DNA of 64,000 nucleotides from Gammaproteobacteria bacterium (GTDB taxonomy: Bacteria > Pseudomonadota > Gammaproteobacteria > Pseudomonadales > Pseudohongiellaceae). Positions 1 to 64,000 of this stretch are shown in pieces. The notes under the pieces are model-generated. The model did not search any database, was not told where the DNA came from, and worked only from the letters and a program-made list of their open reading frames with translations. Within the stretch, counting starts at the first letter, position 1, and every line of letters starts with the position of its first letter. Both the position numbers and the translations under genes were made by a program. The stretch covers positions 1 to 64,000 of the forward strand of contig JAURWS010000012.1 of NCBI GenBank assembly GCA_030654835.1. Direction: 5' to 3'.

Positions 1-733
1 AGATCATGTTACCGCCGAAAGAGTTTCGTGCGGCCGCATCTTGTTTTATAGATTTAAGCTGCAATTCAAAAGCAGTGTCTCGTGCTTGAAATCTTAAAAC
101 TAGAATGTCATTCACTGGCACTTACTCGCAAGAAAGGTAACGCTCTTGATAACCGGCGCCAACGAAGTTGGTGTCCGGTTGATTTAATGGTTATTGCCGT
201 CTCGCCTTTGCTGATCGAAACCGAGCAACGAAGCGCTAGCGGAGTAAAGCCCAAGGCGAGAAAAGAACACTGCACTTTCCCTACCACTCACACTGCTTAC
301 TGCACATCACCACCAACTGCGCGAACACTTGCTGCTGGCACAAGATTTAAGATTACACGCCACCAGCGAAAGCACTGACCTGATCACGTTCCGACAACCA
401 CCAGGAACAAAGCCACGCTCCTGTTTACAACCAATTTCTACATTCTTGCGAAGGCCAACGTGCAATAACATTTGTATAGTGCGCACGCACACTTCACTCA
501 TTTGTTTGACGGGAATCTAACCCGGATTCCCCCACGAAAACAACCCCACATTTGGAACTGGCTTTTCTTTCTGCGAATGGAAATCGTGCACGCGCGACTC
601 CTAAAGAGTTTGCGCACGAAAGATTGGGTATGTTGACCCTGAAGATATTGATATGCGAGGCACCGCAATCCCCCTCAGCCTGAATCTGGTTCAAGCCCGA
701 GGAGAAATGCATATGTGAAGTTAAACGACCAAT
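1..733. other. non-coding region upstream of the folD 3' end
   Basis: No convincing gene is visible here. The short open frames on both strands lack ribosome binding sites, have no recognisable protein composition and overlap one another. Base composition is visibly more AT-rich than in the genes that follow. The only strong structure is the pair of helices at 151-261, listed separately. A smaller hairpin lies near 509-530 (GGGAATC, short loop, GATTCCC) without a following T-run. I looked for tRNA T-loops and acceptor stems and found none that fold. The region may be the far end of an upstream gene's untranslated region or may carry a small RNA. Confidence 0.5.
151..261. other. candidate structured RNA or folded DNA element
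   Basis: Two long helices sit back to back. The first pairs 151-163 with 167-180: a 13-base-pair stem with one bulged base (T174), one G-U pair and a GAA loop. The second pairs 200-208 with 253-261 (TCTCGCCTT with AAGGCGAGA) and encloses about 44 bases that include a possible inner TGCT/AGCA helix and the palindrome GCGCTAGC. This exceeds the hairpin content of the rest of the first kilobase and no reading frame explains it. It could be a small RNA, a riboregulator or a mobile structured repeat. No known RNA family is recognised, and the strand is undetermined. Confidence 0.3.
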
Positions 734-1609
734 CTACTGACGCAATGCCTGCGCCTTCAAAGTATTCTGCAGCAACGACGCCCGAGTCATCGGCCCCACC
801 CCCCCCGGCACCGGAGTGATAAAAGAACACTTATCCTTCACCGACTCAAAATGCACATCGCCCACCAGCCTGAAACCAGACGGACGACTGACATCCGCTA
901 CGCGCGTGATCCCCACATCCACCACCACCGCGCCATCCTTCACCATGTCGGCTGTGACGAAATCCGGCCTGCCGATGGCGACGATGAGGATGTCGGCGCT
1001 GCGGCAGATCTCGGCCATGTTGGGTGTGCGGCTGTGGACGAGCGTAACGGTGGAGTTGCCGGGATTGCTGTTGCGGGACATGAGGATGGACATCGGCGTA
1101 CCGACGATATTGCTGCGGCCGACGACGACGCAGTGTTTGCCGACGGTGTCGATCTTGTAGCGGCGCAGCAGTTCCATAATGCCGTTGGGAGTTGCGGAGA
1201 CGAAGGTCGGCATGCCGAGGCACATGCGGCCCACGCTGGCGGGGGAGAAGCCGTCTACGTCCTTGGCAGGAGAGATGGCCAGGGTCACCTTGTCTTCGTC
1301 GATATGCTTGGGAAGCGGGACTTGCACGATGAAGCCGTCGATGGCGTCGTCGTTGTTGAGTTCTTCGATGCGGCGCAGCAGCTCTGCTTCGCTGATCTCG
1401 GCGGGCAGGCGGATGAGGGTGGACTCGAAGCCCACCTGCTTGCAGTCGAGCACCTTGTTGGCGACGTAGGTTTCGCTGGCGCCGTCATTGCCGACCAGTA
1501 TCGCGGCGAGGTGCGGCGCTTTGCCGCCACGCGCTTTGATCTCGCTGACCTGCGCGGCGATTTCTGTCTTTATCAGTTCCGAAGTCAATTTGCCATCGAG
1601 TAGTTGCAT
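734..1609 (-). CDS. folD: FolD, methylene-THF dehydrogenase/cyclohydrolase
   Basis: Bifunctional cytosolic enzyme that converts 5,10-methylene-THF to 10-formyl-THF with NADP. The 291-residue length is normal for FolD. The catalytic region reads [15 protein letters not shown], with Tyr48 and Lys52 matching the family Tyr/Lys pair. A Rossmann nucleotide-binding segment [12 protein letters not shown] follows near residue 165, and the C-terminal signature PGGVGPMT is present. The ATG at 1609 is preceded by AGGA. It faces the same way as gloA, 52 bases away. With purU and the class III alcohol dehydrogenase a few kilobases away, the window carries several one-carbon genes, although FolD is universal and this may be coincidence. 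Confidence 0.97.
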
Positions 1610-1661
1610 GCTGTGTCCTGCCTTTTGCTAATTTGAATTCTGTGTCGTTGATCGACTGTGG

Positions 1662-2081
1662 CTACCACTTGCCCGTGTTGGCCATGCTCAACCACGGCTC
1701 CTGCGGTGGCAGTGGCGCGCCTTCCTGCAACAGTTCTATGGAGATGTTGTCCGGGGAGCGGATGAAGGCCATGCGGCCGTCGCGGGGCGGGCGGTTGATG
1801 GTCACGCCCTGTTGCTGCAGATGTGCGCAGAGGGCGTAGATGTCCTTCACTGCGTAGGCCAGATGACCAAAGTTGCGGCCCTCGCCGTAAACCTCCGGGT
1901 CCCAGTTGTAAGTCAGTTCGATCTGCGCGTCGTCATCGCCGGGCGCGGCGAGAAACACCAGTGTGAAACGCCCTTGTTCGCTCTCGCGGCGCTGCAGCTC
2001 TTTCAGGCCCAGCTTGTTGCAATAAAAATCCAGCGACGCTTCGAGATTGGTGACTCGTACCATGGTGTGCAGATATTTCAT
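1662..2081 (-). CDS. gloA: lactoylglutathione lyase (glyoxalase I, VOC family)
   Basis: Isomerises the hemithioacetal of methylglyoxal and glutathione to S-lactoylglutathione in the cytosol. The 139-residue chain begins MKYLHTMVRV and has the four expected metal ligands of the Ni-type bacterial enzyme: His5, Glu55, His73 and Glu116, close to the E. coli spacing. The open frame extends much further upstream, but that extension has no family similarity and overlaps the next gene, so I place the start at the ATG at 2081, preceded by GGGAAG. It lies between folD and a small membrane protein, all on the same strand, which suggests a short operon. Confidence 0.93.
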   Translation of the reverse strand: MKYLHTMVRVTNLEASLDFYCNKLGLKELQRRESEQGRFTLVFLAAPGDDDAQIELTYNWDPEVYGEGRNFGHLAYAVKDIYALCAHLQQQGVTINRPPRDGRMAFIRSPDNISIELLQEGAPLPPQEPWLSMANTGKW

Positions 2082-2100
2082 CGCGTGGCTTCCCGGCCTG

Positions 2101-2538
2101 TTAGGGCGTGAGCGTTCTGAGGATGGTGATCGGCATGAATTCCCCGGCGTGGCTCCAGTCGCCATCGATGCGGACAGGCTGGCCGTCGGGCGCGCGATCC
2201 TTATGGATGGTGCCGAAGTATTCGCCCTGGATTCTGGGGATGAAGATGCGAATGTCGTTGCCGGTGATGGTGACCGACTCGGCGCTGACGGCCATGATGG
2301 CTTCGGTGGGGCTGTCGAATACCGCCTTGAGCGCACCGGCTTCTTCGGTGAGGGTGAAGATGATCTCGCGGTCACCGCCGATGTTGATGTTGAAGGTGCC
2401 ACGCCACTCACCGGCCAGCGACAGTTCCTGCGCATTGCTGCCAGCATTGAAATAGCTGGAGAACGTGCCGGTCAGCATCACCGCAAGCACAATGAGCATA
2501 AGGATTATGTGGATGGTCTTCTGAGTCTTCTTTTCCAT
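2101..2538 (-). CDS. small membrane-anchored protein, unknown function
   Basis: 145 residues. A lysine-rich start (MEKKTQK) is followed by one hydrophobic segment (about residues 9-27, IHIILMLIVLAVMLTGTF), so it is either a signal anchor or an uncleaved signal peptide with the rest in the periplasm. The remainder is rich in beta-strand-like alternating residues (GEWRGTFNIN, FTLTEEAG, GNDIRIFIPRIQGEYFGTI), reminiscent of small lipocalin-like or beta-barrel domains that bind lipids, but I do not recognise a family. It lies 19 bases upstream of gloA in the same direction and is probably co-transcribed. Function not assigned. Confidence 0.75.
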   Translation of the reverse strand: MEKKTQKTIHIILMLIVLAVMLTGTFSSYFNAGSNAQELSLAGEWRGTFNINIGGDREIIFTLTEEAGALKAVFDSPTEAIMAVSAESVTITGNDIRIFIPRIQGEYFGTIHKDRAPDGQPVRIDGDWSHAGEFMPITILRTLTP

Positions 2539-2625
2539 AGTCGGTCTCTTTTTTGATCCGGGGATTGCAGCGTATTATACGGCCATGCGCCCTGTCGGGC
2601 ACGGAAAAAATCCGGACGGAGAGAT

Positions 2626-2967
2626 ATGCACACAGTCACCAATATTCTGGCCAACCAGCCGGATGCCACACTGAACGAGGTCTTCGAGACGCTGGCGCAG
2701 GGGCGGGACGTTGTCATCGAGCGCATCGTGTCGCGCGGGCAGCGTTCTGCCGAGGGCTTCTGGTACGAACAGGAGCGTGAGGAATTCGTGATGGTAGTGA
2801 CAGGCCGGGCGACCCTGCGGCGTGAGCTGGAAGGTCGAGTCGAAAGCATCGACCTCGGGCCGGGGGATTGCCTGACCATTCCGGCTATGCAGCGTCATCG
2901 CGTGGAATGGACCGACCCACAGCAGCCGACGGTGTGGCTGGCGATTCACTACCCGGCGAGTCGGTGA
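2626..2967 (+). CDS. cupin-domain protein
   Basis: 113 residues forming a single small cupin barrel. Cupin motif 1 is represented by the segment around YEQEREEFVMVVTGRATL and motif 2 by GPGDCLTIPAMQRHRVEWT, with a possible metal site from Glu and His residues. Small cupins of this size include sugar isomerases, oxygenases and regulators, so the reaction cannot be inferred. The ATG at 2626 follows a GGAG ribosome binding site. It is the only rightward gene in this stretch and converges on pqqC, whose stop is 27 bases beyond it. No sign of co-regulation with the pqq genes. Confidence 0.85.
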   Translation: MHTVTNILANQPDATLNEVFETLAQGRDVVIERIVSRGQRSAEGFWYEQEREEFVMVVTGRATLRRELEGRVESIDLGPGDCLTIPAMQRHRVEWTDPQQPTVWLAIHYPASR

Positions 2968-2993
2968 GGAAAAAAAACGGCCGTTGCCCGGTG

Positions 2994-3716
2994 TCAGCCG
3001 CGCGGACAACTGTGATAGGGCGGCCTGTTGTGGAAGTAGGCCATTTCCATGGCGTCGAGCATGCTCCAGAGAATATCGAGTTTGAATTGCAGAATGGTCA
3101 GCGCGTGTTCCTGTTGTTCGCGCGTCACGAAATGCGACAGCGTAATGCGCAGGCCATGCTCGACATCGCGGCGCGCCTCGGATAGACGTTTTTTGAAATA
3201 ACGATAGCCATCCGCTTCGATCCACGGGTAATACTCTGGCCAGTTATCCAGACGGCGCTGGTGAATTTCAGGAGCGAAAAGCTCGGTCAGCGAAGAACAG
3301 GCCGCTTCCTGCCACGTCGCACGGCGGGCAAAGTTCAGATACGCGTCGCAGGCGAAACGCACGCCCGGCAGTACATTTTGCTGCGAATCGACCTCATCAC
3401 GGCTTAGTCCGACGGCCTCTGCCAGGCGCAGCCAGGCTTCGATGCCGCCTTCCAGCCCTTCCGTTCCATCGTGATCAAGAATGCGCTGCACCCATTCCCG
3501 GCGCACCTCCCTCTCATTGCAGTTGGCGAGTATTGCCGCATCCTTTACCGGAATCGTGGTCTGGTAGTAGAAGCGATTGGCCACCCAGCCCTGAATCTGC
3601 TCACGCGTACATTGACCGCTGTTCATCGCCACATGAAAAGGGTGATGAATGTGATAGAAACGTCCCTTGTCGCGCAGACGTTGTTCGAATTCTTCCTTGC
3701 TCCATGGGGCGGTCAT
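2994..3716 (-). CDS. pqqC: PqqC, pyrroloquinoline-quinone synthase
   Basis: Final oxidase of PQQ biosynthesis: ring closure and eight-electron oxidation of AHQQ in the cytosol, without metal or cofactor. 240 residues starting [18 protein letters not shown]. The family pattern is clear, with [16 protein letters not shown], then [25 protein letters not shown] and the late segment [18 protein letters not shown] longer frame runs upstream but belongs to the pqqE region, so the start is the ATG at 3716, which overlaps the pqqE stop in an ATGA arrangement that implies coupled translation. The position after pqqE is unusual, because pqqC normally lies between pqqB and pqqD. Confidence 0.95.
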
Positions 3717-4954
3717 GATGTCGAGGTTTCCTTCTTGGCTGAAAGTTTGCGGGAGTTGCCGGTGTTGCGGAACAGCAGCGGCCGGGCTGGTGTTGAGGAC
3801 TGTGCTGAGGGCAGAGGTGCGGTCTGTGCGTTCGCGGCATCGGTAATTTCCGTCACCACATGATGCAGGGGAGAAAGGCTGCACACCGGATCCGTACTCG
3901 CCGCGTCACCCGTGAGCATGAATGCCTGGCAGCGGCAGCCGCCCAGATCGATGTGTTTCTCCGGGCAGCTGGCGCAGGGTTCCTGCATCCAGGCCGTGCC
4001 ACGGAAGCGCTGGAAGAGCTTCGAGTCGAGCCAGATGTCGCGCAGCGTTTGCGTGTGGATGTTGGGGAACTCCAGGCCGGGGATAATCCTGGCGCTCTGG
4101 CAGGGCAGCACGTCGCCGTCGGGCGTCACGGTGATGAAGGTCGTGCCCCAGCCGTTGCTGCATTTCTTCGGCCTGTCGTCGTAATAGTCAGGAGCCACGA
4201 AGAACACTTTCATGCGGCTGCCGCTGGTGTCGCGGAATTTGTTGGTGGCCGCCTCGGCGTCCTGCAGTTGTTGACGGCTCGGCAGCAGCTGTTCGCGATT
4301 ATGCATGGCCCAGGCGTAGTACTGAGTGTTGGCCAGCTCGACAAACTCCGCGCCGAGGGAGTCGGCCAGCGCGAGAAAATCGGCGACCTGATGAATGTTG
4401 TGGCGATGCAGCACGAAGTTCAGCCCGAGCGGAATGCCCTGGCGGATCACCTCTTTGGTCATCGCGAGTTTGTGGACAAAACTGTCGGAGCCGCCGAAGC
4501 GCGCGTTGGTCTCCTGGTCGCTGCCCTGAAAGCTGATCTGCAGGTGATTGAGCCCGGCGTTCTTGAATGCAGTGATGCGTTCGGTGGTCAGCCCGAGTGC
4601 AGAGGTAATGAGATTGCAGTAGAAACCCATCTTGCTGCCTTCCTGCACCAGCAGTTCGACATCCGGGCGCACCAGTGGCTCGCCGCCGGAGAAGCCCAGC
4701 TGCACAGCTCCCAGTTTGCGTGCCTGCTGCATCACATCGAGCCATTGCTCCGTCGTCAATTCGCTGCTGCGTGACCTCGGTAATTCCAACGGGTTTGAGC
4801 AGTACGGACATTGCAGGGGGCATGCGTAGGTGAGTTCTGCGAGAAGCCACAGGGGAACGAGGGCTCGTTCCGGGATACTGACTTTATCTGCTGGAGGTTT
4901 GACGGTCACGGCTTCAGTCCTCAGTGCGTTTGATCCATTCCTGTTGGCGGGCAT
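3713..4954 (-). CDS. pqqE: PqqE, PQQ-precursor radical SAM enzyme
   Basis: Radical SAM enzyme that makes the glutamate-tyrosine carbon-carbon cross-link in PqqA. 413 residues with the SAM cluster motif at Cys45, Cys49 and Cys52 (ACPLQCPYC), the GGEPL motif, and a SPASM-type C-terminal region ([25 protein letters not shown]) for auxiliary iron-sulfur clusters. The tail after CSLSPLHH is about 45 residues, Ala/Pro/Ser/Thr-rich and probably disordered. The ATG at 4954 overlaps pqqD by 41 bases. A GTG just downstream of the pqqD stop (VTVKPP, about residue 16) is a plausible alternative start. It needs PqqD as peptide chaperone, encoded just upstream. Confidence 0.95.
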
Positions 4955-5204
4955 GTGTCAGAAATTCCATCACGTCGTCCGCCAGCGTGTCGGCGGCCGG
5001 GTACTCGCGCTGCAGTGCGGCGATCAGCTCGGCAGCGCGCGTGGGCTGCTGGCAGCGGCCGAGAATTTCTGCGGCAGTGCCACTGAGTTTCACGAGGCCT
5101 TCCGGGTACAGAAGGACGTGACATTGCTGTGCATCTTCCCACTGCAGACGGTAGCGCGGATTGATCTTGAACGTATCTCGTGCGAAATCGAGTGTGCTGC
5201 TCAC
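4914..5204 (-). CDS. pqqD: PqqD, PqqA-binding peptide chaperone
   Basis: 96 residues, the normal size. PqqD is a small winged-helix RiPP recognition protein that holds the PqqA peptide and delivers it to PqqE. The family pattern is visible in [22 protein letters not shown], then the LSGTAAEIL segment and a C-terminal helix-rich part ending in EWIKRTED. The start overlaps the pqqB stop by four bases and the end overlaps the likely pqqE start, so translation of B, D and E is probably coupled. The gene follows pqqB directly because pqqC has moved to the end of the operon. Confidence 0.93.
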
Positions 5205-6115
5205 AGTGAAAAATCCATGCCGTCATAGGAGACTTCGATACCTTCCGCGCTGAGCTGCCTGCGCTGCTCGGAGTCGTCGTCCAGTATCGGATTGGTGTTG
5301 TTGATATGAATGAGAATCTTGCGGGGTTTGTGCATGGCGCGCATGACTTCAATCATGCCGCCGCTGCCTGATTGCGGCAGGTGACCCATGTCCAGGGCCC
5401 TGCGATCCCCGAGACCTACGCAGGCCATCTCGTCTTCCTGCCAGAACGTTCCATCCACCAGCAGGCAGTCTGCCGAGGTCATCAATTCTCGCGTCTGTGG
5501 TGTCAACTGCCCGAGACCTGGGGCATAGAACAACACCTTGCCGCTGCGGGTATCGGTCACCTTGATGCCGATATTGTCGCCAACATGCGGATCGTTCCGA
5601 TGCGGCGAGTAGGGCGGCGCCTTGCCCGTCACGGGGATGGCCGTGAAGGTCAGCCCGTCGATGCCCGCCATGGTGAAGCTGCTGCCGTCCAGAGGGATGC
5701 CGTGACGGCGCACGCCACCGTTCCAGTGCTCCAGCATGTTGAACAGCGGGAAACCTGTGCGCAGATCTTCATTGACCATGTCTGTGCAATAGACGTCGTG
5801 CGGACAGCCTTCACGCAGCATCAGCAACCCCGTGGTGTGGTCGATCTGCGAATCCATGAACACGATGGCGCGAATCGCGGTGTCGCGCAGGGCTCTGGCT
5901 GGTTGCAATTCGGGAAATGCGGCGAGCTGGCTCAGAATATCGGGCGAAGCGTTGAAGAGTACCCAGTTGAGTCTGTCGCTGCTGATGGCTATCGAGGATT
6001 GGGTACGAGGCGTGGCCTTGATCGTTTTATTGCGCACACCGCTGCACATGCGGCAGTTGCAGTTCCATTGTGGAAATCCGCCGCCAGCCGATGCACCCAG
6101 AACGTGTACGAACAT
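5201..6115 (-). CDS. pqqB: PqqB, metallo-beta-lactamase-fold PQQ protein
   Basis: 304 residues, full length. PqqB belongs to the metallo-beta-lactamase fold and is thought to hydroxylate the cross-linked Glu-Tyr dipeptide. The N-terminus reads [21 protein letters not shown], as in the family, with the Cys-rich NCNCRMCSG site. Later motifs include [39 protein letters not shown] and [12 protein letters not shown], which hold metal-ligand His and Asp residues. It starts 92 bases downstream of pqqA, beyond a strong hairpin, and overlaps pqqD by four bases. Confidence 0.95.
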
Positions 6116-6148
6116 ATGGAAGTCTCAGAATTGTAAGTGCTCTGAAAA

Positions 6149-6178
6149 GAAAAACGCCAGATTGTGGCTGGCGTTTTT
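6149..6178 (-). terminator. hairpin with A/T flanks between pqqA and pqqB
   Basis: AAAACGCCAG, a seven-base loop and CTGGCGTTTTT form a perfect stem flanked by A and T runs, the form of a rho-independent terminator that can work in both directions. It lies in the 92 bases between the pqqA stop and the pqqB start. In other bacteria pqqA is expressed far above the enzymes. A partial terminator at this place would give that ratio by letting only a fraction of transcripts continue into pqqBDEC. The structure is seen directly; the attenuation role is inferred. Confidence 0.8.
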
Positions 6179-6207
6179 CCACTGGATCAACAATGTTTCA
6201 GACGTCC

Positions 6208-6279
6208 TTAACGGGTCTTGAAGTACATTGTGATTTCGAAGCCCAGACGCACATCTTCATAAGCGGGTTTAGTCCACAT
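6208..6279 (-). CDS. pqqA: PqqA, PQQ precursor peptide
   Basis: A 23-residue ribosomal peptide, too short for usual gene finding. It starts [11 protein letters not shown] and continues [12 protein letters not shown]. Glu15 and Tyr19 have the conserved E-x-x-x-Y spacing, and these two residues become the PQQ skeleton. The N-terminal MWTKPAY is nearly invariant in the family. The ATG at 6279 is preceded by GGAGG-type sequence (the plus strand shows ACCTCC just beyond it). It is the first gene of the pqq transcript and is followed by a hairpin before pqqB. Confidence 0.97.
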
Positions 6280-6331
6280 AACATCAACCTCCAATCGTTG
6301 TTTAAGTATTGAGTGTGATTCTCTCCAATCG

Positions 6332-6352
6332 ACTGCATATGTTTTGTGCAGT
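6332..6352. promoter_or_regulatory. inverted repeat upstream of pqqA, candidate operator
   Basis: ACTGCA, nine bases, TGCAGT: a perfect six-base dyad about 55-75 bases upstream of the pqqA start codon, in the 115-base gap between the S9 peptidase stop and pqqA. Position and symmetry fit a dimeric regulator site in the pqqA promoter region. The regulator is unknown and the match could be chance. Confidence 0.35.
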
Positions 6353-6394
6353 TGTAGCGTTTATATCACAGTTTTTTGGATTTGCTACAGTGTT

Positions 6395-8449
6395 TCATGA
6401 AGGAAAAGTGCGACAAATTGTCGCTGACAACAGGCTGTCTTCGTAGAACGCCAATTCTGCCCGCAATGCCGCCATTTGATTTTCCGGCCGTCGGAAGCCA
6501 TGCCCCTCGTCGGCAAAGCAGACGTAGCGCGACTGTGGGTTTCGTTTACTGATCTCCTGATAGATTTCCTCTGCCTGATTGGGGGGCACTATTTTGTCCA
6601 ACTGTCCTTGCAGCAACAGAATCGGCGCATGAATGTTGTCGATCTTGTGGATGGGCGAGCGCTCGCGATACGTGTCGGCCATGGCAGGATAGGGACCAAT
6701 CAGTTGGTCGAGATAGCGGGACTCGAATTTGTGCGTCTCCCGTGCAAGGCGCTCGAGGTCACAGATTCCGTAGTAGCTGACACCGGCGCAGAACAGGTCA
6801 CTGCTGGCAAGTGCCGCCATCACCACATATCCGCCGGCACTGCCGCCGCGAATGGCGACACGACAGGGATCGGCCAGACCATTTGCCACCAGATGTTGCA
6901 CGGCTCCCAATACATCTTCTATGTCCGCCACGCCCCATTCGCCATAGAGACTCTGCCGGAAACGACGGCCATAGCCTGCGCTACCGCGATGATTCACATC
7001 GAGCCAGGCAAAGCCTCTCGACGTCCAGAATTGGATGGCTGGATTAAAGGCGGTTTTCGCACTTCCTGTCGGGCCACCATGGACACTGACCAGCAACGGC
7101 GGCAGGCTGCCCTCCGGACCACGGCAGGAGGGATTGAGAGGCGGGTAGTAGAGGCCATAGGCCGCTGTGCCTTGCCGTGCGCTGTAACGAAAATGCTGTG
7201 TCAGCGCAATTTCCGAAGTGCTGAGCTCGACTCCAGCGCGGCCGCTGAACAGCGTCTGCGCCGGTAGAGTTTTTTCCGCTGCACCCGCGTGCAGGTCGAT
7301 GACGCGAATCGCCCCCGTCTGCAGCGAGGATGCCGCGTAGAACAGCGCTTTGCCTTCCTGGCAGAAGACATTTTCCAGCAGGCCAAGCCCGCTCTGCAGG
7401 ATGTTCAGGCGTTGTGTGTGCAGATCCAGCCGCGCGAGTTCCCATTGGCAGTCGCGGTTCAGGGCCAGAAGAATGCCGTCCTGGCCGTCGAAGTCGTAGC
7501 TGTGCTGGCCGAGTTGCCATTGCGGGGTGCACATTTCGGCGGCGACTGGGAGCACAGCAGTGGCGGTGCTCTGCATCTGCGTCGCGGTCACGGCAATCCG
7601 GTAGAGATTCCACCAGTCACTCCAGTCGGCAATGAAGTACAGCTCGCCTCCTGGACCGAAGGAGGGCTGGACCAAGGCGCCGGGACGATCCGGGCAGACC
7701 TGCCTCAACGCCTTGAGCCGTCCATGTTCATCCAGTTCGCCGACGCGTATCTGCGTGATATCCCAGGGCATGTAAGGGTGCGACCAGGTCTGGAACGCCA
7801 GCAGGCTGCCATCAGGAGACAGGCAGGGGGAGGCAACAAAATCGCTGTCGGCAAACAGGACCTCGCCCTCGCTTTCGCCTTGATGCTCCCCCGCCACCGG
7901 GAAGGGGATGGCGACGAGCGTGTTGCGAGGCTCCGCTGCGGGGTCACGATGATCCTCCCGCACGCACACGATCCGGCTGCGCGAGGAGTCGACCAACAGA
8001 TCGGCATAACGCAACGCGCGCGGCGTGTCCGGGGTAGCGGGCGTCATTGGCACGGGCGTGCCGCAGGCCATGCTCTGCTGATCGAAGGCCATGCGGTAGA
8101 GGCGTTGATCGCTGAAATTGCAGAAGAAGACCGCGTCCGTGGAGAACGCATAAGAGATGCCTCCGTACTCGTGGACCTGTGAGCGCAGGTTGAAACCGGG
8201 CGGCGAGACCCGCAGCGCGGCGCTGTTCTGCTGACCGACCCCTTGTCCGGATTGGCGTCCGGCCAGAAACATCAGCACTTGCGCATTGCCCTCCTCGGGG
8301 AGGCTGAGGAGGAAGAAAACGCCATGAGCGGAGGGTCGCAGACAGCTGATGGTCTCGGTGCCGACAAAGAGACTCTCTATTGTCAGGGACGAGGGCCAGC
8401 GTCCGTAGGGGTGTTCTTGCGGGCGAGGCAGTGGGGGTGTCGAGGTCAC
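6395..8449 (-). CDS. S9-family prolyl oligopeptidase-like peptidase, PQQ-linked
   Basis: About 684 residues: an N-terminal seven-bladed beta-propeller (WD40-like/DPP-IV type) and a C-terminal alpha/beta hydrolase. The catalytic triad is visible: Ser in RGGSAGGYVV, Asp in LLQGQLDKIVPP and His in DEGHGFRRP. S9 peptidases next to pqq genes occur in Pseudomonas (often called pqqH) and are suspected to help cleave cross-linked PqqA. That role is inferred here from position only. I choose the GTG at 8449 (protein starts VTSTPPLPRP), which has GGAGA upstream and overlaps the exporter stop as GTGA. The longer frame upstream lies inside the exporter gene. Confidence 0.88.
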   Translation of the reverse strand: MTSTPPLPRPQEHPYGRWPSSLTIESLFVGTETISCLRPSAHGVFFLLSLPEEGNAQVLMFLAGRQSGQGVGQQNSAALRVSPPGFNLRSQVHEYGGISYAFSTDAVFFCNFSDQRLYRMAFDQQSMACGTPVPMTPATPDTPRALRYADLLVDSSRSRIVCVREDHRDPAAEPRNTLVAIPFPVAGEHQGESEGEVLFADSDFVASPCLSPDGSLLAFQTWSHPYMPWDITQIRVGELDEHGRLKALRQVCPDRPGALVQPSFGPGGELYFIADWSDWWNLYRIAVTATQMQSTATAVLPVAAEMCTPQWQLGQHSYDFDGQDGILLALNRDCQWELARLDLHTQRLNILQSGLGLLENVFCQEGKALFYAASSLQTGAIRVIDLHAGAAEKTLPAQTLFSGRAGVELSTSEIALTQHFRYSARQGTAAYGLYYPPLNPSCRGPEGSLPPLLVSVHGGPTGSAKTAFNPAIQFWTSRGFAWLDVNHRGSAGYGRRFRQSLYGEWGVADIEDVLGAVQHLVANGLADPCRVAIRGGSAGGYVVMAALASSDLFCAGVSYYGICDLERLARETHKFESRYLDQLIGPYPAMADTYRERSPIHKIDNIHAPILLLQGQLDKIVPPNQAEEIYQEISKRNPQSRYVCFADEGHGFRRPENQMAALRAELAFYEDSLLSATICRTFPS

Positions 8450-9870
8450 GATTTCTCCGAAGTGCGTGTGTGCAGTTGCCCGCGCGCCATGGACAGCAAT
8501 ATGCCGGGAACGCACAGCGCCGCAGCCAAGGCGAAGCTGAGACGGATGGCGTGTTCCAGCTGCGGGTAGTTTTCGACCGTGAGCGGTGCGTTGCCCATCA
8601 GTAGCGCCAGCATCAGGGAGACCAGCATCATGCTGGCGAGCTGCCCGAGCAACCGCGTGGTGGCCACAGCCCCGGACGCGCTGCCGAGATGGCGTGGTGC
8701 CACCGAGCCCATGATGGCGTTGACGTTGGGCGAGGAGAACAGGGCGAATCCAGTGCCCGTGATCAGCAGCGCCACGGCCAGACTAGTGAGGCTGCTGTCG
8801 CTGTCCAGCGTCGCCAGCACGGCCAGGCCGACAGCCGTGAGTGACATCCCCGCTGTGGCGAGAATGCGCGGTTCCACGCGCTCCGACAAGCGTCCGGCGA
8901 GCGGGGAGAGGACGGCCATGCTGATCGGCTGCAGCATCAGCATCAGACCCGCTTCGGTGGCCGTCAACGTCTTCAGATACTGCAGGTAGAGGCTGAGCAT
9001 GACGACATTCGCATAAGTGGCGGTATACATGATCAGTGACGCCGCACTGGAGAGTGTGAACACCCGGTTGCTGAAGAACAGCCGGACATCCCACAGTGGC
9101 GCGGGGCATTGAAGAGCGTGGCGCACGAAGCCCACGAGGCAGAGGCTGCCTGCGGCGAGGAGGGCCACCCCGGCGGCGCCCGGCAGGCGCGAGACCGCCA
9201 GGCACAGCAGCATGACCGCCGTGCTGTAGAGGAGGGCGCCCCGCAGATCGAAAGGCGTTTGATCGTCGGCGCGCCATTCCCCGGGCACACGCAGCATCCC
9301 GATCAGCAATACCGCCAGCGCCAGTGGCAGTTGCAGCAAAAAGGACCAGCGCCAGCCCAGCGTGTCGATCACAAAGCCGCCGAGCAGTGGGCCTGCCGCC
9401 AACCCGATGTAGATGACCGACACCACCAGCCCCACCACTCGACCGCGTCGCTGCGCCGGGAACACCGAGGCGACCATGGCCATCTGCGTGGCATAGAGCA
9501 TGGCCGCGCTGATGCCCTGCAGGAAGCGCGCGGCGATCAGCATGGGGCCGTTCAGGGAGAGTGCCGCGATGGCAGAGGTGACGATGACGGCCGCCGTTCC
9601 GAGCAGGAAGACGCGCTTGCGGCCGATGCGGTCGGCGAGGCTGCCGAACAGCAGGACAAACATGGCGCTGGCCATCAGAAACGCCAGCGGCACCCAGCTC
9701 AGCGCCACGGCGCTCATCCCCAGATCCGCGCTGATGCCCGGCAGCGCGACATTGGTGGCCGAGAGCATCAACGGCGTCGTGAAGGCATTCAGCAATACCA
9801 TCAGCAGCACCGCGTTTTGCAGTGTGGTGTTGCTGTCAGTGGCGTTGGGAGTTGTCATGGTGCTGGTCAT
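8446..9870 (-). CDS. MFS transporter, DHA2 (EmrB/QacA) type
   Basis: 474 residues with about 14 hydrophobic segments, the size and topology of the DHA2 family of proton-driven drug and metabolite exporters. The loop motif GSLADRIGRKRVFLLG (MFS motif A) follows the second helix, and the segment RFLQGISAAMLYATQMAMVA matches the family's fourth helix. The substrate is unknown. It overlaps the S9 peptidase by four bases and lies upstream of pqqA, so one idea is a PQQ or peptide exporter, but drug efflux is equally possible. A second in-frame ATG lies four codons downstream. The dehydrogenase gene ends 17 bases upstream. Confidence 0.88.
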   Translation of the reverse strand: MTSTMTTPNATDSNTTLQNAVLLMVLLNAFTTPLMLSATNVALPGISADLGMSAVALSWVPLAFLMASAMFVLLFGSLADRIGRKRVFLLGTAAVIVTSAIAALSLNGPMLIAARFLQGISAAMLYATQMAMVASVFPAQRRGRVVGLVVSVIYIGLAAGPLLGGFVIDTLGWRWSFLLQLPLALAVLLIGMLRVPGEWRADDQTPFDLRGALLYSTAVMLLCLAVSRLPGAAGVALLAAGSLCLVGFVRHALQCPAPLWDVRLFFSNRVFTLSSAASLIMYTATYANVVMLSLYLQYLKTLTATEAGLMLMLQPISMAVLSPLAGRLSERVEPRILATAGMSLTAVGLAVLATLDSDSSLTSLAVALLITGTGFALFSSPNVNAIMGSVAPRHLGSASGAVATTRLLGQLASMMLVSLMLALLMGNAPLTVENYPQLEHAIRLSFALAAALCVPGILLSMARGQLHTRTSEKS

Positions 9871-9887
9871 GGTACTGGTTATGAAAA

Positions 9888-10994
9888 TCAGAACAGTATC
9901 ACTGAACGGATGCTCTTGCCCTCGTGCATCAGATCGAACGCCTTGTTGATGTCGCTGAGCGGCATGGTGTGAGTGATCAGCGGATCGATGCGGATCTTGC
10001 CGTTCATGTACCAGTCCACGATCTTGGGCACATCAGTACGGCCGCGTGCGCCTCCGAAGGCACTGCCGCGCCAGGAGCGGCCGGTCACCAGCTGGAAGGG
10101 ACGGGTGGAAATTTCCTGTCCCGCGCCCGCCACCCCGATGATGAAGGACTGGCCCCAGCCCTTGTGCGTGCACTCCAGTGCCTGACGCATGGTCTTCACA
10201 TTGCCGATGCACTCGAAGCTGTAGTCGACGCCGCCCTTGGTCATGTTGATGATCTCGGCGGTAACGTCATCTACCTCCAAGGCATTGACGAAATCGGTCA
10301 TGCCGAACTCCCGTGCCAGCGCCACCTTGGAGGGGTTGATGTCCACGCCGATGATGCGGTCGGCGCCGACCATGCGGGCACCCTGAATCACGTTGAGGCC
10401 GATACCGCCCAGACCAAACACCGCCACGGTGCTTCCGGGCTCCACTTTGGCCTGAAACACCACGGCGCCGATGCCGGTGGTGACGCCGCAGCCGATGTAG
10501 CAGACCTTGTCGAAGGGCGCATCACTGCGGATCTTCGCCACGGCAATCTCTGGCAGTACAGTGAAATTGGAGAAGGTCGAGCAGCCCATGTAATGCAGGA
10601 TAGGCTTGCCGTCCAGCGAGAAGCGGCTGCTGCCATCGGGCATCACGCCGCGCCCCTGGGTCGGGCGGATGGCCTGGCACAGATTGGTCTTCGGGTGCAG
10701 GCAGTATTCGCATTCGCGGCACTCCGGGGTGTAGAGCGGAATCACAGTGTCTCCCACCTTCAGCGATTTCACGCCCGGGCCGACCTCGACGACGACCCCG
10801 GCACCCTCATGGCCGAGAATGACGGGGAAGGCGCCTTCGGGATCATCACCGGACAGCGTGAAGGCATCGGTGTGGCAGACGCCGGTGGCCTTGATCTCGA
10901 TCATGACCTCGCCTGCCTTGGGGCCGTCCAGATCGACCTCGACAACTTCCAACGGTTTGCCAGCAGCAAAGGCAACGGCGGCGCGTGTTTTCAT
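9888..10994 (-). CDS. frmA: S-(hydroxymethyl)glutathione dehydrogenase (class III ADH)
   Basis: Zinc- and NAD-dependent enzyme that oxidises the formaldehyde-glutathione adduct to S-formylglutathione and also reduces S-nitrosoglutathione. 368 residues, the usual length. Motifs: [17 protein letters not shown] and [10 protein letters not shown] (catalytic zinc), [15 protein letters not shown] (structural zinc, four Cys), [10 protein letters not shown] and the Rossmann FGLGGIGL. The start is the ATG at 10994, with AGGA eight bases before it. An ATG six codons upstream is less well placed. It is divergent from purU (110-base gap), and both act on one-carbon units. No esterase gene (frmB) is adjacent. 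Confidence 0.95.
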
Positions 10995-11104
10995 GGTGGA
11001 TTCCTGTGGCATATGGGTAAGCCGCGATTGTAATTAGCGCGGTCCGGTGAGGCAAATAGTGATAACATTTCGCCGCATTAAGAACCACATCAAGAACCGC
11101 GCTT

Positions 11105-11974
11105 ATGAACAAGTCCGAACGTAAAAAATTTGTACTGACCGTATCCTGCCCCGAAGCCAACGGTATTGTCCGAGCCGTCAGTGATTTTCTATTTCAACGT
11201 GGCGCCACCATCAGCGATGCGGCCCAGCATCGAGACCCGGTACTCGACCGTTTCTTCATGCGCGTGGAGTTCGAGGAGGCGGAAGCCGATCTGCCGGGAA
11301 CCGAGAAGCTCGACGAAGACTTCACCGAGATCGGTTCGCACTTCGCCATGCAGTGGAGTTTTTACGATCTGGCGGTCAAGCCCAAGGTGTTGATGGCCGT
11401 CTCCAAGCATGGGCACTGTCTGAACGACATTCTGCATCGCTGGAGCAGTGGCGTGTTGCCTGCCGATATCGTCGGCGTGGTGTCGAATCACGAAGACCTG
11501 CGCGGCATCACCGAGTGGTATGGCATCGATTATCACTACCTGCCCGTGAGTGAAAACAACAAGGACGCACAGGAAGACGAGGTGCTGCGCATCATCGCCA
11601 CCAAGAAAGTGGATCTCCTGGCACTGGCGCGTTACATGCAGATTCTGTCGCCGAAAATGTGCGAGGTCATGGCCGGTCGGGCCATCAATATCCATCACTC
11701 CTTCCTGCCCGGTTTCAAGGGTGCCAACCCTTATCGCCAGGCCTACATGCGTGGCGTGAAGATCATCGGCGCGACGGCGCATTATGTGACGACGGATCTC
11801 GACGAAGGCCCGATCATCGAACAGGCTGTGGAGAAGATCGACCACAACTTCGACATCGACGAACTGGTGCAGATCGGGCGTGACGCCGAGTGTGCGGCGT
11901 TTGCGCGTGCGGTCAAATGGCACTGTGAACATCGCATCATCGTCAACGGCAACAAGACGGTGGTGTTCAAGTAG
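11105..11974 (+). CDS. purU: PurU, formyltetrahydrofolate deformylase
   Basis: Hydrolyses 10-formyl-THF to formate and THF, balancing the one-carbon pool. 289 residues: an N-terminal ACT domain (about 7-90, VLTVSCPEANGIVRAVSDFL) and a C-terminal formyltransferase fold. The active-site region reads INIHHSFLPGFKGANPYRQAYMRGVK, followed by IGATAHYVTTDLDEGPIIEQ, with the family's Asn, His and Asp. It is divergent from the formaldehyde dehydrogenase gene, and its last eight bases overlap the 3' end of the convergent EAL-domain gene. Confidence 0.96.
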   Translation: MNKSERKKFVLTVSCPEANGIVRAVSDFLFQRGATISDAAQHRDPVLDRFFMRVEFEEAEADLPGTEKLDEDFTEIGSHFAMQWSFYDLAVKPKVLMAVSKHGHCLNDILHRWSSGVLPADIVGVVSNHEDLRGITEWYGIDYHYLPVSENNKDAQEDEVLRIIATKKVDLLALARYMQILSPKMCEVMAGRAINIHHSFLPGFKGANPYRQAYMRGVKIIGATAHYVTTDLDEGPIIEQAVEKIDHNFDIDELVQIGRDAECAAFARAVKWHCEHRIIVNGNKTVVFK

Positions 11975-14186
11975 GGGATTTCTCCAGCAGGTGCGCCAAC
12001 TGCTCCAGAGGCATCGGTTTGGCAAAGTAGTAACCCTGCGCCTCCTGACAGCCCATGTCGCGCATGGCGGCTTCCTGTTCAGCCGTCTCGACGCCTTCCG
12101 CAATCGTCAGGAGCCCCAGCTGTCGGCCTAGATGCACGATGGTCTCGGCAATCGCTGCACCGTCCTCCGTCGCCAGATCCCGCACGAAGCTGGCATCTAC
12201 CTTGATCTTGTCGAGCGGCAGTCGGCGCAGATAATTCAGCGATGAGTAGCCTGTGCCGAAGTCGTCGACGGAAACCTGCACGCCCAGCGATTTGAGTTTT
12301 CGCAGGCCTTGAATCATGGCCTCGGGGTCATCCATGAGCACCGATTCGGTGATCTCCAACTCCAGTTCGCCCTCCTCAATCTGGTAGCGCTGCAGGGCAT
12401 TGGCGACCTGGGCAATGAAGGCCGGGCTGCGAAATTGCGGCATGGAGACGTTCACCGCGATGCGCATGCCGGTGATTCCCCCCGCACGGAATTGCGCGAG
12501 CTGCGCGCAGGCCTGCTCCAGCACCCAGGCGCCAATCGAGACGATGAGTCCTGAATATTCGGCGATCGGAATGAAGACCCCGGGGGGAATGTAACTGCCA
12601 TCTTCCTGTGGCCAGCGCAACAACGCCTCCAGACAGACGATGCGACGGGTCTGCAGATCGTACTGGGGCTGATACCAGATGCTGAGCTTCTGCAGCGCGA
12701 AATCGACACGCAACTGGCGGATCATCTGCAGCCGCTGTTCCTTGGCCTCTTCCATCTGCGGGACGTAATAATCGAAGTGCCGGATGGTTCTCTTCTTGGC
12801 GCTGTTCAGGGCGATATACACGCGCTTGAGCATGATCAGCCCCTGGGTTCCCAAATCGCGCAGGCGCCCCAGTCCGATGGTGGCGTTGATGGTCAGAACC
12901 TGATCGCGGGTATTGAAGGGCGATTCAAAAACCGCCAGTACCGACTGTGGCGAGAGATTGAACTCGTCGCCGATGGCACCGAAGACGTCGGCATCCACGC
13001 GCGCGATCACCGCATCCGTGCCAAACGCCATGCGCAGGCGATTGGCCACCGAGATCAGCAATTCATTGCCGATCTCCTGGCCGAGGCCGTCGTTGATGTC
13101 GGAGAAGTGATCGATGTCTATCAACACGGCGACTTGAGGAGATTCCTCACTGTTCTGACGCTGCTGCAGCAGGCGTGTGAATTCATTGCGGTTGGCGAGC
13201 TTGGTCAGAGGGTCCATATAAGCAGTGTTGCGCAGCTTCTGGAACAGCTTCACATTCTCATAACCAATGGCGATGTTGGTGAGAAACACCTGCAGCAATT
13301 TCCTGTTGTCTTCCGAGACGGTTTGAGTGGTCTGCAGATAGACGGCGGCGGCGCCGCTCTGACTGCCGAGGTAGAGCACCGTCTCATTGTCGGTATAAAG
13401 GTTCTGCTTGCTCTTCATGCAGGTCTCGATGAGTTCGCCGATGTGGCGATCCTGCAGGTTGCTCAAGCGTTGCCGGATAAAAGGGGCATAAGACCCGGCT
13501 GCGCCGAGAATATAAATGTCTTCGTTGCGCTCATCCTCTTCGTGATGAGTCTGTGCGCAGAGTATGCCCTCGGCGTGCAGGCCGAGCAGGGAACATATCT
13601 GGGTAATCACGCCCTCGGAGAATTCCTGCAGTGAGTGCTGCTCCAACAGACTGGCGCCGGCCTTGATGATCTTCTGCAGGCCGATGCGGTGCTGGTTGAT
13701 GCTGCGGATCTGTTGATAGGAGCGGATGGAAGAGACCATCAGCGTGGTCAGCGCGCTGTGTGTCAGTTCGGCCTTGGTCTTGTAATCGTTGATGTCATAG
13801 TCGTGAATCACCAGCTCTTCGGGGGCATAGCCCGGCTGTCCGGTGCGCAGAATGATCCTGATCTCATCCAGACCCAGCACATTTCTGATTTGGCGCACCG
13901 CCTGCAGTCCGGCACCATCACTCTCCATGACGACATCGAGCAGCAGCACGGCGATGTTCTTTTCCCGGGAGAGAATTTCCAGACACTCGGCGGCCGACGT
14001 GGCGTGCAGCAGTTCCAGTGGCCTGCCCAGCACTTCAAGCCGGTCCAACGCAAGACGAGTGACTTGATGAACTTCGTCGTCATCGTCCACGATCAGCACT
14101 CGCCAGCTATCCCCGTGCCGCCGTGCGGGGCTGGTCTTCACCGGTTCCTCCGGACGGAATTTGATCAGGTCGCTGTCAGGAGTCAT
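11967..14186 (-). CDS. response regulator: REC, DUF3369, degenerate GGDEF, EAL
   Basis: 739 residues. Receiver domain at about 28-150 (WRVLIVDDDDEVHQ, phospho-acceptor Asp in LLLDVVMESD), then a DUF3369-like sensor region (about 165-315), a GGDEF-fold domain and a C-terminal EAL domain. The cyclase loop reads RVDADVFGAI instead of GGDEF, so cyclase activity is unlikely. The EAL domain keeps EALLRW, NVS, EITES, DDFGTG, KVDASF and AEGVET, so it should hydrolyse c-di-GMP. The ATG at 14186 with GAGG upstream overlaps the kinase gene by 11 bases. The long frame upstream lies in the kinase. The two probably form a phosphorelay that lowers c-di-GMP. Confidence 0.9.
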   Translation of the reverse strand: MTPDSDLIKFRPEEPVKTSPARRHGDSWRVLIVDDDDEVHQVTRLALDRLEVLGRPLELLHATSAAECLEILSREKNIAVLLLDVVMESDGAGLQAVRQIRNVLGLDEIRIILRTGQPGYAPEELVIHDYDINDYKTKAELTHSALTTLMVSSIRSYQQIRSINQHRIGLQKIIKAGASLLEQHSLQEFSEGVITQICSLLGLHAEGILCAQTHHEEDERNEDIYILGAAGSYAPFIRQRLSNLQDRHIGELIETCMKSKQNLYTDNETVLYLGSQSGAAAVYLQTTQTVSEDNRKLLQVFLTNIAIGYENVKLFQKLRNTAYMDPLTKLANRNEFTRLLQQRQNSEESPQVAVLIDIDHFSDINDGLGQEIGNELLISVANRLRMAFGTDAVIARVDADVFGAIGDEFNLSPQSVLAVFESPFNTRDQVLTINATIGLGRLRDLGTQGLIMLKRVYIALNSAKKRTIRHFDYYVPQMEEAKEQRLQMIRQLRVDFALQKLSIWYQPQYDLQTRRIVCLEALLRWPQEDGSYIPPGVFIPIAEYSGLIVSIGAWVLEQACAQLAQFRAGGITGMRIAVNVSMPQFRSPAFIAQVANALQRYQIEEGELELEITESVLMDDPEAMIQGLRKLKSLGVQVSVDDFGTGYSSLNYLRRLPLDKIKVDASFVRDLATEDGAAIAETIVHLGRQLGLLTIAEGVETAEQEAAMRDMGCQEAQGYYFAKPMPLEQLAHLLEKSPT

Positions 14187-15897
14187 ATGGCGAACCTCTG
14201 CGATCCTGCCGTTCGCGCTGGCGCCGCTCCGGCGCCTCCCGAGGCAGGGTGATGATGAAACGTACGCCCTTGCGGGTCTTCTCATCCAACCGGATGTCTC
14301 CCCCCAGCATATCGGTGACGATGTTGTAGGCAATGTGCAAACCGAGGCCGCTGCCGCCTCTGCCCAATTGGGTGGTGAAGAAGGGGTCGAAGATGCGGTT
14401 GCGAATGTCCATGGCGATGCCGCGGCCGTTATCGCTGTATTCCATCTCGACGTGCTCGTCGTCGGTTTTCCTGACGATGATCTGCAGCAAGCCGCTCTCG
14501 CCAGGCTCGAAGGCATGAGCCAGCGAGTTCATGACCAGATTGGTGATCACCTGCCCGAGCGGGCCGGGATAGGAGTTCATCAGCAGATGCGGTGGCACGT
14601 CGACCTCCAGAGTGTGGGGCGTATGCTTGACCTGAGGCTTCAGCGTTGCCACCAGTTCGTCGATCATCACCGAGAGGCTGAAGCTGCGACGGCGCTCACT
14701 GGTCTGGTCAACCGCCACCTGTTTGAAGTTCTTCACGAGGTCGGTGGCGCGGCGAATGTTCTGTTCGATGATGCGCGTGCTTTCGGTCGCCGATTCCAGA
14801 TAGTCGCTCAGCTCGGAATACTTCAGATTGTTGTCGTCGAGCAGCTTGCGCACCTGCGCCGTGCGGCTCTGCAGCACGGTGGCGGCCATCAGGCTGTTGC
14901 CGACCGGTGTGTTCAGTTCATGAGAGATACCCGCCACCATGCCACCAAGCGCAGCCATGCGGCCCTGCTGGATCATCTTGCCCTGGGTGTCCTCAAGCTC
15001 TTCGGATTTCTGCCGCACCTGTCGTTCGATACGTTGCTGCTGGCGCAAAAGGTTATGGATGATCAGGGTCACCAGCGCGGTGATGGCCAGGCCGATGATG
15101 ATGGACGCATAAACCAGTCGGTAATTCACCGGGTTGCCGTTGTCTGCGTCGAACTGCCAGATCAGCTCCCAGCTGTACAGCCCCATGTCGATCTGTGTGC
15201 GATGCGACAGCTCCGCCGGAGTGTTTAGCGGTGGCAGGCTGGAGTGGTTGATCTCTGGATTTTCTGGATGATAGACCTCCAGGCTGGTGCCACTGGAGAT
15301 GAAATCGACGGTCACATCGGCGAGCAGGTGGCTGAAATCTATCAGGCAAACGAGCACGCCCTCAATGCCCGCGTTGGGGACGGCAATCGCCAGCGGCAGG
15401 TAGCTGACATCATCGATCTGGAACAGGCCGCCTGTGACGATGGCGGGTTTGCTGTTCAGGGCTTGTTCGATAGTGGGAATCAGGCGTTCGTCGATGGTGT
15501 AGAACTGCCCGGTTGGCAGAATGTCCAGGTCTCCAGAACCCTGTTGCACCTGATATGAGCCGTCCGCTGCTGCCGTGACAAATGCCAGTGACAGAACGGG
15601 GTCGCGCGTCGTGGAGGCAACCAGTTGCGCCGTGGAGGCGATCAGCTCGTCCTGGGTGACTTCCGTGGAGCCAAAATAGAGGATGGACATGGCCACCAGA
15701 GGTTCGCGTTCACGCTCCACTCGATAGTTGAGTTCAGCACTCAGCCGTTCGGCCTCGGTGATCGCCTCGGTCTGCCAGTTCTGGAATGCCGCACGGGCGA
15801 GCAGCCACCCTACGAATGCTGTGATGGTAACGCCCGTCGCGATGACACTGCCGCGAATGAAGATACGCTGGACTTTGTTTTTGTTGTCCTTGAACAC
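14176..15897 (-). CDS. membrane sensor histidine kinase
   Basis: 573 residues. Two transmembrane segments (about 17-38 and 262-282) enclose a periplasmic sensor of about 220 residues that resembles CHASE-type domains. A coiled coil (about 285-312, RQQQRIERQVRQKSEELEDT) leads to the HisKA helix with the phospho-acceptor His326 in GISHELNTPVG. The ATPase domain has the N box (NLVMNSLAHAF), G1 (DNGRGI), F box (DPFFTTQ) and G2 (GGSGLGL). The next gene, a REC-EAL regulator, overlaps its end, which makes a cognate pair likely. The signal sensed is unknown. Confidence 0.9.
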   Translation of the reverse strand: MFKDNKNKVQRIFIRGSVIATGVTITAFVGWLLARAAFQNWQTEAITEAERLSAELNYRVEREREPLVAMSILYFGSTEVTQDELIASTAQLVASTTRDPVLSLAFVTAAADGSYQVQQGSGDLDILPTGQFYTIDERLIPTIEQALNSKPAIVTGGLFQIDDVSYLPLAIAVPNAGIEGVLVCLIDFSHLLADVTVDFISSGTSLEVYHPENPEINHSSLPPLNTPAELSHRTQIDMGLYSWELIWQFDADNGNPVNYRLVYASIIIGLAITALVTLIIHNLLRQQQRIERQVRQKSEELEDTQGKMIQQGRMAALGGMVAGISHELNTPVGNSLMAATVLQSRTAQVRKLLDDNNLKYSELSDYLESATESTRIIEQNIRRATDLVKNFKQVAVDQTSERRRSFSLSVMIDELVATLKPQVKHTPHTLEVDVPPHLLMNSYPGPLGQVITNLVMNSLAHAFEPGESGLLQIIVRKTDDEHVEMEYSDNGRGIAMDIRNRIFDPFFTTQLGRGGSGLGLHIAYNIVTDMLGGDIRLDEKTRKGVRFIITLPREAPERRQRERQDRRGSPYDS

Positions 15898-16041
15898 TGG
15901 ATTCGATCCCGAATTCCTGCACTTAAGTCAGAGTTGCTGTGCTGCGAAAGCCTTCCAGGGAGCAGCGAGGCTATCATAGCCCGGCTGCCGAGAGAGGGGG
16001 AAGCTTTTACTGGACACTTTTTGTTCGATGCCAGTTGCGCG

Positions 16042-19000
16042 TCAGACCAGCAAGCGCGCCAGGTGGATTCCGGTGTGGGATTTCTTCTTCGCAATCAGGC
16101 TGCGCGGCTCACCCTGGGCGACGAGCCTGCCACCACCAGCACCACCCTCAGGCCCCATGTCGATGACCCAATCCGCTTCGGCTATAACATCCAGATTGTG
16201 TTCAATAACGATGACGCTGTTGCCGGAATCCACCAGCCGGTGCAGGACCCGCAGCAATTTCTCCACGTCGGCCATATGCAGGCCGACGGTGGGTTCATCC
16301 AGAATATACAGGCTGTGTGTGGTGGTATTGCGGCGCAATTGTACCGATGGTTTTGCCTTGGCCAGTTCAGCGACGAGCTTGATGCGCTGCGCTTCTCCTC
16401 CACTCAGCGTAGGGCTTTGCTGGCCAAGGGTCAGGTAGCCCAGGCCAACATCCTGCAGCAGACTGAGCGGATGATGCACGAGCGGCACGGGCGCAAAGAA
16501 CTCGACGGCCTCGTCGATATTCATCGCCAGCACCTCGCCGATATGCTTGTCCTTGTAGCGCACATTGAGCGTGTCTTCGTTGAAGCGCCAGCCGTGACAT
16601 TCCTCGCAATTCACGCGCACGTCCGGGAGGAAATTCATCTCGATGCGCCGCATGCCGTTGCCAGAGCACGTCTCGCAGCGCCCGCCTGCCACATTGAAGG
16701 AGAAACGGCCCGGACCATAGCCACGCAGACGTGCGTCGACGGTGTCGGCGAACAGCTTGCGGATGATGTCGAAGATGCCGATGTAACTGGCCGGGCAGGA
16801 GCGTGGTGTCTTGCCGATAGGGGTCTGGTCGACTTGTAACAGGCGGTCGACGTTCTGCCAGCCGAGCAGTGTTTCGCAACCGTGCCATGCCGCCTGCTTT
16901 CTGCGCGAGCCCCGGGTCTGTAGTGCCTGCCGCAGATTGTCGAAGAGGACGCCGCGAATCAGGCTGCTCTTGCCGCTGCCGCTGACACCACTGATGGCGA
17001 CGAGGCGACGCAGCGGAATATCTAGGCTCAGATTGCGCAGGTTGTGCAGTGTCGCTTTCTCGATACGCAGCGCCTCGCCCTGCCATCGAGCCCGTGCCTC
17101 GTCATTGCGCAGATCGGCGAGTGGATGGCGCAATGGGTTGGCGAGGAAGCGCCCGGTCAGAGAACGTTTGTTTTTCTTCAGCTGTGCCAGTGTGCCCTGT
17201 GCGACGATCTCGCCGCCACGGCTGCCCGCACCCGGACCGACGTCGATGATATGGTCAGCCTCCGCCATGGTGGCATCGTCGTGCTCGACGACGATCACCG
17301 TGTTGCCGTGTTGCTGCAGTTCGCGCAGCGTGCTGATGAGCAGGGCGTTGTCGCGCGCATGCAGCCCGATTGTCGGTTCATCAAGGATGTAGCAGACCCC
17401 TTGCAGGTTGGAGCCGAGCTGGGAGGCGAGCCGGATGCGTTGGGCCTCGCCACCACTCAGCGACGGCGCGGCGCGGTTCAGGCTCAGGTAGCCGAGGCCC
17501 ACCTTGTTGAGGAAACTCAGCCGTGAGCGCAATTCCGGCAAGAGGTCGCGGGCGATGGCCGTCTCCTTCTTGTCGAAGCGGAATTTGCCGACCTGCTGCT
17601 CGGCGTCCTGCACCGAGAGTCCGGTGAAATCTGCAATCGAGCGGCCTTCGAGGCGCACCGCCAGCGCTGTCGGGTTGAGGCGGTGACCGTCGCAGGAGGG
17701 ACAGCAGATGCGTGCGGGCGGCTGCTCGTCCTTGTCCTCGGGTGTCTCCAGCCAGACCTCTTCCTCGCCGGTCTGCTCCTCGGTGAAACTGGGGATGATC
17801 TCGCCGGTGCCGAAGCAGGTGTTGCACCACCCATGTTTCGAGTTGTAGGAGAACAGGCGGGGGTCGAGTTCGTCGAAACTGTCGCCGCAGGAGGGGCAGG
17901 CACGCCGGGTCGAGAACAGTATGTCCGCGCGGCGGTCACCCTGTGTAGCTTTGGCGGAAGCGACGATCAGCAGGCCATTGCCCAGTTCGAGAGTCTGATC
18001 GAGCAGTGCCGCCAGTGCCGCTTCATCGCGGGCGCTGACCTTGCAGGAGCCGGTCAGAATCTCGATGTCGTGTTCCTTGTAACGGTCGGGCAGGGCCCAG
18101 GGATCGCTGTCGACGTAATGGCCGTCGCTGCGCATCCGCGCATAACCTCGGCTCGTCGCCCACGCCGCCAGCTCCTTGTAGACGCCCTTGCGGCCGACCA
18201 CCATCGGGGCCAGCAAATGCACCTGCTGGCCTTTCCAGTCGGTCAGGATGCGCGCCAGGATCATGTCGCGGCTCTGCGGCGCGATGGCCTCGTCGCAGCG
18301 CGGACAGTGCTGTGTGCCCAGCTTCACGAACAGCAGACGCAGGAAGTGATAGATCTCCGTGAGAGTTGCCACGGTGCTCTTGCGGCCACCACGACTGGTG
18401 CGCTGTTCAATCGCGACTGTGGGCGGAATGCCGTGAATCGCGTCGACGTCCGGCCGGGTCGCAGGTTGCACGAACTGGCGGGCATAGGCGTTGAGCGATT
18501 CCAGATAGCGGCGCTGGCCTTCCCCGAAAATGATGTCGAAGGCGAGGGTGCTCTTGCCGCTGCCGCTGACGCCGGTGATGACGGTGAATTTGTTCCACGG
18601 AATGCTGACGTCGATATTCTTGAGGTTGTGCTCGCGGGCGTGGTGAATCTGGATAACCCTGACCGGCGCGACGGTTGGCAGCGCAGTCGCCGCTTCCTGT
18701 ATCAGCGCCGCAGCGCGGCCACGAGTATTCTGCAGACTCTGTTCGTACTCGCGCAGGGCCTGTGCCGTGAGCCCCTTGCCGTGCAGCAGGAACTCCTGCG
18801 GGGTGCCTTCCGCCACCAGCATGCCGCCCTTGTCTCCGCCTTCTGGTCCAATGTCGATCAGCCAGTCTGCGGCGCGAATCACGTCCAGGTTGTGCTCGAT
18901 GATGAGCAGGGAATGCCCGGCGTCGAGGAGCTTGCGGAAGGCGCTCATCAGCACGCTGATGTCGTGAAAATGCAGGCCGGTGGTCGGCTCGTCGAACAAG

Positions 19001-21783
19001 AAGAGCAGGCCCTTGCCGGGCCTGGCCGCCCCGCGCTTGCGCGCGGCACTGGCCGATTTCTGCTGGCCCTGCGCGATCTCCGCCAGATGGCCTGCCAGCT
19101 TCAGGCGCTGAGCTTCGCCGCCGCTCAGGGTGGGCACGGCCTGACCGAGCTGCACATATTGCAGGCCGACATCCAGCAGTGGTTGCAGACAGGTCAGCAC
19201 AGCGGCGTCGTCCGCGAAGAAGGCCAGTGCCTCGTTGACCGTCATCTCCAGCACGTCGGCGATGGTCTTGCGGCCGGGTGTGGCGCCGGAGATCCGCACT
19301 TCCAGAATCTCGCGCCGATAGCGCTGGCCGTTGCATTCCGTGCAGCGCAGGTAGACATCGCTTAGGAACTGCATTTCCACGTGCTCGAAGCCATTGCCAC
19401 TGCAAGTAGGGCAGCGGCCATTGCCAGCGTTGAAACTGAAGGTGCCGATGGTATAGGCGCGCTCCTTCGCCAAGGGTTCGGCGATGAAGCGCTGGCGGAT
19501 GACGTCGAAGGCGCCGACATAGGTGGCGGGGATGGAACGGGTGGTCTTGCCGATGGCGCTCTGGTCGACCATGACCACGTCCTGCACATGTTCCAGACCG
19601 GTGATTGCGGTGTGCGCGCCGGGCGCCTCGGTGGCCCGCCCGAAATGTTTGCAGGCGCCGCGATAGAGCACGTCGTGAATGAGCGTGGATTTCCCCGAGC
19701 CGCTGACGCCGGTGAGGCAGACCAGCTTGCCGAGCGGGATGCTGACGTCCATATTTTGCAGGTTATGTTCGCGGGCGCCGGTGATGTGGATGGTGCCAGC
19801 CCCTGTGGGAGCGGGCCTAGCCCGCGATCTGTCCAGCGATGTGTCGCGCGATCTGTCCCGCGAAAAATACCCAGCAGCCACTTCCGCAACACCCGCAGCT
19901 TGCTTCTGCAACACCAGATCCAGCACCGAGCGCTGTCCGTTCAGATACTGCGCCGTCAGGCTGTCCTTGTTCCGCAGCAGTTGCGCTGGCGTGCCCATGA
20001 AGCGGATCTCGCCGCCATCCTTGCCCGGGCCGGGTCCGATGTCGATGATGAGGTCGGCGGCCAGCATCACCTGCGGATCGTGTTCGACGACGATCAGAGT
20101 GTTGCCCGCGTCGCGCAGGCGCTGCAGGATGCGGATCATGCGCGTCATGTCGCGGGAATGCAGGCCGATGCTCGGCTCGTCGAGCACGAACAGCGTATTG
20201 ACCAGCGAGGTGCCGAGCGCCGTGGTCAGATTGATGCGCTGCACTTCGCCACCACTGAGCGTGCGCGACTGCCGGTCCAGTGTCAGGTAGCCGAGGCCGA
20301 CGTCGAGCAGATACCCCAGCCGCGAGCCGATCTCTGTCATCAGCAACTGCGTCGCCTCTGTGGGAGCGTGCCCTGCACGCGATTGTGTCTCAACAAATCT
20401 TCGAGCATCGCTTGCAGGCAAGCTCCCACAGGCTACGCTCGAAAAAAACTCCGCGCAGCGCTCCAGCGACAGCGTCATGATCTCGTGGATGTTGTGACTG
20501 TCTCCGCCGCCATGCAGCCGCCACCACTGACTCTCGGCTTTCAGGCGCGTGCCATGACAAACATGACACTCGGTATACGCCCTGTACTTCGACAGCAGCA
20601 CGCGGATGTGCATCTTGTAAGCCTTGGTTTCCAGCCACAGGAAGAAGCGTCGCACTCCGTACCAGAGTCCGTCTTCGGAAGGGCCTTCGCCCTCCAGCAC
20701 CCACTGCTGATGCTCATGACTGAGTTGCTGCCACGGCGTGTTGATTGGAATGCCGCGCTTGCGGGCAAACTTCAACAAGTCGTCCTGGCACTCCTTGAAG
20801 CTGGGAGTCTGCCACGGTTTGATCGCCCCCTGCGCCAGCGTCTTGTTTTCATCGGGAATCACCAGCGCGAAATCCACACCGATGATGCGTCCGAAACCGC
20901 GACATTCCTCACAAGCTCCAATGGGGGAGTTGAAGGAAAACAGGCTCGGCTGTGGCTGCGCGAATTCGATGTCGCAGTCGGGGCAGTGGTGGTGGCTGGA
21001 GTAGCGCAGGGGGGTGGTGGGGTGATTAGTGAGTTCAGTAGTGAGGTCATCGCGGGCGGGGCCCGCTCCCACAGGGTCCGTTCCCGCATAGACGACTACG
21101 CGGCCGTTGCCGTGATGCATCGCGACTTCCAGTGCCTCGCCCAGACGCTCGCGATTGTCGGCGTTCAGACGCAGCCGATCCTGTACGGCTTCGACGACAT
21201 CACCCGTGCGGGACTGAATGCGGGTGTAGCCCTGCTGGCCGAGTAGTTGTACGACCTCTTCCTCGCTGAAATTGTGCGGCACGCGGATCGGCAGGCAGAT
21301 GATCAACCGCTGCTCCGGCTGCAGGCGCTGGTACAGATCGGCCATGATGCTCTGGGCGCTGTCCTTGCGCACGATACGCGCACAACCGGGGCAGTGCAGC
21401 ACAGCCAGCCGGGCGAAGGCGAGTTTCAGATAGTCATTGAGCTCCGTCATCGTGCCCACGGTGGAGCGCGAGGTGCGCACCGGATTGCTCTGGTCGATGG
21501 CGATGGCCGGCGGGATGCCCTGAATGCTGTCCACTGCGGGCTTGTCCATGCGGTCCAGGAATTGGCGGGCGTAGGCAGAGAAGGTCTCGACGTAACGACG
21601 CTGGCCCTCGGCATAGATGGTGTCAAAGGCGAGGGTGGATTTACCTGATCCACTGACCCCGGTGACGACAATCAGTTTGCCCGTGGGCAGTGTCAGGTTC
21701 AGGTTCTTGAGGTTGTTTTGCCGCGCACCCTTGATGACGATGCTCGTGCCGGAATTGTGTTTGGCGGACTGCTCTGGAGGCAT
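16042..21783 (-). CDS. uvrA: double-length UvrA: two UvrA units fused in tandem
   Basis: 1913 residues, about twice a normal UvrA (about 940). Four Walker A motifs (GVSGSGKS) occur near residues 42, 695, 1070 and 1600, each paired with LSGGE signatures and DEP Walker B segments. Both halves (about 1-1035 and 1036-1913) keep the Cys-pair zinc modules, for example CPTCSGNG and CTECNGQRY, then CETCSGNG and CEECHGWRF. Each half is a complete-looking UvrA, so one chain mimics the UvrA dimer that scans DNA for damage. The first half contains three stretches encoded by REP-type elements (about residues 236-245, 451-475 and 652-661), all in frame. A LexA box lies upstream. Whether another uvrA exists elsewhere cannot be seen. 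Confidence 0.9.
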   Translation of the reverse strand: MPPEQSAKHNSGTSIVIKGARQNNLKNLNLTLPTGKLIVVTGVSGSGKSTLAFDTIYAEGQRRYVETFSAYARQFLDRMDKPAVDSIQGIPPAIAIDQSNPVRTSRSTVGTMTELNDYLKLAFARLAVLHCPGCARIVRKDSAQSIMADLYQRLQPEQRLIICLPIRVPHNFSEEEVVQLLGQQGYTRIQSRTGDVVEAVQDRLRLNADNRERLGEALEVAMHHGNGRVVVYAGTDPVGAGPARDDLTTELTNHPTTPLRYSSHHHCPDCDIEFAQPQPSLFSFNSPIGACEECRGFGRIIGVDFALVIPDENKTLAQGAIKPWQTPSFKECQDDLLKFARKRGIPINTPWQQLSHEHQQWVLEGEGPSEDGLWYGVRRFFLWLETKAYKMHIRVLLSKYRAYTECHVCHGTRLKAESQWWRLHGGGDSHNIHEIMTLSLERCAEFFSSVACGSLPASDARRFVETQSRAGHAPTEATQLLMTEIGSRLGYLLDVGLGYLTLDRQSRTLSGGEVQRINLTTALGTSLVNTLFVLDEPSIGLHSRDMTRMIRILQRLRDAGNTLIVVEHDPQVMLAADLIIDIGPGPGKDGGEIRFMGTPAQLLRNKDSLTAQYLNGQRSVLDLVLQKQAAGVAEVAAGYFSRDRSRDTSLDRSRARPAPTGAGTIHITGAREHNLQNMDVSIPLGKLVCLTGVSGSGKSTLIHDVLYRGACKHFGRATEAPGAHTAITGLEHVQDVVMVDQSAIGKTTRSIPATYVGAFDVIRQRFIAEPLAKERAYTIGTFSFNAGNGRCPTCSGNGFEHVEMQFLSDVYLRCTECNGQRYRREILEVRISGATPGRKTIADVLEMTVNEALAFFADDAAVLTCLQPLLDVGLQYVQLGQAVPTLSGGEAQRLKLAGHLAEIAQGQQKSASAARKRGAARPGKGLLFLFDEPTTGLHFHDISVLMSAFRKLLDAGHSLLIIEHNLDVIRAADWLIDIGPEGGDKGGMLVAEGTPQEFLLHGKGLTAQALREYEQSLQNTRGRAAALIQEAATALPTVAPVRVIQIHHAREHNLKNIDVSIPWNKFTVITGVSGSGKSTLAFDIIFGEGQRRYLESLNAYARQFVQPATRPDVDAIHGIPPTVAIEQRTSRGGRKSTVATLTEIYHFLRLLFVKLGTQHCPRCDEAIAPQSRDMILARILTDWKGQQVHLLAPMVVGRKGVYKELAAWATSRGYARMRSDGHYVDSDPWALPDRYKEHDIEILTGSCKVSARDEAALAALLDQTLELGNGLLIVASAKATQGDRRADILFSTRRACPSCGDSFDELDPRLFSYNSKHGWCNTCFGTGEIIPSFTEEQTGEEEVWLETPEDKDEQPPARICCPSCDGHRLNPTALAVRLEGRSIADFTGLSVQDAEQQVGKFRFDKKETAIARDLLPELRSRLSFLNKVGLGYLSLNRAAPSLSGGEAQRIRLASQLGSNLQGVCYILDEPTIGLHARDNALLISTLRELQQHGNTVIVVEHDDATMAEADHIIDVGPGAGSRGGEIVAQGTLAQLKKNKRSLTGRFLANPLRHPLADLRNDEARARWQGEALRIEKATLHNLRNLSLDIPLRRLVAISGVSGSGKSSLIRGVLFDNLRQALQTRGSRRKQAAWHGCETLLGWQNVDRLLQVDQTPIGKTPRSCPASYIGIFDIIRKLFADTVDARLRGYGPGRFSFNVAGGRCETCSGNGMRRIEMNFLPDVRVNCEECHGWRFNEDTLNVRYKDKHIGEVLAMNIDEAVEFFAPVPLVHHPLSLLQDVGLGYLTLGQQSPTLSGGEAQRIKLVAELAKAKPSVQLRRNTTTHSLYILDEPTVGLHMADVEKLLRVLHRLVDSGNSVIVIEHNLDVIAEADWVIDMGPEGGAGGGRLVAQGEPRSLIAKKKSHTGIHLARLLV
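19802..19828. repeat. REP-type element inside uvrA (copy A)
   Basis: Sequence begins CCTGTGGGAGCGGGCC and ends AGCCCGCGAT, close to the gammaproteobacterial REP consensus. It is read as part of UvrA (about residues 652-661, SRARPAPTGA) and continues into an Arg/Asp/Ser-rich stretch (FSRDRSRDTSLDRS) that is also out of character for UvrA. The element falls in the linker between the second and third quarters of the first UvrA unit and keeps the frame open. Confidence 0.85.
20358..20431. repeat. REPIN (inverted REP pair) inside uvrA (copy B)
   Basis: Left half CTGTGGGAGCGTGCCCTGCA (on to CGCGAT) and right half ATCGCTTGCAGGCAAGCTCC (on to CACAG) are inverted copies about 23 bases apart, the usual REPIN layout. 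Translation adds about 29 residues (from VACGSLPASDARR to APTEAT) between LERCAEFFSS and LLMTEIGSRLGYLLDVG. Other UvrA proteins have no comparable sequence there, so the insertion boundaries are clear. Confidence 0.9.
21049..21075. repeat. REP-type element inside uvrA (copy C)
   Basis: ATCGCGGGCGGGGCCCGCTC followed by CCACAGG is a REP unit in the opposite orientation to copy A. It encodes DPVGAGPARDD at about residues 236-245 of UvrA, in a loop before HHHCPDCDIEF. The frame remains open through the element. Confidence 0.85.
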
Positions 21784-22135
21784 GGCTGGACCTGTGCTGG
21801 GCTGATGACTGGCGGTCGGTTATAGATCGTGGGCTGTAACAATATACAGTAGGGTGGCGATGGAAGACAAACTGGTTCTGGGAGAAAAATCCAAGTGTGG
21901 ATATTCGCCAACAATTGCACAGATTGGTGATAAGCACATCGGACGTTTTCGACTAAAACCGGAATTAACGTTGATAAAACAGTATGTTGAATAAAAAAGA
22001 CAACTTGGTGCAGTTGTTGCTGAATAGTCCTTCAAAGAAAGCCAAAACCGCCCCAAATGCGCAAAGGCTTCGCAAGAATGCTGACCACAGGGCTTTTACG
22101 ATTATCAACTGCAAACAGATTGGAGACTATCAGCA
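21784..22135. other. divergent promoter region between uvrA and DGSG-repeat gene
   Basis: 352 bases without a gene. It holds the LexA box listed separately (upstream of uvrA) and AT-rich sequence from 21890 to 22010 that probably contains the promoter of the rightward gene at 22136. Small frames here have no coding features. No terminator or other repeat is visible. Confidence 0.6.
21834..21849. promoter_or_regulatory. LexA (SOS) box upstream of uvrA
   Basis: CTGTAACAATATACAG: perfect CTGT-N8-ACAG half-sites with an AT-rich centre, the gammaproteobacterial LexA consensus. It lies 51-66 bases upstream of the uvrA start codon, the right place to block its promoter. This supports induction of the fused UvrA by DNA damage, as for classical uvrA. 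Confidence 0.85.
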
Positions 22136-22942
22136 ATGGATACACAAACGATCAGCGACGGACTGTCGCTCAAGAAGCGCGTCACTCTGCTTACCTCTTT
22201 CCTCATCCTGCTGCTGCCCATGGTGGTGGTGGCCGATGTCTGTACCTATGAGAAAACCGTGTCCTTCACGGTGCCCGCCGACGCCGTTCAGCGTCTGAGC
22301 ATACGCGCAGAAACCGGCGCCCTGGCGGTGTACGCGCTGCCAACACGGGAGGGGGAACAAGATGAAGTCCGTGTCGAGGCCCATGTCTGTTCGGCCAGAA
22401 AGGCAACTCTGGATTACATGGATGTAGTGCATTCACTGAAAGGCGACGTTCTGCTGGTGCAGGCAGTGGTCCCGGAGATAAATTCCGCGTTCTGGATCAA
22501 TCATTACCCCTACATCGACCTGGACATCGGCATACCGGCCGGGCTGGCAGTGACGATCAAGGATGGCAGTGGCGACATGCAGGTGAATGGTTCCGGGATG
22601 CTGCAGATTGACGATGGCTCGGGCAGCATCACCGTCGGCGGCATTGTCGGCGACGTCCGGATCGAGGACGGTTCTGGCGAGATCAACGTGGCGCAGGTAG
22701 ACGGTGCAGTGGACATTCACGACGGATCCGGCGCCATTGATATCAGTCATGTGATGAGCGATGTGGTCGTGGATGATGGCTCAGGCGAGTTGCGCATTGC
22801 CCAGGTCGGCGGCGCGGTCTCGATCAGCGATGGGTCCGGCAGTATCGACGTCGTTGATGTGGAACAGGCAGTTACCATATTGGAAGACGGCTCCGGAAGC
22901 ACCGAATATCGCAACATCACTGGTGATATCTTTCAGCCCTGA
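22136..22942 (+). CDS. DUF4097-like exported protein with DGSG repeats
   Basis: 268 residues. A hydrophobic segment at about 16-33 looks like a signal peptide, so the protein is probably periplasmic or surface-exposed. From about residue 135 the chain consists of roughly seven repeats of about 20 residues built around DGSG (DGSGDMQV, DGSGSITV, DGSGEINV, DGSGAIDI, DGSGELRI, DGSGSIDV, DGSGSTEY). This pattern fits a right-handed beta-solenoid of the DUF4097/adhesin type, with each DGSG at a turn. Function is unknown. It stands alone, divergent from uvrA. The regular spacing of aspartates could bind calcium, but that is speculation. Confidence 0.8.
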   Translation: MDTQTISDGLSLKKRVTLLTSFLILLLPMVVVADVCTYEKTVSFTVPADAVQRLSIRAETGALAVYALPTREGEQDEVRVEAHVCSARKATLDYMDVVHSLKGDVLLVQAVVPEINSAFWINHYPYIDLDIGIPAGLAVTIKDGSGDMQVNGSGMLQIDDGSGSITVGGIVGDVRIEDGSGEINVAQVDGAVDIHDGSGAIDISHVMSDVVVDDGSGELRIAQVGGAVSISDGSGSIDVVDVEQAVTILEDGSGSTEYRNITGDIFQP

Positions 22943-22994
22943 TGCAGACGGAGTGTGAGTAGAGCTGTTAACATCGACCGCGTTTTCGACTCTT

Positions 22995-23033
22995 AACTCT
23001 TGCTGTCAGTTCTTGCTGCCAGTTCTTGCTGAT
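22995..23033. repeat. 13-base direct repeats before the TSUP gene
   Basis: Three near-copies of AGTTCTTGCTGCC (the first one degenerate) run into the 5' end of the TauE/SafE-family gene. They create a TTG in frame with the gene, but a better start is the ATG at 23052. Probably slippage-derived; no function is evident. Confidence 0.6.
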
Positions 23034-23051
23034 GGTGTGTGCGGTCATGCG

Positions 23052-23759
23052 ATGGAAACTCTGATTGCCTGTGCAGTTGTCATGCTGGGCGCATTTGTGC
23101 AGACCGCCCTGGGCTTCGGCCTGGCGGTCGTTGCCGCACCGATTCTGTATTTCATTGATCCTTACTACGTTCCCGCACCTATCACGACCTGTGCATTGGT
23201 GCTGTCTGTCTTCAATGTTCTGAGCATGCGTCAGCAGGTGTCCTTCCGGGGGCTGGGCAACGCCGTGATCGGCAGGGTGCCGGGGTCATTGTTGGGGGCG
23301 GCGTTGCTGCTGTGGATCGACAAAGACTGGTTGGCGTTGTGGATCGGCCTGTCAGTATTGCTGGCGGTGGCGGTCAGCATGACCTCGCTGCGCTGGCAGC
23401 CAACGCCGGGACGCATGTTGCTGGCGGGCTTCATGTCCGGCTTCATGGGCACCAGTTCGTCGATCGGCGGACCACCGATGGCGCTGCTCTGGCAGCATCA
23501 GGAGGTCAATCTGATCCGCGCCAATCTCTCTGCTTTCTTCGTGATCAGTTGTCTGATGTCGCTGATCATTCTCGCCCCCATCGGTCAGTTCGGCAGTCGG
23601 CAGATTCTGCTGTCGTTGCCCCTGTTGCCGGCCACGTATCTGGGCTTCGTGATCGCCAGGCGCAGCATGAGGAGCATTCCTCATCAGCGGCTGCGGGTGG
23701 CCTCGCTCTCGCTGTGCGCGTTGGCGGGGCTTGCCGCAGTGCTGTCGTTCTGGTTCTGA
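23052..23759 (+). CDS. TauE/SafE (TSUP) family membrane transporter
   Basis: 235 residues with about seven to eight hydrophobic helices. The two half-repeats typical of TSUP proteins are visible: GAFVQTALGFGLAVVAAPILY near the N-terminus and AGFMSGFMGTSSSIGGPPMAL in the second half. Family members export or import sulfite, sulfoacetate or other organic sulfonates and carboxylates. The substrate cannot be read from sequence. I prefer the ATG at 23052 to an in-frame TTG at 23013 that lies in a short repeat. The next gene converges, 22 bases downstream. Confidence 0.85.
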   Translation: METLIACAVVMLGAFVQTALGFGLAVVAAPILYFIDPYYVPAPITTCALVLSVFNVLSMRQQVSFRGLGNAVIGRVPGSLLGAALLLWIDKDWLALWIGLSVLLAVAVSMTSLRWQPTPGRMLLAGFMSGFMGTSSSIGGPPMALLWQHQEVNLIRANLSAFFVISCLMSLIILAPIGQFGSRQILLSLPLLPATYLGFVIARRSMRSIPHQRLRVASLSLCALAGLAAVLSFWF

Positions 23760-23781
23760 CACAGCCTTTACAACTTCTGTC

Positions 23782-25563
23782 TCAATCCAGCGGATCGAAC
23801 TCCGGCAGCGTCGCCACACCGGCTCGCATGCTGGACGCCAGCGCCAGCGTCCTCGGCAGCAGACGCTCGAAATAGAAACGTGCCGTGACCAGTTTGTTGC
23901 GATAGAACGCGGCGTCTTTTTCACTCGGATTGTTCTGCAATGCGGTGTCCGCCACCAACGCGGCTTGCGCCCATGTCCAGGCCATGACGGTGTAGCCCGA
24001 GAACATCAGATAGTCGTAGGCGGCTGCGTTGATCTCGTCGGGATTCTGCAGAGCCTTCACCCCCAGTTCGCCGGTTAGCGCTGTCCACTGCTGCACGAGC
24101 TTCTGCAGTTGCGCGGTGTAGGGGCCGTCAGGGTGCTGCTGACAGAAGCCGCCGACCAGCAGCAGGAACGGTTCCAGAGCCTTGCCTCGGCTGCCGAGGA
24201 TCTTGCGGCCCAGCAGGTCGAGGCCCTGAATGCCACTGGTTCCTTCATAGATCGAGGTGATGCGGGCATCGCGGAAATGCTGCTCCTGGCCCCATTCACG
24301 CACATAGCCGTGGCCCCCGAGGACCTGCACACCATAACTGGTGGCCTCCACACTGACCTCGGAGAGAAAACCCTTGGCAACCGGAGTCAACAGAGAGAGC
24401 AGGGCCTCGGCGGTCTCGCGAACCTGAGCATCATCGCTGTAGCGCTCGCGATCCGTCTGCATGGCGAGGAAGTAGCTCAGCGCTCGACCGCCCTCGGCGA
24501 AGGCGCGCTGGGTGAGCAGCATGCGACGAATGTCCGGGTGCACGATGATGGGGTCGGCGGCGGCCTCGGGGTTGCTGCGCACGCTGCCGCGGAATTGCAC
24601 ACGGTCATGGGCATAGCGCAGCGCGGTCTGATGCGACACCTCGATCTGCGCCAGTGCCTGCTGCGCCACGCCCATGCGCGACTCGTTGATGAAGGTGAAC
24701 ATACAGCTCATGCCCTTGTGGGGCGGACTGATCAGGTAGCCCGTGGCTTCATCGAAATTGATGACACAGGTGGAGTTGCCATGAATGCCCATCTTGTGTT
24801 CGATGGAGCCACAGCGCACAGTATTGCGGGCGCCGCGCTGGCCTTTCTCGTCGACCATGAACTTCGGCACCAGAAACAGCGAGATGCCCTTGATACCGGG
24901 AGGTGCGTCGGGAAGGCGAGCCAGCACGATGTGAACGATGTTGTCGGTGAGATCGTGCTCCCCGGAGGAGATGAAAATCTTGCTGCCGCTGATGCGATAG
25001 CTGCCATCGGCGGTGGGGGTAGCACGCGTGCGCAGCAGACCCAGATCGGAGCCGCAGTGCGCCTCGGTCAGGCACATGGTGGCAGACCAGCGTCCGGCGA
25101 TCAGATTCGGCAGGTAACGACGCTTGAGGTCGTCATCGGCGTGCGCCGCGATGGTCTGGATGCCGCCCATGCTGAGGCCGGGATACATGGTCCAGGCATG
25201 GTTGGCCGAACACATGATCTCCATGCAGAACCCGGCCAGTGAGGCGGGCAGCCCCTGGCCGTCCAACTCTGTTGGCATCGCCAGCGTGGTCCAGCCGTTG
25301 GCGATGTACTGCGCGTAGGCTTCCTTGAAACCGGGCGGGGTCGTGACCTCGCCATCGTGCCAGGTGCACCCAATCTTGTCGCCGACTGCATCCAGAGGTG
25401 CCAGCACCTCCTGTGCAAACTCGGCCGCGCTTTCCAGCACGGCGGTGACGATATCGGGGCTGGCTTCGCGGCCCTGTGAAAAACTGGCGTAGTGAGAGGT
25501 GAAGTCGAACACCTCTTCGATGTTGAAGCGCATGTCGCGCAAAGGTGCCTGATACTGTGACAT
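23782..25563 (-). CDS. acyl-CoA dehydrogenase, long (C-terminal extension) type
   Basis: 593 residues, the size of the AcdA/DmdC-like subgroup of flavin acyl-CoA dehydrogenases. The start MSQYQAPLRDMRFNIEEVFDF is typical. Motifs: MCLTEAHCGSDLGLLRTRA (FAD/substrate), ISGSKIFISSGEHD, and the late YGVQVLGGHGYVREWGQEQHFRDARI with STSIYEGTSGIQ-like sequence around the catalytic base region. The ATG at 25563 has a perfect AGGAGG. It probably acts in beta-oxidation of an unknown acyl-CoA or in DMSP-type thioester metabolism. The divergent TetR gene may regulate it. Confidence 0.92.
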   Translation of the reverse strand: MSQYQAPLRDMRFNIEEVFDFTSHYASFSQGREASPDIVTAVLESAAEFAQEVLAPLDAVGDKIGCTWHDGEVTTPPGFKEAYAQYIANGWTTLAMPTELDGQGLPASLAGFCMEIMCSANHAWTMYPGLSMGGIQTIAAHADDDLKRRYLPNLIAGRWSATMCLTEAHCGSDLGLLRTRATPTADGSYRISGSKIFISSGEHDLTDNIVHIVLARLPDAPPGIKGISLFLVPKFMVDEKGQRGARNTVRCGSIEHKMGIHGNSTCVINFDEATGYLISPPHKGMSCMFTFINESRMGVAQQALAQIEVSHQTALRYAHDRVQFRGSVRSNPEAAADPIIVHPDIRRMLLTQRAFAEGGRALSYFLAMQTDRERYSDDAQVRETAEALLSLLTPVAKGFLSEVSVEATSYGVQVLGGHGYVREWGQEQHFRDARITSIYEGTSGIQGLDLLGRKILGSRGKALEPFLLLVGGFCQQHPDGPYTAQLQKLVQQWTALTGELGVKALQNPDEINAAAYDYLMFSGYTVMAWTWAQAALVADTALQNNPSEKDAAFYRNKLVTARFYFERLLPRTLALASSMRAGVATLPEFDPLD

Positions 25564-25755
25564 TGTCTGCCTCCTTTTGAGTGCATTGGGCGATGCTTTG
25601 TCGTGAGTGTGGGGCTTGCCCGGAGCATAGCACGGCTGTGCAGTCTGCCGCCTGTGGTGGAGGTTCCGACAGCGCGCGCAACCATAGAAAACTGTTTAAT
25701 TCCCGTTTGGGATGGGATTACACTGACGCCTTCTTTTTAGAGAGGCTGAGTAATA

Positions 25756-26466
25756 ATGAACCAATGGCCCGCTGAGATCAGTATTGACGCGTTCCGTCGC
25801 ACCTGGGTGCTGGAGGGCGAACCACTGTGGCGTCGGGTTTTTGAGACTCATCGGGAGAAAATGCAGATCAAGAATCCGCAGATTGCCCTCGGCAATCTGG
25901 AGAAGATTTTTACCTGTACTTTCCGTCTCGCCAACTCCAAGGGTTTTCAGGCCATGAGTCTGCGCGACCTCAGCCGCGAGACTGACATCAGCATGGGTGG
26001 TCTGTACGCGTATATCGGCAGCAAGGATGATCTGGCTGCCGCGATCGAGGAAGTGCTGCGCCAGGCCATCGACGATGTGATGTCCGACCAAGCCGTGATC
26101 AGTCTGGACCCGGTCAACCGGCTCAAGGCGATTATCTACGGGGATATCTACATGAATGAAATCATGCATCCCTGGTATTACTTCTGTTATCTGGAGGCAA
26201 AAGGCCTGTCACGCGAGCAGCGCGAGGCGGCCATGCGGATGGAACTGAAGTTTGACGAACGTCTGCGGGATACTTTTCAGGCGGGTGTCGATGCTGGCAT
26301 CTTCACCATGGACAAGATTGCACTGTTGGCCACCAACACGACCTCCATGCTGCAGCAGTGGTACCTCAAGCGCTGGAAGTTTCAGCTGATGGGAACGCAG
26401 ACCGACGAGTATGCGGCGTTCGTGTTCGAGACAACGCTATGCAATCTCAAGTGTTCTCTGGATTGA
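25756..26466 (+). CDS. TetR-family transcriptional regulator
   Basis: 236 residues. The helix-turn-helix lies at about 60-100 (GFQAMSLRDLSRETDISMGGLYAYIGSKDDL), after an N-terminal extension of about 40 residues that most TetR proteins lack. The C-terminal part is helical and would bind a ligand. It is divergent from the acyl-CoA dehydrogenase gene with 192 bases between them. An imperfect dyad (AATTCCC ... GGGATT) lies about 45 bases upstream of its start. Control of the dehydrogenase, perhaps by acyl-CoA, is a reasonable inference. Its last 20 bases overlap the convergent acyltransferase gene. Confidence 0.88.
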   Translation: MNQWPAEISIDAFRRTWVLEGEPLWRRVFETHREKMQIKNPQIALGNLEKIFTCTFRLANSKGFQAMSLRDLSRETDISMGGLYAYIGSKDDLAAAIEEVLRQAIDDVMSDQAVISLDPVNRLKAIIYGDIYMNEIMHPWYYFCYLEAKGLSREQREAAMRMELKFDERLRDTFQAGVDAGIFTMDKIALLATNTTSMLQQWYLKRWKFQLMGTQTDEYAAFVFETTLCNLKCSLD

Positions 26467-27022
26467 TTCCCTTCTTGTCGGCATAGAACGCGCGGATGGC
26501 AGGCATGTCGGCTTCGATCTCGCCGCTCGGGTGAAAGAAGTCGGCGAGTCCCGCTTCTTTCTTGGCGGCGTCGATATACCCCATCAGCACTGGCACGCCG
26601 GCATTGACGGCAATGTGGTAAAAGCCCGTCTTCCATTCCTTGACTCTGCTGCGCGTTCCTTCCGGCGGAATCAATACCACCAGTTCCGGGTTCTCGTGAT
26701 ACTGGCGGACCGTATGCTCCACCAGATTCTGATGGCGGTTGCGGTCCACTGGAATCCCACCGAGCCATTTCATCAGCCCCGCGACCGGGAAGGGAAACAG
26801 GCTGTTCTTGCCCATCCAGTAGATGCGCATGCGCAGCTTGAGAATCACCAGCAGCATCAGCACGAAATCCCAGTTGCTGGTGTGTGGCGCGCCGATCAAC
26901 ACGAAGCGTGCATTTTCCAGTGGCCTGCCCACGGCCCTCCAGCCACTGAGCTTGAGCAGGCCGATGGCGATTATCCGCAACAGCGGCGTCAGCAATGGTG
27001 TTGAGAAGACGGTGGTACGCAT
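26447..27022 (-). CDS. PlsC-like 1-acyl-glycerol-phosphate acyltransferase
   Basis: 191 residues. The catalytic HX4D motif is HTSNWD, and the second block is PPEGTRSR, as in PlsC-type acyltransferases that acylate lysophosphatidate or related lipids at the membrane. One hydrophobic segment lies at about 10-25 and another at 50-65. The protein is short compared with PlsC proper and resembles the stand-alone 'glycerol acyltransferase' group. The nitroreductase gene ends 16 bases upstream in the same direction, so the two form an operon. Confidence 0.88.
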   Translation of the reverse strand: MRTTVFSTPLLTPLLRIIAIGLLKLSGWRAVGRPLENARFVLIGAPHTSNWDFVLMLLVILKLRMRIYWMGKNSLFPFPVAGLMKWLGGIPVDRNRHQNLVEHTVRQYHENPELVVLIPPEGTRSRVKEWKTGFYHIAVNAGVPVLMGYIDAAKKEAGLADFFHPSGEIEADMPAIRAFYADKKGINPENT

Positions 27023-27037
27023 AGTTCGGGTTGCTCT

Positions 27038-27592
27038 CTACCAGCGGTTGACGTAGTCGTCCACTGCGAGTTCGCGCAGCGGGCGGGCGGTGCCTTCCGG
27101 CGTGCCGATGTACAGGAAGCCGATGATCTTTTCATTTTCCCCCAGCCCCAGTGCCTCGGTGATCACCGGATGTGAAGCCATTGGGCCGGTTCTCCAGACT
27201 GCGCCAAGGCCTTGTGCATGAGCGGCAACGAGCATGGCATGCGTGGCCGCTCCCGCCGACAGATCCTGTTCCAGCTCCGGAATCTTGGCGTGCGGAGCAG
27301 CACGTGAAATGCTGACAATGATCAATGGGGCTCGCAAGGCCTTGCTGCCAGCACTCTGCTGTTCCTCGGCGCTGAGGTCGGGATTGTCCTGCAGCGCGGC
27401 GGCCGCGAACAGGTCTGCGAGCCGTTGCAGCGATATGCCTTCGATGCGCAGAAAGCGCCAGGGACGCAGTTGACCGTGATCCGGTGCGCGCAGGGCGGCT
27501 CGAAAGAGGTTGTTGATGACACCGTCGTCCGGGGCGGTGCCGCCGACCTTGCCGACTGAGGATCTGGTGTGCAGTGCACTGAGTGCGTCCAT
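27038..27592 (-). CDS. nitroreductase-family NAD(P)H flavoprotein (YdjA-like)
   Basis: 184 residues with the FMN-binding pattern of the small nitroreductases: the HTRSSVGKVGGTAPDD start, then ALRAPDHGQLRPWRFLRIEG, and the late GLGAVWRTGPMA and GFLYIGTPEG. YdjA-type members lack some conserved helices and have unknown physiological substrates. It precedes the acyltransferase gene. The ATG at 27592 has AAGG upstream. Function beyond flavin-dependent reduction is not inferable. Confidence 0.9.
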   Translation of the reverse strand: MDALSALHTRSSVGKVGGTAPDDGVINNLFRAALRAPDHGQLRPWRFLRIEGISLQRLADLFAAAALQDNPDLSAEEQQSAGSKALRAPLIIVSISRAAPHAKIPELEQDLSAGAATHAMLVAAHAQGLGAVWRTGPMASHPVITEALGLGENEKIIGFLYIGTPEGTARPLRELAVDDYVNRW

Positions 27593-27851
27593 GAAAAGCC
27601 TTTGTTCTGTGTGGTTGTTGCGGCCAAGAATAGTGGAAAACCGGGCCGATGGAAACTCGCCAACAGCACGCCGACTTCACGCCGACCTCGCACTACCTCC
27701 TGACAACAGTCGGTAAATTTTGAGGGATGTTGTACGATATTTTTGTGGTACTATTTCCCACTAAATTAGTCGGGAATGCCGTTTCGCGACAATATAAAGT
27801 CGTAAGACTGTCGCCCCGAAGAAGAATTGAAACTGGAGCCAGAGCCCGCGT

Positions 27852-29549
27852 ATGAGTTCAATAGCTGATGTGATCGCCGTAAGTTCCGACCGCCCCATGT
27901 ATCCCCAGACCAAGTCGCGCTGGTTTGGCAAAGTGGCCGACAAGAAGAAGCTGCGGCTGGTGTTCAGCTTCTATTCCCCCGATGGCAATGAAGTGGCGAT
28001 GCCACTGGCGAGCATGTCGGCGTATCTGAAGCGCGACTTTCCGTGGGTCGAAGTGATTCTGAAGCCGGTCCTGATCCTGCGCGACGCCGAGGCCTACAAT
28101 CCCGAGAATTACGCACGCAGCATCGCTGCCTTGCAGCCGGATCTGATCGCCTTCTCGATAATGAGCCCGCACTGGTACCCGATGGAGCCCTATTTCCAGG
28201 TGCTCAAGTCATTGCTGCCGGAATTGCCGATCTGCATCGGCGGCTATCAGGCCATGCTCTCTCAGGAGCAGACCATCGAGAATCCGAATATTGACTTCAT
28301 GTGTGTCGGCGATGGTGAGTACGCCATCGGCAACCTCGTGCAATTCCTGCGCGGCAGCAAGGACGGCCCCGTCGACGGCATGTGGGAGAAGCTGAGTGAC
28401 GGCGAAGTCTTCAAAACCGAGCCCCATCAGATCGGCGATCTCGCAGCGCTGCCATTCCCGGACTACGACATCTTCGCGAAGGACGGCAAGTTCACCGACG
28501 TCAACACGTCGATCTTCGGGCCGAAGGAGAAGGTGGTATTGCCGGTGATGACAGGGCGTGGTTGTCCCTATCGCTGCACCTATTGCTGCAACACCCCGCT
28601 GCTCGACGGCTGGAAGACCAAGAAAGAGTTCCTGCGCAAGTATGAGCCCGAGGCCATGGTCGAGGAGCTGATTCGTCTGCGTGATCGCTACAACGTCGGT
28701 TACTTCGAGTTCTGGGATGAGCTGTTCCTCTCCAACCTCAAGTTCGTGCGCGCCTTCTTCGAGCTCTACAAAGAGAAGATTCATCTGCCTTTCTCCATCA
28801 ACTCCCGCGTGGAGGTGATGAACGAGAAGTTCTGTGAGTCAGCCGCAGAGGCCGGGTGTCACACGATCTGGTTCGGCATCGAGAGTGGCGACGAGAAGTA
28901 TCGCTCCACCATGCTGGGCCGCAAGATGACCAATCAGCAGGTGATAGACGCGGCGGACAATTGCAAGAGGGCAGGCATCAACCGGCTGACCTTCAACATC
29001 GTCGGCATGCCGCTGGAGACGGCGGAGAACATGCGTCAGACGCTGGAGCTTAACCGTCGCATCGCCCCGGAATTTTTCTTCTTCTTCCCCTACATTCCGT
29101 TGCGCGGCACGCCGCTCTATAACCGCGCCAAGGAAGAAGGTCTGCTGCTGACCACCAAGAAGAACCTGCACTATCTCTCGGCAGCCAACGACAAGCAGTT
29201 CACGCTCAACATGAAGGAACGCCCCGATCTGCTGACGGCCGAAGATTACAACTCCATCTGTCAGGAAATGCTGGCCTTCCAGGAGAGCAACAACCGCCTG
29301 AGTTTTCCGGATGAAGCGGGTGAACAGGTGATCGCGAAAGTGGAAGACAAGAGCTTCAGCATAGTCGATGACGAGCAGAAGGCGGCGTTTGCTGCTGTTG
29401 CTGCCGAGCCGGTGGTTCGAGAGGCGGTGGTCAAGGAACCCGTGGTCAAGGAATATGTACCGCCAGTGGTGGTCGCAGCGGCAGAGCAGGGCAAGAGTGA
29501 GAAGGAGGGTGGGTTGTTCTCCAGCCTCCGCAATCTGTTCAAGAGCTGA
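27852..29549 (+). CDS. B12-binding-domain radical SAM protein
   Basis: 565 residues. The N-terminal third (about 35-190) has the cobalamin-binding fold pattern, with LQPDLIAFSIMSPHW and a GGYQAMLSQE loop. The radical SAM motif GCPYRCTYCCN is near residues 236-246, followed by a TIM-barrel core (GIESGDEKYRSTMLGRKMTN). The last 60 residues are a Val/Glu/Lys/Pro-rich, probably disordered tail with repeats of VVKEPVVKE, ending in GGLFSSLRNLFKS, which could form an amphipathic helix. The class includes methylases and cyclases of natural products and lipids. No neighbour indicates the substrate. A 259-base gap precedes it, so it probably has its own promoter. Confidence 0.88.
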   Translation: MSSIADVIAVSSDRPMYPQTKSRWFGKVADKKKLRLVFSFYSPDGNEVAMPLASMSAYLKRDFPWVEVILKPVLILRDAEAYNPENYARSIAALQPDLIAFSIMSPHWYPMEPYFQVLKSLLPELPICIGGYQAMLSQEQTIENPNIDFMCVGDGEYAIGNLVQFLRGSKDGPVDGMWEKLSDGEVFKTEPHQIGDLAALPFPDYDIFAKDGKFTDVNTSIFGPKEKVVLPVMTGRGCPYRCTYCCNTPLLDGWKTKKEFLRKYEPEAMVEELIRLRDRYNVGYFEFWDELFLSNLKFVRAFFELYKEKIHLPFSINSRVEVMNEKFCESAAEAGCHTIWFGIESGDEKYRSTMLGRKMTNQQVIDAADNCKRAGINRLTFNIVGMPLETAENMRQTLELNRRIAPEFFFFFPYIPLRGTPLYNRAKEEGLLLTTKKNLHYLSAANDKQFTLNMKERPDLLTAEDYNSICQEMLAFQESNNRLSFPDEAGEQVIAKVEDKSFSIVDDEQKAAFAAVAAEPVVREAVVKEPVVKEYVPPVVVAAAEQGKSEKEGGLFSSLRNLFKS

Positions 29550-29566
29550 TCACGCTCGCTACATTG

Positions 29567-30916
29567 TCAAACCCACTTCATGGCGCTCTTGAACGTGCGC
29601 CATGAGAGTGCCGCCATGATGACATTGCCGAGCAGTGCCCCGCCGTAGAATCCCGCCAGCCCGAACAGCGTGCTACCCAGCCAGGCCAGCGGCACATAGA
29701 ACACAAAGAAGCGGGCGATACTCAGGTACAGCGCCATCATTGGCTTGTGCAAGGCGTTGAACGCCGAATTGGTCAGGATCACCACCCCCTGCAATCCATA
29801 CCCCAGCGGCAGAATCCAGATGAACAGCCGAATCGCCCTGGCCACCGCTTCATCCTCCGTGAATACTGCCGCGATCACCCACGCCAGCAACCCCATCGCG
29901 ACATAGACGATCAACTGCCAGACGAGGATGAATTTCATCGTCAGCCGGTAGGATTCCATGATGCGATCCATGCGCCCGGCGCCCAGGTTCTGGCTGATGA
30001 AGGGCGGCAGGGTAGACGACAGTGCCAGCACCAGCAGGCAGGCGATAGATTCAATACGCGACCCGACTCCGAACGCTGCCACTGTGCTCTCGCCATAACT
30101 TGCGGCAATGGCGGTCATGATCCCAGCCGCCAGCGGGGTCATCATGTTGGCGCCGGAAGCGGGGATACCGATGCGCAACATCTCGCGGCTGGAGGAGATG
30201 AAGATACTCAGCGACGGGATGCCCGTGTACACCAGTTGCAGTTTCTTGGTCAGGTAGTAGAACAGGTAGAAGAAGGCCACTACCCAGGAGATCAGGGTGG
30301 CGATGGCGGCCCCCTGGATTCCCAATGCCGGGATGGGCCCGAAACCGAAGATGAGGATCGGGTCGAGGATTGCGTTGATGACACCCGAGGCGGCCATCAC
30401 GATGCTGGGGGTCTTGGTGTCGCCACAGGCGCGCAGCACGCTGTTGGCTGTCGTCATGCCAACCAGCAGCGCGCTGGCGGGCAGCCATATTTCCATATAG
30501 TCGCGAATCTGTGGCAGCAGTGCCTCGCGCGCCCCCATCAACAGGAAAATTTCATCCATGAAAATGTAGCCAATCAGCGAGAGGATCAGAGCAAGCAGGA
30601 TGGAAGTGTAGTTGGTGACCGTCGAGGCCTGCTTGGCCTTCTCGTGTTCACAACAACCGAGGTATTTCGCGACGACTGCTGAGGTGCCGATCCCGAGCCC
30701 GATGGCCAGACTCAGGATCATGAAGGTTACGGGAAAGGTGAAACTGATCGCCGACAGCGGTTCCGTCCCCAGCATGCTGATGAACAGCGTGTCGATGAGG
30801 TTGAAGGAAAACATCATGAGCATGCCGATGATCATCGGACCCGTCATGCGTTTCAGCGTCGCCGGGATAGGATCATCGACGAGGCTGTGCTGTCTGCGTG
30901 TTCTCTTCTCTGCCAT
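29567..30916 (-). CDS. MATE-family efflux transporter
   Basis: 449 residues with twelve predicted helices in two related halves. Family features include PATLKRMTGPMIIGMLMMFSFNLIDTLFISML at the start and repeated MxLxxG-type loops (for example FGVGSRIESIACLLVLALSS). MATE proteins export cationic drugs and metabolites using sodium or proton gradients. The N-terminal cytosolic segment is rich in Arg and Lys. It converges with the radical SAM gene, 17 bases apart. Substrate unknown. Confidence 0.92.
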   Translation of the reverse strand: MAEKRTRRQHSLVDDPIPATLKRMTGPMIIGMLMMFSFNLIDTLFISMLGTEPLSAISFTFPVTFMILSLAIGLGIGTSAVVAKYLGCCEHEKAKQASTVTNYTSILLALILSLIGYIFMDEIFLLMGAREALLPQIRDYMEIWLPASALLVGMTTANSVLRACGDTKTPSIVMAASGVINAILDPILIFGFGPIPALGIQGAAIATLISWVVAFFYLFYYLTKKLQLVYTGIPSLSIFISSSREMLRIGIPASGANMMTPLAAGIMTAIAASYGESTVAAFGVGSRIESIACLLVLALSSTLPPFISQNLGAGRMDRIMESYRLTMKFILVWQLIVYVAMGLLAWVIAAVFTEDEAVARAIRLFIWILPLGYGLQGVVILTNSAFNALHKPMMALYLSIARFFVFYVPLAWLGSTLFGLAGFYGGALLGNVIMAALSWRTFKSAMKWV

Positions 30917-31071
30917 GTGTCAAAACGAGTCAGCTGTACGACCACTGCAGAGAGTGCTTCTCGGGGGCAGAGATAATAGAGCCTGATGTCCTGTTATATT
31001 TGTTGTCGGTTGGCTGTCTTGCGGTTGCCAATGAGACCCGGCTGATGTCTGTTTTATGTCGACTTTATAAT

Positions 31072-31866
31072 TTACTTTTTTCCGCCTGCTGCCTGTCGGA
31101 ATTGCAGCATTTGCTTGAAACACTTTGGATTGCCGAAAATCAGCTCGGCACTGGAAGAGATTTCCGGATTCCCCGCCGCATCGCTGATAAGGGCACCTGA
31201 CTCCTGCAAAATCAATATGGCGGCGGCGATGGCGCTCGGGTCATTCTCGCCCAGCCAGCCGGCATCCAGACGTCCTGCGGCCACCCAGGCCAGGTCCAGT
31301 GCCGGGCAGCCGGTGAGGCGCACTTCGCACTGCAGACCATAGAGACTCTGCAGCATATGCAATACTTTTTCGCTGTGTGCTGCGTTCAAGGGGGCGGAGT
31401 CGAGACTCACGAAACCTTTCTCCAGAGTCTTGGCCTTGCTCACGCGCAGACGCTGGGTGCTGGTCTGTGCGCCGGTGCCCCGGCTGGCAGTAAATTCTTC
31501 GCGCAGCATTGGGTTGACCAGCACCGCATGGTTGACCCTGCCCTCGGTGGCCAACGCCACGGACACGCAGAAGTGGCTGATGCCGCGCATGTAATTGACG
31601 CTGCCGCACAGGGGATCGATGATCCACACGTTGTTGGTGTCGCGGCCCTTGATGGTGCCGGAGACGCGGGATTGGATGCTGTAGTCGGGGTAGGCCTTCT
31701 GCAGGTGATAGATGATGGTCTTTTCGGAATCCAGATCCATGTTGGTGATAGCTTGATCGCCGTTTTGCTCTACTACCCTTACGCGGTCGAGACGGTCAAT
31801 GTTGTGGGCGAGAACTTCGGACGCATCGCGTGCGGCCTTGAGAGCGATATTGACGATTGCATGCAT
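31072..31866 (-). CDS. suhB: SuhB-like inositol monophosphatase homologue, catalytically degenerate
   Basis: 264 residues aligning without gaps to SuhB through about residue 100 (MHAIVNIALKAARDASEVLA start). SuhB is an inositol phosphatase that also supports rRNA transcription antitermination with Nus factors. Three of the four metal ligands are changed: position 67 is Arg (E. coli Glu67), 87 is Cys in DPLCGSVNY (E. coli Asp87), and the late WDxAAG motif reads PSAIAAA, without its Asp. Asp84 remains. Phosphatase activity is therefore unlikely. Divergence from trmJ is the usual suhB context, so this is the orthologue, possibly kept for its RNA polymerase role. The start is ATG 31866; the frame extends 13 codons upstream. 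Confidence 0.88.
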   Translation of the reverse strand: MHAIVNIALKAARDASEVLAHNIDRLDRVRVVEQNGDQAITNMDLDSEKTIIYHLQKAYPDYSIQSRVSGTIKGRDTNNVWIIDPLCGSVNYMRGISHFCVSVALATEGRVNHAVLVNPMLREEFTASRGTGAQTSTQRLRVSKAKTLEKGFVSLDSAPLNAAHSEKVLHMLQSLYGLQCEVRLTGCPALDLAWVAAGRLDAGWLGENDPSAIAAAILILQESGALISDAAGNPEISSSAELIFGNPKCFKQMLQFRQAAGGKK

Positions 31867-31983
31867 AGTGACTGGAAACCTGGCTTTTTGAGGACGCGCA
31901 ATCATAGCAAATAGTGCCGATTTTAGCTGCTATAATCCCGGCCCTGATTTTCTGCGCCCCTGCGGGGCATTTGAGGTGCTGTT

Positions 31984-32847
31984 TTGTCAGACAAGCTGGA
32001 TTTGCACAATATTCGCATCGTCCTGGTGAACACGTCCCATCCGGGCAATATCGGAGCGACGGCCCGGGCGATGAAGAATATGGGCTTTCGCCATCTCTAT
32101 CTCGTTGATCCGGAAGATTTTCCCAGTGCCGTGGCGACCGGGCGTGCAGTGTCTGCCGTGGATATTCTGGAGTCCGCCGTCGTCACCCCGACGCTGGAAG
32201 AAGCGATTGTCGACTGCGGCCTGGTGATTGGTGCCAGTGCCCGTTCCCGCCGTGTGCCCTGGCCCCTCCTGTCACCGCCTCAGTGTGCGGAGAAGGTCAC
32301 CGCTGAGTGCCACAACAACAAGGTGGCACTGGTCTTCGGTCGCGAAGATGCGGGCCTGACCAATGAAGAGCTGCAGTTGTGTCACTACCACGTCAACATT
32401 CCCGCCGACGAAGAATACAGTTCATTGAATCTGGCCGCCGCCGTCATGGTGATCAGCTATGAGGTGCGCATGGCGCTGCTGCGCCGGGCGGGTGAACCGC
32501 TGGCCCGCACCGACAGCGGTCATGATGTCGCTGGCGCGCAGGGGCAGGCGGAAGATGTCGTGGTCGCGGGTCTGGACTGGGATGTGCCCAGGGCCACGGG
32601 CCAGCAGCTGGAGAGTTTCTACACCCACCTCGAACAGGTGATGATTGACCTCAACTTCCATGATCCGGAGAATCCACGCCTGCTGATGATGCGCATGCGA
32701 CGTCTGTTCGGGCGCATTCGTCCCGACCAGATGGAGATCAGCATCCTGCGTGGTCTGATGTCTCACATCGACATGCTCAATGAGCGCGCCACCCGCAACA
32801 TCACCGTGGAGCAGCAGCGCAAAGAACGCAAGAATCAGAATCTCTAA
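31984..32847 (+). CDS. trmJ: TrmJ, tRNA (cytidine/uridine-32-2'-O)-methyltransferase
   Basis: SPOUT-class methyltransferase of the anticodon-loop residue 32. 287 residues. The N-terminus IRIVLVNTSHPGNIGATARAMKNMGF is the TrmH-family motif 1, and the knot region carries LVFGREDAGLTNEELQLC (motif 2) and YSSLNLAAAVMVISYEVRM (motif 3). The C-terminal extension ends in an acidic/basic helix. The start is TTG at 31984; a GCCCC/GGGGC hairpin lies just upstream (31956-31969) and a TATAAT-like sequence at 31931-31936. It is divergent from suhB. Confidence 0.94.
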   Translation: MSDKLDLHNIRIVLVNTSHPGNIGATARAMKNMGFRHLYLVDPEDFPSAVATGRAVSAVDILESAVVTPTLEEAIVDCGLVIGASARSRRVPWPLLSPPQCAEKVTAECHNNKVALVFGREDAGLTNEELQLCHYHVNIPADEEYSSLNLAAAVMVISYEVRMALLRRAGEPLARTDSGHDVAGAQGQAEDVVVAGLDWDVPRATGQQLESFYTHLEQVMIDLNFHDPENPRLLMMRMRRLFGRIRPDQMEISILRGLMSHIDMLNERATRNITVEQQRKERKNQNL

Positions 32848-32890
32848 CAAGCAGAAACGTTAACAATCAGAACCACAGGTTTGAGTCAGT

Positions 32891-35221
32891 ATGTCTTTTT
32901 TGTATGAACAGATTGCCACCGAAATCGCCGCCAAACCCTCGCAGGTGCAGGCCGCCGTCGCGCTTCTCGATGAAGGTGCCACCGTGCCCTTTATCTCCCG
33001 TTACCGCAAGGAAGTCACTGGCGGACTGGATGACACGCAGCTGCGCAAACTGCAGGAGCGTCTCTACTATCTGCGTGAGCTGGAAGAGCGCCGCGACACC
33101 ATCCTCAAGAGTGTGAAGGAGCAGGACAAACTCTCGCCAGAGCTGGAGCGCCAGATTCGCGGTGCCTCCACCAAGACCGAGTTGGAGGACCTCTATCTCC
33201 CCTACAAACCCAAGCGTCGCACCAAGGCGCAGATCGCCCGCGAGGCGGGGCTGCAACCACTGGCCGACATGCTCTATGCCGAACCCAAGCGCAATCCCGA
33301 ACAGGAGGCCGAGGCCTTCATCAATGCCGAGTTGGGCTTCGCCGATGTGAAAGCAGTGCTTGATGGCGCGCGCCACATCCTGATCGAGCAATTCAGCGAG
33401 GACGCGAAACTGCTGGGCCAGTTGCGCGACTATTTCTGGCAAAAGGCGCAGGTGATTTCCGCAGTGGTACCGGGCAAGGAAGTGGAAGGGGCCAAGTATC
33501 GCGACTATTTCGAATTCTCCGAAGCGCTGGAAAAAATCCCGTCGCACCGCGCCATGGCGTTGTTCCGCGCCCGCAAGGAAGGCATCCTCAATCTTGATGT
33601 CGACATCAAGGATCTCGACCCCGCATTGCGTCATCCCTGCGAGGGTCTGATCGCGGGTTTCTGGAACATCAAGGAGCAGGGTCGCGCCGCCGATGCCTGG
33701 CTGCTCGACGTGGTGCGCTGGACCTGGCGCGTGAAACTGCAGAGTCATCTGCAAACCGATTTCCTGACGCAGATTCGCGAGCGCGCCGAGGAAGATGCCA
33801 TCGATGTATTCGCAAAAAACATCAAGGATCTGCTGCTGGCCGCACCGGCCGGCCGCAAGGTCACCATCGGTCTCGACCCCGGTTTGCGCACTGGCGTGAA
33901 GGTGTCGGTGGTGGACGAGACCGGCAAGGTGCTCGATCACTGTGCGATATTCCCGCATCAAAGCAATCGCGTTCACGAGGCGGCCGCGACGCTGCTGCAG
34001 TTGTGTAAAAAATATGGTGTAGAGCTCATCAGCATCGGCAACGGAACGGCCTCTCGCGAGACGGATCAGTTCGTAGGTCAGTTGCTGAAGGCACACCCGG
34101 AAATCAATGCGAAGCGCGTAATCGTCAGCGAGTCAGGTGCTTCGGTGTACTCCGCCTCCGAACTGGCGGCGCTGGAATTTCCGGATCTCGACGTGACGAT
34201 TCGAGGTGCCGTGTCGATTGCGCGCCGCTTGCAGGATCCACTGCCGGAACTGGTGAAGATCGATCCCAAGTCCATCGGTGTCGGCCAATATCAACACGAC
34301 GTGAGTCAGGTGAAACTGGCGCGCAGTCTCGATGCCGTGGTGGAGGATTGTGTGAACGCGGTGGGAGTGGACGTGAACACCGCATCGGTCCCGCTGCTCA
34401 AGCGCGTGTCCGGTCTGAATCAGACACTGGTCAACAACATCATCGATTTCCGCAACGCCCATGGGCGCTTCCGTAGTCGCAACGATCTCAAGAAGGTGCC
34501 ACGTTTCGGCGACAAATCCTTCGAGCAGGCGGCGGGTTTTCTGCGCGTGAACGACAGCGACAATCCGCTCGATGGCTCCGCAGTACATCCAGAGTCCTAT
34601 GGTGTCGTCGAGACCATCGCGAAACGTCACGGTCGCACAGTGAAGTCGATCATCGGCGACGTGAGTTTCATCCGCTCGCTGAATCCGCAGGATTACGTGA
34701 CGCCTGCATTCGGACTGCCGACCATTCAGGACATCTTGCGCGAGTTAGAGAAGCCGGGTCGCGATCCGCGTCCGGAATTCAAGACGGCGGAGCTGCGCGA
34801 CGGCGTGGAGAAGATCAGTGACCTGACGCCGGGCATGACGCTGGAGGGCACCATCACCAACGTCACCAACTTCGGTGCGTTTGTGGACATCGGTGTGCAT
34901 CAGGATGGTCTGGTGCATATCTCCGCGCTGTCGGAGAAGTTCATCAAGACGCCGCACGAGGCAGTGAAGGCCGGTGACATCGTCAAGGTGAAGGTGCTGG
35001 AGGTCGATCTGGAACGCAATCGCATCGCCTTGACGATGCGGCTTGGTGATGAATTACCTGTTGCTGGTGCGTCCACGGCGGGCAAGCAAGGCGATTCGAA
35101 TCGGCGCAATCAGACGCAGTATGCGCAGAAGCAGAAGAAAGATTTCGAAGCGGCAGCTGCCAACAAGCGTCAAGTGGGCACGATGGCGGCGCTGTTCGAA
35201 CAGGCTCTCAAGAAAAAATAG
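32891..35221 (+). CDS. tex: Tex, S1-domain RNA-binding transcription accessory protein
   Basis: 776 residues, full length. Tex binds nucleic acid and RNA polymerase and influences transcription and virulence gene expression. Visible parts: the N-terminal Tex region ([17 protein letters not shown]), the YqgF-like nuclease fold ([20 protein letters not shown]), a helix-hairpin-helix domain ([22 protein letters not shown]) and the S1 domain ([30 protein letters not shown]) at about 645-715. It lies 43 bases after trmJ and is probably co-transcribed. A REPIN follows its stop. Confidence 0.96.
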
Positions 35222-35228
35222 TACGCTT

Positions 35229-35301
35229 CTGTGGGAGCGAGCCTGCTCGCGATTAGTTCGCTTAACACATAACCCCATCGCGAGCAGGCTCGCTCCCACA
35301 T
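35229..35301. repeat. intergenic REPIN after tex
   Basis: Left unit CTGTGGGAGCGAGCCTGCTC (on to GCGAT, ending 35253) and right unit ATCGCGAGCAGGCTCGCTCC (35277 on, ending CACAT) are exact inverted copies about 23 bases apart. Same family as the three elements inside uvrA. It occupies nearly the whole gap between tex and the convergent TonB receptor gene. It can fold into a long hairpin and may act as a 3'-end stabiliser or terminator for either gene. Confidence 0.92.
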
Positions 35302-35308
35302 AACCTCG

Positions 35309-37432
35309 TCAGAAGCGGTAAACAAACCCCGCGTCGACACTGCGTTCCGTGCCGACGTAGATGCCTTGGCGCAGGCTGGCCATGTAACGTTTGTCAGCCA
35401 GATTCCTGATACTGCCACTGAACGACAGCTGGCTGTTCACCTCATAGACCATATTCAGATCGAGCAGGGTGTAGCCCTTGATGCGCCCGGTGTAAAAACC
35501 CGTCAGGCTTTCCGCGATCGCCACCGTGTTGGCGACGTCTGTGTATTGCTCACCCGTGTGATGCAGATTCACGGATGAGCGTAGACCGCCGACGCTGTAG
35601 TCGAGGCTCAGGTTGCCAGTCCACTCCGGCGTGTAGGTAATGCGGTTGCCATCGGGCGTGTTGATCGAGCCGTTGGCGTTGTAACGATTGCCATCGAACT
35701 CGGCATCCGGAATCCACGTCGTGTTGCCGTTGATGCTGAAACCCGCACCCAGATCGAATCCGGCTCCAAGCTCCAGACCCTGATGGAGGGTCGCTCCGCC
35801 GTTGGTGCGCTGGAACTGACTGTTGCTGTTGGCCGGGATGATCTGATTGTCGAAATCCATGCGGAATGCGGCCATCTCGTAGCTCAGGCGGCCACTGCCA
35901 CCGCGCAGCCCCACTTCCATATTCACGGAGCGTTCGGCATCCAGTTGCTGGTCCTCCAAACCATCAAGCGCATCACTGTTGAGTGCGGGTGAGAAAGCCT
36001 TGTAAGCACTGGCGAACAGTTGCAGCTCCGGCGTGAATTGCCAGGTCAGCCCGAGACCGGGGAGGTATTCGGTGTTGGAACTGCCTGCCGTTGCGCCCTG
36101 CGCCGCTGTACGACGACGATCCTTGCGGCCCTGCTCATATTTTTCGATGCGCAAACCGGCAGTCAGCGCCACATTTTCGGTCAGCTGCAAGAGATTCTGC
36201 CCATAGAGAGCAAGGCTGTCTGCCGAGTCGCGCACGTCTTTGCTGAGCGGTCCGGTGCGGGGAGTGACGCGGGTGGCGGCCACGGTGACGTCATCCATCG
36301 TCTCTGTCATGTAACGCAGGCCTAACTCTGCTTCGCTGGTCATGCCGAACAGGGAATGCTCCACTTGCAGACGACTTTCGACGCCAAAGCGTTCGAAGGA
36401 GCGATTGTTGCCATTGAGAGCATCCGTGTAGACCCAGCTGCGTGCTGCAGCAGACGCAGCGTTGTTGGTGTTGAAGCGCCAGTAATCGCGCCAGGTCTCG
36501 CTGCCATACACCAGCGTGTTCAGACGTGCGGTGTCACTGATTTCCCACTCGTGGTTAAGATCGACAGAGCGACGGCCGGACAGGAGCCAGTCGTCTGGTG
36601 CCGGGTTGTCGCGGCTGTCGGCGTAATACTCATTCAGGAAGACGCCACGGTAAGAGATGTTGGCGTCGCTCTTGTAGTCGGAATACTTGAGACTGAGGGA
36701 CTGATTATTGCCGATCTGCAGGCCGGTCTTGAGCACGATATCGGTCATGCCATAACCCTTATCCATGAAGCCGTCGCTCTCATCGCGAGTGGCCAGGATG
36801 CCGAACACCGCGTCCCCGGATGGCGAGCTGCCACCGGCTTCCAGAGTCGCTTCACGGGAATTGAATGACCCGCCACGCAGTGACAGTTGCACGCCGTCTG
36901 CGGGCTGTCGGGTGACGTAGTTGATGACGCCGCCGATGGTGCTCGGCCCATAGCGCAGGGATGCGGCTCCCTTGAGGATCTCAATGCCTTCCATGCGCTG
37001 CACGCGCGGATTGTAGTAACGGCCATTGCCGACAAAGAGGCCCGGGGCGACGGGGACGCCGTCTTCCAGAATCAGCGTCTTGTAATCCGCTGAACTGAGG
37101 CCGCGCACGCCGATATTGGCCACGATCGCGCTTTCTTCTTCCGGCTTGACAGTCACACCCGGCACCGTGCGCAGGATGTCTTCGGTGGAGCGGGGCTGGT
37201 TCAGCTCCAGTTGCTCGAGATTCACAATGGACACCGCGCCGGGTTGACGAAGCGCCGCATTCTCTTCCTTGCCAATCACATAGATCGCGGGCAACTCGCG
37301 CTCGCTGTCACCGTTGTCGCTCTGCTCTGAACCCTGCGCGAAGAGAGGCTGGCTGGCGAGCAGGCCAGTGGCGGCAAGCGCCAGAACCAGGGGTTTAACC
37401 GTGAATTGAGGGGCAGTAAGGCGGTGTTGCAT
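35309..37432 (-). CDS. TonB-dependent outer-membrane receptor, iron-regulated (FecA-like)
   Basis: 707 residues. Signal peptide at about 1-34 (KPLVLALAATGLLASQPLFAQ), plug domain with the TonB-box-like region IYVIGKEEN and the plug motifs STEDILRTVPGVTV and VRGLSS, then a 22-strand barrel ending in RSVDAGFVYRF, with a C-terminal Phe as expected for barrel assembly. Most similar in pattern to Fe(III)-dicitrate and siderophore receptors. I choose the ATG at 37432 (MQHRLTAP) because GGAG lies six bases upstream. A Fur box upstream indicates iron repression. No FecI/FecR pair or periplasmic binding protein is adjacent. Confidence 0.92.
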   Translation of the reverse strand: MQHRLTAPQFTVKPLVLALAATGLLASQPLFAQGSEQSDNGDSERELPAIYVIGKEENAALRQPGAVSIVNLEQLELNQPRSTEDILRTVPGVTVKPEEESAIVANIGVRGLSSADYKTLILEDGVPVAPGLFVGNGRYYNPRVQRMEGIEILKGAASLRYGPSTIGGVINYVTRQPADGVQLSLRGGSFNSREATLEAGGSSPSGDAVFGILATRDESDGFMDKGYGMTDIVLKTGLQIGNNQSLSLKYSDYKSDANISYRGVFLNEYYADSRDNPAPDDWLLSGRRSVDLNHEWEISDTARLNTLVYGSETWRDYWRFNTNNAASAAARSWVYTDALNGNNRSFERFGVESRLQVEHSLFGMTSEAELGLRYMTETMDDVTVAATRVTPRTGPLSKDVRDSADSLALYGQNLLQLTENVALTAGLRIEKYEQGRKDRRRTAAQGATAGSSNTEYLPGLGLTWQFTPELQLFASAYKAFSPALNSDALDGLEDQQLDAERSVNMEVGLRGGSGRLSYEMAAFRMDFDNQIIPANSNSQFQRTNGGATLHQGLELGAGFDLGAGFSINGNTTWIPDAEFDGNRYNANGSINTPDGNRITYTPEWTGNLSLDYSVGGLRSSVNLHHTGEQYTDVANTVAIAESLTGFYTGRIKGYTLLDLNMVYEVNSQLSFSGSIRNLADKRYMASLRQGIYVGTERSVDAGFVYRF

Positions 37433-37496
37433 GTGATTCTCCATAAAGACAACGAGTCTGTGGGCAGGAAAGGTCGGGGCGCGACGTTTCAACTGT

Positions 37497-37533
37497 TGAG
37501 AATCATTGTACAGATGAGAATCATTATCATCAA
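37497..37533. promoter_or_regulatory. Fur box(es) upstream of the TonB receptor
   Basis: TGAGAATCATT at 37497-37507 and ATGAGAATCATTATCATCAA at 37514-37533 match the Fur consensus (GATAATGATAATCATTATC) in overlapping hexamers. They lie 65-100 bases upstream of the receptor start codon in the direction of its transcription. This is consistent with repression under iron-replete conditions. Confidence 0.85.
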
Positions 37534-37607
37534 TAGCGAAAGTTAAACTTTTCTGATCTGCTATATATCTCCAATGTGTCTGAGACCTAGCTTTAATATG
37601 TGCAGTA

Positions 37608-37744
37608 GTAGAGACGCGCGCTGGGTGCGGCCACGTCAGGACACGCCTGCGAGCACATCCGTGTGGGCTCGGGTCGCGCCATCCATGGCGCTCCACGGTC
37701 CTGCCGTGGCCGCACCCGGCGCGCGTCTCGGCACGGGGAGTGCC
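37608..37744. repeat. structured repeat L (palindromic arms, conserved core)
   Basis: Outer arms 37611-37635 (GAGACGCGCGCTGGGTGCGG on to CCACG) and 37705-37729 (CGTGGCCGCACCC on to GTCTC) pair almost perfectly. Inside is a smaller pair CAGGAC (37637-37642) with GTCCTG (37698-37703) and two hairpins, CGAGCACA...TGTGGGCTCG and GCGCCATCCATGGCGC. The whole folds as a three-way or cloverleaf-like structure. It ends with GGCACGGGGAGTGCC. Its core occurs again, inverted, in element R on the other side of the glycosylase-like gene. No known repeat family is recognised. Confidence 0.85.
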
Positions 37745-37750
37745 ACGTCC

Positions 37751-38314
37751 TTAGAGTTTTGAGAGCCCAAATGAACTCTTGTTCAGTCTCAAGAACTCGA
37801 ACAATGCACTATTGTCTGTCACTGTTCCTGGCTGGTTTTGGGCCTGTTGGCCGGTATGGTGTCCTCCATAGATGCGTGCGGTGCCAACCCTTGTTGAGAA
37901 GTAGACAAGAAGGTCTCTTGCAAGCGCTCCCATGAGAACAACGTGTTTGAGATTGGGGGATATTTGTCGGAGGAGATGATCGTGAAGCGGCTTCGCTTCC
38001 GTAACCATCTTGCGAGTCGGCTTGTGTCCGTATAAGCGCCATGGTATGGCGTTCCAAACCAATACTCCGGGGAGTTCGTTATCATCGAATCCGAGCCGAA
38101 CAAGACGAAGCAACTCACTCGCAGTTGGATCTAAGTTGTGCATTGAGACGCGATCAATTTGCGGGCCTGGCGTCTCAAGGACTATCAGCGTGTGAGGTAG
38201 ACGATCAGTCCGCGGGCAAAAGTTGGGAAAATGCTTGTCTGGGTATTTTTCTTTCCAGATGTTCAAGAGATTTTGTAACTCGATCTGAAAATTTGACTCA
38301 TCGGTACCAGGCAT
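37751..38314 (-). CDS. uracil-DNA-glycosylase-like protein
   Basis: 187 residues. The pattern follows a divergent UDG-superfamily group: VLETPGP (residues 45-51) as motif A, HNLDPTASELLRLVRLGF (59-76), WNAIPWRL (87-94), KHVVLMGALARDLL (123-136) and GGHHTGQQAQNQPG (150-163) as the C-terminal motif B region. Catalytic details cannot be settled, since there is no classic GQDPYH. I use the ATG at 38314 because GGGAG lies at the right distance; the frame runs 19 codons further to an ATG at 38371. Base composition is clearly lower in GC than the neighbours. It lies exactly between two structured repeats, which suggests a transferred cassette. Confidence 0.6.
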   Translation of the reverse strand: MPGTDESNFQIELQNLLNIWKEKYPDKHFPNFCPRTDRLPHTLIVLETPGPQIDRVSMHNLDPTASELLRLVRLGFDDNELPGVLVWNAIPWRLYGHKPTRKMVTEAKPLHDHLLRQISPNLKHVVLMGALARDLLVYFSTRVGTARIYGGHHTGQQAQNQPGTVTDNSALFEFLRLNKSSFGLSKL

Positions 38315-38411
38315 AATTCTTCTCCCAATGTCGTGCCAGACTACCACGAAATGTTTGTGCGGAATCTCCATCCAAGGTCTCGGTTCATGAGACTTGATAA
38401 CTACTGCAATC

Positions 38412-38598
38412 GTAGAGACGTGCCCCGTGCATGATCACGGCAAGACCGTGGAGCGCCAGGGCGGAAAAATGCTCCTGCATTTTCTGCACTCCCGCCCTCC
38501 ATGGCGGTCGGATGGCGCGACCCGAGCCCACACGGATGTGCTCGCAGGCGTGTCTTGACGTGATCATGCACGGGGCACGTTTCGGCACGCGGAGCACC
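38412..38598. repeat. structured repeat R, inverted-core copy of element L
   Basis: Outer arms 38415-38439 (GAGACGTGCCCCGTGCATGA on to TCACG) and 38559-38583 (CGTGATCATGCACGGGGCAC on to GTTTC) pair, although their sequence differs from the arms of L. The core (CAAGAC at 38441 with GTCTTG at 38552; GCGAGCACATCC-type hairpin; GCGCCA/TGGCGC hairpin) is the core of L in reverse orientation. The ends GTAGAGACG and CGGCACGCGGAGCACC are in the same orientation as in L. One hairpin is longer than in L because of an extra 45 bases or so. It ends six bases from the ygiQ stop. Confidence 0.85.
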
Positions 38599-38604
38599 AA
38601 AACC

Positions 38605-40770
<2,166 letters not shown>

Positions 40771-40788
40771 TATTCGTTTCTAGCGTGC

Positions 40789-40828
40789 GTTTCTATCAAG
40801 AGTTTCTATCGAAAGCTTTTATCGAAAG
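40789..40828. repeat. short degenerate direct repeats before ygiQ
   Basis: GTTTCTATCAAGA, GTTTCTATCGAAAGC and TTTTATCGAAAG follow one another in the gap between ygiQ and the DUF945 gene, and the last one contains the stop codon of DUF945. They probably arose by slippage; no function is evident. Confidence 0.55.
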
Positions 40829-42192
40829 TTCAGGAACGGTGCGAGCGCGAAGCTGTTGCCATTCACATCAACATTGCCATCCTGCAGATTGGCCCTGAGC
40901 ACTACCTTGCCGTTGTCCTCTATCAGCAAGCCCTGCGTTGTATACGCCTTGGCGGCGGCGGCCAGCGAACTCGCTGCTACCGTCTCGGCGTTGGCGGCAA
41001 TCTCCAGCGTCACCTCAAGCAAATGCAGCATGGTGGCTGTATCTATCTGCTCCAGAGACGTCAGGGACGGCATGCCCGGCCAACTCATGTCCAGCGTCGC
41101 CTCGTGCGCGCCACCCCAGGCCTGCAGATTGAGGGTGCTGGTCTGTTGCATGGGAGCCTGCAGAAGGTGCAGTGCCAGCGTCTCGCTGTGCTCGGCGATG
41201 TGCGCCTGCAACTGCGGCGCCGTCATGGCTCGCATCGTGCCCTGCGTCTCGCGCAGAAAGCTCAGATATTCCGTGGCCAGCGTCTCGTCGATTCCTGCAA
41301 GTTGGGTCGTCAGGGTCAGAGATTCAAGGGGCAGGGCAGATTCAATCCGGGCAACGCCCAGAGTCTGCTCCAGTGTTATGGTTTTTGTGTCGGCTTGCTG
41401 GCGGGCGGCATAGTCTATGCTAATCCCGTGCATGGTCAAGCTGTCACTGTCCGCTGCTGTCACAGACCCCAGCAATGGCAGCGCTGGCAGGTCATCGATC
41501 TGCAGTCGCTGTGCAGCGATGCTCAGCGTGCCGGGCAAGGGGGTGGCGCTCAATTCGGTGCTGTGGGCATGCACGGTGGCCTGGCTGGCGACGGCGTCAT
41601 AGAACGAATTGATGACGTGCACCTCGCTGCTGCTGAGGTGCAGATCGGCCTCACCATCGGCAGCCAGTGTCAGGCTGGCTTGCAGGTCCGCCAGCGTGAC
41701 TGCGGTCGGCTCCAGTGGACTGCCCTGCACGGCGGGCAGGCTGAAAGTCTGCGATCCAGCCAGCAGTTCCAGGCGCTGCGAGCCATCCAGCCCCGACAGC
41801 ACGCTGACCTGGCTGCCAGCTCCCTCGGCGAACAGCTGTTGTAGAGGATGTTTAGGAGGGAGGCCGCTGATGACCGGAGTCAGATGTGCCCACGCCACGC
41901 CCGGGCGCAAGCCGCTGTCCGTGGCCAGCAACGGACCATGGGAGAGCTGCACGCCACTTGTCAGTGTGATGTCTTCGTAAACGACGCCGGCAATCACCGG
42001 CGCGGTCACCGTGATCTGCCCCGCACTGGAGAACCAGCCCGACTCCATGCGCAGCACCAATCCAGGCTGACCGGTGAGTTCGCGCAACGTCGTCTCGGTA
42101 CGACTGTCGCTGATCACCAACCCCATGAGTAAAGGGCTTATCGCGAGCAACAGTGCCGCCACGGCGCCAATAAGTAACACGACTTTCTTCAT
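40819..42192 (-). CDS. DUF945 family (YdgA-like) exported protein
   Basis: 457 residues. An N-terminal signal anchor (KKVVLLIGAVAALLLAISPLLMGLVI) is followed by the family pattern: an early Arg-rich segment (SDSRTETTLRELTG), then VYEDITLTSG and LSHGPLL, where the latter is typical of DUF945. The rest is a long beta-rich periplasmic domain with no catalytic motif. YdgA homologues are inner-membrane or periplasmic proteins of unknown role. The ATG at 42192 has AGGAG. It lies upstream of ygiQ in the same direction; whether they share a transcript is unclear, as 48 bases separate them. Confidence 0.85.
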   Translation of the reverse strand: MKKVVLLIGAVAALLLAISPLLMGLVISDSRTETTLRELTGQPGLVLRMESGWFSSAGQITVTAPVIAGVVYEDITLTSGVQLSHGPLLATDSGLRPGVAWAHLTPVISGLPPKHPLQQLFAEGAGSQVSVLSGLDGSQRLELLAGSQTFSLPAVQGSPLEPTAVTLADLQASLTLAADGEADLHLSSSEVHVINSFYDAVASQATVHAHSTELSATPLPGTLSIAAQRLQIDDLPALPLLGSVTAADSDSLTMHGISIDYAARQQADTKTITLEQTLGVARIESALPLESLTLTTQLAGIDETLATEYLSFLRETQGTMRAMTAPQLQAHIAEHSETLALHLLQAPMQQTSTLNLQAWGGAHEATLDMSWPGMPSLTSLEQIDTATMLHLLEVTLEIAANAETVAASSLAAAAKAYTTQGLLIEDNGKVVLRANLQDGNVDVNGNSFALAPFLNFR

Positions 42193-42471
42193 AGCTCTCC
42201 TGCTAACCGCCTGTTGACGATGCTCAACGGGCGGTGCCTGCGCAGCAGCTTAGCAGGATTGGCGAGGGCGCTGGAAGCAATTGAATTGCAAGGATTTCCG
42301 GTAGGTTGGCGGGAGTTCGCGGATTATTGCGTTTTCCTTCACAACCACAGCGTTGAAAGTTGATTTGCGGCATTTGATTGGATTAAAGTCCCGGCCGACT
42401 CGTTTTAGTAGGTCTGCGTCCAGCAGACTTTGACAACCACGGAACTTATGTTGTCTGCAGAGGAAGTTTCC

Positions 42472-45400
42472 ATGTCTGACCGGTTTGAGAATTCCCGCAA
42501 GTCCCTGCTGCTCGGCAGCGTCGTTCTAGGGGTTGCCTGCGTGCCGGTGCACGCACAGCCCGCTCAGCCACCGTCTGCTCAACTACAGTCCACCTCTGCT
42601 CAGAGTGCCGGTTCGGAGGTTGAGGAGATTGTTGTCACCGGCTCTTATCTGCGCGGCAGTCCGCTGGACGGCCCGACTCCGGTACAGATCATCGACCGCA
42701 CCAGTATCGAGACCCAGGGCGCCGCCCAGATCTGGGATGTGGTGAAGAATCTGGAGGTCAACTCCGGTTCGATCACCAACCCCGGCTCCGGCGAAAACAG
42801 CCAGGTCGAAGGTATCGCCAACATCAATCTGCGCAACCTCGGCGAGAACTCGACGCTAACGCTGATCAATGGGCGCCGTCAGGTGTCGGCCGCTACCACC
42901 ACCGCCAGCGGCGGCGAGATGGTCGATCTGAACGCCATTCCGCTGGTAATGGTCGAGCGCCTTGAGGTGCTGACCGACGGCGGCTCGGCTCTCTACGGTT
43001 CCGACGCGGTGGCCGGTGCGGTGAACGTCATCATGCGCACCGACTTCGAGGGGCTGGAACTCTACGGAGACGTGCAGGGTGTGGAAAAGGCCGGTGATCT
43101 ATTCGACACCACGACCAGCGCCATCTGGGGCTGGGCTGACGACAGCGGCGACACCCATTTCGTGATTTCCGGTGAGCGCCACGAACGTGACCCCGTGCCG
43201 GTGGAATACGCCCGCTACTTCGATGCCAATGCGCAGTTCAGCGACATCGTTGGTGCCACCCCCGGCAGTGCTGGCGCCGTGTTCAACAACCCGGCGTTCG
43301 GCGCCAACTTCAACAAGGCCTATATCAACAGCGCGGTGATGGCTCGCAATGTCGCCGAGGGCGGGCAGGCTCTACCGGTCTATACCGATCCGCTGTGCGC
43401 GACCCTGCGTGACACCGATGGCGAGGCGTTCTTCGTCGGCAATCGTATCGACAAGCGTGGCGAGAACACCGGCTCCTGCCGTGAGCACACCTATGACTGG
43501 CAATACATGAGTCTGGGCCTGGAGCGCGACAGCATCGCCGGTGCCTTCAGTCACCGCTTCAGCGACAAGGCCGAGTTCTACTCCTTCTTCCAATGGTCGG
43601 ACTCGCGCATCGAGCGCACCGACTCCGGCGCCGTGAATTCCCGTGGCCCGGCTGTGTTCCTGGCGGCACCGGGTTCCCACACTGGCAATCCGGCCTGGGG
43701 CGGCTACGCCATCGGCCAGACGGCAGAGCTGGGCTTCTATGCGCCGGCCGTCGGGCTGCCACGCCCGACCGGCATTACCAATGCCCCGAATGCGCTCGCC
43801 AACGGCGGCATGAATGTGCCGATGTATGCCACCGTGCGGGTCGGCACGCCACGCATCGGCGGCGACAGCAATTTCACCGACACCAGCACAGTGGGTGTCC
43901 AGGCCGGAGTCAAAGGCGAGTTGCTGGCGCTGAATGATCGCCACTTTACCTATGACGTGAGTTATGCCTGGAGCGGCACCAGCTTCGAACAGAGCTACCG
44001 CACGCTGCAGCGCGACCGCGCCGAACTGGCGGCTAACGGCCTCGGGGGGCCAGGTTGCACTCCCAACGGTCGCGCCGATTTCGACTGGCGGCATGCGCCC
44101 GGTCCGCTGGGCGGCGCCTTGCCCACGTTCTGGAACGCCTCCAACGGCGCGCTGGGCGATGGCCTGACGCAGACCTTCTTCCCCGGTTTCGTGCTCAATA
44201 CCCGCGAGACACTCTCGCTGGCGCTGACTAGCAACAATCAGGGCAAAGGGGGGTGTCAGTTCTACAACCCGTTCCTGACGGCCGTGACCAATCCCGCGCT
44301 GGCCAACACGCAGCAGCTGGTCGACTGGATGAGCCCGACCATATTGCGCGCCGACAAGCGCAACAAGCTGGGCGTCATCGACGCCGTGGTCACCGGTGAA
44401 CTGCTGGAGCTGCGTGGAGGCACGGCACAGTTTGCGGCCGGAGCCCAGTACCGCATGCAGAACAACAAATCCCGAGCGCCAGCGCTCAACCTGCCCGGCA
44501 TCCCGAACGCGATCCTCGGCTACGACAGCAAGGGCGTGCCCAATCGCTTTCATTATGTGAGCAACAATTACGAGTGCTCTTATTGCATCTTCAACTACGA
44601 CAACGACCGCAACGTGAAGGCGGTGTTCACCGAGCTTTCCTTGCCGGTGCTGGCGAACGTGGAGACGCAACTGGCCCTGCGCTGGGAGAGTTACGGCGGC
44701 GGCATCGGCAGCGAGGTCACGCCGAAGCTGGCGGCGAGCTGGCGTGTCATCGATGACCTGCTGCTGCGTGGCTCCTTCTCGCAGTCCTTCCGCGCGCCCA
44801 ATATCGGCATCGTGGAGGAGGGGCTGGAGGGCTCGAACATCACCTTCCGTGATCCGCTGCGTAATCAGGCGGTGCGTGCAGGACTGTTGCCGCCCACCAA
44901 TGAGAACGCACGCCCCAATACCACCTACACGCTGAGCGCGGCCGCTCCGAACGTGGGTAACGAGCGCTCCGACACCTTCAACATCGGTTTTCAGTGGACG
45001 CCTTCAGCGCCTGCACTGGCAGGGCTTAGCGTGAACGCCGACCTCTGGCGCTTCGAGCTGAACGACAAGGTGCTGCCGCAGCCGGGCATCTCCGCCATCG
45101 CGGGCGAGATCGAGGCATTCAAGGTGGCGGCCGCGAACCCGGCCAACTATCTGCTCAACAGCACGCTGTCCGGCAACTCGGCGACGCCCTACAAAGCTTG
45201 TGATGCTGCGGCACTGGAAGCGCAGTACGGGCGCAATTCCACGCAGAGACTGGACTGTGTGGTCGACCCGCGCACCTACATCGTGCCCGGTGTCGTCCGT
45301 ACCTTTGCCACCACCACGGCGGAGTTGACCACCACTACGTTGAGCACCATCAATGCCGGCACCATCATCTCCGATGGTATCGATTTGAAGCTTGGTTATG

Positions 45401-45924
45401 ACTGGGCCAATTCTCTGGGGCTCTTCCGCGTCGGGCTGGATTACACGCATGTGCGTCAGTACCGCCTGATCGACGTGCCAGGGCTGGAGCTGGGGCTGCT
45501 GGAGACGGGAGTGTTCGATGCGGCCGGCACCACGGGCGACGGCAATCTGGTGCGCTCGCTGCCGGACAATCGTGGCAACATTCACTTCAACTGGTCGCGG
45601 GAGCAGCACAGCGTGGCGGTCATTACGCGACTGATTGGTTCCTATCGTGACCTGCGTTACGAAAGCACCTGGCAGACCGGCAACGATCTGGTGCGATCAC
45701 TGGTGCGCAAGGAAATCGCCAGCTATCAGAGTTGGGATCTGCAATACACCTATGCACGTGACTGGGCTAATGCGAGCTGGGGCACCTCGGTGTTCACGGT
45801 CGGTCTGCTGGATGCGTTCAATGCGGAGATTCCCTACCGAGAAGACGGCGTGATGAACTACGACGCCAGCGTGTTCGATGGTCGTGGTCGCCGCGTCTAT
45901 GCGCGGGTGCTCCTGCAGCTGTGA
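42472..45924 (+). CDS. large TonB-dependent receptor (OM substrate uptake)
   Basis: About 1150 residues, considerably longer than siderophore receptors. A signal peptide of about 28 residues (LLLGSVVLGVACVPVHAQ) precedes EEIVVTGSYLRG, the plug start typical of proteobacterial receptors for polysaccharide or oligomer uptake, then IDRTSIETQGAAQIWD, LINGRRQ and ALYGSDAVAGAVNVI. The barrel ends in RRVYARVLLQL. I prefer the ATG at 42472, with GAGGAA upstream, over an in-frame TTG at 42430. No sugar enzyme or regulator is adjacent, so the substrate cannot be named. It is divergent from the DUF945 gene with 279 bases between. Confidence 0.9.
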   Translation: MSDRFENSRKSLLLGSVVLGVACVPVHAQPAQPPSAQLQSTSAQSAGSEVEEIVVTGSYLRGSPLDGPTPVQIIDRTSIETQGAAQIWDVVKNLEVNSGSITNPGSGENSQVEGIANINLRNLGENSTLTLINGRRQVSAATTTASGGEMVDLNAIPLVMVERLEVLTDGGSALYGSDAVAGAVNVIMRTDFEGLELYGDVQGVEKAGDLFDTTTSAIWGWADDSGDTHFVISGERHERDPVPVEYARYFDANAQFSDIVGATPGSAGAVFNNPAFGANFNKAYINSAVMARNVAEGGQALPVYTDPLCATLRDTDGEAFFVGNRIDKRGENTGSCREHTYDWQYMSLGLERDSIAGAFSHRFSDKAEFYSFFQWSDSRIERTDSGAVNSRGPAVFLAAPGSHTGNPAWGGYAIGQTAELGFYAPAVGLPRPTGITNAPNALANGGMNVPMYATVRVGTPRIGGDSNFTDTSTVGVQAGVKGELLALNDRHFTYDVSYAWSGTSFEQSYRTLQRDRAELAANGLGGPGCTPNGRADFDWRHAPGPLGGALPTFWNASNGALGDGLTQTFFPGFVLNTRETLSLALTSNNQGKGGCQFYNPFLTAVTNPALANTQQLVDWMSPTILRADKRNKLGVIDAVVTGELLELRGGTAQFAAGAQYRMQNNKSRAPALNLPGIPNAILGYDSKGVPNRFHYVSNNYECSYCIFNYDNDRNVKAVFTELSLPVLANVETQLALRWESYGGGIGSEVTPKLAASWRVIDDLLLRGSFSQSFRAPNIGIVEEGLEGSNITFRDPLRNQAVRAGLLPPTNENARPNTTYTLSAAAPNVGNERSDTFNIGFQWTPSAPALAGLSVNADLWRFELNDKVLPQPGISAIAGEIEAFKVAAANPANYLLNSTLSGNSATPYKACDAAALEAQYGRNSTQRLDCVVDPRTYIVPGVVRTFATTTAELTTTTLSTINAGTIISDGIDLKLGYDWANSLGLFRVGLDYTHVRQYRLIDVPGLELGLLETGVFDAAGTTGDGNLVRSLPDNRGNIHFNWSREQHSVAVITRLIGSYRDLRYESTWQTGNDLVRSLVRKEIASYQSWDLQYTYARDWANASWGTSVFTVGLLDAFNAEIPYREDGVMNYDASVFDGRGRRVYARVLLQL

Positions 45925-45940
45925 TTCGGTGCTCTGCGGT

Positions 45941-46408
45941 TCAGGCGCTGAAGAGCATCTCGATGTGTGGAATGCCGTCTTCGTCGTAAGGCGCGGAGAC
46001 GGCGCTGAAGCCGAGGCTGCTGTAGAAATTCTGCAGATACAGCTGGGCCGATATTCTAATTTCCGTGTGAAGATCAGATCGCTCGCCCCCGGACGAATAC
46101 GATGCGGCGGCGAGCGTCAGCGCCCTCTGCATCAATTCGCGCCCGAGTCCGCTGCCGCGCTGGGCCAGCGCGGTGCAGACACGGCCTATGGATGCCTCCT
46201 GGTACTTCAGCCCCGGCGGCAGCAGGCGACAATAAGCGACCACGCATCCCTGCTGCACTGCGAACAGATGCAGTGCCGCGCGATCATAGCCGTCCGCGTC
46301 CAGATAGACGCAATTCTGTTCGACGACAAACACCTGCTGGCGCAGTTGCACTATCTGATAGAGCTCTTCTGTGCCCAGTGCCGCAAACGTCTTGTTGAAC
46401 CACTCCAT
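45941..46408 (-). CDS. elaA: ElaA family GNAT acetyltransferase
   Basis: 155 residues with the GNAT fold: the LRQQVFVVEQNCVYLDADGYDR start (typical ElaA), the acetyl-CoA-binding segment IGRVCTALAQRGSGLGRELMQRAL, and the C-terminal YSSLGFSAVSAPYDEDGIPHIEM. Substrate unknown. Its start codon is preceded on the minus strand by a run of GAGCTGA heptamers (46411-46452), so copy-number changes there could alter its leader and translation. Confidence 0.9.
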   Translation of the reverse strand: MEWFNKTFAALGTEELYQIVQLRQQVFVVEQNCVYLDADGYDRAALHLFAVQQGCVVAYCRLLPPGLKYQEASIGRVCTALAQRGSGLGRELMQRALTLAAASYSSGGERSDLHTEIRISAQLYLQNFYSSLGFSAVSAPYDEDGIPHIEMLFSA

Positions 46409-46410
46409 CC

Positions 46411-46452
46411 TCAGCTCTCAGCTCTCAGCTCTCAGCTCGCAGTTCTCAATTC
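46411..46452. repeat. heptamer tandem repeat TCAGCTC upstream of elaA
   Basis: Four perfect TCAGCTC copies and two degenerate ones (GCAGTTC, TCAATTC). On the minus strand this reads GAGCTGA and supplies the leader of elaA up to three bases before its ATG, including possible GAG-type ribosome-binding cores. The left part overlaps the last two codons and stop of the upstream YHS-like gene. Tandem heptamers are prone to slippage. Confidence 0.85.
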
Positions 46453-46982
46453 TCAGCCATGTTGCCATTGCGCAGGCCAAGCTGGTACTGCAGGCGCGCG
46501 TTGTCCATGTTGCGTTCGGTGTCCATCAGGAAGCGGGTGCGGACGTCCAGATTGCCGTTGAGCACCAGCAGATCGCCGATTCGCAATGCAGTGCGGGGGT
46601 CACCACGGGCCACAAAGTTGCCCAGACTCATGCCGAGCGAGCAATGCCCACCGACGAAGGGAATGTAGGGGTTGCGGCCGTTCTCGCCGGTGGCGGCAAC
46701 GAATTTGCTCTGGTTCTCGGCGCTGGCAAAGCACCAGGTCACACTATCGTGGTCGGCTTTATGGGCGGCGCAATCGGCCACGGTGATCTTGTGAGTGTCA
46801 TAGGCGTCTACCAGGTCATAGGCAATCACCTTGCCTTCTTCCATGCGCGAGAAACCAATCCCTTCGTTGGCGATGATGGCCGTTGGCAGTTCGGCGGCGG
46901 AGGCGCTGGAAGGCAGTATCGCAGACAGTAATGGCAGGGAGGACAGAAGCAGTGTTGCCAGAGTGGCAGATCTTGGATGCAT
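46446..46982 (-). CDS. secreted YHS-like domain protein
   Basis: About 178 residues with a signal peptide (about 1-29, LATLLLSSLPLLSAILPSSASA). The mature part carries the order expected for a YHS family domain, AYDLVDAY, then SVTWCFASAENQSKFVAA and GGHCSLGMSLGNFVARGDP, corresponding to the 'WYFASAENRDKF ... YGGYCAYG' pattern. Cys residues in DCAAH, TWCF and GHCS could bind metal (heavy-metal or copper roles are known in the family, but none is proven here). The start is ATG 46982. It may form an operon with elaA downstream. Confidence 0.8.
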   Translation of the reverse strand: MHPRSATLATLLLSSLPLLSAILPSSASAAELPTAIIANEGIGFSRMEEGKVIAYDLVDAYDTHKITVADCAAHKADHDSVTWCFASAENQSKFVAATGENGRNPYIPFVGGHCSLGMSLGNFVARGDPRTALRIGDLLVLNGNLDVRTRFLMDTERNMDNARLQYQLGLRNGNMAEN

Positions 46983-47209
46983 GATTTTTTCCTTTATTGT
47001 TGTTGACTGTGGAAAGACAAAAACGGGCTGACCGTTGACGGTTGCGGGTACATTACAACAAGGTCCGCCTTCTTGCCACGGCCGCGTCACAGGGGGCAGG
47101 TACCGCTTTCAATTCGGCCTGATGCATTTGAAGCATTAGTCGTTATAATCCGGCCATCAGAACAATAAGCGCTGTCTGCAGCGGACAACCAAAGCCAAGG
47201 GGATCAGCA

Positions 47210-49888
47210 GTGAGTGAAGTGACGAGTTCGGCGCAGCGTGAGTCCGGTTATCAAGTGGACACGTTGCTGGTGAAGGCCCACGGTATTGCCGCATTCGTGA
47301 CGCTGCTGATAGCGGTAATCTTCGGCATCCTCGTCTCTCTGCAGTTCTTCCTTCCGGATTTTGCCGCCAATCTGTTGCCCACCTGGGGCCGCATGCGCTA
47401 CGCGCACACCCAGGGCATCATGCTCGGCTGGCTCGGCAATGCCTTCCTCGCCTTTCTCTACCACGCGGTGCCGATTCTGACGGGGCGTCCTGTCACCAGT
47501 CACAAGCTGGGTCTGTGGCTGTTCGGCATCTGGAATTTTGCGGTCATGCTGCCCGGCTGGGTGCTGGTGCTGGCCGGGGTCAGTCAGCCGCTGGAATGGG
47601 CAGAGTTTCCCCTGCCGGTGGACGCCTTCGTAGTGCTTGGTTTCGTGCTGGCGGCAGCGCAGTTTCTGCCACCATTCTTCCGGCGCGGCATCGCCAATCT
47701 CTATGTCTCCAGCTGGTACATCATCGGTGCGCTGATCTTCACGCTGCTGTCCTATCCGATGGGCAACATCGTGCCAGAATTCGTCCCCGGCGCGGCTGGC
47801 GCCGCCTTCAGTGGCCTGTGGATTCACGACGCGGTGGGCCTGTTCGTGACGCCGCTGGCGCTGGCGATTCTGTACTTCGTGGTGCCGGCCACCACGGGGC
47901 GCCCGGTCTACAGTCACCTGCTGTCGATGCTGGGTTTCTGGGGATTGTTCTTCCTCTATCCACTGAACGGCACACACCATTACATCTTCTCGGTGATCCC
48001 GATGGAGGCGCAGATGACCGCTATCATGGCGTCATTTCTGCTGGGCGTGATCGTGATCATCGTGGTCTCCAATCTCATGCTGTCGCAGCGCGGCAGCGGC
48101 CTGATTCCGCGCGACATCGGGCTGCGCTTCGTTTCCATGTCGGTAGTATTCTATCTGATCGTCAGTATTCAGGGTTCGCTGCAGGCCAACATGAGCCTGA
48201 ACCAGTTGACACACTTTACCGACTGGGTCATCGGGCATTCCCATCTGGCCATGCTCGGCTTCGCCACGTTTGCCGGTATCGGCGGCATCATTCACGCCTG
48301 GCAGCGGATGCCGGATGCGCGCTACAACGCGCGGGCCTTCGAGTGGGCCTACTGGCTCCTCGTGGTGGGCATTGGCACCATGGTGCTGGATCTGACGCTC
48401 GCCGGTCTGGTGCAGGGCGGCTCGTGGGAGAGTGGGGCGCCGTGGCTGGAGTCGGTGCGTGAGTCACGCCCGTACTGGATCGTGCGTTCATTGACGGCGA
48501 TTCCCATAACTGCCGGTTTCGTGGCGCTGTTCGTGGGCATGACCACCGGGCCGCGTGGTGCGGGTGCCGATGCCGTGGAGCGCGTTCGTCAGCAGCAGGC
48601 GATACAGCAGGTGGCGCCCGAATTGAGTGACGGGGGAACGAGCCACGTGTCGTCACCTGCGCGGCTGCTGGGCATGTCCTACGTCGTCGCCTCGGTGGCC
48701 GGTGTTGCGTTCTTCGTGTTCTCGGTATCGCTGCTCGGTGAGCTGCCCCGGCGCATGCTGGAACAGCAGACGGTGAGCATGGCGCCGCAGAATCCTCTGC
48801 CACTTACCGACTCCGAATTGCGAGGTCGCGATGTCTACGCTCGTGAGGGCTGCGCCTATTGTCACACGCAGCAGGTGCGCTATACCGATGCCGATATCGT
48901 CCGTTTCGGTGCCCCGACGCTGGCTTGGGAAGGACGCTTCGATTTCCCGCATCTGCTAGGCACTCGCCGTATCGGGCCCGATCTGGCGCGCGCCACCGCC
49001 ACTCGCCCCCAACAGTGGCACTTTGTGCACTTGTATTCACCGCGTGCCGTGGCACCAACGTCGATCATGCCGTCGTATCCCGAGCTTTTCGACGGTTCCC
49101 CGGAGCAGCCGAGGCAGGAGGCGCGTGACCTGGTGGCCTATCTTGAGACCCTCGGCAGGGCCCGCGAGCTGGCTTGGCCAGAGGGCGAGGTGGCGGCCAA
49201 AGCGGCGGCATCGGACAACATGTGGGCGCAGATGTCTTTCTCTGCACCGGTGCTGAATGCGCATCCTGCGCGTACACAGCCGCGTGGTCAGGCACCGGCT
49301 TTCGGCACACCCGCCGCGCCCGAGCTTGGGCTGCAGCTGTGGCGTGACAACTGCTCCGGTTGTCATGGCCTTGATGGTCGTGGCAACGGGTCGGCATCTG
49401 CCTGGCTGCAACCGCAACCCACCAATCTTTCGGTGCGCGAGTACACCAGCGCTCGCCTTGGCGACATTCTCTGGAATGGTGTGCACGGGTCGTCGATGCC
49501 GGGCTGGCGTGATCAACCCGCAGCCAATCTGGCGGCACTCGTCGAGGTGGTGCATGGCTTTTATCAGGAAGAACTCACCACCAGAGCCACGCCCGAGCTG
49601 TTGGCGACGGGAGCGCGAATCTACGCCGCGCACTGCGCCGAGTGTCATGGCGTCAACGGGGCGGGTGATGGGTTCGCGGCAGATCAACTGGCCGTGCTGC
49701 CCACCGATTTCCGAAGCGAGCGTCCGGCACTGGAGGAAAACATCCGTGTCCTGCGCAACGGAGTGCAAGGCACACCGATGGCTCCGTGGACGGATCGCCT
49801 GAGTGACGACGAGATCGTCGCGGTGGCACATTATGTTCGTGAATTTTTCGTTCGTGAAAATTCGGTTCCCGAAGGAGTTGGCCAATGA
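47210..49888 (+). CDS. one-chain cbb3-type oxidase (CcoN + CcoO + CcoP-like)
   Basis: 892 residues. CcoN part (about 15-450): His66 and His343/His345 for haems, His206 (WIHDAVG) and His256/His257 (GTHH) for CuB, and Tyr250 six residues before His256, as in cbb3 oxidases, supporting O2 reduction. CcoO part (about 486-650): one anchor and a c-haem CAYCH (548-552) with Met620. CcoP-like part: c-haems CSGCH (715-719) and CAECH (809-813). The normal three subunits are thus on one polypeptide. The GTG at 47210 has AGGGG upstream. A TATAAT-like sequence is at 47144-47149. It overlaps a FixQ-like gene by ATGA. Confidence 0.9.
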   Translation: MSEVTSSAQRESGYQVDTLLVKAHGIAAFVTLLIAVIFGILVSLQFFLPDFAANLLPTWGRMRYAHTQGIMLGWLGNAFLAFLYHAVPILTGRPVTSHKLGLWLFGIWNFAVMLPGWVLVLAGVSQPLEWAEFPLPVDAFVVLGFVLAAAQFLPPFFRRGIANLYVSSWYIIGALIFTLLSYPMGNIVPEFVPGAAGAAFSGLWIHDAVGLFVTPLALAILYFVVPATTGRPVYSHLLSMLGFWGLFFLYPLNGTHHYIFSVIPMEAQMTAIMASFLLGVIVIIVVSNLMLSQRGSGLIPRDIGLRFVSMSVVFYLIVSIQGSLQANMSLNQLTHFTDWVIGHSHLAMLGFATFAGIGGIIHAWQRMPDARYNARAFEWAYWLLVVGIGTMVLDLTLAGLVQGGSWESGAPWLESVRESRPYWIVRSLTAIPITAGFVALFVGMTTGPRGAGADAVERVRQQQAIQQVAPELSDGGTSHVSSPARLLGMSYVVASVAGVAFFVFSVSLLGELPRRMLEQQTVSMAPQNPLPLTDSELRGRDVYAREGCAYCHTQQVRYTDADIVRFGAPTLAWEGRFDFPHLLGTRRIGPDLARATATRPQQWHFVHLYSPRAVAPTSIMPSYPELFDGSPEQPRQEARDLVAYLETLGRARELAWPEGEVAAKAAASDNMWAQMSFSAPVLNAHPARTQPRGQAPAFGTPAAPELGLQLWRDNCSGCHGLDGRGNGSASAWLQPQPTNLSVREYTSARLGDILWNGVHGSSMPGWRDQPAANLAALVEVVHGFYQEELTTRATPELLATGARIYAAHCAECHGVNGAGDGFAADQLAVLPTDFRSERPALEENIRVLRNGVQGTPMAPWTDRLSDDEIVAVAHYVREFFVRENSVPEGVGQ

Positions 49889-50118
49889 TTACCAATCTTA
49901 TTGTCGGTCTGTCGCTCGCCTTCGCCGTTGCCCTGCTGTTGGCGAACTGGCTGGTGCCGACGCTGCGTCGGCAGATCGAACAACCGAAGTACACTTTTCA
50001 AGAGCAGTTGCAGCACTTTGACAAACAGCACTTCGACAAACAGCGCCAGGACACACAGGCCAAAGTATCGGATCAGGCCACAAGGTCTGACAAGGAGCGC
50101 ACCAATGAAACGCGATAA
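49885..50118 (+). CDS. FixQ/CcoQ-like small membrane protein
   Basis: 77 residues. One transmembrane helix (LIVGLSLAFAVALLLANWLVP) is followed by a charged tail with a duplicated HFDKQ motif. Size, topology and position right after the oxidase gene fit the small CcoQ/FixQ subunit, but its sequence is not diagnostic. It overlaps the oxidase by ATGA and the next cytochrome gene by 14 bases, so the three genes are almost certainly translated together. Confidence 0.65.
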   Translation: MITNLIVGLSLAFAVALLLANWLVPTLRRQIEQPKYTFQEQLQHFDKQHFDKQRQDTQAKVSDQATRSDKERTNETR

Positions 50119-51058
50119 ACAACATGGCGGAATAGTGCTGGCGGCCCTGCTGGGTGGCGCGGCAGGCATCGGTATTATCATGGTGGCGCTGTCCATGGCG
50201 AGACCGGATGTCGATGCGCTGGCGACCGTGCCGGAACAACCCTCTGCTGATTATGGGCGGCGTCTGCTGCGGGACACCGCAGAGCTGATGGGGCCGGGCC
50301 ATGAGAACCCGGAACTGCGTTACACCGGTTCGCATCTGGACTGTTCGTCCTGTCACCTCGACACGGGTACCAAGCCCGGCACTCTGTCACTCATGCAGTC
50401 GGCTTCACGCTACCCGCGTTTCTCTGGCCGTGATGGTGGCGAGGGTGACATGCGCGACCGCATCAACGGCTGCATGACGCGCAGCATGAATGGCCGCGAG
50501 CTGCCGCGCGACAGCGTGCAGATGGTGTCCATGGAGCTCTACATCAACAGTCTGCAGGCTCAGTACAGCGCCATGAGCGCGAGCCGTCGCACGGCTGTCG
50601 AGCCCGCCGCCTTTGCCGAGCCCGATCGTGCGGCTGATCTGCAGGCCGGTCAGCTCGTCTATGAAGAACGCTGCGTGGTGTGTCATGGGGTCGAAGGGCA
50701 GGGGCTGCAGGCCACGCTGGAACTGAATGATGGCTATGTGTTCCCGCCGCTGTGGGGGCCTGACAGCTTCAACGACGGTGCAGGCATGAACCGTGTGCTC
50801 ACGGCATCGCTGTTCATCAAGGCACGCATGCCGCTGGGCCAGCCCGATCTGACTGATGATCAGGCATTCGATGTCGCGGCCTACATCAATTCCAAAGAGA
50901 GGCCGCATATGGCCAATCTGGAACAGGATTATCCGGATCGCACCACCAAGCCGGTGGATGGTCCATATCCTCCTTACGCCGATGATTTCCCCATCGAGCA
51001 GCACCGTTTCGGTCCGTTCCGTCCGATTCGCGAGTTTTACGCGAGCCAGAAAAAATAA
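50105..51058 (+). CDS. TsdA-like membrane-anchored dihaem cytochrome c
   Basis: 317 residues: an N-terminal anchor or signal (residues about 10-31), haem site CSSCH at 80-84 and CVVCH at 190-194. The segment SHLDCSSCHLDTGTKPG, then YPRFSGRDGGEGDMRDRINGCMTRSMNGRELP, is the pattern of thiosulfate dehydrogenase TsdA, which oxidises thiosulfate to tetrathionate. The start is the ATG at 50105; a longer upstream frame is not credible. Downstream of the oxidase in one operon, it may feed electrons to it. The thiosulfate role is inferred from family similarity and neighbours. Confidence 0.85.
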   Translation: MKRDKQHGGIVLAALLGGAAGIGIIMVALSMARPDVDALATVPEQPSADYGRRLLRDTAELMGPGHENPELRYTGSHLDCSSCHLDTGTKPGTLSLMQSASRYPRFSGRDGGEGDMRDRINGCMTRSMNGRELPRDSVQMVSMELYINSLQAQYSAMSASRRTAVEPAAFAEPDRAADLQAGQLVYEERCVVCHGVEGQGLQATLELNDGYVFPPLWGPDSFNDGAGMNRVLTASLFIKARMPLGQPDLTDDQAFDVAAYINSKERPHMANLEQDYPDRTTKPVDGPYPPYADDFPIEQHRFGPFRPIREFYASQKK

Positions 51059-51059
51059 A

Positions 51060-51101
51060 ACCCGCGAGCCAGCGCTGGTCGCGGCTCACGGGTCTGTTTT
51101 T
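51060..51101. terminator. bidirectional rho-independent terminator
   Basis: ACCCGCGAGCC pairs with GGCTCACGGGT across a short loop (stem roughly 51060-51093), followed by TCTGTTTTT on the plus strand and preceded by AAAAAATAAAA for the minus strand. It lies between the cytochrome gene and the convergent Tat-protein gene and should end both transcripts. Confidence 0.9.
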
Positions 51102-51140
51102 CAGGACATCGCTGTTCGAGCACTGCCGCTCGTGCTGCGG

Positions 51141-51839
51141 TCAGCCCGCGACGAGCACGCTGTAGCCATACTCCTGCGAACGCGTGGTGGCGAGCACGCC
51201 AGCTGGTACCATGCGTGCGCCCTTGGTGATCGAGGCCACCAGCTCCTGATAGATTTCCTCTGCGTTGCCGCCGGTCGCGCGCGCCAGCATTCCGGAAATG
51301 GCGCGCGTGGCACGGTTGCACACGGCAAACTGTACGCCGCGTCCGGCAATGGTTTCGAGGGTGTTGCCCCGGCTGGCCAGATCGGCTCGATCTGGCATGT
51401 TCAGAGGGTTCACCGTGAAGGGTTGTTGCGTTCTCGGGTCCGGAAAATTCACATAATCCGCCAGTGCTGCGCTGTACTTTGTCCAGATGGCGTCGCTCCA
51501 CGCGAGCGGAGTCGCCTGGTGGCGGAAGCACACAATCATGGCGTAGTCGGCATCGCTGCCACCGTAGACGTCGGCGTGCGAGCCCAGCATATTGCTGGCG
51601 TAGTTCATGGCAGTAATGCCGCCCAGCGTGGAGTAGGTGTCTATGTAAGCGCGGTGCCCGCCGGGAAGTTGATCCATCCAGGCGTCTTCTTCATGACGTG
51701 TGGGTTCGAAACGCCTGGGCGCTGTCTGTGCACTGGCAGTGCCGGCCACTGCGGCGGCTACCGAGGCACCTGCGGCGACGAAACCGAGTCGGCTGAGAAA
51801 CGAACGTCGCCCCGCAGGTGAATTGGAATGATCTGACAT
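51141..51839 (-). CDS. Tat-exported DsrE/TusD-like protein
   Basis: 232 residues. Twin-arginine signal (GRRSFLSRLGFVAAGASVAAAVAG, Arg11-Arg12) with cleavage after about ASAQTA. The mature part shows DsrE-family features: YAMIVCFRH in the first half, GVQFAVCNRATRAIS with a candidate active Cys, and a C-terminal MVPAGVLATTRSQEYGYSVLVAG. DsrE-like proteins normally relay persulfide sulfur in the cytosol; a Tat-exported form would act in the periplasm, fitting the neighbouring thiosulfate-type cytochrome. It converges with the cytochrome operon and precedes the peroxidase in the minus direction. Confidence 0.75.
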   Translation of the reverse strand: MSDHSNSPAGRRSFLSRLGFVAAGASVAAAVAGTASAQTAPRRFEPTRHEEDAWMDQLPGGHRAYIDTYSTLGGITAMNYASNMLGSHADVYGGSDADYAMIVCFRHQATPLAWSDAIWTKYSAALADYVNFPDPRTQQPFTVNPLNMPDRADLASRGNTLETIAGRGVQFAVCNRATRAISGMLARATGGNAEEIYQELVASITKGARMVPAGVLATTRSQEYGYSVLVAG

Positions 51840-51916
51840 GTCATGCTCCTGTAAATTAAATTGCCTTTGGTTTGCGACCGCTGCCCGGTTCGTCTCTCTT
51901 GACTGATTTCTTGTGA

Positions 51917-53758
51917 TCAGGACCGATAGAGCTTCTCGAGATTGACTGCCAGCTCATCGACATCGGAGTCCTGCAGCTTCTGCTGCTGTTCAATCAACAC
52001 CGCTCCGTACTGCTCCAATTGCTGCCTCTGAAAAGCCAGCTCGCGTTGCGCTTGTTCGCCGATGCCAGAGGTGAGCACTGCCTCGAATGACGTGCTCAGC
52101 TCCGACCAGACTTCGCTGTTGCCTGTGTTGTAGCTCGAAGCCATGAACAGCAGAGTCTGCACCTGCAGATTTTCCAGCCTGGTGAGCTGATCGCCTGCTG
52201 CATCCTGCTTCAAACTGGCGGCAATATCCAGCGTGTTGCTGGCGGCGGAGCGAACCTGTGCCATCGCGCGCAGAAAATCGGCGATGACCCACTCCATGGC
52301 ATTCGCAGAGTCCACCAGCTGCGCTGCCTCGGTGGCGATGGCAGCGCGAGTGGCGCTGTTCATGTCAGACGGCGGATAGGCGAGCGCCCGTGCGTGACGT
52401 ACCAGCTCGATGTGCTCGTATTGCAGAAAATCATAATGTGCCACTGCACCGCTTTGCACGCGCTGCAATTCACTCGCGATGCGCGCCTCGCCCTGTGTCA
52501 CCTTTTCCAGTGCTGCCAGGTACGCCTGCTCGTGTGTCTGGCTCTGGCTTTCGAGCTGTGCCTCGATCCGTGTTTGGGCTGGTGTCGCATTCTGAACCGG
52601 TGCAGGGTTCTGCATCTGTTGCATTTGCATCATGTGTTGCTGATGGTCGTGCCCCTGCATCTGTTCTGTGTTCTGGTGGTTCATGGCATCGGGCATCTGC
52701 TGGCGCATCTCACTCTGCAACTGCTCGCCGCTCATGCCGCGCATCATCCCGCCACCGAAGAATTCACTACTGAGTGTTCCGAGGAACGCGACGATGTCAT
52801 TCACGTCCTCCTCACTCAGCGTGCGTCCGGCCTGCAGCTGGCCCATCTGCGCAACAGCCTCTTCCAGCGTGGCGACACTGCCGTCGTGGAAATAAGGGGC
52901 CGTCATGGCGATATTGTGCAGCGTGGGCACCTTGAACACCTGACGATCCTCGTCGCGCCCGGTTCTGCGGTAGAGGCCCTGATCAGCAGGCGCCGTGGCC
53001 CCTGTGGGAGCGCTCTGGTAGGAGTTGCCGCCGAGGTTGATGCCGTTGTGGCAGGACACGCAACCCAGCGCGTTGAATCTCGCCAGGCCTCGTTGCGCCT
53101 GCTCGCTCAAGGTGTTGCTGGCGTCATTGAGGTGCGCATTGAAAGGCGAATCGGTGCGCGTCATGTCTTTGCTGTGCTGCGCGATGGCATTGCCGACATT
53201 GGCGGCGGTCACGCCATCAGGATAGGCAGCGGCAAACTGGCTGGCATAGCCCGGATCGGCTTTCAGCTGTTCTACCACGGCATCAAGATTATGGCCCATT
53301 TCCACGGGATCAGTGATAGGACCAAGCGCCTGGGCGTCCAGATCGAAGGCGCGACCGTCCCAGAACTGGCGAAAGTTGAAGGCGGAGTTGAAGACCGTAG
53401 GCGTGTTGCGCAGGCCTGTCGCACCCCCAATGCCCTTGGCCAGCGGGAGGCCGTCGGTGGCGCCCATCATTCCCATATGACAGGTGTTGCAACCCACGCT
53501 GCCGTCTCGCGAGAGCTGTGCATCATGAAACAAGGCGAAGCCGAGATCCCGTTTGGTCGGGTCTGCAGGAAAGCTCGCCAGCGGCGGAATGGGACGATAG
53601 GCGCTGTCGGCCTGAGGATGTTCGGCATCGGCATTAATCCAGGGGGCTTCCCCTCTTGCCTGCTGGAACGCAAGATAGTCCGGGTCGACGGCATCGGCGG
53701 CAAAGGCTGCCTGACTCATGAGCCCGATTGCCAATAACACGTTGTGATACGTTCGCAT
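51917..53758 (-). CDS. dihaem cytochrome c peroxidase/MauG-like with C-terminal extension
   Basis: 613 residues. A signal peptide of about 20 residues precedes the peroxidase core with haem sites CNTCH (90-94) and CVSCH (233-237) and the MauG/CcpA segment GRDEDRQVFKVPTLHNIAMTAPYFHDGSVATLEEAV. The core ends at about residue 350. It is followed by a Met/Gln/His-rich linker (MRQQMPDAMNHQN ... HDHQQHMMQMQQMQ) and about 190 residues of predicted helix, not part of known peroxidases. The linker could bind copper or another metal. The start is the ATG at 53758 with GGAG upstream. It is divergent from the BigR-type regulator. Confidence 0.87.
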   Translation of the reverse strand: MRTYHNVLLAIGLMSQAAFAADAVDPDYLAFQQARGEAPWINADAEHPQADSAYRPIPPLASFPADPTKRDLGFALFHDAQLSRDGSVGCNTCHMGMMGATDGLPLAKGIGGATGLRNTPTVFNSAFNFRQFWDGRAFDLDAQALGPITDPVEMGHNLDAVVEQLKADPGYASQFAAAYPDGVTAANVGNAIAQHSKDMTRTDSPFNAHLNDASNTLSEQAQRGLARFNALGCVSCHNGINLGGNSYQSAPTGATAPADQGLYRRTGRDEDRQVFKVPTLHNIAMTAPYFHDGSVATLEEAVAQMGQLQAGRTLSEEDVNDIVAFLGTLSSEFFGGGMMRGMSGEQLQSEMRQQMPDAMNHQNTEQMQGHDHQQHMMQMQQMQNPAPVQNATPAQTRIEAQLESQSQTHEQAYLAALEKVTQGEARIASELQRVQSGAVAHYDFLQYEHIELVRHARALAYPPSDMNSATRAAIATEAAQLVDSANAMEWVIADFLRAMAQVRSAASNTLDIAASLKQDAAGDQLTRLENLQVQTLLFMASSYNTGNSEVWSELSTSFEAVLTSGIGEQAQRELAFQRQQLEQYGAVLIEQQQKLQDSDVDELAVNLEKLYRS

Positions 53759-53898
53759 ATACTCTCCTCGGAGGGCACTGGCCTGAAAGGGCACAGTCCC
53801 TGATTGTTTGATACCCAATATCATCGTGCGGCCGGTTGGTTGCTTTTACTATGCGACATGTTGTCGCAGACACGCACTTCAATTATGTTTTTAATAAT

Positions 53899-53927
53899 AT
53901 ATTGTTTAATAAATTAAAAATCAATAT
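53899..53927. promoter_or_regulatory. candidate BigR-type operator, AT-rich dyad
   Basis: ATATTG, 17 bases, CAATAT: a perfect six-base inverted repeat in very AT-rich sequence (53883-53935), 30-60 bases before the regulator's start codon and upstream of the divergent peroxidase gene. Autorepression by an ArsR-type regulator is typical. The exact operator boundaries are not certain. Confidence 0.5.
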
Positions 53928-53958
53928 ACTATCTGCAAGTTAATTGAGGAGGACGGAC

Positions 53959-54279
53959 ATGCAAGCGACAGCCTTGGACCTTGAAGACATGCAGAGTGCC
54001 GCCGGGCAGGCCTGCAGGTTGATGAAGGTGTTGGCCAACCCCGATCGCCTGATGATTCTTTGCCAGTTGTCGAAAGGCGAGATGCGGGTAGGCGAGATAG
54101 AGGAAATTCTGGGTATCGTGCAACCGACGTTGTCCCAGCAGCTGACCGTGCTGCGTGAGGAAGAGCTGGTCAGCGCGCGCCGTGAAGGCAAGAACATCTA
54201 TTACCAGTTGAGCAGTCCGCAGGCGCTTGCGGTGATGGAAGTGTTGTACAGTCAATTTTGCAATTCAGACGAGGAGTGA
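53959..54279 (+). CDS. BigR/SqrR-type ArsR-family persulfide-sensing repressor
   Basis: 106 residues, winged helix. The helix region MKVLANPDRLMILCQLSKGEMRVGEI matches BigR, including the Cys in MILCQ (about residue 39); the recognition helix is around QPTLSQQLTVLREEELVS, and a second Cys sits at the C-terminus (LYSQFC). The BigR pair of cysteines forms a disulfide or tetrasulfide on exposure to persulfide and releases DNA. The ATG at 53959 follows GAGGAGG; an earlier in-frame TTG is just upstream. It heads an operon with two YeeE/YedE genes starting two bases later. Confidence 0.87.
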   Translation: MQATALDLEDMQSAAGQACRLMKVLANPDRLMILCQLSKGEMRVGEIEEILGIVQPTLSQQLTVLREEELVSARREGKNIYYQLSSPQALAVMEVLYSQFCNSDEE

Positions 54280-54281
54280 TC

Positions 54282-54719
54282 ATGACAATCGATTGGGCTA
54301 ATTTCACCCCTTGGATGTCGCTTGGCGGCGGCATTCTGCTGGGGATAGCATCGGCGGTTTTTATCCTGATAAACGGCCGTATCCTGGGCATCAGCGGCAT
54401 TCTGGGCGGTTTGCTTGCGCCCAAGACTGGCGATATCGGTTGGCGAGTCGCCTTCGTATTGGGGATGCTGGCGGCGCCTGTCACGATGAGCCTGCTTACT
54501 CCCGATGACTTTATCAGCGTCCCGCGCATCGAGGCTGGCTACGTGATGATCGTGGTCGCGGGCCTGTTGGTGGGCTACGGAACCCGTCTGGGCTCTGGCT
54601 GTACGAGCGGTCACGGCGTCTGCGGTCTCTCGCGTCTCTCTCCGCGCTCACTGGTGGCGACCGGGATCTTCATGGCCGCCGGTTTTGCCATCGTGTTCGT
54701 GATTCGTCACCTGCTCTGA
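54282..54719 (+). CDS. YeeE/YedE family transporter (PmpA-like)
   Basis: 145 residues, about four helices. The family signature GSGCTSGHGVCGLSRLSPRS is intact, including the Cys residues thought to pass thiosulfate through YeeE-type proteins. Small YeeE/YedE pairs next to BigR regulators (PmpA and PmpB) are linked to sulfide or thiosulfate handling. The ATG at 54282 follows GAGGAG and lies two bases past the regulator stop. Its partner follows 20 bases later. Confidence 0.88.
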   Translation: MTIDWANFTPWMSLGGGILLGIASAVFILINGRILGISGILGGLLAPKTGDIGWRVAFVLGMLAAPVTMSLLTPDDFISVPRIEAGYVMIVVAGLLVGYGTRLGSGCTSGHGVCGLSRLSPRSLVATGIFMAAGFAIVFVIRHLL

Positions 54720-54739
54720 ATCTTGCCGAGGAAACTGTT

Positions 54740-55174
54740 ATGACACATACCACTGTACATCGCTTGAGTGAATTCGCGGTCGGATTGCTGTTCGGACTGG
54801 GCTTGCTGATTTCCGGGATGACCGATCCGGGCAAGGTGCTGGGTTTTCTCGATCTGGCAGGCGCCTGGGATCCTTCGCTGGCGCTGGTGATGGGCGGCGC
54901 TATTGTCGTGGGCTTCTTCGCCTTCGGCAGCGCCAAGAAGCGCACGACCAGCTTCCTGGGAGGCGCGCTGCATCTGCCCACCGCCAAGGATATCGACAAG
55001 CGTCTGGTCATCGGCGGGCTGCTGTTTGGTGCGGGCTGGGGTCTGGCGGGGTTCTGCCCCGGACCCGGCATCGTCACCATGGCGACGGGTGAGCCCAAGG
55101 CCGCCCTGTTTGTGGTCGCCATGATCGCAGGCATGCTGGTGTTTCAGTTCACGGACCGCAAACCCAAGAGTTAG
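54740..55174 (+). CDS. DUF6691/YeeE-like transporter (PmpB-like)
   Basis: 144 residues, about four helices. Contains the paired signature GLLISGMTDPGKVLGFLDLAG and LFGAGWGLAGFCPGPGIV, with one Cys. It is the usual second half of the split YeeE/YedE pair and probably assembles with the preceding protein in the inner membrane. Part of the BigR-controlled operon. Confidence 0.88.
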   Translation: MTHTTVHRLSEFAVGLLFGLGLLISGMTDPGKVLGFLDLAGAWDPSLALVMGGAIVVGFFAFGSAKKRTTSFLGGALHLPTAKDIDKRLVIGGLLFGAGWGLAGFCPGPGIVTMATGEPKAALFVVAMIAGMLVFQFTDRKPKS

Positions 55175-55206
55175 CACATGGCAGCCTGAGGCTTGAAGGA
55201 GCTTTC

Positions 55207-56937
55207 ATGTCGAACAGAACTGCATCGTCACTCTCGTCCTGGCTGCCTATTCTCGACTGGGGGCGCCGCTACAATCGCGACACCTTCGTCAGCGATGGAG
55301 TAGCGGCGCTGATCGTCACCATCATGCTGATTCCCCAGAGTCTGGCCTATGCCTTGCTCGCCGGATTGCCGCCCGAGGTGGGGCTCTACGCCAGCGTTGC
55401 TCCGTTGCTGCTCTATGCTGTGTTTGGCACCAGTCGCGTGCTGGCCGTCGGGCCTGTCGCCGTCGTCTCGCTGATGACGGCGGCCGCGATTGGTGAACAT
55501 GCCATCGTCGGCACGCCGGAATACTGGGCGATTGCCATCACACTGGCCTTTCTTTCCGGGGCGATGCTGACCCTCATGGGTGTCCTGCGGCTGGGTTTCC
55601 TCGCAAACTTCCTCAGCCACCCGGTGATCTCGGGTTTCATCTCGGCCTCCGGATTGCTGATCGCCGCCAGTCAGGTCAAGACGCTGATGGGTGTGACGGC
55701 CGAGGGTGAAAATTTCTTTGCGCTGGTGCATTCGCTGGTTCTGCATGCAACCAATACCCACATGCTGACGTTGACGATGGGCATCCTCACCACGGCATTC
55801 CTGTTCTGGGCCCGCAAGGGCCTCAAGCCGCTGTTGCTGGGATTGGGGCTTAAAGCTCGGTTGGCCGATGTCCTGACCAAAACGGGGCCGGTGTTGGCGA
55901 TCGCCGTCACCACACTGTTGACGTGGGGGCTCGATTGGCAGGGGCAGGGCGTGAAGATTGTCGGCACTGTGCCACAGGGCCTGCCGCCGCTGACCATGCC
56001 CGTCTGGGACATGGCGCTGTGGAAAGAGCTGGCGATTCCGGCCTTGCTGATCAGCATCGTCGGGTTCGTGGAGTCCGTCTCCGTCGGGCAGACACTGGCG
56101 GCGAAACGACGTCAACGCATCGAGCCAGATCAGGAGCTGGTGGCGCTGGGCGCGGGTAATCTGTCCGCTGCATTTACCGGTGGCTTTCCCGTGACAGGGG
56201 GCTTCGCCCGCTCTGTCGTCAATTTCGATGCGGGTGCACAGACGCCAGCCGCAGGAGTATTCACGGCGCTGGGCATTACACTGGCCTCACTGTTCCTGAC
56301 GCCTGCCTTGTATTTCCTGCCGCAGGCGACACTGGCAGCCACCATCATTGTCGCCGTGCTGTCGCTGGTTGACTTCGGCATATTGAAACGCACCTGGGCT
56401 TACTCCAAGGCCGATTTTGTGGCCGTGCTGGCAACGCTGGGGGGCACTCTGGGGCTTGGCGTCGAGGCCGGTCTGGTCATCGGCGTGAGCGTGTCGCTGG
56501 CGCTGTTCCTGCTGCGCAGCAGCCGCCCGCACATCGCCGAGGTCGGTCTGGTCCCCGGCACGGAATCGTTCCGCAATGTCCTGCGCCATGCCGTCAAGGT
56601 GTCGCCCGCGCTGATCAGCCTGCGGGTCGATGAGAGTCTTTATTTCGCCAACTCCAGAACGCTGGAAGATCGTATCAACAGCGCGGTGGCGACCAATCCT
56701 CAGCTCAAACACGTGGTGCTGCAGTGTTCCGGCATCAATTCCATCGACGCCAGTGCGCTGGAGAGTCTGGAAACCATTGAGAAGCGGCTGCACGATTCCG
56801 GAGTAACCCTGCATCTGAGTGAGGTGAAGGGCCCGGTGATGGATCGGCTGCAGGGCACCGAATTCCTGCATGAATTGAGTGGCAAGGTCTTTCTGACGCA
56901 TTATCAGGCCATACAAGAACTGGCACCCGTTGAGTAA
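55207..56937 (+). CDS. SulP-family anion transporter with STAS domain
   Basis: 576 residues. About 12-14 helices in the membrane part, with the SulP pattern DGVAALIVTIMLIPQSLAYALLAGLPPEVGLYAS, and a C-terminal STAS domain from about residue 440 (SLRVDESLYFANSRTLEDRI ... QCSGINSIDASALESLETI). Family substrates include sulfate, bicarbonate and dicarboxylates. The neighbourhood (YeeE/YedE, persulfide regulator) favours sulfate or a related sulfur anion. It begins 32 bases after the PmpB-like gene and is followed by the DUF302 gene. Confidence 0.93.
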   Translation: MSNRTASSLSSWLPILDWGRRYNRDTFVSDGVAALIVTIMLIPQSLAYALLAGLPPEVGLYASVAPLLLYAVFGTSRVLAVGPVAVVSLMTAAAIGEHAIVGTPEYWAIAITLAFLSGAMLTLMGVLRLGFLANFLSHPVISGFISASGLLIAASQVKTLMGVTAEGENFFALVHSLVLHATNTHMLTLTMGILTTAFLFWARKGLKPLLLGLGLKARLADVLTKTGPVLAIAVTTLLTWGLDWQGQGVKIVGTVPQGLPPLTMPVWDMALWKELAIPALLISIVGFVESVSVGQTLAAKRRQRIEPDQELVALGAGNLSAAFTGGFPVTGGFARSVVNFDAGAQTPAAGVFTALGITLASLFLTPALYFLPQATLAATIIVAVLSLVDFGILKRTWAYSKADFVAVLATLGGTLGLGVEAGLVIGVSVSLALFLLRSSRPHIAEVGLVPGTESFRNVLRHAVKVSPALISLRVDESLYFANSRTLEDRINSAVATNPQLKHVVLQCSGINSIDASALESLETIEKRLHDSGVTLHLSEVKGPVMDRLQGTEFLHELSGKVFLTHYQAIQELAPVE

Positions 56938-56969
56938 TTGACTGAATGAGCAAACGAGAGGGTTGTGGA

Positions 56970-57353
56970 ATGTATTACATCGTGGAAACAAACAAGGCCT
57001 TTGTGCAGGCGGCGGATGATCTGGATGCGGCGGTCAAGCGCAATGGCTTCGGCGTGCTGCACATACACGACCTCGGCAACACCCTGCGCAGCAAGGGCAT
57101 ACCCTTTACCGAGGAGTGCCGGATATTCGAGGTATGCAATCCGGGGCAGGCGGCAAAGGTATTGTCCACGGACATGCGCCTGAACATGGCGTTGCCCTGC
57201 CGCATTTCCGTCTTCACCGAGAACGGCGCGACCCGTATCGGCGTGATCAAACCAGCCGCCATGCTGGCCGCGCTTTCCGACGAGCCAGCACTGGCCGAGA
57301 TTGCGCAACAGGTGGAAGACAAAATTATCCAGATGGTCGAAGAGGCCAGGTAA
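56970..57353 (+). CDS. DUF302 domain protein
   Basis: 127 residues. The family core is seen in NKAFVQAADDLDAAVKRNGFGVLHIHDLGNTLRSKG, then ECRIFEVCNPGQAAKVL and LNMALPCRISVFTENGATRIGVIKPAAM. DUF302 proteins are often near sulfide-responsive or envelope genes, with no known reaction. I choose the ATG at 56970 because GAGGG lies nine bases upstream; an ATG at 56946 has no ribosome binding site. It is the last gene of the BigR-type operon. Confidence 0.85.
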   Translation: MYYIVETNKAFVQAADDLDAAVKRNGFGVLHIHDLGNTLRSKGIPFTEECRIFEVCNPGQAAKVLSTDMRLNMALPCRISVFTENGATRIGVIKPAAMLAALSDEPALAEIAQQVEDKIIQMVEEAR

Positions 57354-57455
57354 TTGCCGCCGGGGTGAGCGTCGCCGCTCGCTCCTTGCCTCTCATTTCT
57401 CGCCCCACGCTACTCTCTCTTCGTGGCTCACTCTTCGTGGTTCACCCGGCACGAC

Positions 57456-57917
57456 TCACGCCTGCGCGGTCTTGCTGCGATGCACCAGCGCGCCCGTGCT
57501 GTCGATGATCTCGATATCGACCTCCACGCCACGGCGCACACTCTGGGTGACGGTGCAGAAGTTCTCGAATTGTGCGACTGCACTCTCCAGGGAAGGTAGC
57601 GCGTCCTTGGTCGTTCCGAGGCGGATCTGCACGTCGAAGTGGGTGACCCGCAGGAATTTCTCCACGCGGCCAAAGCGTCCGGTGATGGTGGCAGTGAGCT
57701 CCCCCGGGTCTTCCTTGTGGCGGCGCAGCGCATACAGCAGGCTGGCCGACAGGCAGTTGGCCACCGAGGCCGCCAGCAGGCCGGCCGGGCTTGGGCCTTC
57801 GCCGCCGCCCAGTGGCTCCGGTTCGTCGCTGAGCAGGTTGCCGAACTCGCCGAAGTCGATCTGGAACAGATAATTTTCCAGCAGTTTCAAATTCACTGTG
57901 AAGGTTGTGTCGCTCAC
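57456..57917 (-). CDS. OsmC family protein
   Basis: 153 residues of the OsmC/Ohr fold, a family that reduces organic hydroperoxides using two Cys. The pattern GGGEGPSPAGLLAASVANCLSASLLYAL is clear, with one conserved Cys (NCLSAS); the partner Cys is not evident at the usual second place (SAVAQFENFCTVTQ is the candidate). The start is GTG at 57917, overlapping the pta stop as GTGA. Final gene of the Mla-pta operon. Confidence 0.88.
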   Translation of the reverse strand: MSDTTFTVNLKLLENYLFQIDFGEFGNLLSDEPEPLGGGEGPSPAGLLAASVANCLSASLLYALRRHKEDPGELTATITGRFGRVEKFLRVTHFDVQIRLGTTKDALPSLESAVAQFENFCTVTQSVRRGVEVDIEIIDSTGALVHRSKTAQA

Positions 57918-60097
57918 GTTGTCCTCTCTGTTTTTTCGATAGTTGCCTGAATCGCCGTGATGGCGATGGTGTAGACGATGTCCTCCACCGATGCGCCTCG
58001 GGAGAGATCGTTCACCGGTTTGTTCAGGCCCTGCAGCATGGGGCCGATGCTGACGACTCCGGCGCTGCGCTGCACTGCCTTGTAGGTTGTGTTGCCAGTA
58101 TTCAGGTCCGGGAAGATCAGCACCGTGGCGTGGCCGGCGACGGGGCTGCCGGGCGCTTTGGTGGCCGCCACCTCGGCGCTGACGGCGGCGTCATATTGCA
58201 GCGGGCCGTCGATGACCAGGTCGGGGCGTCTGGCCCGTACCAGCCGTGTGGCCTCGCGGACCTTGTCGACATCGCTGCCGGTGCCGGAATCCAGTGTGCT
58301 GTAGCTGATCATCGCCACGCGCGGGAAGAGCCCGAATTCGTGGGCCGAATCGGCACTGGCGATGGCAATGTCGGCCAGCGCGCTGGCTTCGGGGTCGGCG
58401 TTGATGGCGCAATCGCCGAAGATCAGCACCTGCTCGGGCAGGCACATGAAGAAGATCGAGGAGGCGGTGTCGATGCCGACGCGGGTGCGGATCAGCTGCA
58501 GCGCCGGGCGGATGGTGTTGGCCGTGGTGTGCACGGCGCCGGAGACCAGGCCGTCCACACGCCCCTCGTGCAGCATCAAGGTGCCGAGCACCACATTGTC
58601 TTCCAGCTCCTGGCGGGCCCGCTCGGCGGTCATGCCTTTGTGCTGGCGCAGCGCCGTGAGCAGCTGCACATAGGTTTCGCGCAGCGGCACTGGATCGACG
58701 ATCTCCAGTTCGGCTGGCAGCGTGATCGCATTGCTGGCGGCCAGTTGGCGAATCACCTCTGGATTCCCCAGCAGCTGGCAGCGCGCAATGCCGCGTCTGC
58801 TGCAGTTCACGGCGGCACGCACCGTACGCAGTTCCTCGCCCTCGGGCAGCACGATGAGTCGGTTGGCGGCACGGGCCCGCTGCAACAGGCTGTAGCGGAA
58901 GGCAGCGGGCGACAGGCGCCGCTCGCGCTGACTCGCCACCAGCGTGGCCAGCCAGGGACGATCGAGATGCTGTGCCACCGTGTCCATGACATGGCGAATG
59001 CGGGCATCGTCATCCACGGGCACGCGATTGGCGAAGCCGGGCAGGTGGGTGATGACCTGATAGCTGTCCTCTGCCACGCGCAGCAACGGCAGGCCGTGCG
59101 CGATGGCCTGTCGACAGAACGCCAACGTCTCCGGCCGCAGCGCCGCGCCCTCGGTCAGCAGAACGCCGGCCAGTGTCACGCCATTGAGCTCTGCCAGCGC
59201 GGCGGCGACGATCACCTCGTCACGGTCGGCGCTGGTGATCACCAGTGTGCCGTGTTGCAGGTGTGGCAGCAGGTTGCCTACCCGTTCGGTGGCGAGGCAG
59301 ATGTGCAGCACGCGGCGCTGCTGGATGTCGCCCGCCTCCACGACCTCGGCGTGCAGAAACTCAGCCACATCACGGGTGCGCGGTGCGGTCAGCTCGGCGT
59401 CCCAGGGGATGCCGCCCGCCAGATGCAGCCCTGTGCTCAAGACTGGCAGCTGCGCCTGTATTTGTGCCCAGGTCAAGGAAGCTTCCGCTGGAGTGCGCGG
59501 GCCTTGCAGTGGCAGGTGTTCGTCCTCGTCGCGTGGCGCATCGAGCATGTTGAGAATGACGCCGACGGCACGGCCGCTGGCCGCGTCGCTGCCGTCATGC
59601 CCGCCGAACTGGGCAGCGCAGCTCTCCAGCCGCTGATTCAACTCGACAAAGGACTGAGCGTGGGGCGTGCTGACGAGGATGACCTGCGCATCGAAGGAGT
59701 CCGCCAGCAGCGGGTTGATCCGCGCCAGCAGCGGGTCATCACCGGCGGGGCTGATGCCCTCCAGCACCAGCACGTCCGGCTCCTGGGCGAGGCCCGCCAG
59801 CGTGCGTTCGCGCAGCATCATCCACTGCTCCATCAGGAGATCGGTCTGCTCGGCGGCGAGCCAGGCGGCGGCCTGACTGCAGGGCAGAGGGGCAGGTGGT
59901 TGCAGGTCTGCATAGCGGCGGATCAGCTCCACCGTGTGCTCGGCGCCATCTGCGCCAGTTGACGCTGCTACCGATTGCGCCACCGGCTTGCAGAACGCCA
60001 CGCGCAGCCCCTGCTGGTCCAGTGCATGCAGCAGACCGAGACAAATTGTCGTCAGCCCGACGCCCGCTTCGGTGGGAACCAGCAGTAGTGTCTTCAT
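57914..60097 (-). CDS. pta: phosphate acetyltransferase, long (DRTGG-domain) type
   Basis: Converts acetyl-CoA and phosphate to acetyl phosphate. 727 residues: an N-terminal P-loop domain (MKTLLLVPTEAGVGLTTICLGL), a DRTGG domain and the C-terminal PTA catalytic domain with AMISYSTLDSGTGSDVDKVREATRLV, INADPEASALADIAIASADSA and LIFPDLNTGNTTYKAVQRSAG. The full-length type is allosterically regulated. No acetate kinase gene is in the window. It lies six bases after the lipoprotein gene and overlaps osmC by four bases, an unusual location for pta. Confidence 0.94.
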   Translation of the reverse strand: MKTLLLVPTEAGVGLTTICLGLLHALDQQGLRVAFCKPVAQSVAASTGADGAEHTVELIRRYADLQPPAPLPCSQAAAWLAAEQTDLLMEQWMMLRERTLAGLAQEPDVLVLEGISPAGDDPLLARINPLLADSFDAQVILVSTPHAQSFVELNQRLESCAAQFGGHDGSDAASGRAVGVILNMLDAPRDEDEHLPLQGPRTPAEASLTWAQIQAQLPVLSTGLHLAGGIPWDAELTAPRTRDVAEFLHAEVVEAGDIQQRRVLHICLATERVGNLLPHLQHGTLVITSADRDEVIVAAALAELNGVTLAGVLLTEGAALRPETLAFCRQAIAHGLPLLRVAEDSYQVITHLPGFANRVPVDDDARIRHVMDTVAQHLDRPWLATLVASQRERRLSPAAFRYSLLQRARAANRLIVLPEGEELRTVRAAVNCSRRGIARCQLLGNPEVIRQLAASNAITLPAELEIVDPVPLRETYVQLLTALRQHKGMTAERARQELEDNVVLGTLMLHEGRVDGLVSGAVHTTANTIRPALQLIRTRVGIDTASSIFFMCLPEQVLIFGDCAINADPEASALADIAIASADSAHEFGLFPRVAMISYSTLDSGTGSDVDKVREATRLVRARRPDLVIDGPLQYDAAVSAEVAATKAPGSPVAGHATVLIFPDLNTGNTTYKAVQRSAGVVSIGPMLQGLNKPVNDLSRGASVEDIVYTIAITAIQATIEKTERTT

Positions 60098-60103
60098 AGT
60101 CCG

Positions 60104-60703
60104 CTATTGTCCCGAGGTGATCGTCCACTCGATCAGGTCAGTGGCGAGGCGGTCGGCGGCTACGCCCAGCGCGGCGACGAAGTCACCGACGGTGTCGCCG
60201 TTGACCGGTTCACTGGCCTCGAAACGGTGGCTGGCAAGAATCCGGCGGCTACCTGTCTGCACCAGTTGGGCGTCGTAGCGGATCACCGCCTGCGAGCGCC
60301 CACCGAGGCGTTCGTGATGCAGCCCGCGTAACATGCCGCCCAGCTCCACGCTCGCTTCGAGTCCATCGCTGCTGGTGCTCAACGCCGACACCCGACCGTC
60401 ACGCCAGAACGCGTCGAGTATCCAGTCGCGCCACAGCAGCGCGGCAGGGGCAGACCAGCGGGCGTCCGGATAGGCCTGAAAACTGTTGTCACCCGGCATC
60501 ACCAGCACCCGGCTGCCGCCCAGCGCGTCGCTGGTAGTGGGGGTATCGATGCGCAGGCCATTGAGTGTCTGCCCGTCACTGTTGGCGCGCAGGGACGACG
60601 GCGGCAGCTGATAGAGATCGGTCGGCACCCGTTCCGGCAGCACCGTGCAGGCGCTCAGCGCGCCGCCGAGCAGCAGGGTCAACAGCAGAAAGCGCTTGCT
60701 CAT
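60104..60703 (-). CDS. PqiC/ABC-type auxiliary lipoprotein
   Basis: 199 residues. Signal with lipobox LSAC at about residues 16-19 (LLGGALSACTVLPERVP), then a single domain typical of the ABC-transport auxiliary component (ABC_trans_aux) that occurs with MCE operons. It probably sits at the outer membrane and receives lipids from the MCE protein. The ATG at 60703 overlaps the MCE gene's stop by four bases. Confidence 0.88.
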   Translation of the reverse strand: MSKRFLLLTLLLGGALSACTVLPERVPTDLYQLPPSSLRANSDGQTLNGLRIDTPTTSDALGGSRVLVMPGDNSFQAYPDARWSAPAALLWRDWILDAFWRDGRVSALSTSSDGLEASVELGGMLRGLHHERLGGRSQAVIRYDAQLVQTGSRRILASHRFEASEPVNGDTVGDFVAALGVAADRLATDLIEWTITSGQ

Positions 60704-61617
60704 GGTTGGTATTCCTTGATGTTGTCGTCGCCCAGCAGGAAGCCTGCGGGGTCTTCTTCCAGGCGTTTGGTGATGTCGTTGAGGCCGCTGAGTACGCCGC
60801 GCAGGTCCTCTATCGCTGGCCCAAGCTCGTTGAAACTCTGCATGCCGTTGGTCAGGGCCTGCTCGTTGTCGTTCATTAATGTGGTCATCTGCTGGGTGAA
60901 GCGCTGCATGTTGACCATGGTCTCGGCGGCGGAGGTGAGCAGGGGGTCGCCATGCTCGGCGAACTGTTCGTCGACGCGCGCGAGCAGCTGATTCAGCTCC
61001 TCACCGGCGCTGGCCAGGCTGGCGAGCCCGGCCCGCAGCGTTGCCTGTTGTTCCACCAGATTGCCGGTGACGACCTCCACATTGGACAGGATGCGCGTCA
61101 CGTATTGGCCGTTTTCTACGGAGAGCATCTGGTTGGCGCGGTCGAGCAGGCTGGTGATGCTGATCAGCAGTTCATCGCTGTTCAGGCGCAGGCGGGCCAG
61201 CGACGACTGTTCGGCCTGAATGACTGGCACGCCGCCTTGCACTGCCGTGAGCAGCGGGCTCTCTGGCAGACCCTGGCTGAGTTCGATGCCGGCGGCGCCG
61301 GTGATGTTGAGCATGGTGAGGCGGGCGAGGGTGTCGACCTTGACCGGAGCGGAGCTGGAGATGCTCACCCGTGCCCACACCTGGCGCGGATCCTGCGGGT
61401 CCAGCCGCAGACGTTCCACCTCACCGACGCGAATACCGCTGTACTGCACGGGGCTGCCCACGCTCAAGCCGGAGACCGCCTCGCGGAATATCACGTCGTA
61501 CACCACGACGTCGCTGTCGGTAGCGGAGCGGGACATCCACAGGGCGAACAACAGGGCGATCGCGCCTGCGGTGAGGGTAAAGAGGCCGACGATAATGTAG
61601 TGTGCCCGGGTTTCCAT
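60700..61617 (-). CDS. MCE-domain (MlaD-like) lipid-binding protein
   Basis: 305 residues. An N-terminal anchor (about 8-28, YIIVGLFTLTAGAIALLFALWM) is followed by one MCE domain (about 38-120, VYDVIFREAVSGLSVGSPVQYSGIRVGEV, LTMLNITGAAGIELSQG). MlaD-type proteins form a hexameric ring that ferries phospholipid between membranes. The C-terminal half is helical and could form a needle or coiled coil. It lies four bases after the ATPase gene and overlaps the lipoprotein gene by four. Confidence 0.9.
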   Translation of the reverse strand: METRAHYIIVGLFTLTAGAIALLFALWMSRSATDSDVVVYDVIFREAVSGLSVGSPVQYSGIRVGEVERLRLDPQDPRQVWARVSISSSAPVKVDTLARLTMLNITGAAGIELSQGLPESPLLTAVQGGVPVIQAEQSSLARLRLNSDELLISITSLLDRANQMLSVENGQYVTRILSNVEVVTGNLVEQQATLRAGLASLASAGEELNQLLARVDEQFAEHGDPLLTSAAETMVNMQRFTQQMTTLMNDNEQALTNGMQSFNELGPAIEDLRGVLSGLNDITKRLEEDPAGFLLGDDNIKEYQP

Positions 61618-61621
61618 AGAG

Positions 61622-62455
61622 TCACTCTTGCTTTGAACTTGTTGGTGTAGATCCAGCCGCTACTGCCGCTGCCCGTCCGCGTGGCCCATGAAAATACTCC
61701 TGAATCCACGCGTCGTCTGTGGCCGCGACCACTTCCAGTGTATCCGCCACCAGCACCCGCTTCTGTGACAGCACGGCGATGCGGTCGCAGGCCGTGTACA
61801 GCGTATCCAGATCGTGCGTGACCATGAACACCGTCAGGTCGAAGGCGTCGCGCAGCGTCACCAGCAGCTGATCGAAGGCTGCCGCGCCGATCGGGTCGAG
61901 ACCGGCGGTCGGCTCATCCAGAAACAGAATGTCCGGGTCTAGCGCCAGTGCCCGCGCCAGTGCCGCGCGCTTGATCATGCCGCCAGAAAGATCGGCCGGA
62001 TACAGTGCTCCGGCGCGGGCGGGCAGCCCGGCCAGCGCCAGCTTCACCGCCGCCAGCTCGGCGGCCGCCTTGCGCGACAGCCCCGCGTGCTCGATCAACG
62101 GCAGGGCGATGTTCTCCAGCACCGTCAGTGACGAGAACAGGGCGCCGCGCTGAAACAGCACGCCGATGCGCCGCTCGAGGGCCGAACGCTGGTCTGGCGG
62201 GAGCTGCAGCAGGTCCTGACCGAACAGGTTGACCTGCCCGGCGTTCGGCCTGTGCAGCCCGACGATGGAGCGCAGCAGCACGGATTTGCCACTGCCGGAG
62301 CCGCCCACCACGCCGAGAATCTCGCCGCGATAGATGTCCAGATCGAGCCCTTCATGCACCACATTGCTGCCGAAGCGGTTGTTCAGCCCGCGCACCTCAA
62401 TGATGGCCTCGCGCGTCGCCGGGCGCTGTTGTGTTGCACCGTTTGCGGTAGTCAC
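61622..62455 (-). CDS. MlaF-like ABC transporter ATPase
   Basis: 277 residues. Walker A GGSGSGKSVLLRS near residue 51, the signature LSGGMIKRAALARALALDPDILFLDEPTAGLDP combining ABC signature and Walker B, and a switch His in VTHDLDTLYTACDR. It powers lipid transport with the MlaE-like permease. It overlaps the permease gene by four bases. The C-terminal tail (GPRGRAAAVAAGSTPTSSKQE) is low complexity. Confidence 0.93.
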   Translation of the reverse strand: MTTANGATQQRPATREAIIEVRGLNNRFGSNVVHEGLDLDIYRGEILGVVGGSGSGKSVLLRSIVGLHRPNAGQVNLFGQDLLQLPPDQRSALERRIGVLFQRGALFSSLTVLENIALPLIEHAGLSRKAAAELAAVKLALAGLPARAGALYPADLSGGMIKRAALARALALDPDILFLDEPTAGLDPIGAAAFDQLLVTLRDAFDLTVFMVTHDLDTLYTACDRIAVLSQKRVLVADTLEVVAATDDAWIQEYFHGPRGRAAAVAAGSTPTSSKQE

Positions 62456-63585
62456 CAGCCCATCTCCATGTAGAACAGCGCGGCCACGGCATCCAGAAGG
62501 ATCACCGCGAAAATGGATTGTACTACGGCAGAGGTGGTGTGTTCGCCGACCGACTGTGCGCTGCCCTGCACTTTGAAGCCTTCAAGACAGCCAATAAGCG
62601 CGATCACCAGCGCGAAAAAAGGCGCCTTGGCCAGGCCGAGCAAGATGTGGCGCAGGGGAATCTCCTGCACGATGCCGAGGAAGCGGGCGAAGCTGACATC
62701 CAGCGTCAGCACGGACACCAGCGCACCACCGAGCATGCCGGCGATGACGGCGATGAAAGAGAGCAGCGGCAGCATGATGAGCAGGGCCAGCAGCCGTGGC
62801 AGCACCAGCAGCTCGATGGGGCTCAGCCCCTGCACGCTGAGGGCGTCCAGTTCCTCATTCACCTTCATTGAGCCGATCTGCGCCGTGAAGGCGCTGGCGG
62901 TGCGGCCAGCCAGCAGAATCGCCGCGAGCAGCACGCCGAGTTCGCGCATGAAGGCATAGCCCACCAGATCCACGGTGTAGATCGTGGCGCCGAAGTTGGC
63001 CAGCACGGTGGCACCGAGGAAGGCGACGACACAGCCCACCAGAAAATTCAGCAGAAAGATGATGGGCACGGCGTTGAGGCCGGTCTGGTGCATCTGCGCC
63101 ACCAGCGCGGTGGGCCGCCAGCGCCAGGGGCGGGGCAGCAGACGCACCAGTGTCAGCAGGGTCAGGCCGAGGAAGTTGAGGAACTGCTCCAGTTCGTGCC
63201 AGCCGCTGACGACCAGCTTGCCGAGCTTGGCCAGCCCATCGCTTGGGCGCTTGTGTGGCTGAGCGGTTTCACTCTCGCGCCCGGTCATGGCTGTCGCCAC
63301 AGCCAGCAGCAGCGCCTGCCGCTCGGCCGACAGTCCGCTGGCAGTGGGGATGAGGGCGTTCAGCCGCTCCGCCCCCAGCATGTGCAGCAGCAATGCCGCC
63401 CCGGCAGTGTCCAGCGCGCTCAGGCCGGTGGTATCGAGAGACTTTATCGACGCGTTGGTGATTGAGTTGACAGTCTGCGAGTGTAGATTGGCGTCGCGGG
63501 CAAGAAGCGTGTAGTGCTCCAATGTCCAGTCGCCATGCAACAGCAGGCGCGAGGAGCCGGAGTCGATGGTCAGCGTTGGGGTCAT
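62452..63585 (-). CDS. MlaE-like permease with N-terminal STAS domain
   Basis: About 377 residues. The N-terminal 90 or so residues look like a STAS fold (SRLLLHGDWTLEHYTLL ... SIKSLDTTGLSALDTAGAALLLHML), the role normally played by the separate MlaB protein. The rest is the MlaE permease with GYAFMRELGVLLAAILLAGRTASAFTAQIGSMKVNEELDALSVQGLSPIELLVLPR, including the EELDAL motif for ATPase coupling. The start is ATG 63585. The upstream frame extends 33 codons without family similarity. First gene of the leftward operon. Confidence 0.92.
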   Translation of the reverse strand: MTPTLTIDSGSSRLLLHGDWTLEHYTLLARDANLHSQTVNSITNASIKSLDTTGLSALDTAGAALLLHMLGAERLNALIPTASGLSAERQALLLAVATAMTGRESETAQPHKRPSDGLAKLGKLVVSGWHELEQFLNFLGLTLLTLVRLLPRPWRWRPTALVAQMHQTGLNAVPIIFLLNFLVGCVVAFLGATVLANFGATIYTVDLVGYAFMRELGVLLAAILLAGRTASAFTAQIGSMKVNEELDALSVQGLSPIELLVLPRLLALLIMLPLLSFIAVIAGMLGGALVSVLTLDVSFARFLGIVQEIPLRHILLGLAKAPFFALVIALIGCLEGFKVQGSAQSVGEHTTSAVVQSIFAVILLDAVAALFYMEMGW

Positions 63586-63764
63586 GCGGGCAATATACGG
63601 AGGGGGGTGGCGATGGTCAACCGCCGCCTCCCACCGGGTGGCGCTTGAATTGACAGGCTGCTGGTGGCAGTCCATATTCAGCACAACTTTTACAGGCCGC
63701 TGTGCAGGTTTTCGGCAGTGGTTTTTACGCGGATTTTCATGCAGCGCTTAAATGGAGTAGGTAA

Positions 63765-64000
63765 ATGTCTCTGAGTAGACGCGATTTCTTCAAGGTCGGT
63801 GGCGTCGGTGCGCTGGCCGCGACTGTGGCACCCGGCACGTTGGCCCAGTCCGCAGCAGTGCCTGCCGGTGGCGCCGTATTGAGCCATCCGGCCACGCTGG
63901 TGGCAGAGATCAGCGGACTGCGGGTGAATCAGCCCGTCTCCTTCAATTACCCGGACAGCAGCTCGCCCTGCCAGCTGCTCAAGATGGGACGTGAGGTTCC
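63765..64000 (+). CDS. aioB: arsenite oxidase small (Rieske) subunit, partial
   Basis: The first 78 codons are in the window; the gene runs past the end. Tat signal SRRDFFKVGGVGALAATVAPG at residues 4-24. After cleavage, the segment RVNQPVSFNYPDSSSPCQLLKMGREV matches the N-terminal part of the arsenite oxidase small subunit, where a similar 'PVSFxYPDxSSPC' precedes the Rieske site. The Rieske Cys and His ligands would lie beyond the window. The ATG at 63765 follows GGAG. If a large molybdopterin subunit follows, arsenite or a related substrate is oxidised in the periplasm. Confidence 0.8.
   Translation, partial: MSLSRRDFFKVGGVGALAATVAPGTLAQSAAVPAGGAVLSHPATLVAEISGLRVNQPVSFNYPDSSSPCQLLKMGREV

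Follow-up and report, generated by a model that had tools for sequence, protein, structure and literature searches.

Known Csr/Rsm small RNAs come from a few dedicated genes and carry several motifs each, and integron attC sites are folded single-strand sites in which the sequence varies and the structure is kept, with conserved ends. Binding of RsmN and RsmA to ANGGA(N) in hairpin loops is reported in PMC3791407, and decoy RNAs of CsrA are described in PMC7366521 as exposing ANGGA. Motif and binding are not equivalent, because the Xanthomonas RsmA-binding RNA RsmU is described as still bound after its predicted GGA motifs had been changed (PMC7694677). REP sequences are defined in PMC6006769 as palindromes of 21-65 nt with a GTAG or GTGG tetranucleotide 0-2 nt 5′ of the hairpin.

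The window analysed here, a stretch of 64,000 nucleotides from a gammaproteobacterial contig (JAURWS010000012.1), holds two hairpins, L and R, which flank an open reading frame (Table 1). L and R are copies of a real, widespread structured repeat family that lies between the genes of many gammaproteobacteria. Copies were scored with a covariance model, R1, built from 27 intact copies of the window's own genome; strands are given relative to this model where stated.

Table 1. Positions in the window of the two hairpins, their parts and the DNA between them.
Feature	Position	Strand	Remarks
Hairpin L	37608..37744	-	strand predicted to fold (R1 strand is +); R1 score 99.7 bits
Outer arms of L	37611-37642 / 37698-37729		32 nt, 94% complementary
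Apex of L (conserved core), containing the two small hairpins	37640..37700	-	
Apical hairpin 1 of L	37654..37665	-	CAC-ACGGAU-GUG (CANGGANG), read from sequence
Apical hairpin 2 of L	37676..37691	-	GCGCC-AUGGAU-GGCGC (CANGGANG), read from sequence
Hairpin R, core inverted relative to L	38412..38598	+	strand predicted to fold; R1 score 79.3 bits
Outer arms of R	38415-38446 / 38552-38583		32 nt, 94% complementary
Apical hairpin 1 of R	38529..38540	+	CAC-ACGGAT-GTG (CANGGANG), read from sequence
Apical hairpin 2 of R	38453..38518	+	broken by a ~50 nt insertion, roughly 38460-38509
Cargo open reading frame	37751..38371	-	starts at an ATG and spans 206 codons; the 206-aa product was placed in no recognised family
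DNA with no equivalent in the near relative G010	37558..38600		G010 has ~160 bp with a different, REPIN-like repeat

Anatomy and covariation of the hairpins

A typical copy is ~117 nt long and consists of an outer stem of ~28-31 bp, shorter in some copies such as those of G246, followed by a conserved apex with two small hairpins that have a six-base loop each in most copies. The outer stem is different in most copies, and mostly unrelated among the copies of one genome, yet it is self-complementary. In an alignment of 27 copies (A1), 28 of the 31 outer pairs varied on both sides. On the R1 strand, 91.2% of the cells were paired and covariation was 0.660, compared to 0.146 with shuffled and at most 0.158 with slid partners; on the reverse complement, 94.0% were paired and covariation was 0.740, compared to 0.162 when shuffled. 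Because the 27 copies of A1 and A5 were retained from 41 pattern hits after leaving out those that carried insertions, had their arms swapped, met a contig edge or lacked a good end, as well as one false hit, these pairing figures describe intact copies.

The original prediction had seen in L and R the mark of selected secondary structure and had proposed a search for many copies with covarying stems. Far more than two copies exist, their outer stems pass covariance analysis, and dozens of covarying copies back the outer stem as a selected structure. The details it had read from the two elements were also recovered. The ends of L and R have the same orientation, GTAGAGACG on the left and CGGCACG(G/C)GGAG on the right in both, around cores that are inverted; the outer arms of each are self-complementary (Table 1); and the inner stem, taken on the R1 strand of either element, changes by compensation from CAGGAC/GTCCTG in L to CAAGAC/GTCTTG in R. 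The inverted core homology joins 37611-37684 with 38510-38583 over 74 nt (85% complementary), and folding of the 137 nt of L gave z = -8.3 on the minus and -8.9 on the plus strand.

R is longer than L because an insertion of ~50 nt sits in its second apical hairpin, where it disrupts the ANGGAN loop. ANGGAN loops are found in both apical hairpins of L and only in the first of R. A few other copies also have the insertion, and both hairpins of the corresponding cassette in the relative G012 contain it. On its opposite strand the insertion encodes a hairpin, in the window as well as at L009, L026, L027 and L121; in several copies this hairpin reads CATGGATG (CANGGANG) and resembles an inverted hairpin 2.

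Distribution, arrangement and possible exchange of copies

BLAST of the own genome with L returned 39 matches, L and R included, many of them as close inverted pairs, and R1 found 49 sites there (55 rows less 6 opposite-strand second hits of listed sites). The hairpin was carried by 31 of 57 relatives, own genome included, comprising every one of the 14 genomes of the own genus and, patchily, genomes from other genera. When 299 genomes of the phylum were sampled, with at most 12 candidates scored per genome, 19 matched, the own included (12 in the own order and 7 elsewhere in the class); all 19 belong to the own class, a result to be read with the share of the 299 outside this class, which is not stated. 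A core pattern run over named genomes gave at least 117 stretches, and the carriers among the 80 matches listed included Xanthomonas, Stenotrophomonas, Marinobacter, Shewanella, Alteromonas, Rheinheimera, Sodalis and Methylomicrobium. The window had no Rfam match at the gathering score, and 37500-38700 had none at E up to 5. The family was found neither in Rfam 15 nor in the literature searched, in which the S. maltophilia repeat TIR 1152 could be the same family.

Copies that neighbour each other within 1.2 kb were arranged + then - on the R1 strand, that is, with inverted cores, in 52 of 54 cases from six genomes, counted without second hits on the opposite strand and without one incomplete row of G012. 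Such pairs numbered 16 in G000, 15 in G012, 9 in G040, 7 in G010 and 5 in G054. G034, in which almost every copy is solitary, has just two cases of close neighbours, and these are the two exceptions. At the named loci the arrangement within 500 bp was mixed (21 +-, 6 --, 4 -+ and 3 ++), and arrays of the hairpin were found in a Saccharophagus contig and a Neiella contig. The stretch L350 2851-4170 (G246) contains six tandem units of ~227 bp that include the hairpin, most of them together with a GTAGGAGCGGCTTCAGCCGCGA-type REP; L186 3103-3754, from an uncultured Saccharophagus, contains four copies in the same orientation, ~180 nt apart and with AT-rich stems.

In 40 stretches of G040 and G034 the hairpins were intergenic with respect to predicted genes, and in G040 the distance to a stop codon was 10-30 nt for many of them. 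The same-strand contexts, tallied by eye with genes called by a simple codon model, reveal no orientation preference: sense and antisense numbered 5 each in G034, and 3 and 6, respectively, among the single copies of G040. The many G040 copies past stop codons, together with very stable stems, would suit a housekeeping structure at the DNA or mRNA level (a terminator, an mRNA stabiliser or a cruciform site) that has no dedicated protein partner. Against it speak the indifference to orientation and the strongly conserved loop letters, which such roles do not require, and we regard it as the least probable of the readings considered.

The gene between L and R had been called glycosylase-like. 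This reading is unsupported because searches with the 206-aa protein came back empty from Pfam, PADLOC, NCBIfam and PHROGs and produced no credible relative in the PDB; its single-sequence structure model (pLDDT 38.8) gave no usable fold. The suggestion of a defence-type cassette found no support in the same four databases. The open reading frame has a GC content of 0.486, compared to 0.603 for the window; a stretch similar to it occurs in 3 of 369 genomes of the class, own included, and the same protein is present in G012. Searches with the window cassette against plasmids and with one hairpin against phages gave no match.

The proposed search for an empty site was successful: the cassette is missing in the near relative G010 and present in G012, whose ygiQ genes are 93% and 96% identical to the own one, respectively. 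The G010 site, where the cassette ends and a target duplication would show, bears another repeat. REPIN-like doublets occupy the cassette-less site in G010 (L122 ~845-1005) and in G011 (L124), as if this were a spacer favoured by repeats. Beside glyA, in the orthologous stretches L009 1944-2748 and L137 10078-10611, the R hairpin is common to the own genome and G012, and the left hairpin and the intervening DNA differ between the two.

Open reading frames lie between hairpin pairs in the window, at L009 (a 165-aa protein whose one NCBIfam match scores far under the cut-off) and at L087. The protein enclosed by a G029 pair is of the DUF4357 kind and matches GIY-YIG weakly. Taken with the cassette-free site and the nearly uniform inversion of close neighbours, this is what the ends of a cassette-bearing transposon of another kind would produce, with the core as terminal inverted repeat, another transposase and varied cargo. 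Against this stand the many single copies (37 sites for 9 pairs in G040, and 77 rows without a +- pair in G034), the existence of arrays and the spacing of the G040 pairs, whose starts are merely 155-226 bp apart; a transposon of this type is therefore quite unlikely. The idea that L and R are the ends of a small cassette is supported by the absence from G010 and by the other genes found between pairs, but most examined copies are single or too close together for a gene.

Orthologous sites of the own genome, G012 and G010, recognised by shared 12-mers on both sides, allowed 36 comparisons, which are not independent since they stem from three genomes and one own site pairs with two G012 loci. 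At most 5 of 28 stem positions had changed on both arms in 21 of them, and 8-16 of 28 on both arms in the other 15. At sites with a replaced stem, the nearest 60 bp on one side had often changed too (identity down to about 0.72), and one site has a different stem in each of the three genomes (L016, L138, L301). The two members of one G012 pair have nearly identical stems, and copies with swapped arms occur in the own genome. A donor search for the replaced stems among 104 hairpins of the three genomes found few similar stems at other sites. Exchange between copies is the simplest reading of stem replacement; acting through the inverted arms and the flanks, it would replace and invert hairpins. 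The notion of a core-inverting element is supported in part, as inverted-core pairs recur and one orthologous site has an inversion between hairpin arms. At L024/L338 a clean flip was considered and rejected, as the inversion between arms there lies within a more complex remnant. On two different contigs, L017 335-395 and L028 123-181 have non-matching arms, and one arm of each is complementary to one of the other, a trace of either inter-copy recombination or assembly.

The predicted folded strand and its apical loops

Outer-stem mismatches on the R1 strand were asymmetric. A-C exceeded G-T by 75 to 27 in a set of 84 hairpins, each having 18 or more of its 25 inner positions paired, by 177 to 72 in 106 hairpins from named genomes and by 86 to 36 in 82 hairpins from relatives, with binomial p values of 2e-6, 2e-11 and 7e-6, respectively, all inflated by relatedness. 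The 84- and 82-hairpin sets overlap; the named-genome set (A3) holds 107 of 128 matches, with E up to 1e-7, less one duplicate, and set A4 includes at least one opposite-strand second hit (L063). The A-C mismatches of R1 become G-U wobbles on the reverse complement, and pairing and covariation therefore rise there; folding energy was lower on this strand in 24 of 27 copies. These statistics point to one folded strand, the reverse complement of R1. Mutation bias could also generate the asymmetry, and the effect would be expected for single-stranded DNA and RNA alike.

A special strand is also expected for ssDNA transposases, and the hairpin might be a REP/REPIN-type miniature element mobilised in trans by a Y1 (RAYT/TIRYT) transposase via an ssDNA hairpin, with the loop motif as a coincidence or a transposase contact. 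Its extragenic position, in G040 often just past stop codons, its occurrence as single copies and inverted doublets, the four Y1_Tnp genes of the own genome and the self-complementary, closely spaced TIR family that PMC3733652 ties to a Y1 gene in S. maltophilia all agree with this. The Y1 genes themselves do not: none of the own four adjoins a hairpin and at least three have other terminal repeats, and eight Y1 loci of S. maltophilia ATCC 700475 and [Pseudomonas] hibiscicola showed no clear copy (one place at 21 bits), the five of them scanned for repeats having their own. Moreover, Marinobacter salinexigens (L250) has a 102.7-bit hairpin and no Y1_Tnp match in its genome, and three own Y1 proteins compared with 80 named loci (up to 8 kb each) gave one match, more than 5 kb from its hairpin. 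Mobilisation by a Y1 enzyme is thus a possibility that we hold to be doubtful.

On the folded strand, the loop of hairpin 1 was CANGGANG in 104 of 106 copies from named genomes, a set fetched with a pattern that fixed part of this loop and left hairpin 2 untouched, and in 74 of 82 copies from relatives. Hairpin 2 presented ANGGAN in 88 of the 106 and 51 of the 82, leaving 18 and 31 without it. Within the 88 octamers of the named-genome set, A, G, G and A were invariant, the first N was U (46), G (34) or A (8), and the last was mostly U (78). In the structure drawn from covariation the apical loops conserve ANGGA, as in Csr/Rsm-binding RNAs, and the C-G closing pair and the SELEX consensus, RUACARGGAUGU, match as well.

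Energy folding of 27 single copies placed both apical closing pairs in the minimum-energy structure of 5 on the folded strand, where the mean pair probabilities of hairpins 1 and 2 were 0.12 and 0.48 and the mean unpaired probability of GGA was 0.59 and 0.72. The R1 strand performed slightly better (7 of 27; 0.35 and 0.70). Few copies form both apical hairpins in these folds because the two can pair with each other, as is also visible in the fold of L010; RNAalifold drew part of the junction differently from the covariation structure. The case for two apical hairpins comes from covariation (e.g. columns 65-76 and 66-75) and loop conservation. The two may be duplicates of each other, in which case their motifs would not be independent.

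CsrA is encoded in 56 of 57 relatives, including all 31 hairpin carriers, and G033, which has no CsrA, has no hairpin; this is a weak test because CsrA is nearly universal among these relatives. Three relatives (G041, G044 and G052) have 3-4 csrA genes but no hairpin. The csrA neighbourhoods of G050 and the own genome gave one 29.8-bit match, ~1.1 kb from the csrA gene in L370, and nothing else. G050 (L367-L375) has nine CsrA-family genes, eight of which are close paralogues with similar upstream sequences.

All in all, motif and strand statistics suggest a link to CsrA/RsmA, which single-copy folding does not back, and make the conserved loops probable candidates for twin CsrA/RsmA sites. Our preferred reading, to which we give a probability of about 0.4, is that L and R belong to a structured repeat that is dispersed and mobile-like and probably carries twin CsrA/RsmA sites. 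On the reverse complement of R1 both apical hairpins would present ANGGAN loops, a CsrA dimer could hold the transcript at the two sites, and the copies would act as scattered decoys or local regulatory sites for CsrA/RsmA. A selfish or domesticated gammaproteobacterial repeat that spreads in the form of a folded hairpin, whose transcripts titrate CsrA/RsmA at tens of sites in each genome, and whose hairpin exchange swaps whole stems in place between close species, is an unlikely extension. Should the loops bind CsrA/RsmA, the genomes concerned would contain dozens of scattered decoys or sites that studies of dedicated CsrB/RsmZ-type genes would miss; if stems are swapped whole and remain self-complementary, this would represent an unusual, testable mode of repeat evolution.

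Comparison with known systems

REP, REPIN and BIME sequences served by RAYT or TIRYT are likewise extragenic, multi-copy and palindromic, and occur singly or as inverted doublets. The present family differs in its two small apical hairpins, variable outer stem and conserved loops, and at ~117 nt it exceeds the length by which REPs are defined. By eye, GTAG stands near the hairpin foot in much of the own genus and is absent from this position in carriers such as L072 and L076. In contrast to REP/REPIN with RAYT, no Y1 gene was found beside the hairpin in the genomes examined, and a carrier without a Y1_Tnp match exists. The S. maltophilia TIR 1152, compared by description and not letter by letter, is likewise presented in PMC3733652 as self-complementary and multi-copy with short inter-copy distances, and as tied to a Y1 gene, whereas other repeats were seen at the Y1 loci of the S. 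maltophilia genome and the close relative analysed here.

Csr/Rsm small RNAs (CsrB, RsmX/Y/Z) and CsrA sponges share with this family hairpins that carry ANGGA(N) in their loops. The family differs from them in its dozens of dispersed copies, in having two motifs and a long variable stem, and in its lack of an Rfam match. Identity with the Xanthomonas RsmU, which lies in the 3′ UTR of comEA, was rejected, as three putative comEA loci (one per genome in three genomes other than X. campestris, chosen as the weaker HHH_3 hit) had no clear R1 match, one reaching 12.8 bits. Integron attC sites are likewise folded sites that vary in sequence and keep their structure; the hairpin family differs from them in that its apex is conserved and its basal stem varies.
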